Below, piece after piece: positions 1 through 64,000 of a DNA stretch of 64,000 nucleotides. The DNA comes from Planctomycetaceae bacterium. GTDB taxonomy: Bacteria > Planctomycetota > Planctomycetia > Planctomycetales > Planctomycetaceae. Location: contig OMIV01000073.1 in assembly GCA_900299185.1 (NCBI GenBank), positions 1-64,000 of the forward strand. The letters are read 5' to 3'. Both the position numbers and the translations under genes were made by a program. How positions within the stretch are numbered: the stretch's first letter is position 1; each line of letters starts with the position of its first letter. The notes under the pieces were generated by a model. The model did not search any database. It saw only the letters and a list, made by a program, of their open reading frames with translations, and was not told the origin of the DNA.

Positions 1-2
1 TC

Positions 3-80
3 GCCACTCGCTACGAGAAAAAGGCTCAAAACTTCCTCGCCTTCGTCCAACTGGCTTCCATCATAATCCTGCTCAAATAG
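3..80 (+). mobile_element. 3' end of an IS transposase (IS5-like), cut by the window edge
   Basis: The first frame-3 codons encode a 25-residue tail, with ATRYEKKAQNFLAF followed by a hydrophobic segment and a TAG stop at 78-80. This resembles the usual C-terminus of DDE transposases of the IS5 group (pattern T-R-Y-[ED]-K-x-A-x-N-[FY]-L-A followed by a hydrophobic helix). That helix carries no catalytic residue, so only the family resemblance can be judged. The body of the element lies outside the window, and no clear terminal inverted repeat was found just downstream. It could be intact or a remnant. Confidence 0.6.
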
Positions 81-352
81 AAAATACACAGGCGATGCAA
101 CACAGCGTCCACACGACCTAGGCATCGAGCAACGCTTTCAATGGAGTCGCCAACACTCCGACTATAACCATGACTTCAACGAGTTTCAGTTCAAACGGAA
201 TTGCATCAACCAGCTTGCGGCCAATCGCAGTCTTAATCTGCCACGACATCGGAACTTGGAAGCTCCTTTGACGCCGCGAGATTCCAAACTGTCACATCAA
301 TCCATCGAACTTTTCAAAGTTTTTCGATCACATACTCAATACGACGGTCGCG
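81..352. other. Non-coding or degenerate sequence between IS tail and STAND gene
   Basis: No convincing gene is seen. The STAND reading frame is open from 272 onward but has no ATG. An N-terminal effector domain would be expected upstream of the NTPase in this family. It may have been lost here or decayed after the IS insertion. Confidence 0.4.
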
Positions 353-1228
353 TTGTCCGCCCCGACTCGCCTTCAACAGCGGCAGCTCAAAGCCTTTGAG
401 GGGCGCGATGCGGAGTTAGATCAACTCGATGCCGATTGGCAGGCGGCTTTGGGAAATGCGCCTGGTCGAGCGAAGGTTGTGTCACTGGTGGCGATCGGCG
501 GGGCGGGCAAGACGACGGTGGCGGTGCGGTAGAAGAACCGGCTGTTGCAGCGGGCTGAGCATGGTGGCGTCGAGCGGTATTTCGATTGGTCGTTCTACAG
601 TCAGGGCACGCGCGGCGTCGGCGACGAGACTGCCGCGCGGAGCGTGGGCGATGCCACTTCGTTCTTGGCCGAGGCTCTCAAGTTCTTCGGCGATCGCGAG
701 TTGGCCGAGAGTCCCGCACCCGCTTGGGACAAGGGCGCGCGGCTGGCGACGTTGGTGGCTCAGCAGCACTCGCTGTTGATCTTGGATGGGCTCGAGCCTT
801 TGCAGCATCCGCCGGGCCCGCAAGTCGGAGAACTGCTCGACGACGGTTTGAAGGCGTTGTTCTTCGGTCTGCAAACGGCGGATCGCGGGCTGTGTGTGGT
901 CACGACGCGCGAGCGTCTGAGAGACCTCGACGCGACCGACGGCTGCAGCACGTCGTCTCGAAAGTTGGACCACTTGAGCGACGACGCCGGAGCCGCCGTA
1001 CTGCGAGGTCATGGCGTGACTGGGCCTATGGAAGAATTGCGACAGGTGAGTCGCGAGGTGCGCGGGCATGCGTTGACACTGTCGCTGATGGGCCAGTTCT
1101 TGAAACTGGCGTTCGAGAAGCCGGACATCGCTCAGCGCGACTGTTTTCAGTTTCAAGAGGCAGACAAGGAAGTTCAGAACGGTCACGCCTTCCGCGTCTT
1201 CGCGGCATATGAAGAGTGGCTGCTCCGC

Positions 1229-1374
1229 GTAGGTTGGGACTCTGTCCCGACCAAGTCTGTTGTGACTCCAGTCACGCCGGCACCCTCGCCGCTCGACCGC
1301 GCCACACCGATGGACGAGCCGAGCGCAAATCAGAAGACAAAGGCGAAAGCGGACGGGATGGAATCCCATCCTAC
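1229..1374 (+). repeat. Palindromic element A1 inserted in frame in the STAND gene
   Basis: The left end GTAGGTTGGGACTCTGTCCC is matched by an inverted right end reading GTAGGATGGGATTCCATCCC, with five mismatches over 21 bp. Each end also folds on itself (GGGA..TCCC). The insert is translated as VGWDSVPT...DGMESHPT. It interrupts a helical region between EEWLL and ERLVAILRLLGLF. Confidence 0.8.
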
Positions 1375-1750
1375 GGGGGAGCGACTCGTCGCGATCTTGC
1401 GGTTGCTGGGATTGTTTGACCGACCGGCGACTCCGGACTGTGTGGCGGCGTTGTGTGCCGAGCCGCTGCCGGGTTTGAACGAACCGCTGCTGAACCTGAG
1501 CAACAAAGAATGGACCATCGCCGTCAACCGGCTGAAGGAACTCGACCTGATCGAGCCCCTGCCGTGGCAGCCCGTCTCAACCGTCATGGGCTATGGGGAA
1601 GACGCGGCTCGTGGAGTATTTGGTACATGGGAAGACATCGGCGAGCCGCAGCCGCATGCCGTTCCGGCGGTGAGAGTCCCGCTGCGAATGTCGCTCGACG
1701 CTCACCCGGTGCTGCGCGAGTACTTCGCCGAGCGGCTGCGAAGTGAGCCT

Positions 1751-1863
1751 GTGGTCGCCTTCCGCTCCGCGAAAGAGCGTCTTGGTGCCAAGCCCTCGAC
1801 AGCGGATTCACCTTCGGACGCCGCCGAAAGCGGACGCTCTTTCGCGGAGCGAAAGGCGACCAC
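1751..1863 (+). repeat. Palindromic element B inserted in frame in the STAND gene
   Basis: A 30-bp inverted repeat (1751-1780 and 1834-1863) pairs with only one mismatch. The ends read GTGGTCGCCTT and AAGGCGACCAC. The 53-bp centre is unpaired. The insert is translated as VVAFRSAKER...GRSFAERKATT, a sequence that is foreign to the surrounding fold. Confidence 0.85.
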
Positions 1864-2601
1864 AAACACGTTCCAGCTCGCGCACGCGCGGTTGTTCGAG
1901 CACTTGCGACAGAGCGTGCCGTACTGGCCCGAGGGTCGTGAGGGCTTGCTGCCGCTGTATCAGGCCGTCGCTCACGGCTGCCTCGCCGGTCGTTTTCAAG
2001 AAGCCTGCGACGACGTGTCTCGCAACCGCATCCTGCGCGGCACCGCTGGCACGCACGCGTTCTACAGCCGTAACAAGCTCGGCTTGCTGAGCTTGGACCT
2101 CGCGGCGGTGGCTTGTTTCTTCGTCGCCCCGTGGTCGCGGCTGGCGGAGTCGCTCGCCCCCGGCGCTCAAGCGTGGCTGCTGAGCGACGCCGCCTATAGC
2201 CTCCGTGCCCTGAACCGCCTCACCGAAGCCCGCGATGCCTTTCGGGCTGCACTAGGCTTGGCAGTTGCCGAAGAGAATTGGAAGGCGGCGGCTATCCGAG
2301 CCAGCAACCTGAGCGAACTGGAACTCACGCTGGGCGAGGTGGCTGCCGCCGAGGCGACGGCGGCGCAGTCCGTCACCTTCGCCGACCGCAGCGGCGACTG
2401 GTCGCAGAAGATGAGAAGGCGCGCGACGCACGCCGACGCGTTGCACCAAGCGGGGCGGCGAGCGGAGAGCTGCTCGCTGTTTGCCGAGGCCGAGGCCCTG
2501 CAATTCAAATCACAGCCCGACTACCCGCAGCTCTACTCGCTGCCGGGCTATCGCTATTGCGACCTGCTGCTGGCCGCTTGCGAGCGGGCCGCATGGCAAA
2601 G

Positions 2602-2763
2602 TGGCCATCACGCTCCGCGTGATGAGCCTTCCACACGCGACCTGGATGCCTCGTTGCGCGTCGTTTCCTCGAACGGCACTGCTGAGACGTTTCTGCCATC
2701 GACCTCGGATGGAACGCAGGGAGCCGATTCTGCGAAGGCTCATCACGTGGAACGTGATGGCTA
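2602..2763 (+). repeat. Palindromic element C inserted in frame in the STAND gene
   Basis: A 30-bp inverted repeat (2602-2631 and 2734-2763) pairs with three mismatches. The arms contain ATCACGCTCCGCGTGAT and ATCACGTGGAACGTGAT, so each arm is itself palindromic. The insert sits between ACERAAWQ and EILDAVERRA in the translation. Confidence 0.85.
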
Positions 2764-3182
2764 CATTGAAATACTCGACGCTGTTGAACGACGAGCGACG
2801 CAAACGTTGGAGTGGGCGATCCAGAATCGACTGTCGCTTCTGACCATCGCCCTCGATCACTTAACGCTGGGCCGCGTGTTGTTGCTGCGAGCGGTGCTGA
2901 CCGGTGCGGCGACCGCCGAGCGGCTCGGTCCCGCTCGCGACGCTCTGGCCACCGCCCTGCACACGCTCCGTCAGGCGAACTTCAGCTACATGCTTCCGCA
3001 CGCGTTGTTGCCGAGTGCGTGGTGTCACGTGTTGTTGGGCGAGCGGGATTCGGCGGAGCAGCGGTTGAACGAAGCCTTCCAACTGGCAACGCGGTGCGGG
3101 AACTCTTCGACCAACGACTTTCAGGGCGGCATGCGACTGCACCTGATCGACACCCTGCTGCACCGCGCTTGCCTCTTCGGCT

Positions 3183-3329
3183 GTAGGTTGGGACTCTGTC
3201 CCGACCTCGTCCGTTGGGACTCCAGTCACGACGGCTCCGTCTCCGCTCAACCGCGCCCGTCCAAAAAGCGAGCTACATTCCATTCAGAAGACAATGACGA
3301 AGAAGGTCGGGATGGAATCCCAACCTACA
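3183..3329 (+). repeat. Palindromic element A2, second copy of the A1 family
   Basis: The ends match element A1 (GTAGGTTGGGACTCTGTCCC...GGGATGGAATCCCAACCTAC). The terminal inverted repeats have three mismatches over 25 bp. The host gene reads this copy in a different frame from A1 (CRLGLCPD rather than VGWDSVPT), yet it still contains no stop codon. Length is 147 bp, or 49 codons. Confidence 0.8.
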
Positions 3330-3527
3330 ACTATCCGTGGCAAGATTCCTCACCAGCCGCCGACCTCACGCTGGCCGCGCATCTCATCAAAGTCACCGGC
3401 TACCACCGCCGAGACGAAGAACTCGCCGACGCTCAGGCGGCGCTCGGTCAGTCAGCCGAATAGGCCCCTCGTTCCAGCGAGTGCTGACAGCAAATCGAGG
3501 CTGCTCGACGTGATGTACTTACTCGTA

Positions 3528-4931
3528 CTACGCCGCGATGGGCTTGCCGCTGCTGATGGCGAAGGGGCGGTTGGTGCTGTCGTAGAAGTGGCCGCTGGGG
3601 TCGATGCCCAGTGCGTGAAAGATCGTCGCGGTGACGTCCCAGGGGCCGTACTTCGTGCTCGTCGGATAGGCCGCGTGTCGGTCGGTCGCACCAATCGTCG
3701 CACCGCCGCGCACTCCGGCTCCGGCCATCACGATCGAGTACGCCGCCGGCCAATGCTTGCGACCAGCGGTTGCTCCGGCGAACCGAGACTCCAACGCCAC
3801 CAACGGGGCTCGACCGAACTCGCCCATGCAGATCACCAACGTCGTCGCCAGCAGACCGCGCTGATCGAGATCTTCCAACAGCGCCGAGAAGCTCTGATCG
3901 AAACGCGGCAACAAGGACCGGCCCATCACGTCGAAGATGTCGTTGTGAGTGTCCCAACCAAACTGCTCTTCATCGTCGGGGTAACGGTCTTGGCCGCGGT
4001 TCGAGTGATTCCACATCACAGTGACCAACGGCACTTCGGCTTCCACCAACCGCCGCGCCAACAAGCACGCCTGACCGGGACGATGTCGGCCATATCGCTC
4101 GCGCGTCTCAGGGCGTTCGCGTTCGAGATCCAACGCATCCCGCGCCGCCGGGCGATCGAGCATCGCATAGGCTTGCTGATAGATCGACTGCATTTCGAAC
4201 GCGGGCTGCGATGACGGCGATTGAGTTCGCTCTAACTGCTGTAAAAGCCGGCGTCGGCGAGAGTGCCGCTGCGAGTCCAGTTCATCGAGTCGCTCCAAAC
4301 CTTCGACCGCCGCTTGCCCCGAAGTCATGTCGCCGATCATGAGCGAATCAAAGCGACGGCCCAGCAAGCCGGGATACTGCCCCGGCCCCGGTTCAAACGG
4401 GACCAACGCCGGACCATTCACGAGCACCGAAGTCCGTAAGAACTTGGCCGACGGACGAACCTGCTCCAGCACCGAGCCATAGAACGGATGATCGATCTCG
4501 CGCGGCGCCGGGTTCGACGACCGACGCACGTGATACTGCCCCGTCAGAGCGAGATAGAGCGCCGAGCCATGATCGAGATCCTCATGCGACATCGACTTCA
4601 CGATGGCATAGCGATCGGCCAGTCGAGCGAGCTGCGGCAAGTGCTCACACAAGAACGTGCCGGGGACCGAGGACTCGATCGCCCCAAACTCACCGCGCAC
4701 TTCCAGCGGCGCATCTGGCCGAGGATCGAAGGTCTCCAACTGGCTTTGACCACCATTGGCCACGACAACCAAGACCGACTTCGCGCGACCAAATCCGTCT
4801 GCGCGATTGACTGCTCGCGATGCGGCGTCACTCGCCAAGTCCGCCGCTGGAGCAAGCCGCAGCCGCAGAGCTTCAGCCCACCAGGCCAAGCCCGCTCCGC
4901 TGGCGATGCTCAAACAATCTCGGCGACGCAT
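3528..4931 (-). CDS. DUF1501 family protein with Tat-type leader
   Basis: This 467-aa protein begins MRRRDCLSIASGAGLAWWAEAL, a twin-arginine leader of the kind common on planctomycete DUF1501 proteins, so export by Tat is inferred. DUF1501 belongs to the alkaline phosphatase/sulfatase superfamily. Its substrate is unknown, and such genes often sit beside PSD1 genes. Visible family marks are VLVVANGGQSQLETFDPRPDAP near the N-terminus, HEDLDHGSALYLALTG, and the C-terminal CMGEFGRAPLV...GRKHWPAAYSIVMAGAGV. It ends ...ISSGKPIAA. It lies tail to tail with the STAND gene. The start at 4931 is an ATG that places RR directly at the N-terminus. Confidence 0.88.
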   Translation of the reverse strand: MRRRDCLSIASGAGLAWWAEALRLRLAPAADLASDAASRAVNRADGFGRAKSVLVVVANGGQSQLETFDPRPDAPLEVRGEFGAIESSVPGTFLCEHLPQLARLADRYAIVKSMSHEDLDHGSALYLALTGQYHVRRSSNPAPREIDHPFYGSVLEQVRPSAKFLRTSVLVNGPALVPFEPGPGQYPGLLGRRFDSLMIGDMTSGQAAVEGLERLDELDSQRHSRRRRLLQQLERTQSPSSQPAFEMQSIYQQAYAMLDRPAARDALDLERERPETRERYGRHRPGQACLLARRLVEAEVPLVTVMWNHSNRGQDRYPDDEEQFGWDTHNDIFDVMGRSLLPRFDQSFSALLEDLDQRGLLATTLVICMGEFGRAPLVALESRFAGATAGRKHWPAAYSIVMAGAGVRGGATIGATDRHAAYPTSTKYGPWDVTATIFHALGIDPSGHFYDSTNRPFAISSGKPIAA

Positions 4932-5176
4932 CAGGTGATCCTTGAAGTCCTCGACTCAAACGGAAGTCACTCTGATGTAACGCAAGCCAGCGGTTCTCGC
5001 CAAAGGCTCGCCGTCCGGTTGGACCAAAGTGGAAATGGGATAGAGTTGCCGAAGCCCGCCGAACCCAGCCAGAACGAGAGGCTGTTATCAGACGCACTCG
5101 ATCAACTGGCTGGTGACTGCGACTCACTCGTTGACCCAGCACGCCACCGCTACTTCCACTCGCAAAGGATTCATCT

Positions 5177-6589
5177 ATGAGCAATGTCTCTGACTACGGG
5201 GCCGTTGGTGATGGTCTGGCCGACGATACCGAGGCCATTCAGCATGCGATCAATGACGGCGATGGTGTGATTGAGTTTCCGCGCGGCACGTATCTGATCT
5301 CGAAGCCATTGCGAGTTGAGCTTTCCAAAGTTGGTCGCACGAGCATTCATGGATCAGGCGGAGTCGCCAAGTTGGTCATGGCCGGACCAGGCCCCGCGAT
5401 CTCGATCGAAGCGACTCATAGCGCGACCGCCGACCCAGCCGGGTTTCGTCCCGATGAATGGCAGAACGAACGCATGCCAACCGTCGATGGCATCGAGATC
5501 GAAGGTCGTCATCCCGAAGCCGACGGCATCAGCATCGTCGGTGCCATGCAGACCACTCTGACGAGAGTCCTGATTCGTGAGGTTCGCACGGCGGTCTACA
5601 TTACCAAGCGAGCTCGCAACGTGCTGATCGACTCATGCCACTTCTACAACAACACCAACATCGGCGTGCATCTGGACTCGGTGAATCTGCATCAGACCAT
5701 CATCGCCGACTCGCACATCAGCTATTGCCGACGAGGCGGCATTCGGATCGAGAACAGTGAGATCCGCAACCTGCAAATCACCGGCAACGACATCGAATAC
5801 AACAACAACCGAGCGTTCTCGAAGAAGTTCCCCGATGCCGAAGCGGAAGCCACCGCCGAGATCTACATCGACGCGGGCGAGAAAGGCACGGTGCGCGAAG
5901 GCACCATCTCGAGTAACACGATTCAAGCGACCTACAGCTCGAACGGCGCCAACATTTGGATGATCGGCGGTGGCCCCAACGGCAAGCACAAGGCGGGCAT
6001 GTGGACCATCACCGGCAATCTGATCGGCAGCCAGTGCAACAACATTCGTTTGCAGTATTGCCGAGGCGTCAACATCACCGGCAACTACATCTACAGCGGC
6101 CACAATCGCAACGTGTTGATCGAGCACTCGCGCAACATCGTGCTGGGCTCCAACACAATCGGCCATAACCCGGACTACAACGACAAGGAACTCGCGACCG
6201 GTGTCCGCATCGTTGATTCGATCAACTGCAACGTCACCGGCCTGCTGATTCAAGATGCCGAAGCCGACGGCCATACGATCAAGGATGCCGTGCCCTTGGT
6301 GCGAGACGCGCTCGTCGAAGTTGTCCGTTGCCAACGTATGAACGTGACCGGTTGCCAGATCCTGGATGGCACGCCCATCAGCTTGCTGTTTGAGGATTGC
6401 TCCGACGTGCTCGCTTCAAGCAACACCGTTTGCGATCAACGCGAGGTGAAGAAGACGACTCATGGCATCGTCTTCCGAGGCAAAGGCAGCGGAAATCTCT
6501 GCTGTCAAAATCGAGTGGCCGGAGCGACGGTTGCCGCCATCGAAGACAACGGAATCGCACGGCTCAACGGCAACTTCGTCGACAACTAA
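5177..6589 (+). CDS. Right-handed beta-helix (pectate-lyase-like) protein
   Basis: This 470-aa protein opens with VSDYGAVGDGLADDTEAIQHAI, the usual start of the pectate lyase superfamily/GH55-type beta-helix fold. It continues with FPRGTYLIS and many parallel-helix rungs (LIDSCHFYNNTNIGVHLDS, NLQITGNDIEYNNN, VNITGNYIYSGHNRN, IVLGSNTIGHNPDYN). The fold binds or cleaves polysaccharides in many relatives, but no catalytic residues can be assigned here. No signal peptide is visible, so it may be cytoplasmic or exported by another route. It is transcribed divergently from the DUF1501 gene, with 245 bp between the starts. Confidence 0.8.
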   Translation: MSNVSDYGAVGDGLADDTEAIQHAINDGDGVIEFPRGTYLISKPLRVELSKVGRTSIHGSGGVAKLVMAGPGPAISIEATHSATADPAGFRPDEWQNERMPTVDGIEIEGRHPEADGISIVGAMQTTLTRVLIREVRTAVYITKRARNVLIDSCHFYNNTNIGVHLDSVNLHQTIIADSHISYCRRGGIRIENSEIRNLQITGNDIEYNNNRAFSKKFPDAEAEATAEIYIDAGEKGTVREGTISSNTIQATYSSNGANIWMIGGGPNGKHKAGMWTITGNLIGSQCNNIRLQYCRGVNITGNYIYSGHNRNVLIEHSRNIVLGSNTIGHNPDYNDKELATGVRIVDSINCNVTGLLIQDAEADGHTIKDAVPLVRDALVEVVRCQRMNVTGCQILDGTPISLLFEDCSDVLASSNTVCDQREVKKTTHGIVFRGKGSGNLCCQNRVAGATVAAIEDNGIARLNGNFVDN

Positions 6590-6624
6590 GACGAGCGCCG
6601 CCGCAATCACTTTCCAATTTGAAT

Positions 6625-6708
6625 TGGGTGGCACGCTCTGACCAACGGGAAGGGCGTGGTCGAGCTAAGTGAGCACACGCCCTTCGAGTACTCAGGGCGT
6701 GCCACCCA
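6625..6708. repeat. Nested palindromic repeat, possible transcript end
   Basis: The outer arms TGGGTGGCACGC (from 6625) and GCGTGCCACCCA (to 6708) pair. Inner arms GAAGGGCGTG (6649-6658) and CACGCCCTTC (6676-6685) form a second stem. It lies just after the beta-helix gene and resembles a dispersed REP/MITE-like element. No U-tract follows. Confidence 0.7.
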
Positions 6709-6860
6709 CTTCGGGAAGTTATGGATGCCTCGTTCCTAAGAAGAGCAACGACCAGCAACCAACTTGACCGTCCCAGCCACAACTGATCCAAGCTTGATGC
6801 GAATCCATCAGCGAACGTCGGCTCTGGCTGCGGAGCATTCGCATCACCACGAAACACTTC

Positions 6861-7595
6861 ATGAGGATTCATTCCGTGCCGCGCGACTACATCGCCTTCG
6901 ATATTGAAACAGCCAAGATCGTTCCTGGTGACGACTTCATTTGGAAGCCGCATCGACCGTTGGGTATCTCGTGCATCGCGTCTCAACAAAGTGATGAGCC
7001 AGAGCCGCGCGTGTGGCTGACTCGCGGAGTCGATGGTGAACCTGCACCGCAGATGTCGCGAGCAGACTTGGCCGCCTTCGTGAAGCACATGAGCGAACTG
7101 GCCGCTAAGGGAGTTGCTCCTCTGACCTGGAATGGCTTGTCGTTCGACTTCGATATCTTGGCGGAAGAATCTGGGCTGGCCGACGAGGGCAAACAACTGG
7201 CGATGAATCATGTCGACATGATGTTTCACGTCGTGGGCGAGAAGGGTTTTCCCGTCGGGCTCAATAGCGCCGCCGCGGGTCTGGGGCTGCCCGGAAAGCT
7301 GGAAGGAGTGGAAGGCGTTCACGCTCCTGTTCTATGGGCCGAGCGTCAGTTTGATGTCGTGCTGAAGTACGTGCAGCAAGACGTGAGGACGACGTTGTCC
7401 GTCGCTCGCGAGTGTGAGCGACGCAAGTCGTTCGCTTGGAAGACTCGCAAAGGCACCATTAGCACGATGAACCTGTCGCGCGGCTGGCTGACGGTCAAAG
7501 AGGTTCTCAACCTGCCGCTCCCCGATACGTCTTGGATGACTAACGCGCCGAATCGTCGTGACTTCTACGAGTGGGCGAGCGCTGCGCCGCAGTGA
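6861..7595 (+). CDS. DEDDy-type 3'-5' exonuclease-like protein
   Basis: This 244-aa protein shows an RNase H-like exonuclease pattern. ExoI is FDIET with D14 and E16. ExoII is WNGLSFDF with D96. ExoIII has the Y-x3-D form YVQQD (Y170, D174). These are the acidic metal ligands of DEDDy proofreading-type nucleases, so single-strand nucleic acid trimming is a reasonable inference. No polymerase or helicase domain is attached. The C-terminal 50 residues (MNLSRGWLTVKEVLNLPLPD) are not recognised. An ATG at 6861 is used. GTG codons shortly after are alternatives. Confidence 0.7.
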   Translation: MRIHSVPRDYIAFDIETAKIVPGDDFIWKPHRPLGISCIASQQSDEPEPRVWLTRGVDGEPAPQMSRADLAAFVKHMSELAAKGVAPLTWNGLSFDFDILAEESGLADEGKQLAMNHVDMMFHVVGEKGFPVGLNSAAAGLGLPGKLEGVEGVHAPVLWAERQFDVVLKYVQQDVRTTLSVARECERRKSFAWKTRKGTISTMNLSRGWLTVKEVLNLPLPDTSWMTNAPNRRDFYEWASAAPQ

Positions 7596-7615
7596 AAACT
7601 CTTCGGTTGATCAAT

Positions 7616-7666
7616 CTCAGTCGCAGAGCGACTGAGCTACGTAGGCGAGTTGCTCCGCGACTCGCT
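7616..7666. repeat. CTACGTAG-centred palindromic repeat, copy 1
   Basis: A hairpin CAGTCGCAGAGCGACTG is followed by CTACGTAG (7637-7644) and a second hairpin GCGAGTTGCTCCGCGACTCGC. The same layout is found at 24485-24533, 31984-32036 and 38207-38256. It lies in the gap between the exonuclease-like gene and lipA. Small open frames across it are products of the repeat and not genes. Confidence 0.85.
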
Positions 7667-7889
7667 CAATGCAGGGTTCAAGTCTTCAAGCAGCACGAGC
7701 CACTCAAGTGCGAGCGGTTTGCTCGACACGAAACCGCTCGCCATTATCTGCCGTACGATTGAACGACGGATGTGATGAGCGTTCGCACGACGCTCGTGTG
7801 ACGGGCTCGCACCAGCGATTTCGACGCCAAGCCCGCGACTCTTGCAAGCCGTCTGGTCCCTCTGAACTTCACTTTGAAATCAGTTTCAC

Positions 7890-8822
7890 ATGATTGAGTC
7901 TGCACTTTCTCTTCCAGTCCTGACGCTTGAATCTGAACCCGAGCCGCCGCGCGAAGTTCGTCGATTGCCTCGTTGGCTGAAGCGGCCGCTCCCTAAGCCG
8001 GGCATGTTCTATACGAGTTCGGTGATTGAGGACTTGCGGCTCGAAACGGTCTGCGAGAGTGCCAAGTGTCCGAACCGCACCGAGTGTTGGTCGCAGCAAA
8101 CTGCCACCTTCATGATCCTCGGCAATGTGTGTACGAGGCCGTGTGGCTTCTGCTCTGTGCCGCGCGGCAAGACCGAGCAAGTGCAGGCCGATGAACCTCA
8201 ACGTCTGGCGGAAGCGACCAAGCGGTTGGGCCTGAAGTACGTCGTCATCACGTCGGTAACGCGAGATGATCTCGAAGACGGCGGAGCCGAGCACTTCTAT
8301 CAATGCGTGAAAGTGGTGCGAGAAGAAACTGGTGCGCGGATTGAAGTGCTGACTCCAGACTTCTTAGGCAACAAGGCTGCGATCAATCGAGTCATTGAAG
8401 CGCGGCCCGACGTCTTCAATCACAACACCGAGACCGTGCCGCGTCTGTATCACCGCGTGCGACGCAATGCCGAGTACCAACGCACGCTCGACTTGCTGGC
8501 CCAAGTGAAACAGCAAGCTCCCGAGATGCCGACCAAGAGCGGCTTGATGCTCGGTCTGGGCGAGACTCATGAAGAGCTCTTCGAAGTGCTCGCTGACCTG
8601 CGCGAAGTTGGCTGCGACATGCTGACGCTGGGACAATATTTACAGCCCAGTCCGGCTCACTTACCGGTCGAGCGTTACTTGCCGCCGGAAGAGTTCGACG
8701 AGATCGGCGAACGAGCCCGACAGCTCGGCTTCAGCATGGTCGCCAGCGGTCCGTTCGTGCGTTCCAGCTATCACGCCGGCGAAATGGCTGACGAACACGC
8801 TCTGACGTTTGAGCTGACATAG
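7890..8822 (+). CDS. lipA: Lipoyl synthase LipA
   Basis: This 310-aa radical-SAM enzyme inserts two sulfur atoms into octanoyl-protein to form the lipoyl cofactor of 2-oxoacid dehydrogenases and the glycine cleavage system. It acts in the cytoplasm. The auxiliary [4Fe-4S] ligands are C55, C60 and C66 (CESAKCPNRTEC). The SAM cluster is C81-x3-C85-x2-C88 (CTRPCGFC). The C-terminal RSSY motif that binds the auxiliary cluster is at about 291-294. Length matches the family. No lipB is adjacent, so the gene stands alone between an exonuclease-like gene and PSD1. Confidence 0.97.
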   Translation: MIESALSLPVLTLESEPEPPREVRRLPRWLKRPLPKPGMFYTSSVIEDLRLETVCESAKCPNRTECWSQQTATFMILGNVCTRPCGFCSVPRGKTEQVQADEPQRLAEATKRLGLKYVVITSVTRDDLEDGGAEHFYQCVKVVREETGARIEVLTPDFLGNKAAINRVIEARPDVFNHNTETVPRLYHRVRRNAEYQRTLDLLAQVKQQAPEMPTKSGLMLGLGETHEELFEVLADLREVGCDMLTLGQYLQPSPAHLPVERYLPPEEFDEIGERARQLGFSMVASGPFVRSSYHAGEMADEHALTFELT

Positions 8823-8888
8823 ATCATCGCTCCTCGCCGCCAGCTCCTCTCAAACCCATCACTCACTCAGTCCGCAGAGGGATTCTTG

Positions 8889-11800
8889 ATGAAACCGTTC
8901 TGTCAGATGGCCTTGGTTCTTGGCGGGTTCTTGGGATTGAGTGCAAGCAGTTCGAACGCGGCTGAACTTCCGCCTGCCGTCGATCGCAAGGTCGACTTTG
9001 TGAAGGACGTGCAGCCGATCTTCGCCAAGCATTGCTTGAGCTGTCATGCCGACAAGAAAGCCGAGTCCGGCCTGCGGCTGGATCGCAAGACGCAAGCCCT
9101 CAACGGCGGCGATTCGGGCAAGGCGATTGAGCCTGGTAAGAGTTCTGACAGTCGTCTGATCAAGTACGTGACGGGACTTGATCCTGATCATCTCATGCCG
9201 CCGGAAGGTGAGCGGCTTAGTGCCGAGCAAATTGGCATCTTGCGAGCTTGGATCGATCAAGGTGTCACTTGGCCCGACAGCGCGTCGACGGTCGAGAAGA
9301 ACTCGCATTGGGCTTATCAGCCGGTGCGCCGACCTGATGTCCCGCAAGTTAAGAACGCCGCATGGGCCAAGAGCCCGATCGATGCGTTCATTCTGGCCAA
9401 ACAAGAGAAGCATGGACTCGCAGCGTCTCCGCTCGCGGATCGTTACACGCTCATTCGGCGCCTGAGTTTGGATCTGCTGGGGCTGCCTCCGTCGATCAAA
9501 GAAGTCGATGACTTTGTGAACGACACGCGGCTCAATGCTTATGAACTGCTTGTGGATCGGTTGTTGTCGTCGCCTCATTTCGGCGAGCGTTGGGGACGTC
9601 ATTGGCTCGACATGGCGCGCTATGCCGATTCGGATGGCTTCGAGAAAGACAATGCTCGCCCCGATGCCTATCGCTGGCGTGACTGGGTGATTGATGCCAT
9701 CAACGCGGACATGCCCTTCGATCAATTCACCGTCGAGCAGTTGGCCGGCGACTTGTTGCCGAACGCGACGCCGATGCAACGACTGGCCACAGCGTTTCAT
9801 CGTCAAACATTGACCAACACCGAAGGCGGCACGGACCAAGAACAATGGCGCGTCGAAGCGTGTTTCGATCGCACTGAAACCACCGGCACGATTTGGTTGG
9901 GACTGACAGTCGGGTGTGCTCGCTGCCACTCACACAAATACGACGCCATCGGTCAGCGCGAGTACTACCAACTCTTTTCGTTCTTCAATAACGGCGACGA
10001 AACGACAGCGACCGTGCCGAAGTCCGATGCCGAAGTTGTGGCTTACACCAAAGCCAAAGCTGCTCATGACGCATCGGTCGCGGAACTCGTGGCCAAGCTG
10101 AAGGCCGAGCAAGACAAGCTCGGGCCTGCGTTCATTGAATGGGACACCAAGATCAAAGAGCAACTGGCTCGCATCGCTGCTGATCCCGTCAAGCTACACG
10201 CGATCGACGCCTTCAATGTCAGCGGCGATGTCGGCATCACGTTCAAGACTCAGAAAGATGGTTCGGTCCTTGTGGGTAGCTCCAGTCCCGATGTCGCCAC
10301 CTACACCATTACCGGACAGACCAAATTGAGCGGCATCAATGCACTGCGAATCGATGTACTGCCCGATCCCACTTTGCCTGCTAAGGGACCAGGTCGCGTC
10401 GCTCACGGCAACTTTGTCCTCAGCGAGATCTCCTTAGAGGTCGCCACCAAGAACGACTTTTCGGATGCTCGCCTTGTTGAGTTCGCAGCGGGCCGAGCCG
10501 ATCACGAGCAAGACAAAGGTGTGTTCGCAGCCTCCAAAGCATTCGACGGTAAGCTCGATTCCGGTTGGGCCATCGCTCCTGAGTTTGGCAAAGAACATTG
10601 GGCTCTCTTCACGTTGAAGGACGAATTGGCTGCCAGCGAGGCGCCGCTCTTCGTGCGAGTGAAGCTTGCTCAAAGTCACGGCACGCAGCACACGATTGGC
10701 CGCTTCAAGCTGTCGTTGCAGACGGGCAAAGAGCCGCCGCTCAGCTTCCCTGAGCCAGTTTCCAAGGCTCTGGCCGTGGCCAATGAGAAACGCACCGAAG
10801 CCCAGCACCAAGTGTTGCTCGACCACTTCAGCAGCATCACCAGTCCGACGAAGGAACTTGTTACGCAACTGGATGATCTCAAGAAGAAGGAACCCCCGAA
10901 GCCCGAGCTGCCAGTGCGAGTGTTAGTCCAACGCGCGAAGGATCCTCGTCAGACATTTGTGTTTCGGCGCGGAGACTTCCTCAATCCCATGAAAGACCTT
11001 CCGCCGGTTGAACCGGCCGCGTTGGAAGTCTTGCCGCCATTGAAGGGACGCGATGCAGCGGCTCGACCAGACCGGCTCGATCTGGCCACGTGGCTGGTGC
11101 GTGCCGACAACCCGCTGACTCCGCGCGTGACCGTCAATCACGTCTGGCGATTGCTCTTTGGCAATGGGCTCGTGCGAACTGTCAGCGACTTTGGAGTGCG
11201 CGGCGATAAGCCCAGTCATCCCGATCTGTTGGACTGGCTCGCAGCGGAGCTTGTCGAGCCTCGTAGCTCATTGAAGTTGACGGCAGCGATATCCAACGGA
11301 GCTGGTAATAACAATGACACTAGCGCCATCCTGCCACATGCTTGGTCACGAAAGGGACTCATCAAGCAGATCGTGATGTCAGCGACCTACCAACAGGCCT
11401 CCGTGCAAAGACGCGAGCTGCGCGAGGCGGATCCGCAGAACGTTTGGCTGGCACGACAGAACCGATTGCGAGTGGAAGGCGAGATCGTTCGCGACCTGAA
11501 CTTAGAAGTCGCGGGCATCCTGTCGCACAAGGTCGGAGGTGCGAGCGTCTATCCGCCATTGCCAGCCGGCATCGCGGAATTGAGCTACGCGGGCAACTTC
11601 AAATGGACCGACTCGAAGGGCGAAGATCGTTATCGCCGTGGCATGTACACGTTCTTCAAACGAACCTCGCCGCACCCGAACTTGACGATCTTCGATTGCC
11701 CCGATTCCAACCTCACCTGCGTTGAACGCCGAGCGTCTAACACTCCGCTGCAAGCGTTGCAGACGCTCAACAACGAGCAGTTTTCAGAAGCAGCTCGCGC

Positions 11801-12080
11801 GTTCGCCAAGCGACTGGTGGCGTTGAATTCAGACGGAGACGCGGCGCGATTGACCGAGGGATTCCGGCTGTGCGTTGCTCGTCCGCCTCGATCTGTGGAA
11901 CTCAACGAACTCACGCAATTGCTGGCTGCCGCGCGCGAGTGGTACGGCTCGAAACCCGATCTGGCGAAGTCACTGGTCGGCGCGGAAGCGTTGCCCAACC
12001 CGTCGCTGACCGAGCAAGCCAGTTGGATCGCCACCGCTCGCATCCTGCTGAACCTCGACGAGTTCATCACGCGCGAATGA
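8889..12080 (+). CDS. PSD1 protein: PSCyt1-DUF1549-DUF1553
   Basis: The ATG at 8889 gives 1063 residues, with a signal peptide (MKPFCQMALVLGGFLGL...SNAA). A planctomycete cytochrome module follows, with CLSCH in VQPIFAKHCLSCHADKKAESGLRLD and HLMPPEG. Next are the DUF1549/PSCyt2 region (FILAKQEKHGLAASPLADR, HWLDMARYADSDG, QLAGDLLPNAT, CARCHSHKYD) and the DUF1553/PSD1 region (NHVWRLLFGNGLVRTVSDFG, CPDSNLTCVERRASNTPLQALQ). Two CXXCH haem sites imply a periplasmic redox role. The substrate is unknown, and such proteins are usually paired with DUF1501. A loop with NGAGNNNDTSA lies before the TSATYQQ-like segment and looks longer than usual. Confidence 0.93.
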   Translation: MKPFCQMALVLGGFLGLSASSSNAAELPPAVDRKVDFVKDVQPIFAKHCLSCHADKKAESGLRLDRKTQALNGGDSGKAIEPGKSSDSRLIKYVTGLDPDHLMPPEGERLSAEQIGILRAWIDQGVTWPDSASTVEKNSHWAYQPVRRPDVPQVKNAAWAKSPIDAFILAKQEKHGLAASPLADRYTLIRRLSLDLLGLPPSIKEVDDFVNDTRLNAYELLVDRLLSSPHFGERWGRHWLDMARYADSDGFEKDNARPDAYRWRDWVIDAINADMPFDQFTVEQLAGDLLPNATPMQRLATAFHRQTLTNTEGGTDQEQWRVEACFDRTETTGTIWLGLTVGCARCHSHKYDAIGQREYYQLFSFFNNGDETTATVPKSDAEVVAYTKAKAAHDASVAELVAKLKAEQDKLGPAFIEWDTKIKEQLARIAADPVKLHAIDAFNVSGDVGITFKTQKDGSVLVGSSSPDVATYTITGQTKLSGINALRIDVLPDPTLPAKGPGRVAHGNFVLSEISLEVATKNDFSDARLVEFAAGRADHEQDKGVFAASKAFDGKLDSGWAIAPEFGKEHWALFTLKDELAASEAPLFVRVKLAQSHGTQHTIGRFKLSLQTGKEPPLSFPEPVSKALAVANEKRTEAQHQVLLDHFSSITSPTKELVTQLDDLKKKEPPKPELPVRVLVQRAKDPRQTFVFRRGDFLNPMKDLPPVEPAALEVLPPLKGRDAAARPDRLDLATWLVRADNPLTPRVTVNHVWRLLFGNGLVRTVSDFGVRGDKPSHPDLLDWLAAELVEPRSSLKLTAAISNGAGNNNDTSAILPHAWSRKGLIKQIVMSATYQQASVQRRELREADPQNVWLARQNRLRVEGEIVRDLNLEVAGILSHKVGGASVYPPLPAGIAELSYAGNFKWTDSKGEDRYRRGMYTFFKRTSPHPNLTIFDCPDSNLTCVERRASNTPLQALQTLNNEQFSEAARAFAKRLVALNSDGDAARLTEGFRLCVARPPRSVELNELTQLLAAAREWYGSKPDLAKSLVGAEALPNPSLTEQASWIATARILLNLDEFITRE

Positions 12081-12176
12081 GGCATCACTCAGAGGCACTC
12101 TGCCTTCATCCCCCAGTCGCACAACGCGCGATCGATAACCGATAACAACTCTCAGCGCGATTTGTTTTTGTCGCGC

Positions 12177-13226
12177 TTACCGTCGAGTCGCCAGCGGTTG
12201 GAGCTTCATGATCGCGTCGGTGGCAGAGTGAGTGCCGTTAACGAATTGCACAGAGCGAGCAGCATCGCGACGACGAGCGGATCGAACTCGATCAACGAGG
12301 TCATCCACGTTTGCGAGGCACTCATCAGAGTGCAGCCGCCGAGCTTGCCGGTCGTAAAGGCGCTGTCGAGCAAAGCCAATCAACGGTACGCCAACAGCAC
12401 GCGCTTCAGCGATCGTGTTGTAACCGCCCGCGCCAATCAGCAGGTCGACTCCAGGCAACAACGGCAGCAACGGCGATGTTGGCAACCAGCAACGCCGCAC
12501 GAACAACGATTGAGGTTCCACCAAACTGCCGACTCTTAACTCAACACAGTCGCCGACCGCTGCCATGAGATGCTCAGCCAGCTCATGCATCTCGCGGATC
12601 TCGTGCGGCTGGCCAGTTGCCATCACGAGAACCAGAGGCCGCTCACTATGCGTCATCGCAGACGAAACCGAGGACTGAGACAACAACGCCAGTCTTGCCT
12701 GCGACGGCGAGAGCAATTCCTGAGCGTCTCGAATAAGCCAATGCGTCGTCTCAATCGTCGGCACTATCGTTTGCAAGGTGGCTTGCTCGCCGGGAACAAG
12801 CACGAGGTCAAAGTGCTTCGACACATACTCATTGAGCCGAAACTCCTGGACGTATTGCGGATTCAAATCGCGATGAATCAAGACGCTGGGACAACGGATC
12901 TCGGATGCGACCTCAGCCAACTCTCCACCAAGACCGCGCGGAAAGGTGTCGACAACGAATCGTGTCGGCTGAATGGCTTGTAACAACTCGTGCACGCACC
13001 GCCCGACTGCTGGTCCATCAAGCCGATGATCCAATGCCATCAAGGTGTTGCTCGATCCGAGTTCGTCGGCCAACGGCACTAACGGGAGCAGCGGCGAGTT
13101 CACCATCAGCGTGCATGTCACACCAGCCTGATTGGCCGATCGAATCAAGCCGGTCGCTCGCGTGACATGCCCCAAGCCCCCGCCTAGCGCATAGATCAGC
13201 CAATGCTGGCGAGGTTCGAGTGACAT
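12177..13226 (-). CDS. Glycosyltransferase, MurG/UDP-glycosyltransferase-like
   Basis: This 349-aa protein has the two-domain GT-B layout. The N-terminal acceptor-side loop is YALGGGLGHVTRATGLIR. The C-terminal nucleotide-sugar region is LLIGAGGYNTIAEARAVGVPLIGFARQRLYDRQARR, close to the GT28/MurG donor-site pattern. It probably transfers a sugar from a nucleotide-activated donor at the cytoplasmic membrane face, but neither substrate can be read from the sequence. It has no membrane span. It is convergent with PSD1 and starts at an ATG. Confidence 0.8.
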   Translation of the reverse strand: MSLEPRQHWLIYALGGGLGHVTRATGLIRSANQAGVTCTLMVNSPLLPLVPLADELGSSNTLMALDHRLDGPAVGRCVHELLQAIQPTRFVVDTFPRGLGGELAEVASEIRCPSVLIHRDLNPQYVQEFRLNEYVSKHFDLVLVPGEQATLQTIVPTIETTHWLIRDAQELLSPSQARLALLSQSSVSSAMTHSERPLVLVMATGQPHEIREMHELAEHLMAAVGDCVELRVGSLVEPQSLFVRRCWLPTSPLLPLLPGVDLLIGAGGYNTIAEARAVGVPLIGFARQRLYDRQARRLHSDECLANVDDLVDRVRSARRRDAARSVQFVNGTHSATDAIMKLQPLATRR

Positions 13227-13298
13227 CGAAGGCTCTCACAGATCGCAAGCTTGCTGGGAGCGTGTCCGTGTAGCATGGGATCCATCCCCTGCCACGGC

Positions 13299-13994
13299 TT
13301 ACTTGAGAGCCTCGGCGACTTCCTTGGCATCCAGCTTCTTGAGCACCGGGTTCTTGATCGCTCCCTTGGTTCGCCAGGTTGCGAAGCCGAGCGGCTTGGA
13401 GAGTTCAACTTCGCCGCGAATGCCAATCTTCTTGTCCTTGATGTTGGCGTCGATGATTTCTTTGCCATCGACCCAAGTGCGGATGCGTTCGTCGGTCACT
13501 ACGAGTCGGATCTTGTACCACTGCTCGGTTTTGAATTCGCGGTACAGAGTCGTCGCGTTCTCCGAAGCGTCGCTGCCATCAATGCTCGACAGACCGCATA
13601 CACCGCCACCCCAACCACCCAGAATCAACGAGCAATGGCTGTCCTTCACGGGGAACGTCAGACCGCAAAAGAAGTCGCCGCCGTCGATTCGCTTGGCCTC
13701 GCAGGTGATCTCGTAATTGGACTTCGGCAGCACCTCTTCTTTCTGCCAAGTGATCCCGCTGAGTTCGCTTCCGAAGTCGATCACGATCACTCCATCATCG
13801 ATCGTCACGTCGCCTTCGCCGCCGAAGTTCGTCGACTTCCAACCGGCCAGCGTCTTGCCATCGAAGAGCTTGATGACTTTGGAATCCGCAGCCTTCGCTG
13901 GTGCGTCCGGCTTCTTGGGCTCGTCCGCAAAGCTCATGGTCGACCCGGCCAACGTCGCACAACTCAGCCAGCAAGCCATCCAAAATCGTCGCAT
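13299..13994 (-). CDS. DUF1080 (3-keto-disaccharide hydrolase-like) secreted protein
   Basis: This 231-aa protein has a cleavable signal peptide (MRRFWMACWLSCATLAGSTMSFA). It is followed by the DUF1080 lectin-like beta-sandwich: LFDGKTLAGWKS, NYEITCEAKRIDGGDFFCGLTFP, GGWGGGVCGLSSIDG and WYKIRLVVTDERIRTWVDGKEI. DUF1080 proteins are very numerous in planctomycetes and are linked to sugar metabolism. Enzymatic activity is known for only some relatives. A periplasmic location is inferred. The gene is alone, 72 bp downstream of the glycosyltransferase start on the same strand. Confidence 0.9.
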   Translation of the reverse strand: MRRFWMACWLSCATLAGSTMSFADEPKKPDAPAKAADSKVIKLFDGKTLAGWKSTNFGGEGDVTIDDGVIVIDFGSELSGITWQKEEVLPKSNYEITCEAKRIDGGDFFCGLTFPVKDSHCSLILGGWGGGVCGLSSIDGSDASENATTLYREFKTEQWYKIRLVVTDERIRTWVDGKEIIDANIKDKKIGIRGEVELSKPLGFATWRTKGAIKNPVLKKLDAKEVAEALK

Positions 13995-14147
13995 GAGAGA
14001 GGTCCTTCTAAGGTCGAGAATGAAAGAGATTGCCAGCCAGCGGACTTATCGCGAGAGCCGTGCCGCAACCGTCCGAGTAGGACGCGTCGTCAAGATTGAG
14101 CCTCGAAAACGAAACTACGATGCGACCGTTGTGGTGACTCTGAAGCA

Positions 14148-14194
14148 TGAGGCAGAGCCTCACGCCGTGCGTTCCCAGGCAGAGCCTGGGAACG
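14148..14194. repeat. GAGGCAGAGCCTC-type palindromic repeat, copy 1
   Basis: Two adjacent hairpins are present: TGAGGCAGAGCCTCA (14148-14162) and CGTTCCCAGGC..GCCTGGGAACG (14170-14194). The same pair in inverted order is at 38108-38154. It lies between the DUF1080 start and the end of tatA. Confidence 0.8.
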
Positions 14195-14238
14195 AGAGGG
14201 GATCAACAACTAATTGTCGACGCGCTCGATGTCGGTGC

Positions 14239-14556
14239 CTAAGCCTGTTGAGTTGGCTCTGAGGTTGGCGGCTCGAATTTTGGAGCGGTCACTTCGTTCG
14301 TCTCGTCGCTCGCTGTTGGGCGCGGAGCGGGGCTCGGGCGCGAGTAGTTGTTGGAAGAGGACGACTCGTAAGTCGATTGATGAATCTCTTCCTCAATGCC
14401 CTTCACGCCTTTCTTGAACTCAACGATGCCCTTGCCGAGGCTGCGAGCAACTTCTGGCAAACGCTTGCCGAAGAGCAGCAAACCAATCACGCAAAACACC
14501 ATCAACTCAGGACCGCCAATTGTGGGCAGGAATGCAAGAACCAAGTTCGTGCTCAT
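14239..14556 (-). CDS. tatA: TatA/TatE family translocase subunit (first copy)
   Basis: This 105-aa protein has one N-terminal membrane helix (GGPELMVFCVIGLLLFG). The Tat hinge FGKRLPEVARSLGK and an amphipathic helix with a FKKG motif follow. The rest is a polar Ser/Pro/Thr-rich tail. TatA oligomerises to form the passage for folded Tat substrates in the cytoplasmic membrane. It lies 76 bp downstream of a second tatA on the same strand, so the two may be co-transcribed. No tatC is in the window. The cytoplasmic tail is longer than usual. Confidence 0.9.
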   Translation of the reverse strand: MSTNLVLAFLPTIGGPELMVFCVIGLLLFGKRLPEVARSLGKGIVEFKKGVKGIEEEIHQSTYESSSSNNYSRPSPAPRPTASDETNEVTAPKFEPPTSEPTQQA

Positions 14557-14632
14557 TTCGAAGTCTCCTACGAAGTGATGGCCGAGCCATCGGTCGATTG
14601 ATCGAATGAAATGAAGTCAGCGGAGTCGAAGC

Positions 14633-14827
14633 CTAGCTCTCTTTGGATTCACCCTTAGGAGGCAGCTTCGCGTTGGTGTCTTCTTCGGGCTCGTTCATGC
14701 CCTTCTTGAATTGAGTCACGCTCTGTCCCAACGACTTCATTGCTCCTGGCAAGCGGTTGCCGAATAGCAGCAACACGATGACGAGGAACACAATGATTTC
14801 GGGGCCAAGGCCGAAGGCGAGCAGCAT
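14633..14827 (-). CDS. tatA: TatA/TatE family translocase subunit (second, short copy)
   Basis: This 64-aa protein has the membrane helix GLGPEIIVFLVIVLLLFG, the hinge FGNRLPGAMKSLGQS and an FKKGMNE segment, then a short charged tail. It is a minimal TatA. Together with the neighbouring 105-aa copy it gives two diverged paralogues, which may form mixed or substrate-specific assemblies. This one is upstream in the likely operon. Confidence 0.9.
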   Translation of the reverse strand: MLLAFGLGPEIIVFLVIVLLLFGNRLPGAMKSLGQSVTQFKKGMNEPEEDTNAKLPPKGESKES

Positions 14828-15194
14828 GGGGAATCTCCTGAATGCAATGTGGCGAGACGCGGTTCAAACCGTAGTCCTCAATCATGACGAGGACCACTTA
14901 CGGGACGCCTGCGGGATGCAAATCCCAACAAGTCAAAATCACCGTGACGTCAGGGCGAACACACCCGAAGAAGGCTCTCAGACAGAGTTGCACGCGGCAA
15001 ACAACCGACTCTGGGACATCCGTGGCAGGCGATCTTCGCAATGATGTCAACGGGGATGTCCACTCGGTTCGCCCGCGGAGAGCAGGTGGGATGAGCGGAG
15101 CAGTGCTTTCATTTTCTGTGATCGGCACGAGTTGCTAGAGCCGACCAATTGAACTTCGAAAGCGGGCTGGATTCTAAGCCTGAGTTGCATGAAG
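14828..15194. other. Intergenic region upstream of tatA pair
   Basis: About 370 bp without a supported gene. It should contain the promoter for the tatA pair, transcribed leftward. No clear promoter boxes or strong terminator were identified. Confidence 0.4.
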
Positions 15195-16199
15195 TCAATC
15201 TGCGCCCTTGGCCGCCAGCTTGCCTTGCCATCCTCGCTCCGGAGCTTCACCACCCAATGCTTGGACGATGCGAGTCGCGTTGTGGTCGATCATGCCAAGG
15301 TACGTGCCTTCGTAAGTCCCCGGCGCACCCATCGCGTCCGAGTAGAGTTCGGCAACAATCGTCACCGTCTTGCCGCGACTGCGACAGCCTTCAAGCACCG
15401 CTTGCATGTTCTTGGGAGACACACTGCTCTCGACGAACAACCCCGGGATCTCGTTCTTCACAAGGAAGTCCACGAGGTCATTGATGTCTGCAACTGCGGC
15501 TTCTGCTTGCGTGCTGATGCCCTGAGCCGATTTCACTTCCAACCCGTAGGCTCGTGAGAAGTACCCGAAGGCATCATGCGCTGTGACGAGATATCGCTTC
15601 GACTTCGGAATGCTGCTCGTGATCTTCCTGATGTACTCATCGAGCTCAGAGATTTGTTGCCGATAAGCCGCCGCATTCGAGTGATACGTCGCTGCGTTGT
15701 CGGGATCGATTTCCCCGAGGTTTTCGGCGACATGACTGACGCATTTAATCCAGGCTTTCGGGTCCATCCAAACATGCGGATCGGGGTGGCCTTCGAATTC
15801 TTTGGGCGATCTGAGGAAGGAATCCTCCAAGCGGCCCGTCGCGGCAAAGACCAGACGTTTCTTGCTGGCGGCTTCGAGTGCTCGCTCCATGTTGCCTTCG
15901 AGTTTGAGCCCCGAATAAATGACGACGTCAGCTTTCAAGATTTGGTCGACGTCATTGCGACCGGGTGTGAAGAGATGCGGGTCAGTGCCTTCGCCCAGCA
16001 GGCCGACGACGTCTGCTCGATCACCAACCACTTGCCGCACGATGTCCGTCACCATGCCGACGGTGGTCACAATCTTCAGCTTCTTCGGACCGGAAGTTTC
16101 AGGAGACATTGGAGTTGGCTTCTGATTGCAACTCATCAAGGAGAAGCACAGCAGCCACAACCCGAACTGTCGGCGCGAGATCGCAGTGATACTTCTCAT
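15195..16199 (-). CDS. Zn/Mn-type ABC transporter substrate-binding lipoprotein
   Basis: This 334-aa cluster A-I binding protein is of the ZnuA/TroA type. The leader has a twin-arginine SRRQFG followed by a lipobox LMSC (C24), so a Tat-exported lipoprotein is likely. The four expected metal ligands are visible: H75 (TDPHLF), H142 (PDPHVW), H208 (TAHDAF) and D305 (GMIDHN). The His-rich loop often found in ZnuA is absent, which leaves Zn or Mn open. No matching permease is nearby. Only 3 bp separate it from the upstream ATPase gene, which is of a different ABC class. Confidence 0.88.
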   Translation of the reverse strand: MRSITAISRRQFGLWLLCFSLMSCNQKPTPMSPETSGPKKLKIVTTVGMVTDIVRQVVGDRADVVGLLGEGTDPHLFTPGRNDVDQILKADVVIYSGLKLEGNMERALEAASKKRLVFAATGRLEDSFLRSPKEFEGHPDPHVWMDPKAWIKCVSHVAENLGEIDPDNAATYHSNAAAYRQQISELDEYIRKITSSIPKSKRYLVTAHDAFGYFSRAYGLEVKSAQGISTQAEAAVADINDLVDFLVKNEIPGLFVESSVSPKNMQAVLEGCRSRGKTVTIVAELYSDAMGAPGTYEGTYLGMIDHNATRIVQALGGEAPERGWQGKLAAKGAD

Positions 16200-16202
16200 G
16201 GC

Positions 16203-17147
16203 TTACTGCACCAGCCCCTTGGTCAATTCCATGAAGGCCGTTTCGAGGTTGGTCTCTTCTTCACGGAACAGCGTCAATTTGAAGCCGCGAGCAATCAGTG
16301 CCGTCGGCAACGCGCTGTAATCCAAAACACTCGGTTTAAGAGCAGCCTCAATCAAACCCGTCGGCTTGATCGAGACACTCGCGACTTCATCTTGTTGTTC
16401 CAACAGGCGAGCCGCTTCGTCGGTATCGTCTTTCACTCGAATGTTGAGCAGGATCCGATTGCGGGCCATTCGCATGACCTCATCGACATAGCCGTCGACG
16501 ATCAAATGCCCCTTCTCGATCATGCCCACTCGAGTACACACATCAGCCAGCTCGGGCAGAATGTGGCTCGACACAATCACGGTCTTCTTCAGCTCGCCCA
16601 ATCGCTTCAGCAAATTGCGGATCTCAATTCGAGCTCGCGGATCAAGACCACTCGCGGGTTCGTCGAGTAAGAGCACTTGCGGTTCATGCAAGAGTACTCG
16701 CGCCAGTCCGACTCGCTGCGTTTGACCGCGCGACAACTGATTGACCATCGCGTCGCGTTTGAACGACATGTCGACCAGCTCCAGCTTGTCTTCCACCACC
16801 TTGCGGCGGTGATGCTGGGGGACTCGATAGGCAGCCGCGAAGAACTCCAGGTACTCGACGACGGTCATGTCTTCGTAAACGCCATAGAAGTCGGGCATGA
16901 AGCCGACGAGCCGCCGGATCTCGGGCTGATGGGTATAGATCGACTTACCGCAAACGTAGGCCTCGCCGTAATCCGGCTGCAACAACGTGGCGAGCATGCG
17001 CATGGTCGTCGTCTTGCCCGAGCCGTTGGGGCCGTTGAAGCCGAAGACGTCGCCTTCCTGCAACATCAGGTCGATGTGATTAACGGCGATCAGGTCGCCA
17101 TAGCGTTTCGTGAGCTGCCGAGTTTCGATCACGACTGCAAGGTCCAA
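16203..17147 (-). CDS. ABC transporter ATP-binding protein, ABC-2/CcmA class
   Basis: This 314-aa ATPase has Walker A GPNGSGKTTT, Q-loop region VGFMPDFYGVYEDMTV, signature LSRGQTQRVGLARV (LSRGQ in place of LSGGQ), Walker B VLLLDEPASGLDP and the switch His in VSSH. The overall pattern fits the ABC-2 export or gliding-type ATPases, and not the ATPase of Zn uptake systems. No membrane partner is encoded nearby. The longest frame starts at a TTG. A GTG at 17132 (VIETRQLTKRYG) is an equally good start. It is followed after 3 bp by the metal-binding lipoprotein, which suggests co-transcription. Confidence 0.9.
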   Translation of the reverse strand: MDLAVVIETRQLTKRYGDLIAVNHIDLMLQEGDVFGFNGPNGSGKTTTMRMLATLLQPDYGEAYVCGKSIYTHQPEIRRLVGFMPDFYGVYEDMTVVEYLEFFAAAYRVPQHHRRKVVEDKLELVDMSFKRDAMVNQLSRGQTQRVGLARVLLHEPQVLLLDEPASGLDPRARIEIRNLLKRLGELKKTVIVSSHILPELADVCTRVGMIEKGHLIVDGYVDEVMRMARNRILLNIRVKDDTDEAARLLEQQDEVASVSIKPTGLIEAALKPSVLDYSALPTALIARGFKLTLFREEETNLETAFMELTKGLVQ

Positions 17148-17186
17148 TGCTGAGAGTTGGCAAGCGGCGTTGAGGTGTGCTCGTCT

Positions 17187-17516
17187 TCACCGCGACGAAT
17201 CTTTCAACGGCACAATTTTGAAGCCACCACTTTGAAAGAAGATCGTGAGCTTGAGCAAGCTGTCGAGCAGATGCCGCAAGAATTCATCGGGGACTTGGTA
17301 CTCATGAAGAACAATGTCGCCCGCCACGAACTCCAAAGCGTCCGCGAGATTGGCGGCGTCGTCATCACCCACTTCGCACGGGAACTCGCCGCGATAGCAG
17401 ATCCACTCGTGCTCTGGGGTCCAACCGTTTTCGCGCGCCCAATCAAGCACCTCGAGCCAGAACTCGACGGCGATGACGTAGGAGTCATCCTTGCTGCAAA
17501 GCCGGACGTTGCCCAT
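17187..17516 (-). CDS. Small conserved-looking hypothetical protein
   Basis: This 109-aa acidic protein contains VEFWLEVLDWARENGWTPEHEWICYRGEFPCEVGDDDAANLADALEFVAGDI. It has no signal peptide or membrane segment, and no family was recognised. The amphipathic helices and even composition suggest a real cytoplasmic protein. It lies 39 bp upstream of the ABC ATPase frame on the same strand and could be the first gene of that group. Confidence 0.6.
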   Translation of the reverse strand: MGNVRLCSKDDSYVIAVEFWLEVLDWARENGWTPEHEWICYRGEFPCEVGDDDAANLADALEFVAGDIVLHEYQVPDEFLRHLLDSLLKLTIFFQSGGFKIVPLKDSSR

Positions 17517-18114
17517 CGCCGACCCTCCCGAGCGATGCGATTCACGATCGTTTGACGCTCAGCACATCGCGCCACCCGCCCCACCTCCGCCGGAAGGGGG
17601 ACGCAGCTTTGTCGAATCCATAGACCGCGCCAAGGAACGGGTACAACCGCGAAGGTCCGAGTTTGCGGTGCTCTCGTGAACTTGCCAGGCACACCCAAAC
17701 TCTTTCGCTCCGAAGCACTCGCTCCGTCCAAACGGCTCTCGCTTTTGAGTGGAGTCAGTTCCAGAGTCACTCGAACGATAAACACAACGGGAGTGTTGAA
17801 AGCCCCCACTGCGGCAGCTCGATTTCCAGACTCAACAGAGCATCGCCTCGCAGCCACTCGATCGAACCAGCTCCGATGTCCCAAGGCTGGCAAACTCTGC
17901 CGATAAAATCGGTCGTGCCCAAGAAATCGATTGTGGCGATTCCGTTGATCCGCCGATGAAAGAGGACGACTGCCGATTTCTGGTCGCCATTGCGCTCCAG
18001 ATATCGGCGCCGAATTACCCAGACACCCAAGCTTGGCTGGTTCGATCAATCAACGACCAACCGGCGAGCAAGGTGACTGGGAGCGTCTCTACTTTGTGGA
18101 TCAGGACACGGACG
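17517..18114. other. Intergenic region; one doubtful minus-strand frame
   Basis: About 600 bp. A minus-strand frame at 17767-18030 (87 aa, containing NGIATIDFLGTTDFIGRVCQPWDIG) looks somewhat protein-like, but it has no recognised family and no clear start signal. The remainder should hold the divergent promoters for the 109-aa gene and the TolC-like gene. Confidence 0.35.
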
Positions 18115-20385
18115 ATGAGAAAGTTCCGAGGCTGGATCGGGGTCACCTTTTTGACTGCCGCGATCATGAGTTCGGGATGTGGGTTCCAACGACGCCCGTC
18201 GGAAGTCGAACACCCCGAGCGAACCTCATATCAATCGCCCTCCACGCGGATCGACTACCCGGATGTCGACACTCCGTTGAACAGCGACTTGCTGTCGACA
18301 CAGCGCCCGTTGACCGTCCTCAATGAAAACGAAATCGAGTTCGATCACCTCACGCTCCAAGAAGCTGTTCGGACGGCGTTAACGAATTCTCGCGTCTTGC
18401 GTGACATGGGCGGTCTCATCCTGAGGTCTCCGGGCAGCGCGTCATCGACCTATGACGTGGCGTTGCAAGAGCTGGATCCTCGCTTTGGCATCGCCGCAGC
18501 CCTTAGCGACTTCGACGCCAACTTCGCGACCAACCTGTCGGCTCAAAAGAACGACAAGTCGCTCAACAACCAGTTTGCCGGTGGTGGTACGCGACAACTG
18601 CAACAGGACTACTTCAACAACACATCGCAGCTCAGTAAGCGTGGAGCCACCGGTACCGAATACGCCGTGCGTTCCATCATGGAGTACGACTCGAACAACG
18701 CTCCGGGCAACAAGTTCTCCAGCATTTGGAATACGAACCTCGAAGCCCAAGTACGGCATCCGTTGTTGCGTGGTGGCGGAACCGAGTTCAACCGCATCGC
18801 TGGTCCCAACGGCCAGCCGGGCAACATGAGCGGCGTGGTGTTGGCTCGCATCAACACGGACATCACTCTCGCGCAGTTCGAGCTGTCGGTCCGCGACTTC
18901 GTCAGCAATGTCGAGAACGCGTACTGGGATCTCTACTTCGCCTACCGTGACCTCGACGCCAAGATCATCGCGCGAGACAACGCGCTGCAAACTTGGAACG
19001 CCGTCCGCGCTCTTTACGAAGCTGGTCGAGTCGGTGGTGAAGCCGAGAAAGAAGCACAAGCTCGCGAGCAATATCTGCGGCTGCAGGATCAAGTGCAGAA
19101 CGCGTTGAGCGGTCGACTCACGGATTCGACCGCCACAAACAACGGCAGTGCTGGCGGCACCTTCCGAGCAAACGGCGGCGTGATGACTGCCGAGCGAAAG
19201 CTGCGATTGGTGATGGGCGTGCCAATCAACGACGGCAAGCTCTTGCGACCAGACGACGAACCTATCGAAGCCAAGGTTCTCTTCGATTGGGATGCTTCAC
19301 TCTGCGAAGCGCTGCAACGTCGAGCCGAACTCCGACGTCAAAAGTGGCTCATCAAACGACGCGAGCAAGAATACATCGCGTCTGGAAACTTCCTGCTTCC
19401 ACAACTCGACTTGATCGGCCTGTATCGCTGGCGTGGCTTCGGTGATGACTTACTCGATCAAGGCCGTAACCGAGGTCGCTTCGATAACTCGGTGCATAAC
19501 CTCTTCACGGGTGACTTCCAGGAATGGCAACTCGGTGTCGAGTTCTCGGTCCCGCTAGGTCGGCGTAAGGGTCATGCCGCTCGTCAATATGCCGAGATGC
19601 AGCTCACTCGCGACCGCATGTTGTTGGCCGAGCAAGAACGAGAAGTCGTGCATCAGCTCAGCAACTCGGTGGCCGAGCTGGATCGCGCTTATGCCGTGCT
19701 TGAGAACTCGACCGATCGCCGCATTGCTGCAGCCGAACAACTTGAAGCCGTTCAAGCGGCGTTCGAGTCCGATAAGGCGTCACTCGACTTGCTGCTAAGA
19801 ACTCAACAAGCCCAACTCGACGCCGATACGTCGTACTTCAAGGCTCTTGTTGAATACATGCTCGCGATCCGCAACGTGCATTACGAAAAGGGCTCGTTGC
19901 TGGACTACAACGAGATCTACCTGACCGAAGACGTCTGGCCGATGCAGGCTTACCAAGACGCGCACGAACGAGACCGTCTCAAGGTTCCTGCCGAGTGGAT
20001 GGAGAATCTCGTCACTCGTCCTCAACCAGTGACTGCCGGCGAGTATCAACAAGACATCCCCGGCCCGAACGAAGGCGGCTCAATCGGCGAGCCACTGGCT
20101 CCCGAGCCGCATTTCTGGACGACGACGAACCCGCAACAACCGACCGCTCAGAAACCGCCGCCCCATTCCCAGCCGAATCATCAGCCGCGGAAGAAGAGCA
20201 ATAGTTCTTCCAGCAGCGAAGAGTCCAGCAGAGAAGTGGGAATGCCATCCTGCCTGTCAGCAGACCTAACAGTGGCTGCAATACTTCTGACAGGCATGCA
20301 GTCTACCCGGCAATCGAGTTACGAGACGTCCTACCGACGCGGCACTCCCAGACAGATGCGGAAGCCGTCGCGGGAGTCGGAGTAA
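18115..20385 (+). CDS. TolC-family outer membrane efflux lipoprotein
   Basis: The ATG at 18115 is chosen because it yields a lipoprotein leader ending in a lipobox (AAIMSSGC). A longer upstream frame would bury this leader. The 756-aa product has the two-part OEP layout: EAVRTALTNSRVLRDMGG, a long helical region with RDFVSNVENAYWDLYFAYRDLDAKIIARDNALQ, and a second repeat with ERE..HQLSNSVAELDRAYAVLENS. Such proteins form trimeric outer-membrane channels with RND or ABC pumps, but none is adjacent. The C-terminus is odd. After a Pro/Ser-rich tail the frame runs through a palindromic repeat (20251-20296) and overlaps a convergent gene fragment by about 55 bp. Confidence 0.88.
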   Translation: MRKFRGWIGVTFLTAAIMSSGCGFQRRPSEVEHPERTSYQSPSTRIDYPDVDTPLNSDLLSTQRPLTVLNENEIEFDHLTLQEAVRTALTNSRVLRDMGGLILRSPGSASSTYDVALQELDPRFGIAAALSDFDANFATNLSAQKNDKSLNNQFAGGGTRQLQQDYFNNTSQLSKRGATGTEYAVRSIMEYDSNNAPGNKFSSIWNTNLEAQVRHPLLRGGGTEFNRIAGPNGQPGNMSGVVLARINTDITLAQFELSVRDFVSNVENAYWDLYFAYRDLDAKIIARDNALQTWNAVRALYEAGRVGGEAEKEAQAREQYLRLQDQVQNALSGRLTDSTATNNGSAGGTFRANGGVMTAERKLRLVMGVPINDGKLLRPDDEPIEAKVLFDWDASLCEALQRRAELRRQKWLIKRREQEYIASGNFLLPQLDLIGLYRWRGFGDDLLDQGRNRGRFDNSVHNLFTGDFQEWQLGVEFSVPLGRRKGHAARQYAEMQLTRDRMLLAEQEREVVHQLSNSVAELDRAYAVLENSTDRRIAAAEQLEAVQAAFESDKASLDLLLRTQQAQLDADTSYFKALVEYMLAIRNVHYEKGSLLDYNEIYLTEDVWPMQAYQDAHERDRLKVPAEWMENLVTRPQPVTAGEYQQDIPGPNEGGSIGEPLAPEPHFWTTTNPQQPTAQKPPPHSQPNHQPRKKSNSSSSSEESSREVGMPSCLSADLTVAAILLTGMQSTRQSSYETSYRRGTPRQMRKPSRESE
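20251..20296. repeat. Palindromic repeat within the 3' end of the TolC-like gene
   Basis: A perfect 10-bp inverted repeat TGCCTGTCAG (20251-20260) and CTGACAGGCA (20287-20296) encloses 26 bp. The flanks are also partly complementary (GGGAATGCC.. and ..GCAGTCTACCC). It is translated as the last part of the TolC-like protein. Confidence 0.7.
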
Positions 20386-20684
20386 CTGGGGCTCTGCAGA
20401 CCAAGACGCACGGCGCAGCGTGCGTTGCCGGGAACATCGAAGTAGTTGCCGCCTCGACAGACCGGACGAGGGTTCTCGGTCATGACGTACAACTCTTCGT
20501 GCCCACCTTTGGGATCGAAGTCGTCGAGAATCACTTCCCAAACTCCGCCGCACATGTCTGCGATGCCGAAGCCGTTGCGGCCCCTCTCTCCGTAGACATC
20601 GACGGGCGAGACGAAAGAGTAACCGTCGCTCCACGGAGCCTTACCGAGCGGCCAGGCGCGTTTGCGATCCGGCAAGAAATCCAT
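20331..20684 (-). pseudogene. C-terminal fragment of an FGE/SUMF1-like protein
   Basis: This 117-residue frame carries the C-terminal part of a formylglycine-generating enzyme-like domain: GFGIADMCGGVWEV, RPVCRGGNYFDVPGNARCAVRLG and SYSDSRDGFRICLGV. FGE relatives oxidise cysteine or bind copper or other ligands in sulfatase maturation and related pathways. The N-terminal half, usually with GFRLPTEAEWE, is missing. Only 11 bp separate it from the end of a truncated ATP-grasp frame, and the FGE frame meets a stop codon just upstream. It is probably a remnant left by a deletion. Confidence 0.65.
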
Positions 20685-20695
20685 TGCCGAGATAT

Positions 20696-21367
20696 TCAGC
20701 CGACCTTCACCGTCGGTCGATCAGCCGTCGGCGGCGCAGTCTGTACGAGCGCCTTGAGAAGTTGCTCGGGATAGTGCTCGACCGGAGCGATCGACGAACC
20801 GCGAAACACTTCGGGCATCACGCGTTTCATGAGCTCGCGGTTCTCAAGCACATACGAGACGCCAGACGGGCAACGCAGATTGTCTTCGAGCACATAGATC
20901 GTCCCGTCTTTATCGCGCACGAGATCGGTGCCCGTCACATGAGTCCAAACGCCCTTCGGCGGCTTGAGTCCTTCGCACAACGGGCGATAGGTCTTAGCCG
21001 ACAGGACAAGCTCTTCCGGGACAACCTTGTCCTTCAGAATCTTCTTCGGACCGTAGACGTCATCGAGAAAGAGATTGAGTGCTCGGATGCGTTGCTTGAG
21101 TCCACGTTCAATTTGCTGCCACTCGTCCGCCGGGATCGCGCGAGGCACGATGTCGAACGGCCAAACTTTCTCGGTGCCGTCGCTGTGTCCGTAAACAGCG
21201 AACGTGATCCCCTTCTCGCGCAGGTGCTCTTCAGCCACCTTCTGCCGCACGGTGAGATCCCCAAAGTTCAAGGTCTCTAAGCGAGCCGCCAACTTGGGAT
21301 AACGAGGTGCTCCCGTCTTTGTGACGAGTTCATCAAATGCCCCATTCCGACGATATTGATCCAACAT
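20696..21367 (-). pseudogene. N-terminal half of a circularly permuted ATP-grasp protein
   Basis: This 223-aa frame matches the start of the circularly permuted ATP-grasp type 2 family: REKGITFAVYGHSDGTEKVWPFDIVPRAIPADEW, LNLFLDDVYGPKKILKDKVVP, GVWTHVTGTDLVRDKDGTIYVLEDNLRCPSGVSYVLENR. The family is normally more than twice as long, and it is usually found with alpha-E and transglutaminase-like partners. Here it ends abruptly after PTADRPTVKVG and is followed at once by the FGE fragment. It starts with an ATG at 21367, but the product would lack half of the catalytic fold. It is therefore most likely a deletion remnant. Confidence 0.75.
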
Positions 21368-21876
21368 GAGCGCGTTCCTCTGCTCGACGATCCGAGTTCA
21401 CGATGGTGCGAATCAAGCCGTTGAAATCGCACACCTCGCTGCCGAGCCGCAGCAGAAACGCAAAACCAATGCCAATTCAGCCCTGCTTGGAATCTCCTAA
21501 GAATCAGCCGTAAAACGAAGCTTCAGCCACAGCGTTCGATAGCACGCTGCTTGAAGTCACGGAGCCACTGCGCTCTCAATAAGCAGACTTGGCATCGTCT
21601 GGGTTCCATCTGTGCTCGCCGTTTCATCGCGCTTCTACGACTTCGTGTCGTGGGCGAGAAGACGAGATCACGCAGTCGAACTGCAGTCGTGATCTGCCAG
21701 AACTTCGAGATGACCGAGGACTTCGAAACTGTCTGCTCTTAAGCGGATGCCACGTCGTCCCATCACGAACTTCGCGCGGCCAACTTTCAATTGGCCGCGC
21801 GGAGCAACGAGTGACACAAACTGAGAGCAGCATCGGAACGCGATCGCCCCAATGGCAATCGGTACGACGGCCAGCG
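21368..21876. other. Intergenic region with one strong hairpin
   Basis: About 510 bp without a supported gene. An 11-bp perfect inverted repeat (CGCGCGGCCAA 21773-21783 and TTGGCCGCGCG 21791-21801) lies beyond the ettA stop and may act as a transcript end, although no U-tract follows. Confidence 0.5.
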
Positions 21877-23550
21877 TTACCGAGCCAACGGGCGGTACTT
21901 GATGCGATGCGGAGTATCGGCATCGATGCCGAGCCGTCGCTTACGGTTCTCTTCGTAAAGCTTGTAGTTGCCTTCGAACCAATAGACTTGGCTATCACCT
22001 TCAAAGGCCATGATGTGCGTCGCGATGCGGTCCAAGAACCATCGATCGTGCGAGACCACAACCGCGCAACCACCGAAGTTCGAGAGCCCTTCTTCCAAGG
22101 CTCGCAACGTATCGACGTCGAGGTCGTTCGTCGGTTCGTCGAGCAGCAGGACGTTGCCGCCGCTTCGCAACAGCTTCGCCATGTGAACTCGGTTTCGCTC
22201 ACCACCGGAGAGATTCTTCACGAGCTTCTGCTGATCGGTGCCCTTGAAGTTGAAGCGACCGCAATACGATCGGGCATGAATTCGCGAACCACCAATATCC
22301 ATCAGGTCGATGCCGCCAGAGATTTCTTCATAGATCGTCTTCGTGGGATCGAGCGAGTCACGTGATTGATCGACGTGCGAGAGCATGACTTTTTCGCCGA
22401 TGCGCAGGCTGCCCGAGACGGGCTTCTCCTGACCCAAGATTAAACGGAAGAGCGTTGTCTTACCGGCACCGTTCGGACCGATGACGCCAACGATGCCACC
22501 CTTCGGCAAGTCGAAGCTCACGTTTTCGAAAATCAATCGATCGCCATAAGCCATCGTCAGGTTCTCGGCGCGAATTACCAAATCGCCCAAAGCTTGGCTG
22601 GTTGGAATCTGAATCTGAGCGGCCTCTTCACGTTCGTCGTACTTCTGAGCGGCGAGTTCGTTGTAGCGTTCGATACGCGCCTTGTTCTTGGCCACGCGAG
22701 CCTTCGGCGACATGCGAACCCACTCCAACTCGCGAGCCAATTCTTTCTGTCGTCGAGTCTCTCGCTTCTCTTCCACAATCAGGCGAGCTTGCTTTTGCTC
22801 CAGCCATGACGAGTAGTTGCCTTGATATGGAATGCCCTTGCCGCGATCGAGTTCCAAGATCCAACCGGCAACGTTGTCGAGGAAGTATCGATCGTGCGTG
22901 ACCGCAACGACGGTGCCTTGGAATTGAGCCAAGAACTGTTCGAGCCACCCTACAGATTCAGCATCGAGGTGGTTCGTCGGTTCGTCGAGCAGCAGCAGGT
23001 CGGGCTGTTGCAGCAGGATCTGGCAAAGCGCCACTCGTCGTTTCTCACCACCTGAGAGATTACCCACGATGGCATCATCGGGCGGCAATCGCATGGCGTC
23101 GGCAGCGATGGACAGCTCACGATCCAACTCCCACAAGTTGAGTGTGTCGATCTTCTCTTGAACCTTGCCTTGCTCGTCGATGAGCTTCTCCATTTCCTCG
23201 GGCGTCATCTCTTCCGCGAACTTGGCATTGATCTCGTCATAACGAGCCAAGATCGCCCGACGATCCGCCACAGCTTGCTCGATGCACTGTTTCACGGTCA
23301 GCGCTGGATCGAGTCGCGGCTCTTGTGGGAAGTAGCCGATCTTGATGCCCTTGGCGGGACGCACTTCGCCCAAAAAGTCTTTGTCCTCACCCGCCATAAT
23401 CCGCAGCAAGGTGCTCTTTCCCGAGCCGTTCGTACCGAGCACACCGATCTTTGCTCCGGGATAGAACGACAACCAAATGTTGGAAAGAACCAGCTTGTCT
23501 TCGTGAGCGCGAGACAGGTTTTCGATCGTGTAGATGTAGTTTTCAGACAT
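21877..23550 (-). CDS. ettA: Energy-dependent translational throttle protein EttA (ABC-F)
   Basis: This 557-aa cytoplasmic ABC-F protein has two ATPase domains and no membrane part. Domain 1 has Walker A GTNGSGKS (39-46), [12 protein letters not shown] and [15 protein letters not shown]. Domain 2 has [24 protein letters not shown] and [22 protein letters not shown]. The inter-domain arm region ([14 protein letters not shown]...[21 protein letters not shown]) and its length match EttA. EttA binds the ribosomal E site and gates entry into elongation according to energy state. The catalytic Glu after each Walker B is present. Confidence 0.95.
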
Positions 23551-23661
23551 GACGGCTTCTGGGTTATGGGACGCTGAAGTTGAAGTGAGAACGCGACCGC
23601 CGAGCGGCTGCCTCTCCGTGCTGGAGCGGCGTGGTCAAAACTTGAAAGCTGCGAACGCTCA

Positions 23662-24174
23662 TCACGTCTTTGGCGCCGCGCGTTTGCGACGCGAGCGTTT
23701 GGGAACTGAAGCAGCGGGAGCGGCTCGGCGGAGCATGCTTTGCAGAAAAGTCACCGCTCGACCATGAATGCCCGGCTGAGAACTCTCACGCGGGCCAGCC
23801 ACATTGAGCGTGCGGATTCTATTGTTCGACACCCACTGCTCAACTGGCTCGAAGTCAGGTTCCTGCCCCAAATCAACAACGAGCCAAGGCTTGCAGTATC
23901 GCACGGCGAAATCGCGAGTCAAAGCTGTGCCGCCCGTCAGTTTGCCCGTCGACAAGATCAACGTTCCGTCGCTGTCTTTGACGTTGAGAGCCGTCCGCGC
24001 GGCATAGTTCGCGGAGTCGGCTTCGGTGAGTGGGTAATGCTCGGGGATGCGACCATCCTCAGCCCGGCGATGCTTCGGACACCAGCCGGCGCACGGAATT
24101 CCCAGCTCCAAAGCGACATCCAATGCCGCCCGATCCACTCCCGTTTGGCCGCCGGAAACGATCTTCGTGATCAC
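23662..24174 (-). CDS. Putative molybdenum carrier-like protein
   Basis: The core begins VITKIVSGGQTGVDRAALDVALELGIPCAGWCPKHRRAEDG, the signature of the MoCo-carrier-like family related to the YspA/lysine-decarboxylase-like Rossmann fold. It continues with LILSTGKLTGGTALTRDFAVRYCKPWLVVDL. A GTG at 24174 is chosen as start because the family begins with this motif. The frame extends upstream to 24441, but that part is unlike the family. About 170 aa. The C-terminus has an extra basic tail (PKRSRRKRAAPKT) that could contact nucleic acid. The molybdenum function is inferred from the family only. Confidence 0.72.
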   Translation of the reverse strand: MITKIVSGGQTGVDRAALDVALELGIPCAGWCPKHRRAEDGRIPEHYPLTEADSANYAARTALNVKDSDGTLILSTGKLTGGTALTRDFAVRYCKPWLVVDLGQEPDFEPVEQWVSNNRIRTLNVAGPRESSQPGIHGRAVTFLQSMLRRAAPAASVPKRSRRKRAAPKT

Positions 24175-24673
24175 GCTATAGCTCGCTGTGACCGAGTCCC
24201 TCGCAACGGACTTGGCCGATCCGAGGATTCTCGATGAGGACGCACAGAAACAACGCAACTCCTGAATTGGCCGGGCGTTGTAGCAGCCGTTTGAGAACCG
24301 GCGAAGGCTCGGGACTCCGGCTTTTCCAGAACTGCAACCAGGTTTGATTGATCGGCCTAGCGAAGCTTTGCCGATTCTGACGGTTGATTCGCCGCGCTTC
24401 AGCTCGGTCGCAGGAGTCATTGTCCGTTTCGAGGTTGCCATGCCATCAAGGCATGGGCGCTTGGTACCGGCCCAACAACAAGACTGAGTCGTGAAGCGAC
24501 TCAGCTACGTAGCTCAGTCGCTCTGCGACTGAGAAGCATCAGGAATGATGCTCCTCAAGCTGCGATGTTGTTCTTGGACCGGTCCTTAGCCCGCCGAGAT
24601 TGAGACGACTTGGTCAGGTGACGCTTCCTGCGAACAACTAGCGCGTGCGAGAACAGCCAATGTCTGTCAGAGG
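24175..24673. other. Intergenic region with repeats
   Basis: About 500 bp. It contains a short hairpin GCCATGCC..GGCATGGG (24437-24457) and the CTACGTAG-type repeat listed separately. No supported gene. The promoter of the ExbB-like operon should lie in the right part. Confidence 0.5.
24485..24533. repeat. CTACGTAG-centred palindromic repeat, copy 2
   Basis: Hairpin TGAGTCGTGAAGCGACTCA (24485-24503), then CTACGTAG (24505-24512), then hairpin CTCAGTCGC..GCGACTGAG (24513-24533). The layout matches the copies at 7616, 31984 and 38207. Confidence 0.85.
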
Positions 24674-25951
24674 ATGCTTCGAATGCTCAATGCCAAATCT
24701 CGAATGCTTCGCGGGTTGGACCCAGCCATCGCTCTCGGTCTGATCGCGTCGGCAATCTACTACTCGATCATGTTGCTGACTCCGGCTCTGCGGGGGACGG
24801 TGTTATTTCAATACACCGCTCATGAACCCGTCGAGTTCGTGATCGTCACCTTCTTCCTCTGCGGCGTGGCCGACATCGTGATGAAGGCGTTGTCGTTCCC
24901 GCTCGAGAAGATGGCACTTAAGCGCCCGTTGCTGCCCGCTCGACGCGGTCGTGAGCCAGCAACCAACGCGTCGAAGCTGCTGACCTCGATCCAGCAAGAA
25001 CCGACTTGGCTGCAAGAGTCACGCTTCGGCAAGCGACTCATCGCGGCGTTGTCGTTCATCACTGAAAAGGGGCGAGCCGAAGACTTCCCGGAGCATCTCC
25101 AATACCTCGCCGACCAAGATGAGGATCACTCACATGCCGGCTTTGGTCTGATTCGCTTCGTGATGGGAGCGTCGCCGGTCCTGGGCTTCTTGGGGACCGT
25201 GATCCACTTCGGCTCGGCACTGAGCGGCAACTCCTACGATGACCTCGCCGATCGCTTGCCAACCGTCGTCAGCCAGATGGGTGCAGCTTTTAATACAACA
25301 ACCGTTGCGTTGGCTTCTGCGATGGGCATGATGCTCTCGCTCTTCCTGCTGGAACGCATTGATCGCGGCATCCTTCGCCAAATCAACCGCTACGTTGAAG
25401 TCGAAATCGCCAACCGGTTCGAGATCAAAGACCCGGCACTCACTCCGTTCTTAACCGTACTGCAATCGGCCAACGCCGAAGCCATGCAGTCGATTCAGCA
25501 CGTCTTGTCCGCCCAAGTAACGGCCTGGAGCAAATCGCTCGAACAAGTCTTTGCCCAAATCACGATGCGGCAAGAGCAAGAGTCTCAGCACTGGCAGGCG
25601 GCATTGCTGGCTGTCGAGCAACGCCACGAGACCGCTGATGCCGCGTTGGTTGATCGACTGCGGCAGACCTTGAACGTCGTCGACAACCGACACGAACAAG
25701 AGCTCGGTCGCATTGAGCACGCGCTCGATCAAGCCTTGGGAGTGCGTGACGACATCGGAGTCTTGGTGCGAACGTTGGAAGGCATCGCCAAGGGCGAAGG
25801 CAAACTGGTCGATCAGCAGCGTGTACTGACCGAGAACCTGCGAGTGCTCCGCGAGTCCTCGCAGCTTGATCAAGCACTGCACGGCCTGACGGCGGCCATC
25901 CACTTGATGACCGCGCGGCAAGGCTCCAGCAACATCCGTGAAGCCGCATGA
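24674..25951 (+). CDS. MotA/TolQ/ExbB-type proton channel protein with long coiled-coil tail
   Basis: This 425-aa membrane protein has helices near residues 17-36 (ALGLIASAIYYSIMLL) and 52-72. The diagnostic TolQ/ExbB pair follows: SPVLGFLGTVIHFGSALSG and AAFNTTTVALASAMGMMLSLFLLERI. ExbB-like proteins form the pentameric stator of ion-driven motors. The last 175 residues form a charged, Gln/Glu-rich helical tail that predicts a cytoplasmic coiled coil and is much longer than in ExbB. It is followed by two ExbD-like genes on the same strand, so it probably heads a three-gene operon. Several ATGs lie close together at the start. 24674 is the most upstream. Confidence 0.85.
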   Translation: MLRMLNAKSRMLRGLDPAIALGLIASAIYYSIMLLTPALRGTVLFQYTAHEPVEFVIVTFFLCGVADIVMKALSFPLEKMALKRPLLPARRGREPATNASKLLTSIQQEPTWLQESRFGKRLIAALSFITEKGRAEDFPEHLQYLADQDEDHSHAGFGLIRFVMGASPVLGFLGTVIHFGSALSGNSYDDLADRLPTVVSQMGAAFNTTTVALASAMGMMLSLFLLERIDRGILRQINRYVEVEIANRFEIKDPALTPFLTVLQSANAEAMQSIQHVLSAQVTAWSKSLEQVFAQITMRQEQESQHWQAALLAVEQRHETADAALVDRLRQTLNVVDNRHEQELGRIEHALDQALGVRDDIGVLVRTLEGIAKGEGKLVDQQRVLTENLRVLRESSQLDQALHGLTAAIHLMTARQGSSNIREAA

Positions 25952-26003
25952 TGGCAGTGGACTTTGAGAAATCGGCGTTGGACTCGTTGAGTCACGTTTT
26001 TCT

Positions 26004-26035
26004 TTGGAGTGCTCCGGCTTGACGGAGCACTCCAA
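26004..26035. repeat. Perfect hairpin between the ExbB- and ExbD-like genes
   Basis: A 13-bp perfect stem TTGGAGTGCTCCG/CGGAGCACTCCAA with a 6-base loop lies in the 141-bp gap between the first two genes of the operon. There is no U-tract. It may be a dispersed repeat or may tune the ratio of stator to rotor-like subunits by attenuation or RNA stability. Confidence 0.75.
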
Positions 26036-26092
26036 GGTCTGAGGCAATGCCTCGCAGTTTCTGATCTCGTCATCCACTTTTGATCGTCGATC

Positions 26093-28276
26093 ATGTCGCG
26101 ACCTCGTCATACCAACGGCCCGCCAATCCAGCTCTTCCCGTTTCTGGACGTCTTCATCTGCACGATGGGATGTCTGATCGTGATGCTGATGGTGGTGTCG
26201 CAGAAGGTCCGCGAGAAAACGATTGCCAAGGTCGCAGCCGAACAAACTGCCGTGGGCGAACTGTTGGAAGACGAACAGCCAGCCATCGCTTCGACTCGCG
26301 AACCAGAACCAGTAACGGCTCCGACCGAACCCGAGCCCACGCCACAACGGCGCAGCATCACCGCTGAGGACTTAGCGGCGGCTCAGCAGCGCATCTTGGA
26401 TCTCGAACAACAGGCAGTCGCACTGGATCGCACCTTGCGAGATCGCAAGGCGGCCATCGCGACACTGCATGACGAAACTCAGACGACCACATCCAAGGTC
26501 GCGCTCGCGGCATCGACTCAATCACAACTTAAAGAACGATTGCGAGCTGCCGAGCAGGCTCAGGTCGTCGATCAAGAAGCGTTGCGCAGGTTGCGGACCG
26601 AGCAGCAGCGACTGCGCGACAAGATCTACGAGTCGCGCAAGCTCTTGGCCGAGCACAAGCAGAACGACGGTAATAGTTCTCACATCATCGTGCCGTATGA
26701 CGGAGTCACGGGCACGACGCGTCGACCGATCGTGCTGGAATGCACGGACGACGGCATCAAGTTTGTGTCAGAGAACATCAAGCTCACCGCCAACGACTTG
26801 CAGCACTTTGGCCCTGCAAACAACCCCGTGCTCGCCGGAGCGCGCGAGTTGGTTCGCTATTGGGCCAGCCGCAACGCGGTGCAGGACAACCCCGAGACTC
26901 AACCCAAGCCGTATGTGTTGCTCGTCGTCAGACCTAGCGGCACGTTGGGCTATTACGTCGCGCGAGGCTTCCTCGAAGAACTCGGGACCGAGTTCGGTTA
27001 CGAGCTGGTCTCCGAAGACTTCCGATTTGAAGCACCTGCAACAGAAGCTCGTGCCACAGAACTCTGCCAAGCGGCGATCGACGAAGCACTGCGGCAACGC
27101 GGAGCCAGTGGTCGCCCCACAGAGAGCTTCAGCAAAGCTCTTGATTCAGAGCTCAAAGCGCGAGCACTCAGCGGCACTGCCAACTCCCATGCCGGTGAAA
27201 GTGGCGTGGGACGATCGGGCAGCTCGGGCGGAACATTTACGGGCATCACCGATTCGGGACGTCGCCCGGAGAAGTTCAGCGCGCAAACTCTGAGTCGCGG
27301 CGGCGGAACAGCATCGCAACGGTTCTTCTCCAGCGGCGACTTCATGCAGCATCGAGAAGAAGTCGAGTCCGGTGGCAGCGCACCAAGAGGCTCGGCCTCG
27401 GGAGCCATTGCTAGCGGTTCGTCGGGGGGTGCTTACGAGAACTCAGCGAGCGGTTCGCGAGCAGGCAACGGCTTACGTGGCGGAACTTCTGGCGGAGTCG
27501 CCAGCAACAGCTCCAACAGCCTTAGTAACAATCGTGACACTCAGGTTTATGGTCGACCGTCCAAGAACGGTTCGAGTTCTCAATTCGAATTCTCAGACGA
27601 TCAAGCTCCACTCGTTGAACCGCCTGCGGGTGGGTCAGCAGGTTCGGGCTCCAAGGCATCGACAGCAGCGTCACGGTCGGTCGCGCAAGCCGACAGAAAC
27701 TCGGGCGTTGAGTCGCTCGAACCACACACTCCGAACAACGCCGCGACCTCCGGTAAGTCGTCCAAGTTTCCAACACTGGATGGCGACGGCGCGGGCAACG
27801 GAACCGCAAACAGCGGTGCTGAATCCCAAAGTGGAGGATCGAGTTCGCGCGGCAGCGCTTCGCTTGGCAGCAATAAGTCTGGCCCGTCTATCGAGATGTC
27901 TTCGCCCGGCGAGAACTTGTTGTCGAAGCGCGACCTCAAGGAATTGAAGGACTTCAAACGGCAATGGGGCATCCCGAATCCGAAGGGCACCATCGCGCTA
28001 GAGAAGGAGATGGTGATCGTGATCAACGGAGATCGAGTCATCGTCCATAACCGCTATCGCATCAGCCGAACTGAAGATCGAACCAACGCCGAAGTGGCCG
28101 AGCTGACGATCGAAGCGATGGACGTAATCGCTCGAGATTGGGGCCGTCCGCCCGAGCAATTCTATTGGCTGCCGAATGTGGAGCTTGTCGTGCAGCGTGG
28201 TGGTGAGATCTGGAAAGAGTCCTTCAAACGAGCACTCGAGCAATCGGGCGTGACAGTCAAGGTGAGCTATGAGTAA
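26093..28276 (+). CDS. Large ExbD-like protein with Ser/Gly-rich region
   Basis: This 727-aa protein starts with a short cytoplasmic stretch and one membrane helix, FPFLDVFICTMGCLIVMLMVV. It contains the ExbD-type Asp (PFLD, compare PFID in ExbD). A coiled coil (about 95-190) comes next, then a folded domain (HIIVPYDG...YVLLVVRPSGTLGYYVARGFLEELG). About 270 residues of Ser/Gly/Asn-rich low-complexity sequence follow, then a C-terminal domain (LKELKDFKRQWGIPNPKG...VIVHNRYRI). It is far longer than ExbD (about 140 aa). It overlaps the next gene by 8 bp, which indicates translational coupling. The Asp implies a proton-coupled role with the ExbB-like protein. The periplasmic target is unknown. 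Confidence 0.8.
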   Translation: MSRPRHTNGPPIQLFPFLDVFICTMGCLIVMLMVVSQKVREKTIAKVAAEQTAVGELLEDEQPAIASTREPEPVTAPTEPEPTPQRRSITAEDLAAAQQRILDLEQQAVALDRTLRDRKAAIATLHDETQTTTSKVALAASTQSQLKERLRAAEQAQVVDQEALRRLRTEQQRLRDKIYESRKLLAEHKQNDGNSSHIIVPYDGVTGTTRRPIVLECTDDGIKFVSENIKLTANDLQHFGPANNPVLAGARELVRYWASRNAVQDNPETQPKPYVLLVVRPSGTLGYYVARGFLEELGTEFGYELVSEDFRFEAPATEARATELCQAAIDEALRQRGASGRPTESFSKALDSELKARALSGTANSHAGESGVGRSGSSGGTFTGITDSGRRPEKFSAQTLSRGGGTASQRFFSSGDFMQHREEVESGGSAPRGSASGAIASGSSGGAYENSASGSRAGNGLRGGTSGGVASNSSNSLSNNRDTQVYGRPSKNGSSSQFEFSDDQAPLVEPPAGGSAGSGSKASTAASRSVAQADRNSGVESLEPHTPNNAATSGKSSKFPTLDGDGAGNGTANSGAESQSGGSSSRGSASLGSNKSGPSIEMSSPGENLLSKRDLKELKDFKRQWGIPNPKGTIALEKEMVIVINGDRVIVHNRYRISRTEDRTNAEVAELTIEAMDVIARDWGRPPEQFYWLPNVELVVQRGGEIWKESFKRALEQSGVTVKVSYE

Positions 28277-29417
28277 GCGTCAACGCCGCAGCGACGACGC
28301 GGAAGCCGAGTTCGGTTCCGACTCATTCCTCGACGTCATCTCCAACATGGTCGGGATCTTGATCATCCTGATTCTGATGGCCGCGTTCCGCGCCAAGCGA
28401 GCACCGGTCACGGCTCAAGAGTTGATCGCCGTTAACGGACCAGTCGCATCGACTGAGGTCGCTTCAGTAACTCCGCCGGAGCCCGAAGCCTCAGACGAAG
28501 AGACTGAGCCAGCCGCTTCACCTGAGCCAACGGCCTTGGTCGTTGAGTCCGATTTAGAAGCCGAACAAGAGAAGCTGCTGGCGCGAGCGACTCAATACGA
28601 ACGCTTGGTGCGACGGCTCGAAGATGAATTGAACCAGACGGACGATCGCGACGTCGCGGCCAAGCTGGCACGAGCGCGCACTCAGCAACAGTCGTCCGAG
28701 GCGGCGTTGAAAGAACTCCGCGCATCACTTGAGCAACGCAAGCAAGAGCAGTCGCGCGTCCGCGCGTCGCTGGATGATGAGCAGCAAGAAATCGAAACGC
28801 TGCGGCGGCAACTCGATCAGGTCAACGAGCAGTTGAAGGTCGTGGCTCTGCGCGAGAGCAAGAAAGAGAAGCTGCGGCACAAGGTCACGCCGCTGGGGCT
28901 GACGGTCTATGGCAAGGAGTTGCACTTCCGCTTGAACCGCGGTCGCATCTCGGCAGTGCCGATGGAAGAACTGCAAAAGATGGTGGCCGAGAAGATCAAG
29001 CAGAACGCCGCGTGGATCGTGAAGTCCAATCGGCACCAAGGCGAAGTCGGTCCGGTCGATGGCTATGTCATGAAGTACGAAGTCATTCGTGCTCAGAGCT
29101 CGATGCTGGAAGACCTCAATCGCACTTACGGCACTGTGAAGCTGGAAGTCCCGCGTTTCACAGTTGAGCCCGCTCCGTCGCTGCGCGACGAGCCGGTCAC
29201 CGAGTCCTTGCAGCCAGATGGCCTCTTTGTGCGTTGGCTGGCTCAGAACGCACCGGATACTGCCATCACCATCTGGGTCTATCCCGATAGCTTCAACGAG
29301 TACCGGCGGCTTGCGTCATATGCGCAGCAACAAGGCTTCGTCGTCGCCGCGCGACCGTTGCCGACAGGTCTGCCCATTACCGGTTCATCCAGCGGCAGCC
29401 GCTCTGTCGGTCAGTAA
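28269..29417 (+). CDS. Second ExbD-like protein with coiled coil
   Basis: This 382-aa protein has one membrane helix, SFLDVISNMVGILIILILMAAF, again with the ExbD-type Asp (FLD). It is followed by a Pro/Glu-rich linker, a strong coiled coil (about 85-200, EQEKLLARATQYERLVRRLEDEL) and a C-terminal domain (VTPLGLTVYGKELHFRLNRGRISAVP...). Its ATG lies inside the end of the previous gene (ATGAGTAA). With the 727-aa protein it gives two different ExbD-like partners for one ExbB-like stator, so a heterodimeric rotor is possible. The ligand of the C-terminal domain is unknown. Confidence 0.8.
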   Translation: MSKRQRRSDDAEAEFGSDSFLDVISNMVGILIILILMAAFRAKRAPVTAQELIAVNGPVASTEVASVTPPEPEASDEETEPAASPEPTALVVESDLEAEQEKLLARATQYERLVRRLEDELNQTDDRDVAAKLARARTQQQSSEAALKELRASLEQRKQEQSRVRASLDDEQQEIETLRRQLDQVNEQLKVVALRESKKEKLRHKVTPLGLTVYGKELHFRLNRGRISAVPMEELQKMVAEKIKQNAAWIVKSNRHQGEVGPVDGYVMKYEVIRAQSSMLEDLNRTYGTVKLEVPRFTVEPAPSLRDEPVTESLQPDGLFVRWLAQNAPDTAITIWVYPDSFNEYRRLASYAQQQGFVVAARPLPTGLPITGSSSGSRSVGQ

Positions 29418-29436
29418 GAGGAAGAGCGGGAATAGA

Positions 29437-29511
29437 TCTCACGCAGAGACGCAGGGTGCGCGGAGATAACTGCTTCTTCCAGCTCTGCGAACCCCGCGCC
29501 TCTGCGTGAGA
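29437..29511. repeat. GAAACACAGAGG-type palindromic repeat, diverged copy
   Basis: Arms TCTCACGCAGAG and CTCTGCGTGAGA pair over 12 bp and enclose GACGCAGGG..CCCCGCGCC. The element lies between convergent genes, where it may also end transcription. It is related to the copies at 35303, 39946, 42406, 42887 and 43117. Confidence 0.65.
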
Positions 29512-29564
29512 ATTCTTCCATTCCAGACATCGTCGGAGCTGCGGTCACCTTCCAATGGCTGCCC

Positions 29565-31763
29565 CTATACAGCGTCGTCTTCGACAAAGGCATGCCCGCC
29601 TTGCACCAGCTTGCGAGTCATCACGACCTCGCCCACCAAGATCGCCAGGAAGACCAACATCAACACGCGCCACAGTTCGACGCGGGCATTGTCTGACTTC
29701 AATGACGACAGCAACTCGCGCGGTTCGTTGATGGCCCGCAGATGATTCTCGGACGTGAGGTCGCGCCAGCGTTCCTCTGAGATCCCGGCGAGTTCCGATT
29801 CCTTGCGATCGAAGTTCACAACAAACAGCTCGTCTTTGCTCGCGTCCTGCTGCGGACGATTGCGTCGATGCAGTCGATAGACGCCGGGAAATGTTGTCTC
29901 GTCGAGCTTCGCCAAGGGACGCAGTTCATCGCCACCCGCCGTCGCTGCGATCTCTTTGTTGTTGGGCGTGACAAAGACGTAGTCGGCAACCGCCTCTTTC
30001 GCCGCCAGCGGCACAACCAACGGCACTCCGCTGTCGACATTGCGAGCGATCCGCCCCGATGTGAGGTTGAAGATCAGCTCATGCAAAAAGGCCACATAGT
30101 CGGGCTTCGCCGGCAACGTGGTCCAATCGGCATCGAGCGATGAAGTCATCAAAGCGACTTGCCCGCGTCCCAACGATCGAGACATCAGCCATGCATCGCC
30201 ACTCGTCAGCTTCGCAGCCGCGATGCAATTCTCATCCGCCGGTTCGACCTTCATCCAATTCGAAAACCGAGCATCCAAGAGACCATCGGAAGCGCCATCT
30301 TTGAAGGGCTTCAACCATTGAAGCTGCAGGCTCTCGTTGAGCACCGTGACCGGCGGTTCGTCCTTGTCGCGCGAAGCCGTTTCAATCTTCAACAACTTCG
30401 CGGGCAACAAACCAGCCTTCTGCAACAGCGTCGCGTTGTACCAGTCACGATCAACCAGATCTCCGACCGTAATCGCCAGACCGCCACCGCTTCCGACGTA
30501 CTCGGTCAGTGCCGAAACTTGTGCGTCATCCAATCGGGAAGCATTGGCCAGCACCACCACTTGCGGCGTCACGAGCCGTTCGGCAGTGAGTTGACTGACG
30601 GGAACAACTTGCGCTCCGACCCACGGCGTCGGATTCGAGGCAGCCGACAGCGCGAGCTTCGCAAAGAACGTCTCGCTGCGAGTGGCATCAGCTTGAGGTT
30701 GCCCATCAACCATCAACACCGGCAGCGCGTCGGTGATTGAAACCGTCGCTTCAGAACGGTCGTCGTTGGGCAAGTTGTCTTCTTCAGTGACGACTGCAAT
30801 CAGATGCGAGCCAATAGTCTTGAAGCGATGTTCGAAGTCGAGCGACGCTTGGCCGTCGGGCTCAATGCGAACCGTTTGCGTTTGATCGGCGAGTCGTTGG
30901 CCGTCGACTTCGAGGAACACTTTGCGAGTCGCCGTACCATTGCCGCCTGAGCACTTGAGCCTCGTCTTGATCCGCACCGGGAAGTCCATGACGGTCAACT
31001 CGCGCGAGAGTTGCAGTCGATCAAGACTGAAGTTCGTGCGTTTGCCTTGCTGAGCTTGCGTGTTGACGACCCACACGTCGGCAGGCACCGAGGCTTGCTG
31101 CCGAAGCTCATCAAACTGTAACCAAAAGTGCTCGTCAGCATTCTGCCAGGACACCGCTTGCCCGTCCGAGATCACGATGACATGCCGACTGAGGCTCGTC
31201 GCAGTTTGCATCATCTGCAACGACTTCACGACTGACTCATTCATGCGAGAAGTCCCCGACGGCGGCGGAAGGTCATCGAGCAGCTTCTTCAGCGTTACTC
31301 GATCTCGACTGAAGGTCGGCATTACGGGATTGAGCACGTCGCGAGCATCAAGCAATGCGACAGTGTCCGCCGAGGAAAGTTGGCCAATTAAATCCTGAGC
31401 CCACTTCACAGCCCGCTGATGTGGAGTCCGCGCCGCACCGCGCCAATTCGCGCTGTAAGAACTATCGATGACGATGACGTAGTCGCTAGCCGGAGCCGAC
31501 GCGAACCAGGCAGCGATTGGACCCGACAGCCAAGGTCGGCTCATGCCGATGGCCAAGAGGGCGATCAATCCAATCCGCAGCGCAAGCAGTAAGAACTCTT
31601 CCAAACGCACTCGGCGTTTAGCCTGCCGACCGAGTTCCAGGAACTGCATCGCTCCCCACTCGACGACGTCGTACTTCTTACGACTCAACAGATGCGCGAT
31701 GACCGGCAGGGCGACTCCCAAAAGTCCCAGCAGCATCAGCGGGTTGATGAAGAAATTTGACAT
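29565..31763 (-). CDS. BatA-type membrane protein with von Willebrand A-like domain
   Basis: The ATG at 31763 gives 732 aa, starting MSNFFINPLMLLGLLGVALPVIAHLLSRKKYDVVEWGAMQFL. This is the N-terminal BatA membrane domain, with two helices. A vWA domain follows, with the MIDAS-like DSSYSAN and VIVISDGQ. A beta-rich extracytoplasmic part and glutamine-amidotransferase-like segments (VLANASRLDDAQVSALTEYVGSGGGLAITVG) come next, then a last membrane helix near the C-terminus (WRVLMLVFLAILVGEVVMTRKL). BatA/vWA proteins often work with MoxR ATPases, but none is present here. An in-frame TTG at 31790 gives nine extra residues. The gene is convergent with the ExbD-like operon. Confidence 0.85.
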   Translation of the reverse strand: MSNFFINPLMLLGLLGVALPVIAHLLSRKKYDVVEWGAMQFLELGRQAKRRVRLEEFLLLALRIGLIALLAIGMSRPWLSGPIAAWFASAPASDYVIVIDSSYSANWRGAARTPHQRAVKWAQDLIGQLSSADTVALLDARDVLNPVMPTFSRDRVTLKKLLDDLPPPSGTSRMNESVVKSLQMMQTATSLSRHVIVISDGQAVSWQNADEHFWLQFDELRQQASVPADVWVVNTQAQQGKRTNFSLDRLQLSRELTVMDFPVRIKTRLKCSGGNGTATRKVFLEVDGQRLADQTQTVRIEPDGQASLDFEHRFKTIGSHLIAVVTEEDNLPNDDRSEATVSITDALPVLMVDGQPQADATRSETFFAKLALSAASNPTPWVGAQVVPVSQLTAERLVTPQVVVLANASRLDDAQVSALTEYVGSGGGLAITVGDLVDRDWYNATLLQKAGLLPAKLLKIETASRDKDEPPVTVLNESLQLQWLKPFKDGASDGLLDARFSNWMKVEPADENCIAAAKLTSGDAWLMSRSLGRGQVALMTSSLDADWTTLPAKPDYVAFLHELIFNLTSGRIARNVDSGVPLVVPLAAKEAVADYVFVTPNNKEIAATAGGDELRPLAKLDETTFPGVYRLHRRNRPQQDASKDELFVVNFDRKESELAGISEERWRDLTSENHLRAINEPRELLSSLKSDNARVELWRVLMLVFLAILVGEVVMTRKLVQGGHAFVEDDAV

Positions 31764-31827
31764 AGCAGCCAGCGCGAAAGTGATCCTCAAGAGTCACGGG
31801 CTGCGAGTTGTAGTCACTCAAATGAAG

Positions 31828-31867
31828 AGGGGTCAGGCACTTCACAGGTTTGAAATGCCTGACCCCT
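31828..31867. repeat. GGGGTCAGGCA palindromic repeat
   Basis: A 12-bp perfect inverted repeat AGGGGTCAGGCA (31828-31839) and TGCCTGACCCCT (31856-31867) with a 16-base loop. It lies in the 300-bp gap between the zinc-ribbon and BatA genes. Confidence 0.75.
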
Positions 31868-31983
31868 TTGATGATTGTCGAGAAACCGCTCGTCGGATTG
31901 GCGTCGTATTACTTGGACGCCCTCGTTCTGCCGTGCCGCTGTTGGGACGTGGTGTCTTCCAGGTTACGGATCGAAGAGCCCAC

Positions 31984-32036
31984 CTCAGTCGCAGAGCGGC
32001 TGAGCTACGTAGGCGAGTCGCTCCGCGACTCGCTGA
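31984..32036. repeat. CTACGTAG-centred palindromic repeat, copy 3
   Basis: Hairpin CTCAGTCGC..GCGGCTGAG (31984-32004), CTACGTAG (32005-32012), hairpin GCGAGTCGCTCCGCGACTCGC (from 32013). It lies about 28 bp beyond the end of the zinc-ribbon gene. Confidence 0.85.
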
Positions 32037-32063
32037 ACCCAAGCGTCAACGCAGGAAGAAGCA

Positions 32064-33878
32064 CTAAGCCTTCGTCTTCAAGCCGCCCGTTTCGGACATG
32101 CTGGTATCAGCCGACGCTTCCTCAGGCTTGGGCTTGAGATGCTGCATCGAGACCGAGCCAAACTTTTGCTTGCACTTCGGACACGGTGCTTTGGCGATCG
32201 ACTTACCAGCCGGACCGCCGAGCTTCTCTTTCTTCCGGCCTTCTTCGCTGACCACCAATCCGCAGGCTTGGCACTTGTAGCCGCTGATCTCGAGTTCGAT
32301 TTGCGGGTCGACCTTGTGATACGGCGTGACTTCCAAGGACACGACTGGACGATCCAGATAGTGGCACTTGAAGTTGGTCGTCGCATCCTGGAGCGGCACG
32401 CCTTCCATCTCACCAAGATCCTTAACGCCAAACATCTCATTGACCCGCTTGGCGAACTCGCGGAACTCCGTGAGGTAGAAGGACACGAACAAGATGTCGG
32501 TGACGTTCTTGTCTTGATCAGTCACAGGCATGCGAACCGCAACACGGCCTTCGCCGAATACTGGCACGCCAGCAAACATCGACTCGTGCGCATAAGCCGC
32601 CGGTTGCACGACTTGGACCTTGCTCAATTGAGCCGACTCATAGAACCGATAGCCCGACGCTGGCAGGTCGAGAATGGGTTTCTCCAACCGCAGATATTCT
32701 TGGACCTCGGTTCGCAGTTCTTCTTTTCGCTTCTTGTTCTTTTCGCCTTTGAAGAGACCTTGGCCTTGCTTGCCCTGAGCAACAATCAGCAGTCCTCCGG
32801 CTTCGAAGCCGAGATCCACTTCGACGAAGTCTTTCTCCAAGCTGCCGGGCTTGAGCTTCAGCTTGGTTGGATCGAGCGAATGCAGATGCGCGTCGATCGA
32901 CCAATGCTCGTACTTGCTCGCTTTGGCTTTCTCTTCAGCAGCGCGACGAGCGTCTTCCGCTTGCTTCGCGCGATCAATCGCGGGCACATGGAAGAACGAT
33001 TTGCACTTCGGACAACGTCCCGTCATGCCTCGATAACGCTCTTCAACTTGGATCTGGTGACCTTCCGGGCAATAGACCAGGACATAACCCGCCAGCGCGA
33101 CTCGTGGTCCACTGCGTTTGGCTTTGGCTCGGTCTTTACGTCGTCGATCGGCTTCGTTTTGCTCGGCCAACGCGATGTCCAACAACGGGTCGCCGGTCGA
33201 AGGAGCAGGTACTTCGGCAGCAGACTTTTCAGCAGCCGGAGCCGGAGCTTCTGATGCAGCGGGAGCCGCTTCTGCCGCCGGAGCTGGTACAGGTGCGGAC
33301 GCCGCAGGAACCGGAGCTTCAGCCGCGGGCTTAACGGTCTCAGCCGGAGTGGCTCGCACAACCCTGGGTCCAGACGCTGCAGGTGCCGCAGGCTTCGCGA
33401 CTGGAGCGGGCACTGAAACATTCAACTTGTAAGTGCCGCTGTCTTCCGCCTGCGGCGCGGCATCTTCGAGACCCGCGAAGTCAGCCAGGTCTTCCGAAGA
33501 CAAGAAGGTCAGACCCGGTGCGAGTTCGAAGTCGTCGCTGTTGTCATCGTCATCGACCAATTGCGACGCCGAGTCTGGAACATCGGTCTTGCTGTAGATG
33601 ATCTCGCGCGGAGACTCCTGCATCTTTTGGTAGGTCGACGCGATGTCTTCTCGCAGGAAGCCGCCGCAGCGCCAGCAACGCACCAGTCCTTTGCGGACCA
33701 TCTCGCCACAGTCGGGACAAGGAATGGTGTCCGAGGAAGCTCGCGTGATCGCCGGCAGTTCCGCTGGCAATTGGACCGCGAGTTCTTCTTTGAGAACTTG
33801 ATTGCAGGACGGACATTGCAAGGTGTCGCTAAGGATCAACGACTTGCAGTTGGGGCAGGATCGAATGGAGACACTCAT
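32064..33878 (-). CDS. Multi-zinc-ribbon hypothetical protein
   Basis: This 604-aa protein has two N-terminal zinc ribbons (C8/C11/C22/C25 and C54/C57/C68/C71). A long Ala/Pro-rich linker with a charged end is next. A third ribbon (CPEGHQIQVEERYRGMTGRCPKC) and a conserved folded part (HLHSLDPTKLKLKPGSL...RFYESAQLSKVQVVQPAAYAHE) follow. A last ribbon (CQACGLVV...CPKCKQKF) lies near the C-terminus. There is no membrane span or signal peptide, so it is probably cytoplasmic. No catalytic domain was recognised. The ribbons suggest protein or nucleic-acid binding. The protein probably belongs to a planctomycete-specific family, but this could not be checked. Confidence 0.75.
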   Translation of the reverse strand: MSVSIRSCPNCKSLILSDTLQCPSCNQVLKEELAVQLPAELPAITRASSDTIPCPDCGEMVRKGLVRCWRCGGFLREDIASTYQKMQESPREIIYSKTDVPDSASQLVDDDDNSDDFELAPGLTFLSSEDLADFAGLEDAAPQAEDSGTYKLNVSVPAPVAKPAAPAASGPRVVRATPAETVKPAAEAPVPAASAPVPAPAAEAAPAASEAPAPAAEKSAAEVPAPSTGDPLLDIALAEQNEADRRRKDRAKAKRSGPRVALAGYVLVYCPEGHQIQVEERYRGMTGRCPKCKSFFHVPAIDRAKQAEDARRAAEEKAKASKYEHWSIDAHLHSLDPTKLKLKPGSLEKDFVEVDLGFEAGGLLIVAQGKQGQGLFKGEKNKKRKEELRTEVQEYLRLEKPILDLPASGYRFYESAQLSKVQVVQPAAYAHESMFAGVPVFGEGRVAVRMPVTDQDKNVTDILFVSFYLTEFREFAKRVNEMFGVKDLGEMEGVPLQDATTNFKCHYLDRPVVSLEVTPYHKVDPQIELEISGYKCQACGLVVSEEGRKKEKLGGPAGKSIAKAPCPKCKQKFGSVSMQHLKPKPEEASADTSMSETGGLKTKA

Positions 33879-34175
33879 GCCTTACGGTCATCCCAGGAAG
33901 TGGTCGGCCAGGGAAGTTGGCGACCTGGTTCAAGAGGTGAAGATCTACGCTGTTCGGTCGCTTGTTAGTATCACGAGCCATCCACGGAAGTGATGGCTCA
34001 AGGTAACAACAAGCGGTCCCGCCCGATGCGAACGGCGGCGGACTCTAGCATAGCCCGAAAACTGAATGCACCCGCCATCACGGGAGCGAATCCGATACGG
34101 TGATGGTTGCGTGTGCTGAACGCTCCATTCGGATTCTTTGGACAATTAGGCGGCGCCTCAAGTCGCACCTGACTA
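33879..34175. other. Intergenic region
   Basis: About 300 bp with a weak hairpin GAGCCATC..GATGGCTC near 33974-33998. It should contain the promoter of the zinc-ribbon gene and the 3' end of the upstream secreted-protein gene. Nothing else is seen. Confidence 0.4.
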
Positions 34176-35285
34176 TCAGGGTGTCGTCCGGCGGTTGAAT
34201 TCTTCGGGATCGAACGCGTCGCTCTCGGCAGCGTCCAGCACTTTGCGGAAATTCGACTTCTCTGTGTCGGTAAGCAGAGCCTGTGGATCCGAGATCGACT
34301 TCGACGAAGCCGTCTTTTCTGGCTCTGCGGATATGGGACGAGATTCAGGCTTGGCTTCTCGGGTTGCAGGAGCCTTGTCCGAATTGCCTGCGAACACGCT
34401 CACGGGCGCGGGATTGGCTGACTTGGGATTGAGATCCTTCGCGGCTTGCAGAACCCAGTCGGTCAGGAGCTTGCGCTGCTCGGCACCTTGATGACCTGAG
34501 AACATGGTCTGCCCCGCATGCGCTCCGTCGGCAATCTTCAAGATCTTGCTGCCTTGCGGGCGATCCAGATCTACGTACTTCATCACCGCCGCCAGATTCC
34601 GTTCGGCATAGATGCGATGATGCCCTGCTCCGGGCGAGCCGCGAGTCAGCCGAAACTCGTGATCGGCACTCGGACCATGACACTTGGCATTGCCGCACTT
34701 GTTGTGCAGCAACGGTTGAATGGAACTTGAGAAGCGCTCGGCAGTCGCCCCCTTCAAACCGGCCAAGCTGCGAGCTTCATCATCCGCGAGCTTCTTGCCA
34801 CTGGAATCTCGATTTGCAGTCGGTGTTGCCGGAGCACGCTGTTGATCGTCATCGAGCCGGGCCAACAGTTTGCGAGCATGTTCATTCGAAGGATCTCGAT
34901 TGAGCACTGCGAGCAACTCTTTGGCCGCGAAGGCATTCAACTTTTGAGTGCAGCACCATTCGGCCAGCTTCATTTGCTCGGCAATGCTGGGATCTTTCAG
35001 CTCGCGTTTCTGCAGCAGATACAGCTCACCCAGATCGTTCGCAGCAAAGCGGATATCGTCGCGATCAACAGAGATGTAACCCGAGCGACTGGCAACCAAG
35101 TACCCCGTCGAGATCTGCTTGAGCTTGCCCGAAACGATGCGTCCCGAATTGAGCATCAACACGCCTTCGGAGTTATCCGTCGTCAGCAAATTGCCTCGGG
35201 CGCGCGCGGCATCTTGAGCGTTAGCCATGAGCGGGATCATGACCACTAGCAACGCCGCGCCGCACAAACGCATGAGAATTCTCAT
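34176..35285 (-). CDS. Secreted protein with CX4CH motif
   Basis: This 369-aa protein has a clear signal peptide (MRILMRLCGAALLVVMIPLMANAQ). An N-terminal small beta region (GVLMLNSGRIVSGKLKQISTGYLV) and a TPR-like short helical section come next. A segment with NKCGNAKCHG (C197, C202, H203) is a CX4CH variant of the PSCyt1 haem motif, and HRIYAERNLAAVMKYVD follows. It may bind haem c through the CX4CH, as proposed for related planctomycete proteins, but the spacing is not the usual CX2CH. The C-terminal 90 residues are Ser/Pro/Glu-rich. It lies downstream of the kinase-like gene on the same strand. Confidence 0.7.
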   Translation of the reverse strand: MRILMRLCGAALLVVMIPLMANAQDAARARGNLLTTDNSEGVLMLNSGRIVSGKLKQISTGYLVASRSGYISVDRDDIRFAANDLGELYLLQKRELKDPSIAEQMKLAEWCCTQKLNAFAAKELLAVLNRDPSNEHARKLLARLDDDQQRAPATPTANRDSSGKKLADDEARSLAGLKGATAERFSSSIQPLLHNKCGNAKCHGPSADHEFRLTRGSPGAGHHRIYAERNLAAVMKYVDLDRPQGSKILKIADGAHAGQTMFSGHQGAEQRKLLTDWVLQAAKDLNPKSANPAPVSVFAGNSDKAPATREAKPESRPISAEPEKTASSKSISDPQALLTDTEKSNFRKVLDAAESDAFDPEEFNRRTTP

Positions 35286-35302
35286 TGTCTTCTCCTCTGC
35301 TC

Positions 35303-35402
35303 TGGAAACGCTGAGGACGCGAAGATCGCAGAGAAGATTCCAGAGTGACAGAACTTGAACGCCGCCGATTCTCTCTGCGCCCCCAGCGTCCTCTGCGTTT
35401 CA
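35303..35402. repeat. GAAACACAGAGG-type palindromic repeat, diverged copy
   Basis: Arms TGGAAACGCTGAGGACGC and GCGTCCTCTGCGTTTCA pair with few mismatches. It lies immediately upstream of the CX4CH protein gene, so it may be in its promoter or leader. Confidence 0.65.
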
Positions 35403-35538
35403 AGCTTCAAACGCTGCGAGCCCAAAGGTTGCGATGATCCGCTCTGCTCGCCTTGAGTCGTCCGCATGAGTGACTCCAACTCGCGCAATGCGATCGGATC
35501 TCGCATCTTGCCGCCCGAGCCTGAGTAGCAAGTATCAC

Positions 35539-38100
35539 TCACGGCGAGTCTCCCAGATGAATGCCCGGCAGCGTCTCGGACCGACGCGGCGCGCCACACT
35601 GATCAAGTAACGAATCTTCCACAGCAGCGAGGTCGCCGCCCTTGAAGGTGAAGTCAGCCGAGATCAGCCCCGAAGTCTTGCCGACCAAACTGTCGAGCGA
35701 TTTGACTCGTGAGCCATCTGCGGCAACCAATCCAAACCGCACCAAGCCCGGCGACGTCACGGAACCCGTCGCAGCGATCGAAGCATGCTCCGTCCAATCA
35801 GGCAGCAGTCGCTCGCCGATCAAAGCCACTGCCGGTTGATGAGACTGTCCGCCTGGTGGAGTTCGCAGCGCGACGACGGTGTCGTTCAAGGTGATCGCCA
35901 ATCGCGAATCAACCAGAATGCCGCGCTGCGAGTCCCGCAGTTTCAGCCCGACGATGCCATCGCAATTTCTGAGCGTCGAACGATTCAACTCGATCGTCAT
36001 CAAAGCTCGTTGCCGAGCTCGATGCGGTTCGATCAGCAGCAACGGACCACCATCGGCCTTAAGCACATTGTCGAATTCAAGGTCATGATCTCGACCAGCT
36101 CCCGCCACCAAAATCGAGCCGTATGTGCCGATGATCTGAGAGTCGCGAACTTCGAGCTTGCGATTCAATGAGTCCTGAGCGTTATGCGGAGCCCAAGCGA
36201 ATGCTTGCCGATGCGGTCCGCTCGGCTGCGAATCATGGTCCGTCGAAAGCGGTGACTTCAGGACGCAATGCGAGAGCCGTAAGTCCTGAGATTCGAAAAC
36301 CACTAATTGCTGCGGGACTCCGGGACCTGCAGTTGTCGCCGCCACCTCAGCAGCGCCCGTTGCGACTTCATCAGAGTCGCGAGCCGCCACGTCACGTGTC
36401 ATCAATTCGAAGCGCACATGCTCGCAAACGATTTGATAAGTCGCGCGCAACCACAGCGGTTGAGACTCGATGCGAATCGTGGCCGGCGCATCCGCTTGCC
36501 CTCGCAGCGTGAGTTGATGTCCGCGCCAAATCAGCTTCTCAGCGTGATACGTCGCCCCGGCATCAAGTTCGATGACGCCCTTCGGGTCAGGCTTAGGCAA
36601 CGACAGCACCTTCGTAACTTGAGAAGACGGCGTTGACGTGGCCGCTTCGGTCTCGCTGCCTTTGGTGAGCGATGATGACGAAAGCAATGACTCGTGGTTG
36701 AAATGCGGTAGCTCGGCCAAGACCCAATTTCGAGTTTGGCCATGCAACACAAACAGTGCCCCGGTGGCAATCAGCACCGCAGCCGCAGCCACCGCGACGA
36801 CCTGCGGAAAGTGATTCTTGGGCTTAGACAGACTGCGGTTTGGAGGCTGCCGAAAGCTGGCCGCGAAGCTCGCCAAATGCGTTCGAGTCGAACGACGAGG
36901 AACGCCAATCGAGTAAGGAGCGCCACTTAGCACGAGCTTGGCTGACGCCGGACGTTGAGCAGGATCTCGCTCGGTCAGAGCGTAGATGACTCGTGCCAAT
37001 CTCTCCGGAGTTTCGGGAGCGAGTTCTCGCACATCAGGAATGCGCTGCATCTGATGAGCAGCCAATTTGGCCAGCGGATCGCCCGTCGTGAACGGGGGCC
37101 GTCCCGCCAACAACTGCCAGAGCAAGACGCCTAGCGCATACAGATCCGTTTGTGGCGTTCGCTTCTGCCCGGTGCCAATAAGCTCCGGAGCAATCCCGTC
37201 GTAACGATCTGGTCGAGTGAAGGCATTGATCTGTAATTCCGGTTGCAGAGCCGGAGTGATACCCGCATCCAACAACAGCAACTGCCCGCTGCGATGCAGT
37301 CGCAGGTTCTGCAAACCTAGCTCGCCATGCACGAGGTCTCGCTCATGCAACGAGTTCAACTGATCGAGCACCTGCCGAGCGATCTCGACAACCATGTCTG
37401 CCGGAAAGCGACCGCGACGGAGTAATAATTCTCCCAGCGTCAGGCCATCCACCAGCCGACTAGCGACCGCGAGATCCGTTCGAGCTCCCGTCCAATGCGA
37501 GACCTCTGACTTCCGCTTCGACGGACGGCTGGCTCCTAGATCGCTGCAAGCATGCGGCAGAACGAGTCCCGGTTGATCGAGCCCTTTCGTGACTTCGATG
37601 AAGTGTTCCAAGCGAGCCAACGTCGCTGACTTCAGCTCAGCCGGCACCGACATGCGTTTCACAACGATCAACGACGATGACGCTGCGTCTCGCGCCAGAA
37701 ACGTTTCAGACGTCCCGCCACCAATGCGGTCCATCACAATGCTGGGACCAATCCGCAAGTTGTCGTGCTGCCCGGTATCGATGAGCGACGCTTGATAGGA
37801 CGTCAGCTTTTGAGTCTGCACCAATGCGTCGAGCCACACCGAATCGAACGCGGGTAAGTCGCCGGACAACCGCCGCACGGACTTGCGACAGCGCCGGAGA
37901 TCGCGCTCGGTACACAACTTCTGCCCGAACAGCACTTGCAGAAGCTGTTTTGACGGAGGCTCAACCACGAGCAGGCATCCTTTCCTGTTGAGGTGTGACA
38001 ACGAATCTGCGGAATCAACATCGCCAAGACTCAGCCTCGGTCGACGCGAATCCGGGTTATCCCACAAAGCAGAGAATTGGGACAAGACGGACTCGGGCAC
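35539..38100 (-). CDS. Membrane protein kinase-like protein with altered catalytic loop
   Basis: This 853-aa protein has a Ser/Thr kinase fold at about 120-390: glycine loop IGGGTSETFLA, VAIK-type K148 (IVVKRM), APE-type APELIG, and TDLYALGVLLWQLLAGRPPF. The catalytic loop reads HGELGLQN (258-265) in place of HRDLKPxN, so the catalytic Asp is Glu260 and the Lys is Gly262. Asn265 and the DFG Asp (D278, as DAG) remain. One membrane helix follows (about 433-452). The extracytoplasmic C-terminus has beta-helix-like rungs (ITLRGQADAPATIRIES, LRLSHCVLKSP, LEVRDSQIIGTYGSILVAG). It is probably a pseudokinase or weak kinase used as a sensor. It starts at a GTG. Confidence 0.85.
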   Translation of the reverse strand: MPESVLSQFSALWDNPDSRRPRLSLGDVDSADSLSHLNRKGCLLVVEPPSKQLLQVLFGQKLCTERDLRRCRKSVRRLSGDLPAFDSVWLDALVQTQKLTSYQASLIDTGQHDNLRIGPSIVMDRIGGGTSETFLARDAASSSLIVVKRMSVPAELKSATLARLEHFIEVTKGLDQPGLVLPHACSDLGASRPSKRKSEVSHWTGARTDLAVASRLVDGLTLGELLLRRGRFPADMVVEIARQVLDQLNSLHERDLVHGELGLQNLRLHRSGQLLLLDAGITPALQPELQINAFTRPDRYDGIAPELIGTGQKRTPQTDLYALGVLLWQLLAGRPPFTTGDPLAKLAAHQMQRIPDVRELAPETPERLARVIYALTERDPAQRPASAKLVLSGAPYSIGVPRRSTRTHLASFAASFRQPPNRSLSKPKNHFPQVVAVAAAAVLIATGALFVLHGQTRNWVLAELPHFNHESLLSSSSLTKGSETEAATSTPSSQVTKVLSLPKPDPKGVIELDAGATYHAEKLIWRGHQLTLRGQADAPATIRIESQPLWLRATYQIVCEHVRFELMTRDVAARDSDEVATGAAEVAATTAGPGVPQQLVVFESQDLRLSHCVLKSPLSTDHDSQPSGPHRQAFAWAPHNAQDSLNRKLEVRDSQIIGTYGSILVAGAGRDHDLEFDNVLKADGGPLLLIEPHRARQRALMTIELNRSTLRNCDGIVGLKLRDSQRGILVDSRLAITLNDTVVALRTPPGGQSHQPAVALIGERLLPDWTEHASIAATGSVTSPGLVRFGLVAADGSRVKSLDSLVGKTSGLISADFTFKGGDLAAVEDSLLDQCGAPRRSETLPGIHLGDSP

Positions 38101-38107
38101 TCACTCT

Positions 38108-38154
38108 CGTTCCTAGGCTTCGCCTTGGAACGCGCTTGCTGAGGCTCTGCCTCA
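38108..38154. repeat. GAGGCAGAGCCTC-type palindromic repeat, copy 2 (inverted)
   Basis: Hairpins CGTTCCTAGGC..GCCTTGGAACG (38108-38132) and TGAGGCTCTGCCTCA (38140-38154). This is the reverse complement layout of 14148-14194. Confidence 0.8.
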
Positions 38155-38206
38155 CGAGTCATCTCGGCCCCGCCTAGCGTGCCTTCATGCCTTAAGTTCC
38201 AGTTCA

Positions 38207-38256
38207 GCGAGTCGCGGAGCGACTCGCCTACGTAGCTCAGTCGCTCCGCGACTGAG
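38207..38256. repeat. CTACGTAG-centred palindromic repeat, copy 4 (inverted)
   Basis: Hairpin GCGAGTCGCGGAGCGACTCGC (38207-38227), CTACGTAG (38228-38235), hairpin CTCAGTCGCTCCGCGACTGAG (38236-38256). The two hairpins are in the opposite order to copies 1 and 3. Confidence 0.85.
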
Positions 38257-38435
38257 ACAGCCAGCCCAAATACTTAGCCTCAAGGCGCGTTCAAACGCAG
38301 AACCTGGCAACGATTGACCGATCGCCCCCCGTGTGAAATTGATCTTTGGCCGCGCTCACTCCAGTCTGCACGCTGACGTCACAATGGCTGTTCGATGTCA
38401 GCTTCGCTGCAACTCACTCGCTCGGGAGAAACCAG

Positions 38436-39920
38436 ATGGCTCATGTATTGGCATTGGATCAAGGAACAACGTCGAGCCGATCAATCGTCTTCGCGAAAGA
38501 AGGCCGAGCGATGGCGACGGCTCAGCAAGAGTACCCGCAGCTCTATCCTCAACCTGGCCATGTCGAACACGACCCCGAAGCCATTTGGAGTTCGCAACTC
38601 GCGACAGCCAAAGCTGCCATCGCACAGGCGGGCCTAGAGCCTCGACAACTGGCGGCGCTGGGCATCACCAATCAGCGTGAGACCACCATTCTGTGGGACC
38701 GAAAGACCGGTCAGCCAGTCGCTAATGCCATCGTGTGGCAAAGCCGCATCACCGCTCCCATGTGCGAGCAACTGAAGAAAGACGGCTACGAAGCAGTGTT
38801 CCGCCAGAAGACCGGCTTGGTACTCGATGCCTACTTCTCGGGGACCAAGATTCGACATCTGCTCGACAGCATCAGCGGCCTGCATGCCCGAGCAGAACGC
38901 GGTGAGATTCTCTTTGGCACCGTGGACACGTTCTTGGCATGGCGATTATCCGGCGGTCGTCTGCATGTGACCGACTACAGCAATGCCAGCCGCACGCTGC
39001 TCTTCAACATTCATACGCTCGATTGGGACGACGAGCTGCTCCGTATTCTCAACGTGCCGCGCGCGATGCTGCCAACGGTGCGACCTTCGAGCGAAGTTTA
39101 TGGCACGACTGACGCCTCAGTGCTGGGAGCGGAGATCTCGATTGCAGGCATCGCTGGAGACCAACAAGCCGCGACATTCGGGCAAGCCTGCTTCGCTCCA
39201 GGCCAAGCCAAGAACACATACGGCACCGGTTGCTTCATGCTGCTCAACACCGGAGAGCAACCGGTTGTATCGAACAACGGCTTGCTGACCACGATCGGCT
39301 GGGGGCTCAACGGCAAGGTGACTTACTGCCTCGAAGGCTCCGTCTTCATCGCCGGTGCTGTGGTGCAATGGCTGCGAGACGGACTGCAACTCTTTGAATC
39401 TGCCGCAGAGATCGAAGCACTCGCTTCTCAGGTGCCGAGCACTGATGGGGTCTATCTCGTCCCGGCCTTTGTGGGTCTGGGCGCTCCGTATTGGCGACCT
39501 GATGCTCGCGGCACGATCGTGGGGATCACTCGCGGAACAACGCGAGCCCACATCGCTCGCGCGGCGCTGGAGTCGATCGCCTATCAAACCCGAGATGTCC
39601 TCGAAGCGATGGAGCAAGACTCGGGACAACGCCTGCAAGTCCTGCGCGTCGACGGTGGAGCATCCGCCAATCGACTGTTGATGCAGTTCCAATCGGATCA
39701 ACTTGGAGTCCGCGTCCAACGTCCCGTCGTGCAAGAAACCACGGCGCTCGGAGCAGCCTACCTCGCTGGCCTAGCCACCGGAGTCTGGAGCAGCCCCGAC
39801 GACGTCACTCACAACTGGGTAATCGATACTGAGTTCACCCCCACGACCGACCGCACCGCCACAAACACCCAATACACCGACTGGAAGAAAGCCGTCGAAC
39901 GCTCCCTCAACTGGGCCTGA
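38436..39920 (+). CDS. glpK: Glycerol kinase GlpK
   Basis: The ATG at 38436 gives 494 aa, the normal length, and is preceded by a GGGAG ribosome binding site. The protein phosphorylates glycerol with ATP to sn-glycerol 3-phosphate in the cytoplasm. FGGY kinase marks are [12 protein letters not shown] at the N-terminus, [52 protein letters not shown], and [21 protein letters not shown] near the C-terminus. It stands alone, with no glpF or glpD in the window. Confidence 0.96.
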
Positions 39921-39945
39921 GTTTGGCCAATCGCAAGGCAAGATT

Positions 39946-40031
39946 GTTTGAAACACAGAGGCACAGTGAGCACAGAGGAAAATGAGTTAGACTCATCCCC
40001 TCTGTGTCCCCTGTGCCTCTGTGTTTCAAAC
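39946..40031. repeat. GAAACACAGAGG-type palindromic repeat, copy
   Basis: The ends read GTTTGAAACACAGAGGCACAG and CTGTGCCTCTGTGTTTCAAAC, an almost perfect inverted pair, with a second weak palindrome inside. Together with the following 56 bp it is nearly identical to 43117-43256. Confidence 0.85.
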
Positions 40032-40087
40032 TCTTCTTCGAATTACTTCAGTTCCTTAATCCGAATGCGGCGGTATTCCATTTGGCT
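40032..40087 (-). pseudogene. Duplicated 3' end of a DUF1080 gene
   Basis: This stretch encodes MEYRRIRIKELK followed by a stop on the minus strand, the same ending as the acetylesterase-DUF1080 fusion at 43212. The match continues into the adjoining repeat. Nothing of the rest of DUF1080 is present. It abuts the broken vapC, into whose frame it is fused. Confidence 0.8.
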
Positions 40088-40115
40088 CCGACGATGACTG
40101 CCGCCTGCTTGGACG

Positions 40116-40540
40116 TCAGATCGTCCAGTCCGCGAATCGCAGTCCCGGCACTCGTTCAAAGTCCGGGTGTTCCGAGTCAGCAACAGCGCGCCGCGACTGA
40201 TGGTGATGCTGGCGATCTTCAAAACAGAAGCGCCGATACGAACTCCCTCGCGACGCAGTCGCTCAAAGTGAGCCACTGCGACGGCGTCCGGTTGAACGCT
40301 CTCAAAGTCCTCAAAGAAACGAATGAATTGTTCGAGCCGCGCGAAGTACATGAGTTGCGACTGCAGGTCTTTCTAGCGACCAATGAGATTCAACCAGCCT
40401 TTGAGTTGCTCGAAGGCTGAGACAATCGTCACAGCAACGTCATCCACAGGAATGGCCTCCATTCGACTTCGCAGGATGGCACCTTCGCGGGAATCTGGAC
40501 GCTGCAGGAAGGAGATGTGATCGGTGTCTAACAAGATCAT
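40116..40540 (-). pseudogene. vapC: VapC-type PIN-domain toxin, broken
   Basis: Translation from the ATG at 40540 gives MILLDTDHISFLQRPD (first PIN acidic residue), then VTIVSAFEQLKGWLNLIGR. An in-frame TAG follows, then QLMYFARLEQFIRFFEDF...VRIGASVLKIASITISRGALLLTRN. Near the end a shift of one base is needed to continue DFERVPGLRFADWTI and a normal stop at 40116-40118. Length with both repairs is about 141 aa, typical for VapC. VapC toxins are ribonucleases. Two lesions make this one inactive. The antitoxin gene is just upstream. Confidence 0.8.
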
Positions 40541-40576
40541 GCTCGGCCCTCGTCATTGACTCGCTCACGGGTGATT

Positions 40577-40792
40577 TCACTGAGGGTCAGCATTCACCGT
40601 CGCCCGCTCTTCTTCTCTCAATCTTAGTCCTTCGGCGATGATCTCCTGAGTGACAGCATCATCAGTGATTTTGCCAATGCTGTTCCGCCAATCGCGGCGC
40701 GGAACAGCTGCGCTCGCCTGCGGAAGACGATCTTGAATGATCTGTTCCAAGCGAGCGACGCGCTGTGTGAGTTCTTCCAACGTATCGGCCAC
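40577..40792 (-). CDS. Antitoxin-like partner of VapC
   Basis: This 71-aa protein starts at a GTG: MADTLEELTQRVARLEQIIQDRL, then DWRNSIGKITDDAVTQEIIAEGLRLREEER. This pattern (helical N-terminus, DWR..G..T.D..M/T.EI..E.LR.R) is common in small planctomycete and cyanobacterial antitoxins that sit directly before a PIN toxin. The gap to vapC is 36 bp. With the toxin broken, it may be a leftover that still neutralises related toxins. Confidence 0.7.
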   Translation of the reverse strand: MADTLEELTQRVARLEQIIQDRLPQASAAVPRRDWRNSIGKITDDAVTQEIIAEGLRLREEERATVNADPQ

Positions 40793-40960
40793 AGCGATGC
40801 CTTTTCAGAGTGATGATTCAGCAAGCGTCGAATGAAGTCAGCGAGGTCAGGCACGTTGCTTATGGCTTCGGACTGACGGCGATTTCAAACGGCTCGACCC
40901 GAAAGCCAGAGTTGTTCCATAGCTCGTAATCAGCCTGCCTATTTCTGCGACGAACCGGGC

Positions 40961-42379
40961 TCAGTCGGACACGCAAGGATTCGGAACGTCGTCGCTGGAA
41001 ACGATAACTGTGTCGTTGGCGATCTCGGCATTGGCTCGTTTCCAATCGCCGGCATTGCTTTGCACCTCGAAGCCTTCGATGTCCTCTCGCCCCTTCAGGA
41101 GTCCATTCTTGGACGCAGTGAAGTGTAGCACGACCTTCTTTCCATCCACGCTAACGTGATCGCACTCAGGCACGGGCCACTCGATCGACTCGCCATAGAA
41201 TGCTTCCATCACAGCTAACGCGGCGAGTTCGGCATAGAGATGGTCCTGAGGTGGGTCTGGAAACCCACGAGCACGCCGAGCCGGTGATATCGAGACGATG
41301 TTGTCACGAGTTTCAGGTCGTCCGCGATTCCACTTCGACCTCGCAGCGAACAAGTCCTTCTGATTCCACTCTGGTCGCCAAGCCTGAATTAGGAAGAGTG
41401 AGCTTTGCGGTTCTTCGTCATTAAGGAGGAGACCTCGAATGGCGAATGGAATGAGCGGGGCAACGATGTTGTGAAAGTTGGCTGACGGACGATTTGGCCC
41501 CAGTTCCGGATGATCTCGAGGATTTGGCCGCGGCACCGGATGCCCCTCTCCATTTCCAAATGACTTTCTCATGGCTTCCTCTGTCTGCCGTTGCCGCTCC
41601 ATCTTTTCGGGGTCTTTCGCCCATGCCGCAGACAAGGTCTCAAATGCCTTGACCGAGCGATCGTGCTCACGCAGAGCAGCCATTCCGAAATCGGTCGACT
41701 CCAGTGTCGACCGTCGGACCCAAGAAGCGATCTTGGTATTCCTCGAAGAGAAGGGCGAGGGAATGATGACCCCTACGGGCACATTGAGTTTTGAATGGAG
41801 TGCCTGAGCAAAGAGGGTTATTGAATGACGATTTTCCGGAACGACCCAATGTTCTGAATGGGACTGTTGCGGCACGCCAAATCCTTTGACATGCACATCC
41901 AAGACTCGAATGGCACGATCAATCTTTGGCGTATCTCTTGAAGCAGCATTCGACGGCGCCGAATCAAAAACTGAGTTGCCTGTGAAAAAGTCCTTCGCCA
42001 GCCAGACCTCCCCAACGAGCACGTCCTGAAGACGGCGATTTTCCGCTTGCGATGTGACGACTAACTCTCGTCCTTCCTTCGAAGCCGCAAGAGGATCGAG
42101 CTTGAGCATCCATCTGCCGTCCTTGTCCGCCGTCGCTGATTTCTCTTGGTCCGCAAACCGCACGACGACTTTCGCTCCGGCTTGAGCCCGCCCCCAAACT
42201 GGTACGGGCATGTCTCGCTGCAAGATGGCTTGATCGGTGAAGGGGCTTGCGAGCGTGAGTTTCTCTGACGCTACCGCGAATGATGAAAACCGGGCGGACA
42301 GCACTAACAGCGCAATTAAGAACGCGGGGCATTGTCTCGTCACTTCTTCGCTCCCGTTGGTAAGGTCTGACGACCGCAT
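40961..42379 (-). CDS. Degenerate sialate O-acetylesterase-like paralogue
   Basis: The ATG at 42379 is chosen. The 36 codons upstream are repeat sequence. The 472-aa product has a signal peptide (PAFLIALLVLSARFSSFAVA). The N-terminal module LTLASPFTDQAILQRDMPVPVWGRAQAGAKVVVRF closely follows the intact paralogue at 43212. The catalytic GQSNM is absent: the paralogue reads GEVWVCSGQSNM, here GEVWLAKDFFTGNS. The YQGES block is also replaced. The frame stops at PNPCVSD, but the -1 frame continues VRLSPVRRRN...NNSGFRVEPFEIAV to 40860, so a frameshift near 40965 probably removed the true C-terminus. It is likely non-catalytic or a pseudogene. Confidence 0.75.
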   Translation of the reverse strand: MRSSDLTNGSEEVTRQCPAFLIALLVLSARFSSFAVASEKLTLASPFTDQAILQRDMPVPVWGRAQAGAKVVVRFADQEKSATADKDGRWMLKLDPLAASKEGRELVVTSQAENRRLQDVLVGEVWLAKDFFTGNSVFDSAPSNAASRDTPKIDRAIRVLDVHVKGFGVPQQSHSEHWVVPENRHSITLFAQALHSKLNVPVGVIIPSPFSSRNTKIASWVRRSTLESTDFGMAALREHDRSVKAFETLSAAWAKDPEKMERQRQTEEAMRKSFGNGEGHPVPRPNPRDHPELGPNRPSANFHNIVAPLIPFAIRGLLLNDEEPQSSLFLIQAWRPEWNQKDLFAARSKWNRGRPETRDNIVSISPARRARGFPDPPQDHLYAELAALAVMEAFYGESIEWPVPECDHVSVDGKKVVLHFTASKNGLLKGREDIEGFEVQSNAGDWKRANAEIANDTVIVSSDDVPNPCVSD

Positions 42380-42405
42380 GTTTGTACTCGCCAGGCGTTG
42401 TGCTG

Positions 42406-42486
42406 GTTTGAAACACAGAGGCACAGTGAGCACAGAGAGAAGAGATTTCGAATCTTTCTCTGTGCCCTCTGTGACTCTGTGTTTCA
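42406..42486. repeat. GAAACACAGAGG-type palindromic repeat, copy
   Basis: Ends GTTTGAAACACAGAGGCACAG and GTGACTCTGTGTTTC. It lies directly upstream of the degenerate acetylesterase gene, and its right arm creates the false N-terminal extension of that frame. Confidence 0.85.
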
Positions 42487-42496
42487 TTCTTCGGAT

Positions 42497-42874
42497 TTAG
42501 AACCCGCAAACAATGCGATGCACCCCGTCAACGAGTCGCTCCTCGTGGAAGTTGATCAATAGGCCAAAGCGAAGATTGAGCAATCTCAGGTGCGACAGCG
42601 TTTGAGCTTTGTCGACCGGATGAATGGCAGATTTCGCTTTTAGCTCCACCACGACGAGACCGTTGACGATTAAGTCCGCTCGAAATCCGCAGTCGAGTTT
42701 CACGTCATCATAGACAACTGGGACCGGTTGCTCTTCCACGACTGTTAAGCCGCGTTTCCGAAGTTCGTATGCCAGACATACCCGGTAAGCAGACTCCAGA
42801 AGTCCTGGGCCAAGCCGCTTATGAACCTCGATAGCAGCAGCGATGACTGCTCCGGTGAGTTCGTTGATTTGCAT
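42497..42874 (-). CDS. GxxExxY family protein
   Basis: This 125-aa protein starts [42 protein letters not shown]. The GPGLLESAY motif names the GxxExxY family. The middle reads FRADLIVNGLVVVELKA, with D..(V)ELK arranged as in PDDEXK nucleases, followed by LRLLNLRFGLLINF. Function is unproven. A nuclease-like fold is known by comparison. The ATG at 42874 matches the family start. The frame upstream of it is repeat DNA. Confidence 0.88.
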   Translation of the reverse strand: MQINELTGAVIAAAIEVHKRLGPGLLESAYRVCLAYELRKRGLTVVEEQPVPVVYDDVKLDCGFRADLIVNGLVVVELKAKSAIHPVDKAQTLSHLRLLNLRFGLLINFHEERLVDGVHRIVCGF

Positions 42875-42886
42875 GCGATGTCCTTT

Positions 42887-42956
42887 TTGAAACACAGAGG
42901 TACGGAGGGAAGAAGATTCGAATCTTTCTCCGTGTCCTCTGTGCCTCTGTGTTTCA
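42887..42956. repeat. GAAACACAGAGG-type palindromic repeat, copy
   Basis: TTGAAACACAGAGG at the left pairs with CCTCTGTGTTTCA at the right. It separates the intact GxxExxY gene from its truncated duplicate. Confidence 0.85.
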
Positions 42957-43008
42957 GATTTTTGGAGCAACTGAGAACTTAAATTTGGCGCCGCCCCCAA
43001 GCCGGACA

Positions 43009-43104
43009 TACCCGGTAAGCAGACTCCAGAAGACCTGGGCCAAGCCGCTTATGAACCTCGATAGCAGCAGCGATGATTGCTCCGGTGAGATCGTTGATTT
43101 GCAT
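43009..43104 (-). pseudogene. Truncated duplicate of the GxxExxY gene start
   Basis: The first 32 codons ([30 protein letters not shown]) repeat the intact gene at 42497-42874 with few changes, and the sequence then diverges. The same leader TCCTTTTTGAAACACAGAGG lies upstream of both. It is a partial tandem duplication and cannot encode a whole protein. Confidence 0.85.
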
Positions 43105-43116
43105 CGTCTGTCCTTT

Positions 43117-43200
43117 TTGAAACACAGAGGCACGGAGAGCACAGAGAAGAACGAGTTCGACTCATCCCCTCTGTGTCCCCCGTGCCTCTGCGTTTCAAAC
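43117..43200. repeat. GAAACACAGAGG-type palindromic repeat, copy
   Basis: TTGAAACACAGAGGCACGG at the left, CCGTGCCTCTGCGTTTCAA at the right. It lies 11 bp past the end of the acetylesterase-DUF1080 gene. The whole block is copied at 39946-40087. Confidence 0.85.
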
Positions 43201-43211
43201 TCTTCTTCGAA

Positions 43212-45257
43212 CTACTTCAGTTCCTTAATCCGAATGCGGCGGTATTCCATTTGGCCGCGGTCGGCTTCGAGGCCGATGGGGCCCGTCGGCGGGAGTTCGT
43301 TCGGGAATTTCAGTTCCTCGCCGTTGCAGGTGCAGGTCGCGACTTTGCCTTTCACGATGACTTCGATCTCGTTCCAGTCCTGCGGCTTGTAGTTCTTCAA
43401 ATCCTTGTACGGACCGGCGACCAAGTAGTCGCGACATTGAAGCTGCGGCTTCCTCAGGAAGATGCCGCTGTCGGCGTTGGAGCCGGCTCGGAATTCAAGC
43501 TTCAAGTGGAAGTCCGTCGGGAACTCGCGCGTCGTCCATAGCTGAGCGAGACCTTTGCCTGCATTCACGACGATGCGACCATCGCGCGCGGTGTAACGAC
43601 CGTCACTCGCACTGAGCATGTCTTTGAACTCGGGGCCGTTCGCGTAGTGCCAGCCGGTTAGATCTTTGTGATTGAGCAAGAACTCGAAGCCCTCTTCGAG
43701 CTTCCAAGCTTTGTCGCTTTGGAACGGCGAGGCGGGCAGACCGTCTTTGTTCCACAAGCTGCCCTCGGGGACGTTGACCCAGCCGTAGCGGACTTGAGTC
43801 GGCGCACTGACGGCATCGCTCGATACGACGACGGTGTCTCCGACGATCTCAGCCTTCGCGTCGACGAATTTCTCATCGGCACCGGCGATCGTGAACCCGG
43901 CCAGTGGAATCGGCGGCGCACCGACGAGCCGAGAACCCTTCGCGACCAGTCCGCTACCCACATGCTTGAACGTGAGCGTCGCTTTGTTGCCGCTGACCGA
44001 GATCGTGTCGTAGTCCGGTCCCGAGTATGTAGTTTTCTCTCCATAAGCCAGCGCGCGGGCTCCGAGAGCTAAGCGTTGAGCGACGGTCTTCTTGTCTTTG
44101 GGATGAATGTCGCTCGGATGTCCGACGTCGATCGTCACTGCCATCGCCGTGTTTTGAACGGTTTGCACGCTGAGCCGCTGAGCTTCACGAATCTCGGGCG
44201 ACATGCCGCCATGCGGCGTGATTTGCACGAAGAGGAACGGCACGTCGCCTTGTCCCCAGTTCTTGCGCCACGCGGTGATCATGGCCGGGAAGAGCGTTTG
44301 ATATTCCTTGCCGCGACCGGAGTTCGATTCGCCCTGATACCAAATGAAGCCCTTCATGCCGTAAGGGACGAGCGGTGCGATCGAGCCGTTGTAGAGGCCG
44401 AACGGACGGTTGTTGCTCGTTGACGGGTCTGCGGGAGCGACGGGCTTGCGAGGCTCAGGCTTGCCGTCGGCCTTAGCTTTCGCGGCCTCGGCTTCCCACT
44501 TCTTGAGTTGCTCGGCTTCGACCGCCTTGAAGCGTTCGAGCTGAGCCGGATAAGCCGCGACTCGCGCTGCTTGCTGCTCGATGAGCGGCTTGAGAGTGGG
44601 GTTCATTTCGAGGTCTTGCTTCGGCGTCCATGCTTCGGCAACGGTGCCTCCGACCGCCGACTTGATGAGCCCGACCGGCACGCCGAGCTTTGCTCGCAAC
44701 TCTTTGCCAAAGAAGTACGCCACTCCCGAAAAGCCCGGAGCGGACGTCGGACTATCAACGGCCCATGCACCGCCGATCGAGTCCTGCGGCGTATCGACGG
44801 CTCGTGCTTGAGCGTTGAAGAGTCGCAGATCCTTATCGCCCGCTGCCGCTGCTGCTTCAGGACCGCCGAGCGAGGCGCTCAAGGGCCAGCCCATATTGGA
44901 CTGCCCGCTACAGACCCAAACTTCGCCAACGAGGATATCTTTGATGCCGGCTGATTCGGACTCGGACTTCACGGTCAGTTCGCGACCTTCCGCCGATGCA
45001 GCCAGCGGATCAAGTCGCACCAGCCACTTGCCGTCCTTATCAGCGGTCGCGGCTTTCTCTTGTCCACCGAACGAGACTGTAAGCTTTGTTCCAGGTTCAG
45101 CCTTCCCCCAAACCGGGACGGCGAGATCTCGTTGCAGCACCGCATGATCGGTGAAGGTGCTCGCGAGCTTGAGCTTCTCAGCCGCGCTGAGCGACGGAGC
45201 CAGCATCCCCACGAGAGCCAGTGCTCCCAAGAATTGAGCGTATCGAGGCAATTTCAT
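43212..45257 (-). CDS. Sialate O-acetylesterase-like protein fused to DUF1080
   Basis: This 681-aa secreted protein has a signal peptide (MKLPRYAQFLGALALVGMLAPSLSAA). The SASA/DUF303 esterase domain carries the nucleophile Ser120 in SGQSNM, IWYQGESNSG and a C-terminal GHPSDIHPKDK that supplies Asp/His. A C-terminal DUF1080 domain (about 490-681) contains LLNHKDLTGWHYANG, FHLKLEFRAGSNADSGIFLRK and WNEIEVIVKGKVATCTCNGEE. It probably removes acetyl groups from sugars, with DUF1080 as a binding or second catalytic module in the periplasm. It begins at an ATG. Confidence 0.93.
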   Translation of the reverse strand: MKLPRYAQFLGALALVGMLAPSLSAAEKLKLASTFTDHAVLQRDLAVPVWGKAEPGTKLTVSFGGQEKAATADKDGKWLVRLDPLAASAEGRELTVKSESESAGIKDILVGEVWVCSGQSNMGWPLSASLGGPEAAAAAGDKDLRLFNAQARAVDTPQDSIGGAWAVDSPTSAPGFSGVAYFFGKELRAKLGVPVGLIKSAVGGTVAEAWTPKQDLEMNPTLKPLIEQQAARVAAYPAQLERFKAVEAEQLKKWEAEAAKAKADGKPEPRKPVAPADPSTSNNRPFGLYNGSIAPLVPYGMKGFIWYQGESNSGRGKEYQTLFPAMITAWRKNWGQGDVPFLFVQITPHGGMSPEIREAQRLSVQTVQNTAMAVTIDVGHPSDIHPKDKKTVAQRLALGARALAYGEKTTYSGPDYDTISVSGNKATLTFKHVGSGLVAKGSRLVGAPPIPLAGFTIAGADEKFVDAKAEIVGDTVVVSSDAVSAPTQVRYGWVNVPEGSLWNKDGLPASPFQSDKAWKLEEGFEFLLNHKDLTGWHYANGPEFKDMLSASDGRYTARDGRIVVNAGKGLAQLWTTREFPTDFHLKLEFRAGSNADSGIFLRKPQLQCRDYLVAGPYKDLKNYKPQDWNEIEVIVKGKVATCTCNGEELKFPNELPPTGPIGLEADRGQMEYRRIRIKELK

Positions 45258-46010
45258 CTGAGCGACGTCTCCTGAAATGCTGAGACGAGCCTGCGATCGA
45301 AGCGAAAGAACCTCGTCGAGCTCGCCTCATAGATGTCCGAAAAACACGTCAGGGAGTCTATGAGTCGATGATTGGAATAAACATCGACCTACGCGATCCC
45401 CGGCCACGCTCATCGCGATCACAGCCGGTCGTTGAGCAATCGAACGACCAGCAGGAACTGCAGCGGGACTCACCGTCGCTTCATCGCTCAACCCTGCCGG
45501 GAAGTCTTCCAATTGCTGCAACCGGTTAACTCACCGCGATGCTTCAGCAGCACGAGTTCGAGGCTCACAGCACGCCGATGTGTTGGAGGCCGCGCGACGT
45601 CATTGAGGTCGATTCAAACCATCCCCTGCCACAGTGTTGCTGTTTGCTAAGAGTCCACCAAAAGCGAGCAATTTGCAGCAACCGAGTTCTCGCTGAAATC
45701 CCTGATTTGCAGCAGTACGAAGCACTTTTGACGCTGTCCCAAGTCGGTTACTGGAGTTTTTGAGAATCCCAAAAATCCGTCGAAACTTTGTTCCGTCGAC
45801 TGTGTTCTTAGCGAGCCGAAGACAGACCGTCGCGACGTCTGAAGTCCTCATGAGTCGCTCAAGCATCCTCGTTTGAGGGATGCGATGGGCACCTCAATCT
45901 TCGGTATGAGCATCCCCTTTCTGCGGCTCAACACCTCTGCTTGAACCGCACGTCGCTACTGAGCATCCCGGTGCAAGTACGACGTCATCGAACCAAGAAC
46001 GGAACTGGTT
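45258..46010. other. Long intergenic region
   Basis: About 750 bp between divergent genes. Short frames here show no family resemblance. It should contain promoters for the acetylesterase fusion and for the di-haem oxidoreductase. Nothing else is seen. Confidence 0.45.
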
Positions 46011-47336
46011 ATGAAACTGACATGGGCTATCAACGCAGCCGCCTTGAGCTTGCTCTGTGCAAGCACCGCGTCTGCTCAATTCGCGTTTCCAAATCAACCA
46101 GCTCAAGTGGGCCAATCTGGTGCGGCACTCGCTCCCCTGCCGCCACCGATGAATCCTCCGCCCATGAATCCACCACCAACAAACCCCGCTCCCGCGCAAC
46201 CACCCATCACCAACCCACCAGCCTCTGGTCTGGGGTCAGCATTGCCTGGGCTGACAGCGGATCAACTCGCAGCCTTCAACGCTGGCAACGTCGACTTTCA
46301 AAAGGTTGAAACACCGGCCTCGGGTTTAGGTCCATTCTTCAACGATGCGTCTTGCGTTGCATGCCATCGAGCACCTGCACCGGGCGGCATCACTGGCGAT
46401 CCCAATCGACTGGTGACTCGTTTTGGCCGAACTACCAATGGCCAATTTGATGCCATGACGGAACTCGGCGGCAGCTTGTTGCAGAACCGTTCGATCGATC
46501 CGCGCTTCCTCGAAACCGTCCCAGCCTCAGCCACTATCACAGCTCAACGATTAACGACACCCGTCTTTGGATTGGGGTTGATCGAAGCCATTCCAGACGC
46601 CGCCATTCAAGCCAACGCGTCGGCAACCAAGCCTGACGGCGTACATGGTCGCGCCGCTGTTGTGTTTGATGTTGCGAGCGGCGTGAATCGAGTGGGCCGA
46701 TTCGGTTGGAAGGCTCAGCAAGCAACCATCCTCGCGTTCTCGGGTGATGCGTATCTCAATGAAGTCGGCATTACAAACCGACTCTTCACAACCGAAAACG
46801 CACCGAATGGAGACCTCGCGAAACTGGCTCAAGCCAATACACGAGTCACCATTCAAGGTCTGCAGGATCAACCCGATCCAGCAACTGGTCTTTCCAAGAT
46901 CGATCGAGTAACCGCGTTCATGCGTTTCTTGGCTCCGCCACCTGCTCCGACATTGTCGAACTCGGCGACTGCTGGTCAGGCCATCTTCACTCAGATCGGC
47001 TGCGCGGTCTGTCATACACCGTCGATGCAAACGGGACCGAGCCCCGTTGCGGCTTTGAGCCAGAAGCCGGTGCGTCTCTACTCGGACTTGTTGTTGCACG
47101 ACATGGGCACGTTGAATGACGGCATTGCTCAGGGCGCTGCAACAGGTCGAGAAATGAAGACAGCTCCGCTGTGGGGCCTGCGCTCGCGACCGCTGTGGCT
47201 GCATGACGGCCGAGCTCGCACCATCGTTGATGCCATCGTTGCTCATGACGGTGAAGGCGCACCTTCGAAGAATCGCTTCCGCAACTTGAACGCTACTCAG
47301 CGTCAACAGCTGCTCGACTTCCTCAACGCAATCTGA
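46011..47336 (+). CDS. Di-haem oxidoreductase (DHOR), putative peroxidase
   Basis: This 441-aa protein has a signal peptide (MKLTWAINAAALSLLCASTASAQ) and a Pro/Asn-rich spacer (about 43-70, with PPMNPPP repeats). The DHOR domain follows. First haem site: C115-x2-C118-H119 (GPFFNDASCVACH). Second: IGCAVCHTPSMQTGP. The typical C-terminal blocks DLLLHDMGTLNDGIAQGAA, TAPLWGLRSRPLWLHDGRARTIVDAI and AHDGEG are present. DHOR proteins are periplasmic c-type cytochromes related to di-haem peroxidases. Their natural substrate is often unknown. Confidence 0.92.
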   Translation: MKLTWAINAAALSLLCASTASAQFAFPNQPAQVGQSGAALAPLPPPMNPPPMNPPPTNPAPAQPPITNPPASGLGSALPGLTADQLAAFNAGNVDFQKVETPASGLGPFFNDASCVACHRAPAPGGITGDPNRLVTRFGRTTNGQFDAMTELGGSLLQNRSIDPRFLETVPASATITAQRLTTPVFGLGLIEAIPDAAIQANASATKPDGVHGRAAVVFDVASGVNRVGRFGWKAQQATILAFSGDAYLNEVGITNRLFTTENAPNGDLAKLAQANTRVTIQGLQDQPDPATGLSKIDRVTAFMRFLAPPPAPTLSNSATAGQAIFTQIGCAVCHTPSMQTGPSPVAALSQKPVRLYSDLLLHDMGTLNDGIAQGAATGREMKTAPLWGLRSRPLWLHDGRARTIVDAIVAHDGEGAPSKNRFRNLNATQRQQLLDFLNAI

Positions 47337-47429
47337 TCTCGATCGTACCTGTGTGAGGTCTGTTGATCGCAACATGACCAGAGAGGCCGCGAATGAATGA
47401 CTTCATTCGCGGCCTCTTCCATTTGCTAT

Positions 47430-48305
47430 CTACGAAGGATGCGCTGCCAACCACGCTCGGCCCAAGTAGCGCGGCAAGTCCGATGCAATCAGACTCGGCT
47501 GCGATAACTCTTTGGCTGCCAGATCACCGGCCAACCCATGCCAAAAGGCACCAGTCCGAGCGGCCTCAAACGGCGGCAAGCCTTGAGCCAATAAGGCAGC
47601 GATAACTCCGGTCAACACATCGCCGGACCCACCTGTCGCCATGCCGCTGTTCCCTGTCGTGTTTATTACAGACTGAGATCCATCGGTGACGAGAGTTTGC
47701 GGTCCCTTCAACAACACCACGCACTTCATTCGCTGAGCAAACTCGACAGCGACTTCTTCACGACGAGCTTCGATCTCTCCAATGCTCAATTTGGTAACTC
47801 GAGAAAACTCACCAGGATGAGGAGTGATGATGCGAGGGCCGGCTGCAGACCAACGTCCCGAGTCCAGAAGGGCTTGATCGCTCGCCAGCAAGTTGAGTGC
47901 ATCCGCATCTACAACCACCGGCTGAGGAGCGGTCGTCAAAAGCCGGTGTACGATCGACGTTGCTCCCAGCCCAGTCCCCATTCCAGGACCAACTGCGATC
48001 GCATCCTTGCCAACGGATGCTCGGAGAACTTCATCCACAGCAGAGACATCGAATTGCCCGGTCGCGCAGTCGTGGGGCAAACCCAAAGTGAGATAGCTCG
48101 GTTCGTAGCTGGCCACGACATCCTGAATGCCGCTGGGTATTGCCAGAAACACCAACCCAGCTCCCCCGCGTAAGGCCGAGACTCCGGCCAAGCATGCGGC
48201 TCCACTCATCCCTCGACTTCCAGCAACCACCAGCACACGACCGAACGTGCCCTTGTGGCCGTCACTGGGGCGTTCAGGAAAGACCGGCGGAGCCGTAACC
48301 AGCAT
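47430..48305 (-). CDS. nnrD: ADP/ATP-dependent NAD(P)H-hydrate dehydratase
   Basis: This 291-aa ribokinase-like protein corresponds to the C-terminal (NnrD/CARKD) domain of YjeF. It dehydrates damaged S-NAD(P)H-hydrate back to NAD(P)H. Motifs: HKGTFGRVLVVAGSRGMSGA, RGGAGLVFLAIP, AVGPGMGTG, PVVVDADALN, ITPHPGEFSR, VLLKGPQTLV and the nucleotide site NSGMATGGSGDVLTG. The epimerase domain (NnrE) found in E. coli YjeF is absent, so the epimerase is either separate or elsewhere. It lies 29 bp downstream of terC on the same strand. Confidence 0.94.
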   Translation of the reverse strand: MLVTAPPVFPERPSDGHKGTFGRVLVVAGSRGMSGAACLAGVSALRGGAGLVFLAIPSGIQDVVASYEPSYLTLGLPHDCATGQFDVSAVDEVLRASVGKDAIAVGPGMGTGLGATSIVHRLLTTAPQPVVVDADALNLLASDQALLDSGRWSAAGPRIITPHPGEFSRVTKLSIGEIEARREEVAVEFAQRMKCVVLLKGPQTLVTDGSQSVINTTGNSGMATGGSGDVLTGVIAALLAQGLPPFEAARTGAFWHGLAGDLAAKELSQPSLIASDLPRYLGRAWLAAHPS

Positions 48306-48334
48306 GGCAATCTCCCGCGAGGAACACGACGAGC

Positions 48335-49108
48335 TTAAGCACCACTCGCGGCTTGATGGCCAGCATGAGAATCCTGCTTACGAACTCGCATGTTGAGCAT
48401 CTCAACAATCAACGAGAACGCCATCGCGAAGTAGATGTAGCCCTTCTCAATGTGAGTCCCCACACCCTCAGCGACCAGCATCACTCCGATCAACATCAAG
48501 AAACTCAGTGCCAGCATCTTCAAGGTCGGATGCTTCGACACGAACGCACTGACTCGATCCGCAAAGAGCACCATCACACCCACCGCAATGATGACTGCAG
48601 TGATCATGATCGGCAGGCTGCCAACCATCCCAACGGCTGTGATGACCGAGTCCAACGAGAACACGATGTCGAGAATCGCAATCTGCATAACGACCGACCT
48701 CAACGTCACGTTGCCATGCACGGCGTGTTCGTGATGGCCTCCGGTCGTCTGCTCATGAATCTCTTTCGTGGTCTTGTAGATCAGAAACATGCCGCCTCCG
48801 AGCAGCACTAGATCCTTCCAAGACACAGTCATCAGCTCGTGATTCAGTTCTCCGCCGTGCATGAACCAAGACTCGGGCGCACCAAGACTCGTCCAAGTAA
48901 AAGCTGGCTCGGTCATGCCCATGATCCAACTCAATGAGCCCAGCAACAGCAGACGCGTGCCCAGAGCCATGATGAGCCCCAGCTTTCGTCCCTTGCTGCG
49001 TTGCTCTGGCGGTAATCGATCCGAGAGCACGGCAATGAACACGATGTTGTCGATGCCCAGCACGATCTCCATCGCGGTCAGGGCCAGTAATGCAATTGCG
49101 AGTTCCAT
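48335..49108 (-). CDS. TerC family integral membrane protein
   Basis: The ATG at 49108 gives 257 aa. A TTG five codons earlier is possible. Several membrane helices and the TerC marks are visible: MEIVLGIDNIVFIAVLS near the N-terminus and AILDIVFSLDSVITAVGMV in the second half, with acidic residues inside membrane segments. TerC-like proteins are linked to metal (Mn) efflux and, in some bacteria, to tellurite resistance. A His-rich loop (GGHHEHAVHG) lies between the halves and could bind metal. It probably shares a transcript with nnrD. Confidence 0.92.
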   Translation of the reverse strand: MELAIALLALTAMEIVLGIDNIVFIAVLSDRLPPEQRSKGRKLGLIMALGTRLLLLGSLSWIMGMTEPAFTWTSLGAPESWFMHGGELNHELMTVSWKDLVLLGGGMFLIYKTTKEIHEQTTGGHHEHAVHGNVTLRSVVMQIAILDIVFSLDSVITAVGMVGSLPIMITAVIIAVGVMVLFADRVSAFVSKHPTLKMLALSFLMLIGVMLVAEGVGTHIEKGYIYFAMAFSLIVEMLNMRVRKQDSHAGHQAASGA

Positions 49109-49534
49109 AGAGATGCAATCCAACCTTGTAGAAACGAGAGAACGAGCGGCGGACTGTAACCGTCAGCCGATGCTTGTCTGAAGACTGATTCAATCGGCCG
49201 CCCGTCAACGAATTGACTGACTACGAGATCACGGAAATCGGAGTCTCAATCAGTCGTGTTTTCATCTTCGCCGCTGATGGATCACGAGTTCCCAAAGGTT
49301 GCAGTTCGTTGCCAAAGTTCGACGAGGTGACTCGTTAGAGATGCGTTGAGATGAGACCGTTTCAAAACTCATCGAGCCAGTTCTTCCATTCAGCCAACGC
49401 ATGAGATCGGCAATCGGCTGTCAACTGGCTCAGGTTGGCCTCGCTGATGCAGTCCGGTAATTTGAGATGCACCTCGCCCGGAACCCCACCACTTCTCGCC
49501 TCGTGTCTTGCCTCTCGTGTGGATCGGCTTTGCC
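49109..49534. other. Intergenic region between divergent genes
   Basis: About 425 bp between terC and a DUF1501 gene, with promoters expected for both. No repeat or RNA gene was recognised. Confidence 0.45.
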
Positions 49535-50959
49535 ATGCTTAATCGTCGTGAGTTACTCCGCCGCAGTGGAATCGGAATGGGTGCCCTCGGCCTGATGGGC
49601 GTGATGTCTGACTCTGGTTCGCTGGCGGCATTGGCTAAGGAATCCGGCGGTCCGTTGAATCCATTGGCACCTAAGTTTCCTCACTTCGAACCGAAGGCCA
49701 AGCGGATCATTCACCTGTTTGCGAACGGAGGACCATCGCACGTCGACTCGTGGGATGAAAAACCAAAGCTGCGACAATACCACGGCCAGAAGCTCCCCAC
49801 CGAGAATCTGCGTACCGAGCGTCCAACCGGTGCGGCATTCGGCTCACCGTTCCTCTTCCGTCCTTATGGAGAGAGCGGCATTCGAGTCAGCGACTTGTTC
49901 CCCCACACGGCTAAGTGTGTTGATGACATTTGCGTCATTCGCTCGATGCATGCCGACGTTCCCAATCACGAACCGTCGCTGCTGCTGTTGAACTGCGGCG
50001 AGCCCCGGCAGGTCCGACCATCCATGGGGTCGTGGCTGACTTACGGCTTGGGTAGCGAGAATCAAAACCTGCCCGGCTTCATCGCGATGTGCCCTGGAGG
50101 CTATCCGATTCAGGAGTCGCAGAACTGGCAAGCGGGCTTCTTGCCTGGCGTCTATCAAGGCACATATCTCGACACGAAACACACCGAGATCGACAAGCTG
50201 ATTGAGAACATCCGCAACGACTCACTGTCCGAGCGCAATCAGCGAAGGCAGCTTGATCTGCTAAAGATACTCAATCAGCGACATCTCCAACAACGCGGCT
50301 TCGATCCTCAATTGGAAGCTCGGATTGAATCCTTCGAACTGTCATTTCGCATGCAGACAGAAGCGGCAGAGATCTTCGACGTAAGCCACGAACCCAAGCA
50401 CATTCTCGACATGTACGGCCCCGGTACTCAGGCGCGACAGATCCTTATCGCGCGGCGACTCATCGAACGAGGAGTTCGGTTCGTGCAGGTCTGGCACGGT
50501 GATGGCCAACCGTGGGACAACCACGATGACATCGAGGTCAACCACAAGCGTCTGGCGATGCAGTGCGACCAAGCGATCGGTGCTCTGCTAACTGACTTAA
50601 AGCAGCGCGGGTTGCTCGATGAAACGCTCGTGATCTGGGGCGGCGAGTTTGGCCGAACCCCTGTTGTTGAACTTCCGAAGCAAGGTTCGAATGCCGGCAA
50701 GATCAACGGCCGCGATCACAACCATTGGGGCTACACGACCTGGATGGCTGGAGGCGGTGTGAAAGGCGGATATGTGCACGGAGCGACCGACGAGTTCGGC
50801 TTCAAAGCCGTCGAAAAGCCGGTGCATGTGCATGACCTGCAAGCCACGATCATGAAGCTCATGGGCTTCGATCATGAACGCTTCACGTACCACTACGCAG
50901 GGCGCGACTACCGACTGACGGACCTCTACGGCAAGGTGGTCAACGAGGTCATTGCCTAA
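49535..50959 (+). CDS. DUF1501 family protein with Tat leader (second copy)
   Basis: The ATG at 49535 gives 474 aa and puts a twin-arginine leader at the start (LNRRELLRRSGIGMGALGLMG). Family features: FANGGPSHVDSWDEKP, IRSMHADVPNHEPSLLLLN, RPSMGSWLTYGLGSENQNLPGFIAM, RFVQVWHGDGQPWDNHDDI and the C-terminal IWGGEFGRTPVVE...GRDHNHWGYTTWMAGGGVKGG. It is a predicted periplasmic metal-dependent hydrolase relative of unknown substrate. It lies tail to tail with a third DUF1501 gene, 100 bp away. Confidence 0.9.
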   Translation: MLNRRELLRRSGIGMGALGLMGVMSDSGSLAALAKESGGPLNPLAPKFPHFEPKAKRIIHLFANGGPSHVDSWDEKPKLRQYHGQKLPTENLRTERPTGAAFGSPFLFRPYGESGIRVSDLFPHTAKCVDDICVIRSMHADVPNHEPSLLLLNCGEPRQVRPSMGSWLTYGLGSENQNLPGFIAMCPGGYPIQESQNWQAGFLPGVYQGTYLDTKHTEIDKLIENIRNDSLSERNQRRQLDLLKILNQRHLQQRGFDPQLEARIESFELSFRMQTEAAEIFDVSHEPKHILDMYGPGTQARQILIARRLIERGVRFVQVWHGDGQPWDNHDDIEVNHKRLAMQCDQAIGALLTDLKQRGLLDETLVIWGGEFGRTPVVELPKQGSNAGKINGRDHNHWGYTTWMAGGGVKGGYVHGATDEFGFKAVEKPVHVHDLQATIMKLMGFDHERFTYHYAGRDYRLTDLYGKVVNEVIA

Positions 50960-51059
50960 GGTCGAGCAGGAACTCGACGACAGCCTCACTGAATGGCGAA
51001 ACCAAAGACGGCAACTTCAAACCGATCGTGAGTCTCATGCCACTGAAGTCAGTGACGGA

Positions 51060-52406
51060 TTAAGTACACAGCTCGTGAATCGGTGTGGGATCGCTGACGA
51101 GGTGCGATGGACGCCCCTGAGGGGTGTAAAGAATCTTGTCAGGATCGATGCCCATCTTGGTGTAGACGGTTGAAACAAAGTTCTCGGGCGAGAGCACTCG
51201 TTCGACAGCCGAGTAGCCGTTCTTGTCAGTCGCCCCGACGACCGCTCCACCAGGAGTACCACCGCCAGCCATCAGCACTGACATCGCGTTGGACCAGTGA
51301 TCGCGTCCCGCTTTGCTTTGTCCCGAGAGTGTCGAAATCTTGGGAGTTCGACCGAACTCGCCCAACGCCAACACGAGCGTCGACGACAGCAGACCTCGCT
51401 CTTCAAGATCTTCAATCAACGTCGCGACGGTGTTGTCCCACTCCGGCAATCGTTTCGCGCAGGCACCAAAGAGATCCGCATGATGGTCCCAGCCGCCGTC
51501 GTACAACGTGACGAAAGGCACGCCAGCTTCGATCAAGCGCCGCGAGAGAAGTGCTCTTTGTCCGAATGAGTTGCGACCATAGCGATCACGAACTTGGTCG
51601 GGCTCTTTATGAATGTCAAACGCAGCTTGAGCCGCTGGCGACGTCACCAAATTGAAGCCCTGACGGTAATACTCATCGAGTCCCAGCACGGGATCGCCCG
51701 CAGCCTTTTCATTGATGCGCGGTAGCTTGTCGATCAGCTTGCGGAGATCAGACCGATGTTGGAAATCGTCGTCTGTCAGCCCCTTGGGAAGAGCAACGTC
51801 GCGGACTCGGAAGTTGGCGCCGTTGGGATCATCACCAACAACGAAGGGTGCGTACTTGGCTCCGAGAAAATTGGGGCCGCCTGAACGCGACATCGACGGC
51901 ATCGAGAAGTACGGCGGCAAACCGTTGTTCTTGCCGACTTCATGCGCAACCACCGAACCCATGCTGGGATGGAAGCTCACAAACGCGCCGCAACCGACCG
52001 GAATGCGTGGCGGAGCGCCGGTCATCATGTAGTGGTTACCGGCGCCGTGATTGCCTTGGTCGTGCCGAATCGAGCGAATCGTCGCAAACTTATCGGCGAT
52101 GCTCGCCAGTCGCTTCATGTGCTGTGAGAAGTGAACCCCGGGCAACTTTGTGTTGATCGCCGAGAACTCGCCGCGAATCTCTGCGGGAGCATCCATTTTT
52201 GGATCCAGCGTCTCAAAGTGAGTCGGCCCTCCGTCCATCCAGACCAGTACCACACTCTTTGCCGTCGCCAACCGACTTTGATTGGATTCATCTCCAGCCG
52301 CTCTCATTCGGAGAGCGTCGACAAGTCCCATTCCCAACCAAGAGCCGAGTCCAAGCTTCAAACAATCTCGGCGAGATACGCCTTCGCAATTGGTCCAAGT
52401 CGGCAT
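51060..52406 (-). CDS. DUF1501 family protein with Tat leader (third copy)
   Basis: The ATG at 52406 gives 448 aa with a twin-arginine SRRDCLKLGLGSWLGMG. An upstream TTG would add 18 residues before it. Family blocks: VVLVWMDGGPTHFETLDPKMDAPAEIRGEF, IRSIRHDQGNHGAGNHYMMTG, HPSMGSVVAHEVG, PFVTLYDGGWDHHADLF, LALGEFGRTPKIS and GRDHWSNAMSVLMAGGGT. It is closer in pattern to the copy at 3528 than to that at 49535. It lies downstream of treZ on the same strand, with a gap of about 168 bp. Confidence 0.9.
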   Translation of the reverse strand: MPTWTNCEGVSRRDCLKLGLGSWLGMGLVDALRMRAAGDESNQSRLATAKSVVLVWMDGGPTHFETLDPKMDAPAEIRGEFSAINTKLPGVHFSQHMKRLASIADKFATIRSIRHDQGNHGAGNHYMMTGAPPRIPVGCGAFVSFHPSMGSVVAHEVGKNNGLPPYFSMPSMSRSGGPNFLGAKYAPFVVGDDPNGANFRVRDVALPKGLTDDDFQHRSDLRKLIDKLPRINEKAAGDPVLGLDEYYRQGFNLVTSPAAQAAFDIHKEPDQVRDRYGRNSFGQRALLSRRLIEAGVPFVTLYDGGWDHHADLFGACAKRLPEWDNTVATLIEDLEERGLLSSTLVLALGEFGRTPKISTLSGQSKAGRDHWSNAMSVLMAGGGTPGGAVVGATDKNGYSAVERVLSPENFVSTVYTKMGIDPDKILYTPQGRPSHLVSDPTPIHELCT

Positions 52407-52574
52407 GATTTGAGCCTCGGCGGGTTGAGTAGGTGGGATGTTTGCAGATCGGTCAAGCAATCGGTCAGGCCAGTATCGAGACGACCGGAGTGACTCGCAA
52501 GTCCTATCAAGACAAGCTGATCAATGTCAGTCCACATACCATCGGCAATCGAACGCGGACGTCTGCGACCTCTA

Positions 52575-54509
52575 TCAAAACTCTGACGTCCGGCATTCGA
52601 AGACAACAAAGGAATGCGGCGCGAGTCGAATTGATTCCGCCAAAAAAAGATGATCCTCTTCGGAGTCCTTCTCCGTCCCTCCCCACTCTTTCGCTCTGGA
52701 GGAGAGGAGTCGTTTCCAACCCGAAGAAACCGCAGGCAGCTCGATTTCGATCTCGCGATCAGCCGTATTGAACGCAACGAGTAACTCCGCCTCAGCTACC
52801 CGGTAATGCAAACCACAGCCGCCTCGATCCGACCAATCGAGCACTTCGACAAACTCCAAGCTCCGCAACTGAAGTGTTGGATGAGATCGCCGAAGCCGAA
52901 TCAACACTTGGTAGAACATCCAGAGGATCGAAGAGGGGGCAACTGGCAGGCAGCCCTCTACACACTGCCCCCGAGACAGCGTCTCCGGAACATGACGCTC
53001 AAAGCCTAAGACGCACTGCTTGAATGTGGCTTCAGACTGAGCATCGGGCGGTTCGACATCCCACTTAAAGTGCGCGAAATCGCGACGACGACCGTCTCGC
53101 ACAGCACGAATGAGTTTCTCATCGGAGTGGCTTACGAAGTACGCAAAAGGAGCGGTCTCACCATATTCCTCGCCCATGAAGAGCATGGGCACGTATGGCG
53201 ACAACAGCACGAAGCCTGCCGCGAGTTTGAGTTGCTCGAAACTGAGCTTCGCAGTGAGTCGGTCTCCGATAGCGCGATTGCCAATCTGATCGTGATTTTG
53301 GATTGAGACAACAACCTGGCGAGCCTCTAACGCGGGCAACTTCGAGCCGTGTTTACGACCTCGATAGTGCGATTCCTGACCGGCAAAAATGAAGCCGCGT
53401 CGCAAGGCAACGAGCAAGTCTTCTAAGCCGCGATAGTCGGTGTAATAACCACTACGTTCGCCCGTAAGCGTCATATGCAAAGCGTGATGAAAGTCATCGA
53501 CCCATTGAGCATCAAGCCCGAAGCCGCCGACGGCGGACGATTGAACGAGCTTGGGATCGTTGAGGTTGCTTTCCGCGATCAACAGCAAACGGCGATTTTG
53601 AAGTTCGCCAAGTTCCCGAGTGAGATCAGCCAGTTCTCGCAAGAATGGCCGCGCTGACTGATCGAAGATCGCATGCACCGCATCGAGCCGCAGGCCATCG
53701 ATGTGGAAGTCGCAGAACCAACTCAATGCGTTCTCAATGAAGTACCGCCGAACGTCATCAGAGTGCCGACCATCAAAATTCAATGCGTCGCCCCAAGGTG
53801 TGCGATAGCGACTGCTGAAGTAATGACCGAACTGTCCGAGATAGTTGCCTTCGGGGCCAAGATGATTGAAGACGACATCCAACAACACAGCGATGCCACG
53901 AGCATGGCAAGCATCGACAAGCTGCTGAAGTCCGCGCGCACCACCGTATGAACTCTGAACTGCGAACGGATATACGCCGTCGTAACCCCAATTCCGATCG
54001 CCTGGAAACTGAGCGACTGGCATCAGTTCAATCGCATTGATGCCCAATGCCTGTAATCGGTCGAGCCGCTTAACAACGCCGTCAAAAGTTCCTTCGGGAG
54101 AGAACGTGCCAACGTGTAACTCGTAAATCACCAATTCATTCAGAGTACGTCCCGACCAATCCGCGTCGGACCAGTGGAATTCAAGCTCGGTGACCTCGGA
54201 CGCTTGATGAACTCCATCCGGCTGTGATCGCGAAACCGGATCCGGAAACGACTGAGCCTCATTGAGTCGATAGCGATAACGCCAACCTGCCTGAGCTTCG
54301 GAATGCCGCAGGGACGAATAACCGCGGGCATCGCGAACCATCGGTAAACGCTCGACAAGCGGCGACTCGACTTCGAGTTCGACACGCTCAGCTTTTGGAG
54401 CCCAGACGCGAAACTCAACTCCTCCCTCTGGAAGGAGCCGCGCGCCTAGAACCGGAGGGTAACTCGGATGGTGGCGATCAAAAGGAGTGGGCATGGCGCT
54501 TGGATTCAC
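52575..54509 (-). CDS. treZ: Malto-oligosyltrehalose trehalohydrolase TreZ
   Basis: This 644-aa GH13 enzyme releases trehalose from maltooligosyltrehalose in the cytoplasm. An N-terminal carbohydrate-binding region (GARLLPEGGVEFRVWAPKAERVELEVE) precedes the catalytic barrel: VVFNHLGPEGNY, DGLRLDAVHAIFD with the nucleophile Asp, LIAESNLNDPKL with the acid Glu, and IQNHDQIGNRA. MLFMGEEYGE is characteristic of TreZ. TreY is not in the window. The start is either the GTG at 54509 or the ATG at 54494. It lies 16-31 bp after the hydrolase gene and probably shares its transcript. Confidence 0.92.
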   Translation of the reverse strand: MNPSAMPTPFDRHHPSYPPVLGARLLPEGGVEFRVWAPKAERVELEVESPLVERLPMVRDARGYSSLRHSEAQAGWRYRYRLNEAQSFPDPVSRSQPDGVHQASEVTELEFHWSDADWSGRTLNELVIYELHVGTFSPEGTFDGVVKRLDRLQALGINAIELMPVAQFPGDRNWGYDGVYPFAVQSSYGGARGLQQLVDACHARGIAVLLDVVFNHLGPEGNYLGQFGHYFSSRYRTPWGDALNFDGRHSDDVRRYFIENALSWFCDFHIDGLRLDAVHAIFDQSARPFLRELADLTRELGELQNRRLLLIAESNLNDPKLVQSSAVGGFGLDAQWVDDFHHALHMTLTGERSGYYTDYRGLEDLLVALRRGFIFAGQESHYRGRKHGSKLPALEARQVVVSIQNHDQIGNRAIGDRLTAKLSFEQLKLAAGFVLLSPYVPMLFMGEEYGETAPFAYFVSHSDEKLIRAVRDGRRRDFAHFKWDVEPPDAQSEATFKQCVLGFERHVPETLSRGQCVEGCLPVAPSSILWMFYQVLIRLRRSHPTLQLRSLEFVEVLDWSDRGGCGLHYRVAEAELLVAFNTADREIEIELPAVSSGWKRLLSSRAKEWGGTEKDSEEDHLFLAESIRLAPHSFVVFECRTSEF

Positions 54510-54525
54510 TCCTGACCGATCGTGG

Positions 54526-55299
54526 TTAGCCAGCCTCGGCCAAGATGCCTGAAATGATCCAACGATCCAGCTCGATCAACGCCGAACGAGTGACGAGCCG
54601 ACTTCCGGTATGCAGGTGAGTTGTCACATCGGCTCCCGCAGCGATGAGTTGCCGAGCAGCATGCATCGCAGATTCGCCGTAGTTGGAAGGTCGATCAAAT
54701 TTGGGAGCACTCACCCAAAATCGAGGGCCAACCAGCCGTCGACGGCGAACCAACACTCCCGCTTCGGCCGGGTACTTTCCGCCAAACGTCATACAGCCGC
54801 TGAACCAATCCGGCTGATGCATGGCAATCAACATAGCCGTCGTCGCGGCGTGACCAGCTCCAGCCAAGAAGACTCGCTCAGAATGAACATGCACGGTCTG
54901 CCGAAAATCACGCACCACTGCAGCGATCCGGTTCTCGATGGCGACCAGGTGCTTCAATGAGACGACGAGTGCATCGCGCGGATCTTGTGGGCTCATTCGC
55001 TTCGGCAGCGCGGCGTTCTCAAGAGCCAAACCGACGTAGTTCTGCGGACTCAAGTTGGCAATGTGATCCATCGCTTGAGCTGAACCACAATCCTCATCGC
55101 AGAGCCAGACAATCAACGGGTAGGCATAGCGAGGCTCATAGTTTTCAGGCACCGTGCCGACCGCGTCTGACGCCGTGGTCAACAAGCTTTGGCCGTCCCA
55201 ACCCAACCCCGATGGACGCCATGATCCAACGTCTTCCGAGTCACGGAACATCTCCGTACTCAATCGCCAGCTCTCAATTTCTTCGCGAGGCCCATTCAT
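54526..55299 (-). CDS. Alpha/beta-hydrolase-like protein, catalytic serine replaced
   Basis: This 257-aa protein resembles the phospholipase/carboxylesterase family: [23 protein letters not shown] near the N-terminus and [32 protein letters not shown] at the nucleophile elbow. In the family the elbow is GxSxGG. Here it reads GAGHAA, with Gly in place of Ser, so hydrolysis by the usual triad is unlikely. [32 protein letters not shown] fits the later strands. The ATG overlaps the end of the amidase gene (ATGA), so translation is coupled. Confidence 0.65.
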
Positions 55300-55985
55300 C
55301 TGACCTGACTCCCTTCCGCAGCCAGCAAATGCAACTCGGTGGCATCCGCGCCACCGACAACGAACGGCAGGACTTCACTTTGACTGACCTCGGTCAGTGG
55401 AAAGTGCTTTCCAGGGCAAGCCGTCGACTTCACCGTCTTGTGCCCAACTACATTTGCAGACTTAATCTCGTACTGCGTCTTCAAGACGCCCACCAATCGC
55501 TTCACAGCCGCCAGTTGCGCTGCTGACGGATGCGTATCCTCAAAGTTCCCGACCAAACAAATTCCAATACCGTGCTGGTTGTATTCTTCGTTACCCGCAT
55601 GAGCCCCGTGCATCTGAGTCTTCCAGCGGAACGTCGGCTCAATCTCGCCATCAGCCATGCCGTTGCCGTTACCGATGACGAAGTGGTAGCCGACACCTTC
55701 CCAGCCGCGCTTCAGGTGAGCTTGATTGATGCTGTCGACGGAATCTCGAGACGACGCCGTGTGATGAATCACAATGTGACGCCAATCTCTCTTTCCCTTC
55801 TCGGGCTTCCAAGGATTGGCAAGTTCAGCGGGTTTCTGCGCTTTGATAACTGGAGGAGCGATCGGCGTACGCTGCACGAGCGGTCGGCTCGAGCCACCGT
55901 CAGACCGAACCGCCTTTGGTCCGCATCCTGCGATCAATCCCGCCAGCACAAACAGCGGCAAGATCAATTGAAGGTGCCGACGCAT
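55296..55985 (-). CDS. PGRP/amidase_2 lipoprotein, putative N-acetylmuramoyl-L-alanine amidase
   Basis: This 229-aa lipoprotein has a lipobox LIAGC and an amidase_2/PGRP domain. Zinc ligands are the His of IVIHHTA, a second His in VVGHKTVK and the Cys of ACPG. The residue at the T7-lysozyme Lys128 position is Thr, as in PGRP amidases. [20 protein letters not shown] and [16 protein letters not shown] are also typical. It would cleave the amide bond between MurNAc and the stem peptide in the periplasm. It overlaps the downstream hydrolase gene by 4 bp. Confidence 0.9.
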
Positions 55986-56352
55986 GAGAATCCTCCGTGA
56001 GGCCGCATTGAGAGTGTGAGAGAAGTCGGGGATTTCTACCGACTATGCCCAACAGGCAGTGAAATCTAGGTCTGCCGGAAGAAACGGGTCAACCTGGGAT
56101 TGTCTGATTCCGTGCTTCCGCGTGTAGCGGACTTCCCGGCTACTCCGGTCGTAACGATTGTAGGGACTGCGCTGATATGGGACACGCCGAGAGACTCGCT
56201 GCGACTCAAGAACGACTGTGATTCCGATTCGTTAATCCCTGTCAGTCATCAACTTGCGACGCAAGCTTGGTCCGAATTCAAGACCATCGAGTTGCGTCTT
56301 CGAACGCGGCCAGAGTTGCACCGCTCTGCGGCTCTGTTGGTTTTACCCAATC
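55986..56352. other. Intergenic region
   Basis: About 370 bp upstream of the amidase gene, up to the terminator of the YTV-like gene. It should hold the amidase promoter. No gene is supported. Confidence 0.45.
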
Positions 56353-56386
56353 AAAAGAAAAGGGCACCGGACTGATGCCGGTGCCC
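56353..56386 (-). terminator. Rho-independent terminator, minus strand
   Basis: Stem GGGCACCGG/CCGGTGCCC (56362-56370, 56378-56386) followed on the minus strand by TTTTCTTTT. It ends transcription coming from the YTV-like gene at 56582-57781, beyond a long G-rich segment. Confidence 0.85.
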
Positions 56387-56406
56387 AGAGGGGAGATGCG
56401 ACGTTG

Positions 56407-56509
56407 AGGGGAAGCAGGAGGGAGGGAAGGGAGGCCTGGGAGACTAACCAGGGAGGGAGCGGTTGGTCTCCCAGGTAAGGGAGGGAGGACAGGAGGGATT
56501 TGAAGGGGC
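56407..56509. repeat. G-rich segment with quadruplex potential and inverted repeat
   Basis: The plus strand contains many GGGAGGG and GGGAAGGGAGG runs, so four or more G-tracts lie close together. A 15-bp inverted repeat (CCTGGGAGACTAACC 56435-56449, GGTTGGTCTCCCAGG 56461-56475) has one mismatch. It lies between the YTV-like gene stop and its terminator, so the mRNA would be C-rich here. Confidence 0.6.
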
Positions 56510-56581
56510 CGGGTCCGACGTCGCGGCGGTCAACCTCTTCGAAGGGAGGGGCTCAAGAAAGCAACCTTGAAAAGTTGCTGA

Positions 56582-57781
56582 TTAACGAGTGGAAGCCACA
56601 GTCGCGGCAGGAAGCAGAAGGGGTGTTTTGTCGTTTTCAGCCGCGGCCACAGTCGTCGACGACGGACGCCAGCCGGATGACCGCGCCACTGTGGCTGCCG
56701 TGTTTGATGACCTGCGACCAGCGGCCACAAACAGCGGCGAACTGTCGCTCTTCTTCGAGTTCTCACTGAGAGCACGCTCGATCCGGTCGAGTTTCTCAAT
56801 GGCGCCGCTGGTCCGAGGACTCACAGGACGAGGCTCGGTTTCATTCCGATCGTCGATGCTGTCTTCATTACGCGGACGAATCGCAGTCCGATTTGGAGCA
56901 GCAGACGACCGAGTGCTGATCGCATCTGGCGACGGAGCCAAACTAATCGCTGATGACCCATTCACCGGGACCGAACTAATGACCGTCGCTCCGGCAGGTG
57001 CGTAGGTCCAAGCCGTTTGAGTTCCGCTCGCCACAGTCTTCATCACCGTGACAGGCTTAAGTGCGACAACTTCTTGTTCTTCCCATCGCACCTTGCTGAC
57101 AGCGACCTTTCGAGATGACGTCTCGGGCACGTACTTTGTGACTTGATAAGACTGCTTCTGCACGCAGGTCTGTGGCACTCGAGTTGTTACCGGCACTTGA
57201 GCGACACAGTTTTGTGGCACGAATTCACGGCTAGCGACCATGTTGGGGGTGAACGCCGAGCGAACCGAGTAAGCCGTACGATTCATGAAGCCGAAGATGT
57301 CATTGCGAGGGTCGTACTGGCAAGCCGACATTTTCTGCGTAGGCGTGTAACGAGTCTGCCAATGGCCGCCGTTCGTCGCGACTTGCTTGTACTCCACAAC
57401 GTCCTGGTAGGTCGTCACAGGAACGTCGACTGTGCGAGTCTCGGTCACTGGTCGATACGTCGTGATGGGCTGGTCAACGTATTCCACTTCCGTGACAGGT
57501 CGACGAACTCGTTCGCGAACTTGCTGATATTCGGTCACCGGCACGGTGCGATAACACTGCTGAGTCACCGGAATTGCCTGCATCGCAGGAGCACATGAGA
57601 CCGACGTCACAGACCCACAAGCACCGGTGCTGCACGACGAAACGGGTCGAGCCATAGCAATTGGAGCGGGCGAACCACAGCCGCAAGAGCTACCCGAAAG
57701 CCACTGGGCGTGAGCAGTGCCGGATGCCAAAACCGAGACACCTGCAAACGCACCAAGAGCAGAACGGAAGCGCTGGAACAT
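56582..57781 (-). CDS. YTV-repeat-like secreted protein
   Basis: This 399-aa secreted protein has a signal peptide (MFQRFRSALGAFAGVSVLASGTAHA) and a Cys-rich N-terminus. It then has repeating units of the form PVTEYQQVRERVRRPVTEVEYVDQPITTYRPVTETRTVDVPVTTYQ, similar to the YTV repeats of planctomycete envelope proteins. A second conserved block holds NDIFGFMNRTAYSVRSAFTPNM, and the last 120 residues are a disordered Ser/Thr-rich tail. It is probably a cell-wall or surface protein. A Shine-Dalgarno-like GGAAGGA lies upstream of its ATG. Confidence 0.72.
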   Translation of the reverse strand: MFQRFRSALGAFAGVSVLASGTAHAQWLSGSSCGCGSPAPIAMARPVSSCSTGACGSVTSVSCAPAMQAIPVTQQCYRTVPVTEYQQVRERVRRPVTEVEYVDQPITTYRPVTETRTVDVPVTTYQDVVEYKQVATNGGHWQTRYTPTQKMSACQYDPRNDIFGFMNRTAYSVRSAFTPNMVASREFVPQNCVAQVPVTTRVPQTCVQKQSYQVTKYVPETSSRKVAVSKVRWEEQEVVALKPVTVMKTVASGTQTAWTYAPAGATVISSVPVNGSSAISLAPSPDAISTRSSAAPNRTAIRPRNEDSIDDRNETEPRPVSPRTSGAIEKLDRIERALSENSKKSDSSPLFVAAGRRSSNTAATVARSSGWRPSSTTVAAAENDKTPLLLPAATVASTR

Positions 57782-58558
57782 GGAGGATCCTTCCTACCGA
57801 GGTGGGACCAACAAGACGGGAGCTAAGAGGCATGCTCGGCGTTCAATTCGGAGTGGAGTGCGATGATCAGGACGATCATCGCGAAGGCTCACAGATGGGC
57901 TCCGACTTGTGCTCGTCAGCGAGGTGCGACAAGCAATTCGAGCAGCTCCTTTAAGATTGAATGATCGGGGTGTTTGGCACCTGCTGCGTTGCGTCTTGCG
58001 TGCGTCAGGTGTGGGGGGAGATGTATTGGCAACAAGTTTTCTCAGCCAAGACGCACTCAAGACGTCTTTCGGTGGATTGAAAATTTCACAAAGGAAATTT
58101 CAAACGAGACTCAAGTCGGCCACGACTTATGCCGACGAGGCGTCGCCAGACCCCGGAGCTTGCAAGAATTACCACCGTCTCGCCGCCAAGGAGAACCCAC
58201 GCCAATGTGAATGAACCGCTGAAACTCACAACAAATCAGCCGATTTCCTGACTGCATTCTTCACCAAAGAGCAACTCAAGCGAGCAGACGCGACAGCACC
58301 CTTCATTCAGATGCCCCCTGGGGCGTGGCTCAACAGAAATGCCGCCGAAGCTGCTCCTACGACATCACACGCCGCACAAACCTGGTGCGTCAGCGCGTCT
58401 GACTGAAGGCGACAAGACCACTTCCGAGCATGACTTCTCAGAAGTGTTGAGAATGAAAATCCGCAGCTGTGAGTTGCAGTTGAAACGACATCAATGGCCA
58501 ATTTGAGTTTCTTGAACAATGGCCGTTCGACGGAGATTGCTGCAACTTTGGTCATGAC
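57782..58558. other. Long intergenic region
   Basis: About 780 bp between the YTV-like gene and the terminator of the Cys-rich gene. It includes the YTV-like gene promoter. Short frames here were judged not to be genes, because they have no family resemblance or credible starts. Confidence 0.45.
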
Positions 58559-58600
58559 AAAAAGAAAGCCGACTGAGGACACAAGTCCCACAGTCGGCTT
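58559..58600 (-). terminator. Rho-independent terminator, minus strand
   Basis: Perfect 10-bp stem AAGCCGACTG/CAGTCGGCTT (58566-58575, 58591-58600), followed on the minus strand by TTTCTTTTTG. It ends the Cys-rich protein transcript, 37 bp past its stop. Confidence 0.9.
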
Positions 58601-58636
58601 CTCTGCTTGAAATCAAGCGGTTTCGGACAACTCAGC

Positions 58637-59044
58637 TTAGTTGTCGTAGTCAACAACAACCCAGCCGTTCCTCGAGGTGATCTCGATGCGGTAGCGGCCG
58701 TAGTCGTACTTCTTGTAATGACCGTCCTTGGAGCAGGTGATCTTCGGACCGCTGTCTTTGCAGCAAGAGCATGGATCACAGCACTGCTTCTTGGGCACAC
58801 AGATCTCCACGAGCACGCACTTTGGCTTGCAGCATGGATTGCATGGATCTGGCTTCCAGCAAGGATCGACGATCTCGACGACCTTCTTCTCAGCGCAAGG
58901 AGCGATGTGATCGCAATCCTTGATCTTGACGCACTTAAACATCTCGCCCCCGGCCGGAACTGGCGCGAGAACGTGGTCCGCTGACGCAACGCTGGTAGCA
59001 GCCGCGACAGCCAACAGACCGAGTACAGAAGCTAGCTTTTTCAT
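58637..59044 (-). CDS. Small cysteine-rich secreted protein
   Basis: The ATG at 59044 has a strong GGAGAGG site five bases upstream and gives 135 aa. It begins with a signal peptide (MKKLASVLGLLAVAAATSVASA). The mature part has 15 cysteines in KPDPCNPCCKPKCVLVEICVPKKQCCDPCSCC and nearby, then a charged C-terminal domain (HYKKYDYGRYRIEITSRNGWVVVDY). The many Cys pairs suggest disulfide cross-linking in the envelope or metal binding. No family was recognised. It may act with the YTV-like protein, which is also Cys-containing, but the two have separate transcripts. Confidence 0.8.
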   Translation of the reverse strand: MKKLASVLGLLAVAAATSVASADHVLAPVPAGGEMFKCVKIKDCDHIAPCAEKKVVEIVDPCWKPDPCNPCCKPKCVLVEICVPKKQCCDPCSCCKDSGPKITCSKDGHYKKYDYGRYRIEITSRNGWVVVDYDN

Positions 59045-59641
59045 GAGACCTCTCCATAAATTGGGCTGTCCCCCGATACCACACCGGGCGAACTTTTTAC
59101 TCAACAACTCCGATCACCAGGGGCTACTCCCTCAAGCAGCTTGGCCCGGACAAGCAAACATACAAGATGCTTACTTGAGACTACTCTTTTCCCTGTTGCC
59201 AAGACGAATAAATCCGGGCTACCTGTGTTGAGTGTGTGGTGTAGGAATACTGGGAAGACATACGCGTCACAAGCAACGGGTCCGCCCTTTTTTCGTGATT
59301 GGCATTCTTTCTGCATTCATCCACGTCTTCCTAAGCATCCCATACATGAGCCGCGGTAAGTTGACGAATTGGCGGCCGTGTTTAACACGCTTTCCAGCCT
59401 GGCTCACCGAGAGTATCCCCTCTGGAGGTGAGGGATGCCAAACCAAATCGAAGACCGCCTGAGTTTTCGTGATATGGGTCAAGACTCAGGAGAGTTCGCT
59501 CGGTTGGGATTCGGGAATAACTTGCCTACGATTCTCGACCTCTGGTCGCGGTGAGCTTCGCAAAGCTCCGACCATACCGAGCCTTGTCGCTGCTCCGGCA
59601 AGGTGCACCAATTCTTCTCTTCTCAGCCCTTGGAAGAACTC
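59045..59641. other. Intergenic region between divergent genes
   Basis: About 600 bp between the Cys-rich gene and gnd, with promoters expected for both. No gene, RNA or repeat was recognised. Confidence 0.45.
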
Positions 59642-61108
59642 ATGTCGCAACACGACATCGGATTGATTGGTTTGGCCGTGATGGGTCAAAACCTCGTTAT
59701 CAACATGGCCAATCACGGCTTCTCGGTCGGCGTCTATAACCGCACGACGGCAACAACCGATGACTTCGTCGGCGGCCTCAAGACGGAATCCGCCGACAAA
59801 GTTTGGGCCGGAACTGCCGATCGCATTAAGGGCTATCACACCGTCGAAGAGTTCGTTGCGAGTCTGAAGGCTCCGCGTCGCGTCATGATCATGGTGAAAG
59901 CCGGCGGCCCAGTGGATGCGGTGATTGAGCAACTCAAAGGCGTGCTCTCACCCGGCGACATCATCATCGACGGCGGTAACTCGTACTTCCCGGATACCAA
60001 TCGCCGGCATGAAGACCTCAAGAAGGCCGGACTGCGATTCATCGGCACCGGCGTTTCGGGCGGTGAGGAAGGAGCCCTCAAAGGCCCGAGCATCATGCCG
60101 GGCGGACATCCCGAAGCATGGCCCTTCGTCAAAGACATCTTCCAAAAGATCTCCGCGAAGGTCGGTAGCAATAATGACATCCCTTGCTGCGAGTGGGTCG
60201 GAGAAGCCGGTGCGGGCCAGTATGTGAAGATGGTTCACAACGGCATCGAGTACGGCGACATGCAACTCATTTGCGAGGCGTACTTCATCCTCAAGAACGC
60301 ACTCGGTCTGACGAACGACGAGCTGTATCAAGTCTTCAAAGAGTGGAACGCAGGCGAGCTCGAGAGCTACCTCATCGAGATCACGCGCGACATCTTCACC
60401 GTGAAGGACGCCGACGGTTCGCATCTCGTCGACAAGATCCTCGATACCGCTCAGCAGAAGGGCACGGGCAAGTGGATGAGTCAGCACGCGCTCGATCTCG
60501 GCGTGCCGACAACGCTCATCACCGAAGCCGTCTACGCCCGCTGCTTGTCGGCTCAGAAAGACGCTCGCGTGCGAGCATCAGCAGTCCTCAGCGGCCCGAG
60601 CATCCCCGCCTTCACCGGCGACAAGAAGCAGTTCATCGACGACGTGCGGCAAGCGCTCTACGCCTCGAAGCTTTGCTCGTACGCGCAGGGCTATGTGCAG
60701 CTCGACGCGGCGGCGAAAGAGTTCGGCTGGAAGCTCAACAATGGCAACATCGCGTTGCTGTGGCGCGGCGGCTGCATCATCCGTTCGCGGTTCCTCGGCG
60801 ACATCAAGGCGGCGTTCGACAAGAACCCGAACCTCGAAAACCTGCTGCTCGACGACTTCTTTAAGGCTGCGGTTGAGATGGCTCAACCTTCATGGCGCCG
60901 CGTCGTTTCGACCGCTGTGCAATTAGGATTACCAGTCCCGGTCTTCAGTGCGGCCTTGAGCTACTACGACGGCTACCGTTGCGGTCGACTCCCGGCCAAC
61001 TTGCTGCAGGCTCAACGCGATTACTTCGGTGCTCACACTTACGAGCGAACCGATAAGCCGCGCGGCGAGTACTCGCACACGGACTGGATTCACGAGCGGA
61101 AGACGTAA
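59642..61108 (+). CDS. gnd: 6-phosphogluconate dehydrogenase (decarboxylating)
   Basis: The ATG at 59642, with GGAAG seven bases upstream, gives 488 aa. The longer frame from 59603 would add 13 residues unlike the family. The enzyme oxidises and decarboxylates 6-phosphogluconate to ribulose 5-phosphate with NADP+ in the pentose phosphate pathway. Marks: GLIGLAVMGQNLVINMANHG, YNRTTATTDDF, IDGGNSYFPDTNRRHEDL, GTGVSGGEEGALKGPSIMPGG, VKMVHNGIEYGDMQLICEAY, GTGKWMSQHALDLGVPTTLI and CIIRSRFLGDI. Length and C-terminus agree with the long dimeric form. Confidence 0.97.
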   Translation: MSQHDIGLIGLAVMGQNLVINMANHGFSVGVYNRTTATTDDFVGGLKTESADKVWAGTADRIKGYHTVEEFVASLKAPRRVMIMVKAGGPVDAVIEQLKGVLSPGDIIIDGGNSYFPDTNRRHEDLKKAGLRFIGTGVSGGEEGALKGPSIMPGGHPEAWPFVKDIFQKISAKVGSNNDIPCCEWVGEAGAGQYVKMVHNGIEYGDMQLICEAYFILKNALGLTNDELYQVFKEWNAGELESYLIEITRDIFTVKDADGSHLVDKILDTAQQKGTGKWMSQHALDLGVPTTLITEAVYARCLSAQKDARVRASAVLSGPSIPAFTGDKKQFIDDVRQALYASKLCSYAQGYVQLDAAAKEFGWKLNNGNIALLWRGGCIIRSRFLGDIKAAFDKNPNLENLLLDDFFKAAVEMAQPSWRRVVSTAVQLGLPVPVFSAALSYYDGYRCGRLPANLLQAQRDYFGAHTYERTDKPRGEYSHTDWIHERKT

Positions 61109-61129
61109 CCAGTCGGAGCCGTAATTAAG

Positions 61130-61190
61130 CCGTAGCATGGACGCCTACGTCCGTGCGGGCCGCTCTCGGACGTAGGAGTGCGAGCTACGG
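61130..61190. repeat. Palindromic repeat after gnd
   Basis: Outer arms CCGTAGC/GCTACGG and a perfect inner 10-bp stem CCTACGTCCG/CGGACGTAGG (61144-61153, 61167-61176). It resembles other dispersed planctomycete palindromes. Confidence 0.75.
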
Positions 61191-61256
61191 CGGCCCGACA
61201 AAAGACGTGCGCACGACGCGCTGACCAGAAGACGGATCAAACTGAAACGCCATTGG

Positions 61257-61289
61257 ACGGCGGCTCATCGCGAGCCGCCGTTTTCTTTT
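61257..61289 (+). terminator. Rho-independent terminator after gnd
   Basis: Perfect 10-bp stem ACGGCGGCTC/GAGCCGCCGT with a 5-base loop, followed by TTTTCTTTT. It is placed 150 bp past the gnd stop, before the FHA gene. Confidence 0.9.
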
Positions 61290-61351
61290 GAACCCACCGA
61301 AACTGCACTCACTCCCCCATTGCGGTCGGTTTCTGAAGGGCCTCACTCATC

Positions 61352-62665
61352 ATGGATATTCAACTATTGGTGCGGGTCGACGATAAGCCCGAGAAGAAGG
61401 TCACAGTCAGCAAGGATGTCATCATCGGCCGCAGCAAGACGTGCCAGTTTCGAGTGCTCTCAAACGACGTCAGCCGCGAGCATTGCAAGCTGATCGTCAG
61501 CGATGAGGTCGTCGCCATTCGCGATCTGGGGAGTTCGAATGGCACGAGCGTGAATGGCAAGACGATCCCGACGGGTATCGACGTACTGCTGCATCCGAGC
61601 ACGACAGTCGAAGTCGGCCCGCTGAGGTTCGTTGTGAACTTCGAGTCGAAGCACAAGATCGCACCGCCGCCAACCGTTGCCGAAAAAGCTTCTGCTACGC
61701 CCGCGACAGAAAAGCCGGTTGCCGACAAGGCTGCTGTCGCGAAGTCAAAGACTACAACGAAACCGGCTGCTGCCACTGGTCCGAAGGCTGAAGGCACAAA
61801 GTCAGCGGGTGCAACAAAAAGTGCAGCCGCTGCCAGCAGTGCAGCTACTCCGGCGAAAAAGAAGGTCGCAAAGAAGCCTGCTGCGCCAGTCGCTGAGGAG
61901 CCCGCGTTTCCGTTTGCTGCGTCGAGTGGCGAAGCCGATGACGGTCCCGCATGGCCCGACTTCCTGTTAGGCGGCGATCAGAGTTCGGACGGTCCAACTG
62001 TCGCTCATGCCCCGGCGTCAGAACCGACAGCTCCAGTTGCGAGCGACGAGTTCTCTTTCGGTGCTCCACCAACAGCTGACGACGACGAGCCAGTTTTCGA
62101 TTTCTCTGGAGGCGAGGAACCCACGTTCGAACCTGGTGGCTTCGTTGATACCGTAGAAGCTCCAGCAATGGCGACTGCAGATGCTGCAGAGTCAGTCGCT
62201 ACCGAACCAACATCTGAAACAGTCGCAACGGCCGCTCAAGCCGAAGCCATTCCTGCCGCAGAAGTTGTCGACGATGAGCCAGTCTTCGGCGACTTCACGG
62301 GAGATGACGACTCGGAATTCGCCTTCGATCCCGCAGCAGCGGAGAGCGCTCCTTCAACTCCAGCAGCTGCTACTCCAACTGCTCCGCAACAAGCAGCACC
62401 TCAACCGGGCAAGCTGAAATCATTGTTCGGTCTGTTCGGCAAGAACAAAGCCGAAAAGCCCGCGACCACGACAACCGCTCCAGCGAAACCAGTCGCAGCT
62501 CCGACGGCTCCAGCATCAACTCCGGCTGCTCCCGCGGTAGCAACAGCTACACCCAGCGAGCAAGGTAACGACGACGGCCTCAACGACTTCTTGACCGGCG
62601 GCGGTGGCGGAGCAGGTCAAGATGACGATGAGGACACACCAGACTGGATGAAGCAGCTCTCGTAA
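61352..62665 (+). CDS. FHA domain protein with long disordered tail
   Basis: This 437-aa protein has an N-terminal FHA domain with the usual phosphothreonine-binding residues: G26-R27, S41-R42-E43-H44 and SSNGTSVNG (61-69). The remaining 340 residues are Ala/Pro/Thr/Glu-rich and probably disordered, with acidic clusters such as DDEPVFDFSGGEEP and a short conserved-looking end (LNDFLTGGGGGAG, DTPDWMKQLS). FHA domains read phosphorylated partners, usually kinase substrates, in the cytoplasm. There is no membrane part. No kinase gene is directly adjacent. The nearest kinase-like gene is at 35539. Confidence 0.88.
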   Translation: MDIQLLVRVDDKPEKKVTVSKDVIIGRSKTCQFRVLSNDVSREHCKLIVSDEVVAIRDLGSSNGTSVNGKTIPTGIDVLLHPSTTVEVGPLRFVVNFESKHKIAPPPTVAEKASATPATEKPVADKAAVAKSKTTTKPAAATGPKAEGTKSAGATKSAAAASSAATPAKKKVAKKPAAPVAEEPAFPFAASSGEADDGPAWPDFLLGGDQSSDGPTVAHAPASEPTAPVASDEFSFGAPPTADDDEPVFDFSGGEEPTFEPGGFVDTVEAPAMATADAAESVATEPTSETVATAAQAEAIPAAEVVDDEPVFGDFTGDDDSEFAFDPAAAESAPSTPAAATPTAPQQAAPQPGKLKSLFGLFGKNKAEKPATTTTAPAKPVAAPTAPASTPAAPAVATATPSEQGNDDGLNDFLTGGGGGAGQDDDEDTPDWMKQLS

Positions 62666-62677
62666 CTTCGAACGGCA

Positions 62678-63499
62678 TTAGCTCAAGGCTGCGCTCGCGG
62701 CGGTGATCGTCAAGATGCCGACCAAGATGTCATAGAGAGCGTGACAGCCGACCGTGATGCCAAAGCCGCGGAACATGAACACGCTCGCGAAGAAGCAACC
62801 TGCGGTCACTCGAAAGGTGAAGCTGAAAACCGAGAACGGTTCGCCCGCAGGACCAACGTAGTGAGCGACAGAGAAGAACAAGCTCGTCAGGAAGACGGAT
62901 AAACCGGCAGCCCAGCGTGGCGGCATGCGCATCGTTTTGAAGAATGACAAACATGCCGGCAACATCGTGAGCCGGAACATGACTTCTTCGTAAACGCCCG
63001 CGCCCACAAACGCGATCATGCGCGGCCCCATCGCGGCCGCAACGGAAAGCAAGGGACGTTGGCCACTTCGAGCATCGCGAATACTTAAGGCACTCGGAAA
63101 CCAGCACTGAAACGCCATGTCTTGCAGTTGCGCGACAAACAGCAAGCAGACTGCAAGCAACAAGCTCTCGGCGAACATCCCCACCAGAGTCTCTCGGGAG
63201 ATCCGCCACGGGTACTGCCCCGCTCGATGCCAACCCAACAACACTCCGACCACCAAGAGCGGCAAGACAATCACGCTGTCGACCCCAGCGCCTTGCAACC
63301 AACTTCGCATCCAGAAATCGGCACCATTGCGAACGCCATCACGTCCAGAACCGAACCAGATCACTCCTAACTCGTAAATCAGAAGCAACGGCAACAAGAA
63401 AATCAGGCACGCCAACGGTTCGCGTGCCTGACGCCAATAGATGGGCGGCAGCGCGGGCGACTGCGGTTCATCGACGGCGGGAGTTTTCACGCTGCTCAT
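62678..63499 (-). CDS. CPBP family intramembrane metalloprotease
   Basis: This 273-aa membrane protein has several helices, including LIFLLPLLLIYELGVIWF and LVGMFAESLLLAVCLLFV. The CPBP (Abi/CAAX-protease-like) motifs are GAGVYEEVMFRLTML (EEVMFR, Glu-Glu dyad and Arg), FFSVAHY (FxxxH) and GITVGCHALYDILVG (HALYD). The family includes prenyl-protein and bacteriocin-related intramembrane proteases. The substrate is unknown. It is convergent with the FHA gene, with 12 bp between the stops. Confidence 0.9.
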   Translation of the reverse strand: MSSVKTPAVDEPQSPALPPIYWRQAREPLACLIFLLPLLLIYELGVIWFGSGRDGVRNGADFWMRSWLQGAGVDSVIVLPLLVVGVLLGWHRAGQYPWRISRETLVGMFAESLLLAVCLLFVAQLQDMAFQCWFPSALSIRDARSGQRPLLSVAAAMGPRMIAFVGAGVYEEVMFRLTMLPACLSFFKTMRMPPRWAAGLSVFLTSLFFSVAHYVGPAGEPFSVFSFTFRVTAGCFFASVFMFRGFGITVGCHALYDILVGILTITAASAALS

Positions 63500-64000
63500 T
63501 GATGCGACTCATGGTGGCACAGTCACTTTGCAGGCTTGGCAAAGTCTGACTGCGGAAAGAGTTTGCGGTCCGAGAAAATGCGAGCGACAGGGGATATCGG
63601 CTCAAGCATCTCTGGCCTTTGAGCATTCAAGGCCGACTTCCAGACCTGCAGGTCTCTACCGGAACAGCTTCACCAATTTGCCCGGTCGTAGGAGTTGGCC
63701 GGATAAATGGAGTCACATCGGCAGTAGCAAACATCGCGAAGAGAGAGCGTCTGATTGCGCAGGTGGCTGATTGCCACAGTTACGGATCTGCCGTCCCGAA
63801 CAGGAAAGATCGTGGCCAGCGGTCACTCAATCGGGCCAAATTCCGAGTCGAGAATGCATCCGCATTGATTCGAACTCATAGGGCGTATTCGAAGACATTC
63901 TCCCACCAGCCGAGGCCGCATTTCGAACGGTCGGTCTTTATGATCGGTCGCCCCAGAATCCTTGCCGGATCGCCGGCCAACCATGTCATTCAACTCTCAA
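63500..64000. other. Intergenic region to window end
   Basis: About 500 bp. A short plus-strand frame from the ATG at 63939 (MIGRPRILAG...) runs off the edge and might begin a gene, but too little is present to judge. Confidence 0.35.

Follow-up and report, generated by a model that had tools for sequence, protein, structure and literature searches.

In-frame REP dimers at four sites of a planctomycete STAND-TPR gene and palindromes at the same sites in its homologues

Four REP dimers in one STAND-TPR gene

A single STAND-TPR gene at the start of the window (the whole 64,000-nucleotide stretch analysed) contains four in-frame elements, A to D, all of them REPIN-like dimers of GTAG- or GTGG-tagged REPs from three families, each with further copies in the genome. 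They are very probably elements moved by RAYTs and kept in frame in protein loops by selection, with the same turns being reused across phyla. The features of the locus are the following:

377 to 544, plus strand: upstream remnant, in frame, with the P-loop GGAGKTT
530 to 532, plus strand: in-frame TAG directly past the P-loop, at about the position of a near-invariant Trp in homologues
545 to 3463, plus strand: STAND-TPR ORF, 972 aa from TTG, host of elements A to D
1229 to 1374, plus strand: element A, REP dimer of the A/D family, GTAG tags, 146 bp tag-to-tag
1751 to 1863, plus strand: element B, REP dimer, GTGG tags, 113 bp tag-to-tag; its family flanks the RAYT gene of contig C122
2601 to 2764, plus strand: element C, REP dimer, GTGG/GTAG tags, 164 bp tag-to-tag; its family flanks the RAYT gene of contig C269
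3183 to 3328, plus strand: element D, REP dimer of the A/D family, GTAG tags, 146 bp tag-to-tag

All four elements are in frame with ORF 545-3463 in the ORF listing, and each has, at both outer ends, a tag (GTAG or GTGG) and behind it a small palindrome. The inverted-repeat search of the window recovered the arms of element B (1750-1781/1833-1864, 97%), element C (2597-2631/2734-2768, 89%) and element D (3182-3214/3297-3329, 82%). Element A was not among its output; its ends are REPs of the family of D, and the two elements are 78% identical across 146 bp. Codon-shuffled controls of ORF 545-3463 gave no inverted repeat of this strength. Folded as single-stranded DNA, elements B, C and D had z-scores of -9.9, -6.2 and -4.0, and element A folded only weakly better than its shuffles (z -1.9). 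The sequence-only reading had described four in-frame inverted-repeat elements in one STAND-type gene, lying between the sequence blocks of the family, and both statements stand: the repeats are of a mobile type, in frame and absent from the shuffled controls, and the ends of A/D and B are found again in the genome.

REP families and RAYT genes

The inverted ends, for which a genome search had been proposed in the same reading, do recur. The A/D-family REP has 40 matches in the genome and the B-family REP 96, with 0 in the reversed-pattern control of each, and the C family is present in few copies only. REPs of the A and B type occur mainly as inverted dimers, 53 of them in the sample described below. 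Elements A to D are members of an established superfamily, the GTAG REPs, with which RAYT transposases are associated.

One RAYT gene, on contig C269, has C-family dimers on both flanks (match to NF047646, E 2e-14, under its curated cut-off) and another, on contig C122, has B dimers on both flanks; these genes carry the HUH motif (PNHVHLL). As the B and C families each flank a RAYT gene, the movers of both are likely to be present in the genome, and the flanked RAYTs would be the ones that mobilise the elements. No RAYT gene flanked by A/D-family REPs was found in the draft assembly (383 contigs); this family presumably has a transposase as well. The third RAYT gene (L186, contig C344) is flanked by a family other than those of A to D, GGGTGGCACGC, and an inverted repeat of that family is located at 6621-6712 of the window.

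Other repeats were identified in the window: short palindromes of the form GTAGCTCAGTCGCTCCGCGACT at 24484-24533 and 38210-38253, probably another GTAG REP family, and inverted copies of a CACAGAGGCACAG-type repeat at 39946-43199 and 29429-29519. The contig start (1-80) has a short reading frame that we take to resemble the end of a transposase.

The host protein

The STAND label of the window protein probably holds, because its homologues have a P-loop/NACHT region as well as helical repeats and because the best PDB match of its model in Foldseek is 6mfv, a solved STAND-TPR protein. Among the features of a STAND NTPase with TPRs, the helical repeats are present and the P-loop, present in homologues, is cut off by the stop in the window copy. 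Searched against Pfam and NCBIfam, the window protein matched no family, and PADLOC assigned it to no defence family. The gene may be damaged, judging from the TAG at 530-532 after the P-loop, or the TAG may be an assembly error of this draft genome; no recognisable N-terminal domain was identified before it.

In the AlphaFold2 model the segments 238-270, 415-438, 691-726 and 885-924, with pLDDT below 50, fall inside inserts A to D, so that all four inserts are predicted to lie in low-confidence loops between helices. A further low-pLDDT segment, 346-372, holds no REP. The model of homologue L062 also places the four sites between helices, with short turns at A, B and D and a low-confidence stretch at C. 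The inserts are presumably translated.

Protein-embedded dimers in the rest of the genome

The census comprises 55 dimers of the three families, sampled from genome stretches around REP matches, with coding status taken from a codon-usage score. For 24 of them the flanks on either side are clearly coding in a single frame that runs through the dimer without a stop, so at least 44% of the sample lies in frame within ORFs. Five more have signals on the same strand in another frame and all sit at ORF ends, which is why the count is 24 of 24 in frame (probability 3.5e-12 at a chance of 1/3 each). Two dimers have signals on opposite strands on their two sides, and the remainder show a coding signal on one flank or an unclear one. 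The length between REP ends is 2 modulo 3 in 34 of the 55, noncoding ones included, these copies not being independent. The B copies use several reading frames, and thus no single peptide is conserved. Given the at least 24 in-frame dimers among 55, the location of these REPs is not mainly extragenic; PMC3733652 counts intragenic copies among the REPs, which makes an extragenic location a usual and not a defining trait.

The host proteins include hydantoinase A, PSD1/PSCyt2, Roc-COR, WD40-Roc, BNR-esterase, VIT/VWA and DUF7133 proteins, and many of them retain complete Pfam domains (hydantoinase, PSD1/PSCyt2, Roc-COR, WD40). For one insert outside the STAND gene, that of hydantoinase A, a same-genus protein 83% identical is an uninterrupted homologue: the site reads RGGLLKEDAGQGTTLKLM in the latter and RGGLSTFAPRKHG...FAERKPTLKLM in this genome. 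Most other relatives of hydantoinase A align only from about residue 392 onward, just past the insert.

Palindromes at the same sites in homologues

The homologue set comprises 76 loci from several phyla, found with a TPR-only alignment. Of 31 palindromes in these homologues, 18 map to the four sites of the window protein, which make up about 4% of it (1.4e-17, or 1.2e-4 without site C, under a test that assumes uniform placement though insertions survive only in loops, and that treats homologues as independent). Site C is the most frequently occupied, with 13 palindromes, followed by A with three and B and D with one each. The palindromes mostly differ in sequence and many have GTAG or GTGG tags; those of L102, L120 and L132 are short repeats lacking the GTAG tag. 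The C family is common to site C of the window, L079 and L113, with different interiors, and the element may have been inherited by the three from a shared ancestor. The sequence-only reading had held that the same segments at the same places in homologues would speak against insertion; the four places are indeed occupied elsewhere, but nearly all the palindromes differ, with the exception of the C family in L079 and L113.

Recurrence was checked in few homologue genomes: a C-family-like REP has 47 matches in the L079 genome (control 0), and a degenerate pattern one base off the REP of L077 has 27 matches in the L077 genome, to a related GTGG family. RAYT-type matches were identified in all 11 homologue genomes tested, eight of them above the curated cut-off.

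A paralogue in the same genome (L042; G000:C126; 2440-2640 and 3366-3535) has a SEFIR/TIR N-terminus; its reading frame is broken at site B, and site C holds a palindrome that differs from that of the window gene.

Proposed mechanism and alternatives

Each segment consists of two inverted GTAG/GTGG-tagged REP hairpins around a variable core. The elements would be non-autonomous; most likely, RAYT (HUH/Y1) transposases encoded in this genome move them in single-stranded form. REP dimers would often land in genes in this planctomycete, and purifying selection would retain those that hold the frame, have no stop and fall in inter-helix loops. Apparently a few helix turns of STAND-TPR proteins tolerate long insertions, and those turns would therefore be hit repeatedly, in seemingly independent events that involve different REP families from one phylum to another.

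The sequence-only reading had offered decay of the gene as one reason for its tolerance. A pile-up in a pseudogene where any insertion is neutral would agree with the TAG past the P-loop and the unrecognisable N-terminal domain upstream, and the window gene may be decaying. All four elements, however, leave the frame open, and homologues of other phyla with long open frames have palindromes at the same sites. About two dozen dimers are in frame genome-wide, and since many of their host genes keep full Pfam domains, decay is not required, and a pile-up in a pseudogene is an unlikely explanation. Somewhat less likely still is an adaptive role in which mobile palindromes supply new sequence and diversify the sensor part of STAND proteins. 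All four sites are C-terminal to the NTPase core, within the helical part; 13 homologues have a palindrome at site C, mostly an unrelated one, and the paralogue L042 has its own there. Against this, the genome has similar inserts in enzymes and cytochrome-type proteins, several reading frames are in use and the inserts are predicted to be disordered. Tolerance of loops is favoured over a benefit of the inserts.

A preference of RAYTs for a DNA target that happens to be conserved at these sites seems more doubtful again. Site C elements start about 0-25 bp from a conserved Trp codon, but the offsets vary, and as the palindromes differ among homologues the transposases presumably differ too. That the segments are native variable linkers with chance palindromes is hardly credible: linker length does vary greatly within the family, yet the genome has dozens of copies of the same ends, some of them flanking RAYT genes, and such repeats are missing from the codon-shuffled controls.

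Relation to known elements

The type of element is known, since intragenic GTAG REPs have been described, in the available text of PMC3733652 (2013), as GTAG-tagged palindromes in ORFs, often dimers, with the same REPs on the flanks of RAYT genes. They are most abundant in 'O. terrae' (Verrucomicrobia), and some ORFs have two insertions. The present case differs from those of that text in the load of one gene, which holds four dimers from three families, in the in-frame share (44% or more of the dimers sampled lie within ORFs) and in the use of the same sites across phyla, for which the sole precedent there is recB of two Xanthomonas species, where REPs that differ occupy roughly one position.

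REPINs are linked to RAYTs. The dimers resemble those of Pseudomonas fluorescens SBW25, inverted REP doublets that make one long hairpin (PMC3116915). In SBW25 only 14 of 1,067 REP 16-mers overlap genes (PMC3116915), whereas here a large share is inside genes, though the two figures come from different methods and allow only a rough comparison.

The likeness to the palindromic elements of Rickettsia (RPEs), drawn in the sequence-only reading, is borne out by palindromes of a mobile type in frame in genes of many functions, with ends that recur in the genome. The two may be set apart by their tags, as RPE-4 and RPE-6 correspond to CGTC repeats (PMC3733652) and the outer tags here are GTAG/GTGG. 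That reading also knew of no planctomycete equivalent. This was too broad as regards the elements, which are of a known superfamily with families reported in Planctomycetes (same text); for protein-embedded REPs, the main-text literature searched gave no report from planctomycetes.

Significance

Both the in-frame share of at least 44% of sampled dimers and the reuse of STAND-TPR sites across phyla look new. A wider proposal is speculative and rather improbable at present: that REPs are a recurrent source of new protein loops, placed in frame at the same STAND-TPR turns across phyla and diversifying them, and that the REP populations of this planctomycete are largely protein-embedded. The observations suggest that, beyond Rickettsia, mobile REPs can reside within proteins throughout a genome, here that of a planctomycete. 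They also suggest convergence, with REPs of separate families ending up in the same loops of a protein family. Through that convergence a single gene family would make an old question testable, namely whether such inserts are merely tolerated or also useful.

Follow-up and report, generated by a model that had tools for sequence, protein, structure and literature searches.

A conserved planctomycete operon encoding a candidate ExbBD/TolQR-type motor with two different axle proteins

Introduction

Membrane motors in which one ring gene is accompanied by two axle genes are already known, a described case being AglRQS (PMC3169522, PMC9389320, PMC9120999, and PMC3858216); another source (PMC12505986) notes generic ion transporters with large periplasmic parts. 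In Myxococcus, aglR-aglQ-aglS is a single cluster of one gene for a MotA/TolQ-type ring protein and two for TolR-type proteins, and the motor functions without TonB. Both properties are shared by a planctomycete locus, A-B-C, that we analyzed in a stretch of 64,000 nucleotides (hereafter the window, always meaning that whole stretch). The difference lies in the axle: AglQ and AglS are small PF02472 proteins, both reported to carry the membrane Asp, whereas B and C are large, stalked, and outside PF02472, and B usually lacks the Asp.

Two axle genes downstream of a ring gene are found also in ExbB-ExbD1-ExbD2 clusters and in five ExbB-ExbD-ExbD triples of the window genome itself (C377, C42, C38, C334, and C361), but the ExbDs of these triples are small PF02472 proteins that retain the transmembrane (TM) acid in both copies. 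Likewise, the PVC tolQ sets of planctomycetes combine one ring gene with two different tolR-like genes; those sets carry TPR and vWA genes, whereas neither recurs near A-B-C, where a transducer-like part lies within B. Like A, the Zorya ring protein ZorA carries a long C-terminal tail, but its partner ZorB has an OmpA-type peptidoglycan-binding domain, as does the axle protein of the MotAB flagellar stator, and Pfam searches detected no such domain (PF00691) in B or C. Elsewhere in the window genome, on C71 and C339, a MotA-like gene is paired with an OmpA gene. TonB-ExbBD and TolA-TolQR share with A-B-C a ring and an Asp-bearing axle and, going by borderline structural scores, perhaps an ExbD/TolR-like periplasmic fold, but the A-B-C locus contains neither TonB nor TolA.

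Judging from the sequences, what appears new relative to the known kinds is the combination of stalked, multidomain B and C outside PF02472, a single conserved Asp, and apparent ring replacement. A first-pass annotation of this DNA had suggested a possible new ion-driven motor. This is supported in so far as the locus is a separate operon of one ring and two axle genes of the MotA/TolQ/ExbB type without TonB, TolA, or OmpA, but the kind of motor is known and no new principle is involved. Literature searches for the A-B-C family found no published account of this planctomycete operon.

Results and Discussion

A conserved three-gene operon

The three same-strand open reading frames reported in the first-pass annotation are present (Table 1), with B and C overlapping by 8 bp (28269-28276). 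When A was used as the query in 40 genomes, the window's own included, matches were obtained in 39, and B and C were found downstream of A in loci from 12 public contigs and in larger regions. The A-B-C order on one strand is preserved in 47 of the 47 type-1 loci that contain all three genes. Given that the same gene order was recovered from many planctomycete genomes, the arrangement is not due to chance.

Table 1. Coordinates of the A-B-C genes and of features within their products
Feature	Coordinates in window	Strand	Description and basis
Gene A	24674..25951	+	425 aa; MotA/TolQ/ExbB ring subunit; PF01618 match, planctomycete relatives, hydropathy
A, channel motif GFLGTV, residues 171-176	25184..25201	+	G171-V176 invariant in 25-row alignment
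A, channel motif AFNTT, residues 205-209	25286..25300	+	AFDTT in most relatives
A, C-terminal tail, residues 236-425	25379..25948	+	Presumably cytoplasmic; alignment consensus, composition, weak ZorA-tail HMM match
Gene B	26093..28276	+	727 aa; ExbD/TolR-like axle subunit 1; one TM, homologous to C, conserved operon
B, Asp19 (FPFLD)	26147..26149	+	Ala/Thr in 44/46 fully readable type-1 loci
B, stalk helix, residues 84-191	26342..26665	+	AF2, pLDDT about 79-94 per block
B, domain D1, residues about 205-310	26705..27022	+	TolR-like; AF2, match to TolR 5by4
B, Ser/Gly-rich linker, residues 340-623	27110..27961	+	21% Ser, 17% Gly; pLDDT <50 nearly throughout
B, domain D2, residues 634-727	27992..28273	+	ExbD-like; second copy of D1, match to ExbD 8p9r_A
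Gene C	28269..29417	+	382 aa; ExbD/TolR-like axle subunit 2; relatives, AF2 model
C, Asp22 (SFLD)	28332..28334	+	Conserved TM Asp; Asp in 51/51 readable type-1 loci
C, stalk helix, residues about 93-194	28545..28850	+	AF2
C, globular domain, residues 213-378	28905..29402	+	AF2, pLDDT mostly 88-96; alignments

A profile of C was compared with 392 genomes of the phylum, with up to five candidates scored per genome, so that absences are soft; 38 genomes matched at E <1e-50, comprising 26 of the 28 from the window's family and 12 from elsewhere in its class. Full scoring of 10 genomes from the class gave a strong C match in 6, and all four without one belong to family f3 (f1, f2, f3, f4, and so on are working labels for genome families). 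In the window's own family, such a match was present in 8 of 10 genomes scored in full; in this set, the C match of G018 is cut by the contig end, and no strong C match was found in G143 (G143 and G025 also belong to the sample of 392). A-B-C is a conserved planctomycete operon, kept by most sampled members of one class.

The best match to the C profile beyond the window's class (1.3e-26) comes from a second, paralogous operon, A'-B'-C' (L138-L147). It encodes a short B' (271-325 aa) with Ser in place of the Asp, and it occurs also outside the window's class (f63 and f70).

Clustering of neighboring genes revealed no plausible partner gene recurring beside A-B-C, the clusters being present in at most eight loci and at varying distances, and TonB, TolA, and Pal did not recur among the neighbors at the locus. 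The single TonB_C gene of the window genome is located on contig C123 and its three OmpA genes on C239, C71, and C339, consistent with the earlier remark that no TonB, TolA, or OmpA-type gene adjoins the operon. Plain ExbB/ExbD homologs accompanied by TonB were not encountered in the loci examined, and an ordinary ExbBD system working with TonB is ruled out by the lack of TonB at the locus.

The ring protein

The product of gene A matches the Pfam family MotA_ExbB (PF01618; E = 1.4e-7, 31.7 bits against a cut-off of 22.9) and contains four hydrophobic segments by hydropathy (residues 15-39, 51-78, 155-177, and 208-227), confirming the proposed ExbB-like identity and the presence of both channel helices. 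The number of segments is not firm because the same crude method yields between 2 and 6 across 58 A proteins, with four in 25 of these. The residues GT (174-175) and TT (208-209), which we take to be the channel-lining Thr of the last two TM helices, are invariant in the 25-row alignment and altered in three copies. The C-terminal tail consists of 190 residues, is Pro-poor, and has a conserved end with the consensus ..NL..L....FEETL.SL.AA.HLLTAR.. in the same alignment. Two ZorA models gave weak matches to A, namely, PADLOC ZorA2 (E = 5.4e-6) and NCBIfam ZorA (17.5 bits, below the cut-off of 250).

Domain architecture of B and C

B and C each contain one hydrophobic segment by hydropathy, and residues 1-228 of B are homologous to C (hhalign 98.5%, E = 2.2e-15). 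Neither protein matched the ExbD family PF02472 in Pfam searches at E up to 1, and comparing their profiles with those of the ExbDs encoded in the same genome likewise gave no match. In the AlphaFold models of C and B, built from alignments of 12 and 9 rows, B consists of the TM helix, a long helix (84-191), the D1 domain, a disordered region (340-623), and the D2 domain. D1 and D2 align with each other (hhalign 96.2%, E = 2.1e-9), with the same order of elements, so that B contains two copies of one domain.

Structural comparison with VIA-align matched D2 to ExbD 8p9r_A at a borderline score (Z = 7.6, rmsd 2.5, 71 of 74 residues aligned) and D1 to TolR 5by4, also at a borderline score (Z = 7.0, rmsd 5.5, 87 residues aligned). 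Ribosomal S11-type chains tie with ExbD/TolR for B (Z up to 7.5), and both Z values fall in a range that VIA-align itself labels as common. Because of these ties and the borderline scores, the ExbD-like fold of B, as modeled, is considered likely rather than proven. The large helical and globular extracytoplasmic parts noted at first pass are present in the models, but their description as unlike ExbD or TolR is probably wrong for B, where the best matches to the two domains are ExbD and TolR.

The globular domain of C has the topology bba-(3-strand insert)-bab, with a conserved WVYPDSF motif (336-342) and a conserved C-terminal end. Neither ExbD nor TolR is among the Foldseek and VIA-align matches listed for C, many of which are filled by the stalk, so that C could still adopt this fold.

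The membrane Asp

In the hhalign alignment of B with C, the Asp of C falls on the Ala/Asp column of B. Residues at the ring, B, and C sites were tabulated for 55 type-1 loci, 46 of them readable at all three sites, and for 10 type-2 loci, 9 of them readable. A separate reading of residues at these sites, drawn on for the f2 and FNTT loci below, omitted L108, L109, and L133 as duplicates. The type-1 combinations are D/A/D in 41 loci, D/T/D in 3, and N/D/D in 2, the last being the window and its genus mate L045; the type-2 combinations are D/S/D in 7 loci and N/S/D in 2. The Asp of C is present throughout the readable type-1 loci (Table 1) and in 10 of 10 type-2 loci. The first-pass annotation stated that both partners keep the membrane Asp, which is true of the window genome (B D19 and C D22) but not of the family, where B typically has Ala or Thr. 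One Asp is the normal state of the family, and the two-Asp axle is a lineage-specific state.

In five f2 (Isosphaeraceae-like) loci, one of them belonging to Paludisphaera soli, no A adjoins the remaining B and/or C, and in all five C lacks the Asp; four f2 genomes encode a distant A-like gene elsewhere. In one of these four, the A-like gene (GFIGTVE, AFDST; L175:4359-6531) precedes a gene for a 256-aa protein whose TM resembles that of C but has Ala at the position of the Asp (SFVAVV).

The FNTT ring type and acidic B

Phylogenetic trees were quick ones, constructed without bootstrap. In the tree of A, the window clusters with L045, L046, and L047 (100) next to family f4 (98), and the window's family is placed elsewhere, in a group of 27 A proteins. 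The C of the window, unlike its A, is nested inside its own family in a tree restricted to rows longer than 300 aa and lacking L110, L111, L116, L118, L119, and L122.

A class-wide search of 397 genomes identified the window's FNTT ring type in 29 of these, with up to four candidates scored per genome, which makes absences soft; the motif itself reads FNT in 26 of them, and G621, G556, and G550 were assigned by similarity only. B carries an acid in 16 of the 29 FNTT genomes (15 Asp and 1 Glu, the latter in G626) and Ala or Ser in the other 13; in the 48 B loci without an FNTT ring, among which L037, L038, and L042 come from genomes outside the ring search and G307 is absent from its listed rows, no acidic B was seen. 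On a tree of these 77 B loci, parsimony requires 6 changes for the acid, only 2 of them forced by well-supported branches. The operon A has changed channel residues in 3 of the 29 FNTT genomes (L210 of G009, L137 of G036, and L270 of G722), and an intact old operon A is kept in another 3 (G542, G565, and G692); no intact one was seen in the 16 genomes with an acidic B. G007 combines an odd ring, AFGTT, with Ala in B.

A strict exchange of Asp, in which the ring changes from D to N as B changes from A to D, is rejected as a rule because the type-2 loci L141 and L145 combine FNTT with Ser in B' and because B lacks an acid in 13 of the 29 FNTT genomes; the coupling between the ring type and the acid in B is thus not strict. 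A one-way statement survives: an acid in B is seen only alongside the FNTT ring. The sequences suggest that the original ring was displaced by a foreign or paralogous one and that B later regained the acid in several lineages, although their number is unsure.

A peculiar case among the 16 genomes with an acidic B is G643, which encodes a B-type protein whose TM segment is of the C type (L262, FGSDSFLDVLANMVGI), as if by gene conversion between the neighboring B and C.

Matched stalks and the proposed motor

We defined stalk length as the distance from the TM motif to the first domain. The stalk lengths of B and C are correlated over 62 loci (Pearson 0.90; L108-L111, L116, L118, L119, L181, and L237 left out) and over the 58 that remain after L218, L220, L221, and L233 are dropped as duplicates (r = 0.89). 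In the latter set, 42 loci agree within 10 residues, and the median B-C difference is 5.5 residues compared to about 26 after shuffling. For 29 disjoint pairs of nearest relatives, the stalk differences of B and C are also correlated (r = 0.88, not reached in any of 20,000 permutations; 0.64 without the three largest pairs). The clear exceptions, L048, L049, and L137, all belong to f4 and have B and C stalks that differ by about 40 residues. Covariation of the two stalks is what a side-by-side heterodimer would give.

We consider it probable, with some reservation, that A, B, and C form an inner-membrane ion-driven motor of the ExbBD/TolQR/AglRQS kind, with a heterodimeric axle that usually bears one Asp. 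In this motor, five A subunits would form a ring around an axle that, as the matched stalks suggest, pairs the TM helix of one B with that of one C. By homology, ions would cross at the conserved C Asp, which would face the ring Thr, turning the axle against the ring. As B lacks the Asp in most relatives, the axle would usually be asymmetric, with a single Asp; the window's lineage has another ring type (FNTT) and an Asp on B too. The stalk of about 100 residues (about 15 nm if it is a single helix) would raise the ExbD-like domains into the periplasm, where the flexible linker of B, of about 280 residues, together with the second ExbD-like domain could serve as a built-in force transducer replacing TonB or TolA and acting on peptidoglycan or on an outer-membrane partner.

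Alternatively, one ring might serve two separate homodimeric motors, with A5C2 as the working form and B2, usually lacking the Asp, as an inactive or regulatory axle. The usual lack of the Asp in B would fit this arrangement, and the homo- or heterodimeric state of AglQ and AglS is itself not settled according to PMC9389320, but we regard it as unlikely given that B and C stalk lengths are matched across species and that B and C are strictly paired in the operon, even in the f2 loci without A. Slightly less likely still, the complex could be a sensor rather than an engine, the B/C stalk passing envelope stress or the state of peptidoglycan to the tail of A, as proposed for ZorAB. The long tail of A and its weak ZorA matches are compatible with sensing, as is the requirement of the ZorA tail for defense described in PMC11890865; against it, most of the class has one operon per genome and the C proteins of f1 are together on the tree, which suggests core inheritance rather than a defense island, and B and C have no OmpA-type domain and no recurring effector neighbor. 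A third alternative, a gliding or surface-appendage motor of the AglRQS type that pulls outer-membrane machinery encoded elsewhere, seems improbable. It would have the same composition, with one MotA-like protein and two of the TolR type (PMC3169522), and the AglQ D28N channel mutant served to show the role of the channel there (PMC3858216), but AglQ and AglS, at 162 and 194 aa, are ordinary, small members of PF02472 (PMC3169522), and both are reported with Asp, unlike B. No Glt-like genes were noticed in passing among the neighbors. Zorya defense is rejected in view of the missed ZorA cut-off, the weakness of the matches, the single conserved operon, and the lack of an effector neighbor.

Implications of a one-Asp axle

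Under the heterodimeric motor reading, planctomycetes may possess a powered envelope machine that has yet to be studied, the force transducer apparently being built into an axle protein. In the published 5:2 rotary model, two equivalent axle subunits take turns at the ring, and 36-degree steps are expected for such a two-subunit axle (PMC9389320); by the same logic, one Asp would give 72-degree steps. A more specific scheme, which we put forward tentatively and hold to be somewhat less likely than its negation, is that of an obligate heterodimer with a single Asp, stepping by 72 degrees, in which foreign rings were repeatedly swapped in, the old ring lost its channel residues, and the silent partner regained an acid. 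This would entail one power stroke per ring subunit, that is, five 72-degree steps per turn, and regain of Asp, once of Glu, and once by adoption of the TM of the sister subunit. If so, natural variants could serve to test what the second Asp does in 5:2 motors. Because close relatives of this widespread one-Asp axle bear two, both the step size and the requirement for a second Asp become open to direct testing.

Flanking DNA

The DNA upstream of gene A contains two strong hairpins (24487-24556, fold z -4.7), and a partial copy of this region is found at 38221-38243. On the other side, an inverted pair of ACGCAGAG-type repeats (29441-29507) is located between gene C and a convergent gene (29565-31790) that encodes a membrane protein with a vWA-like stretch, presumably BatA-like.
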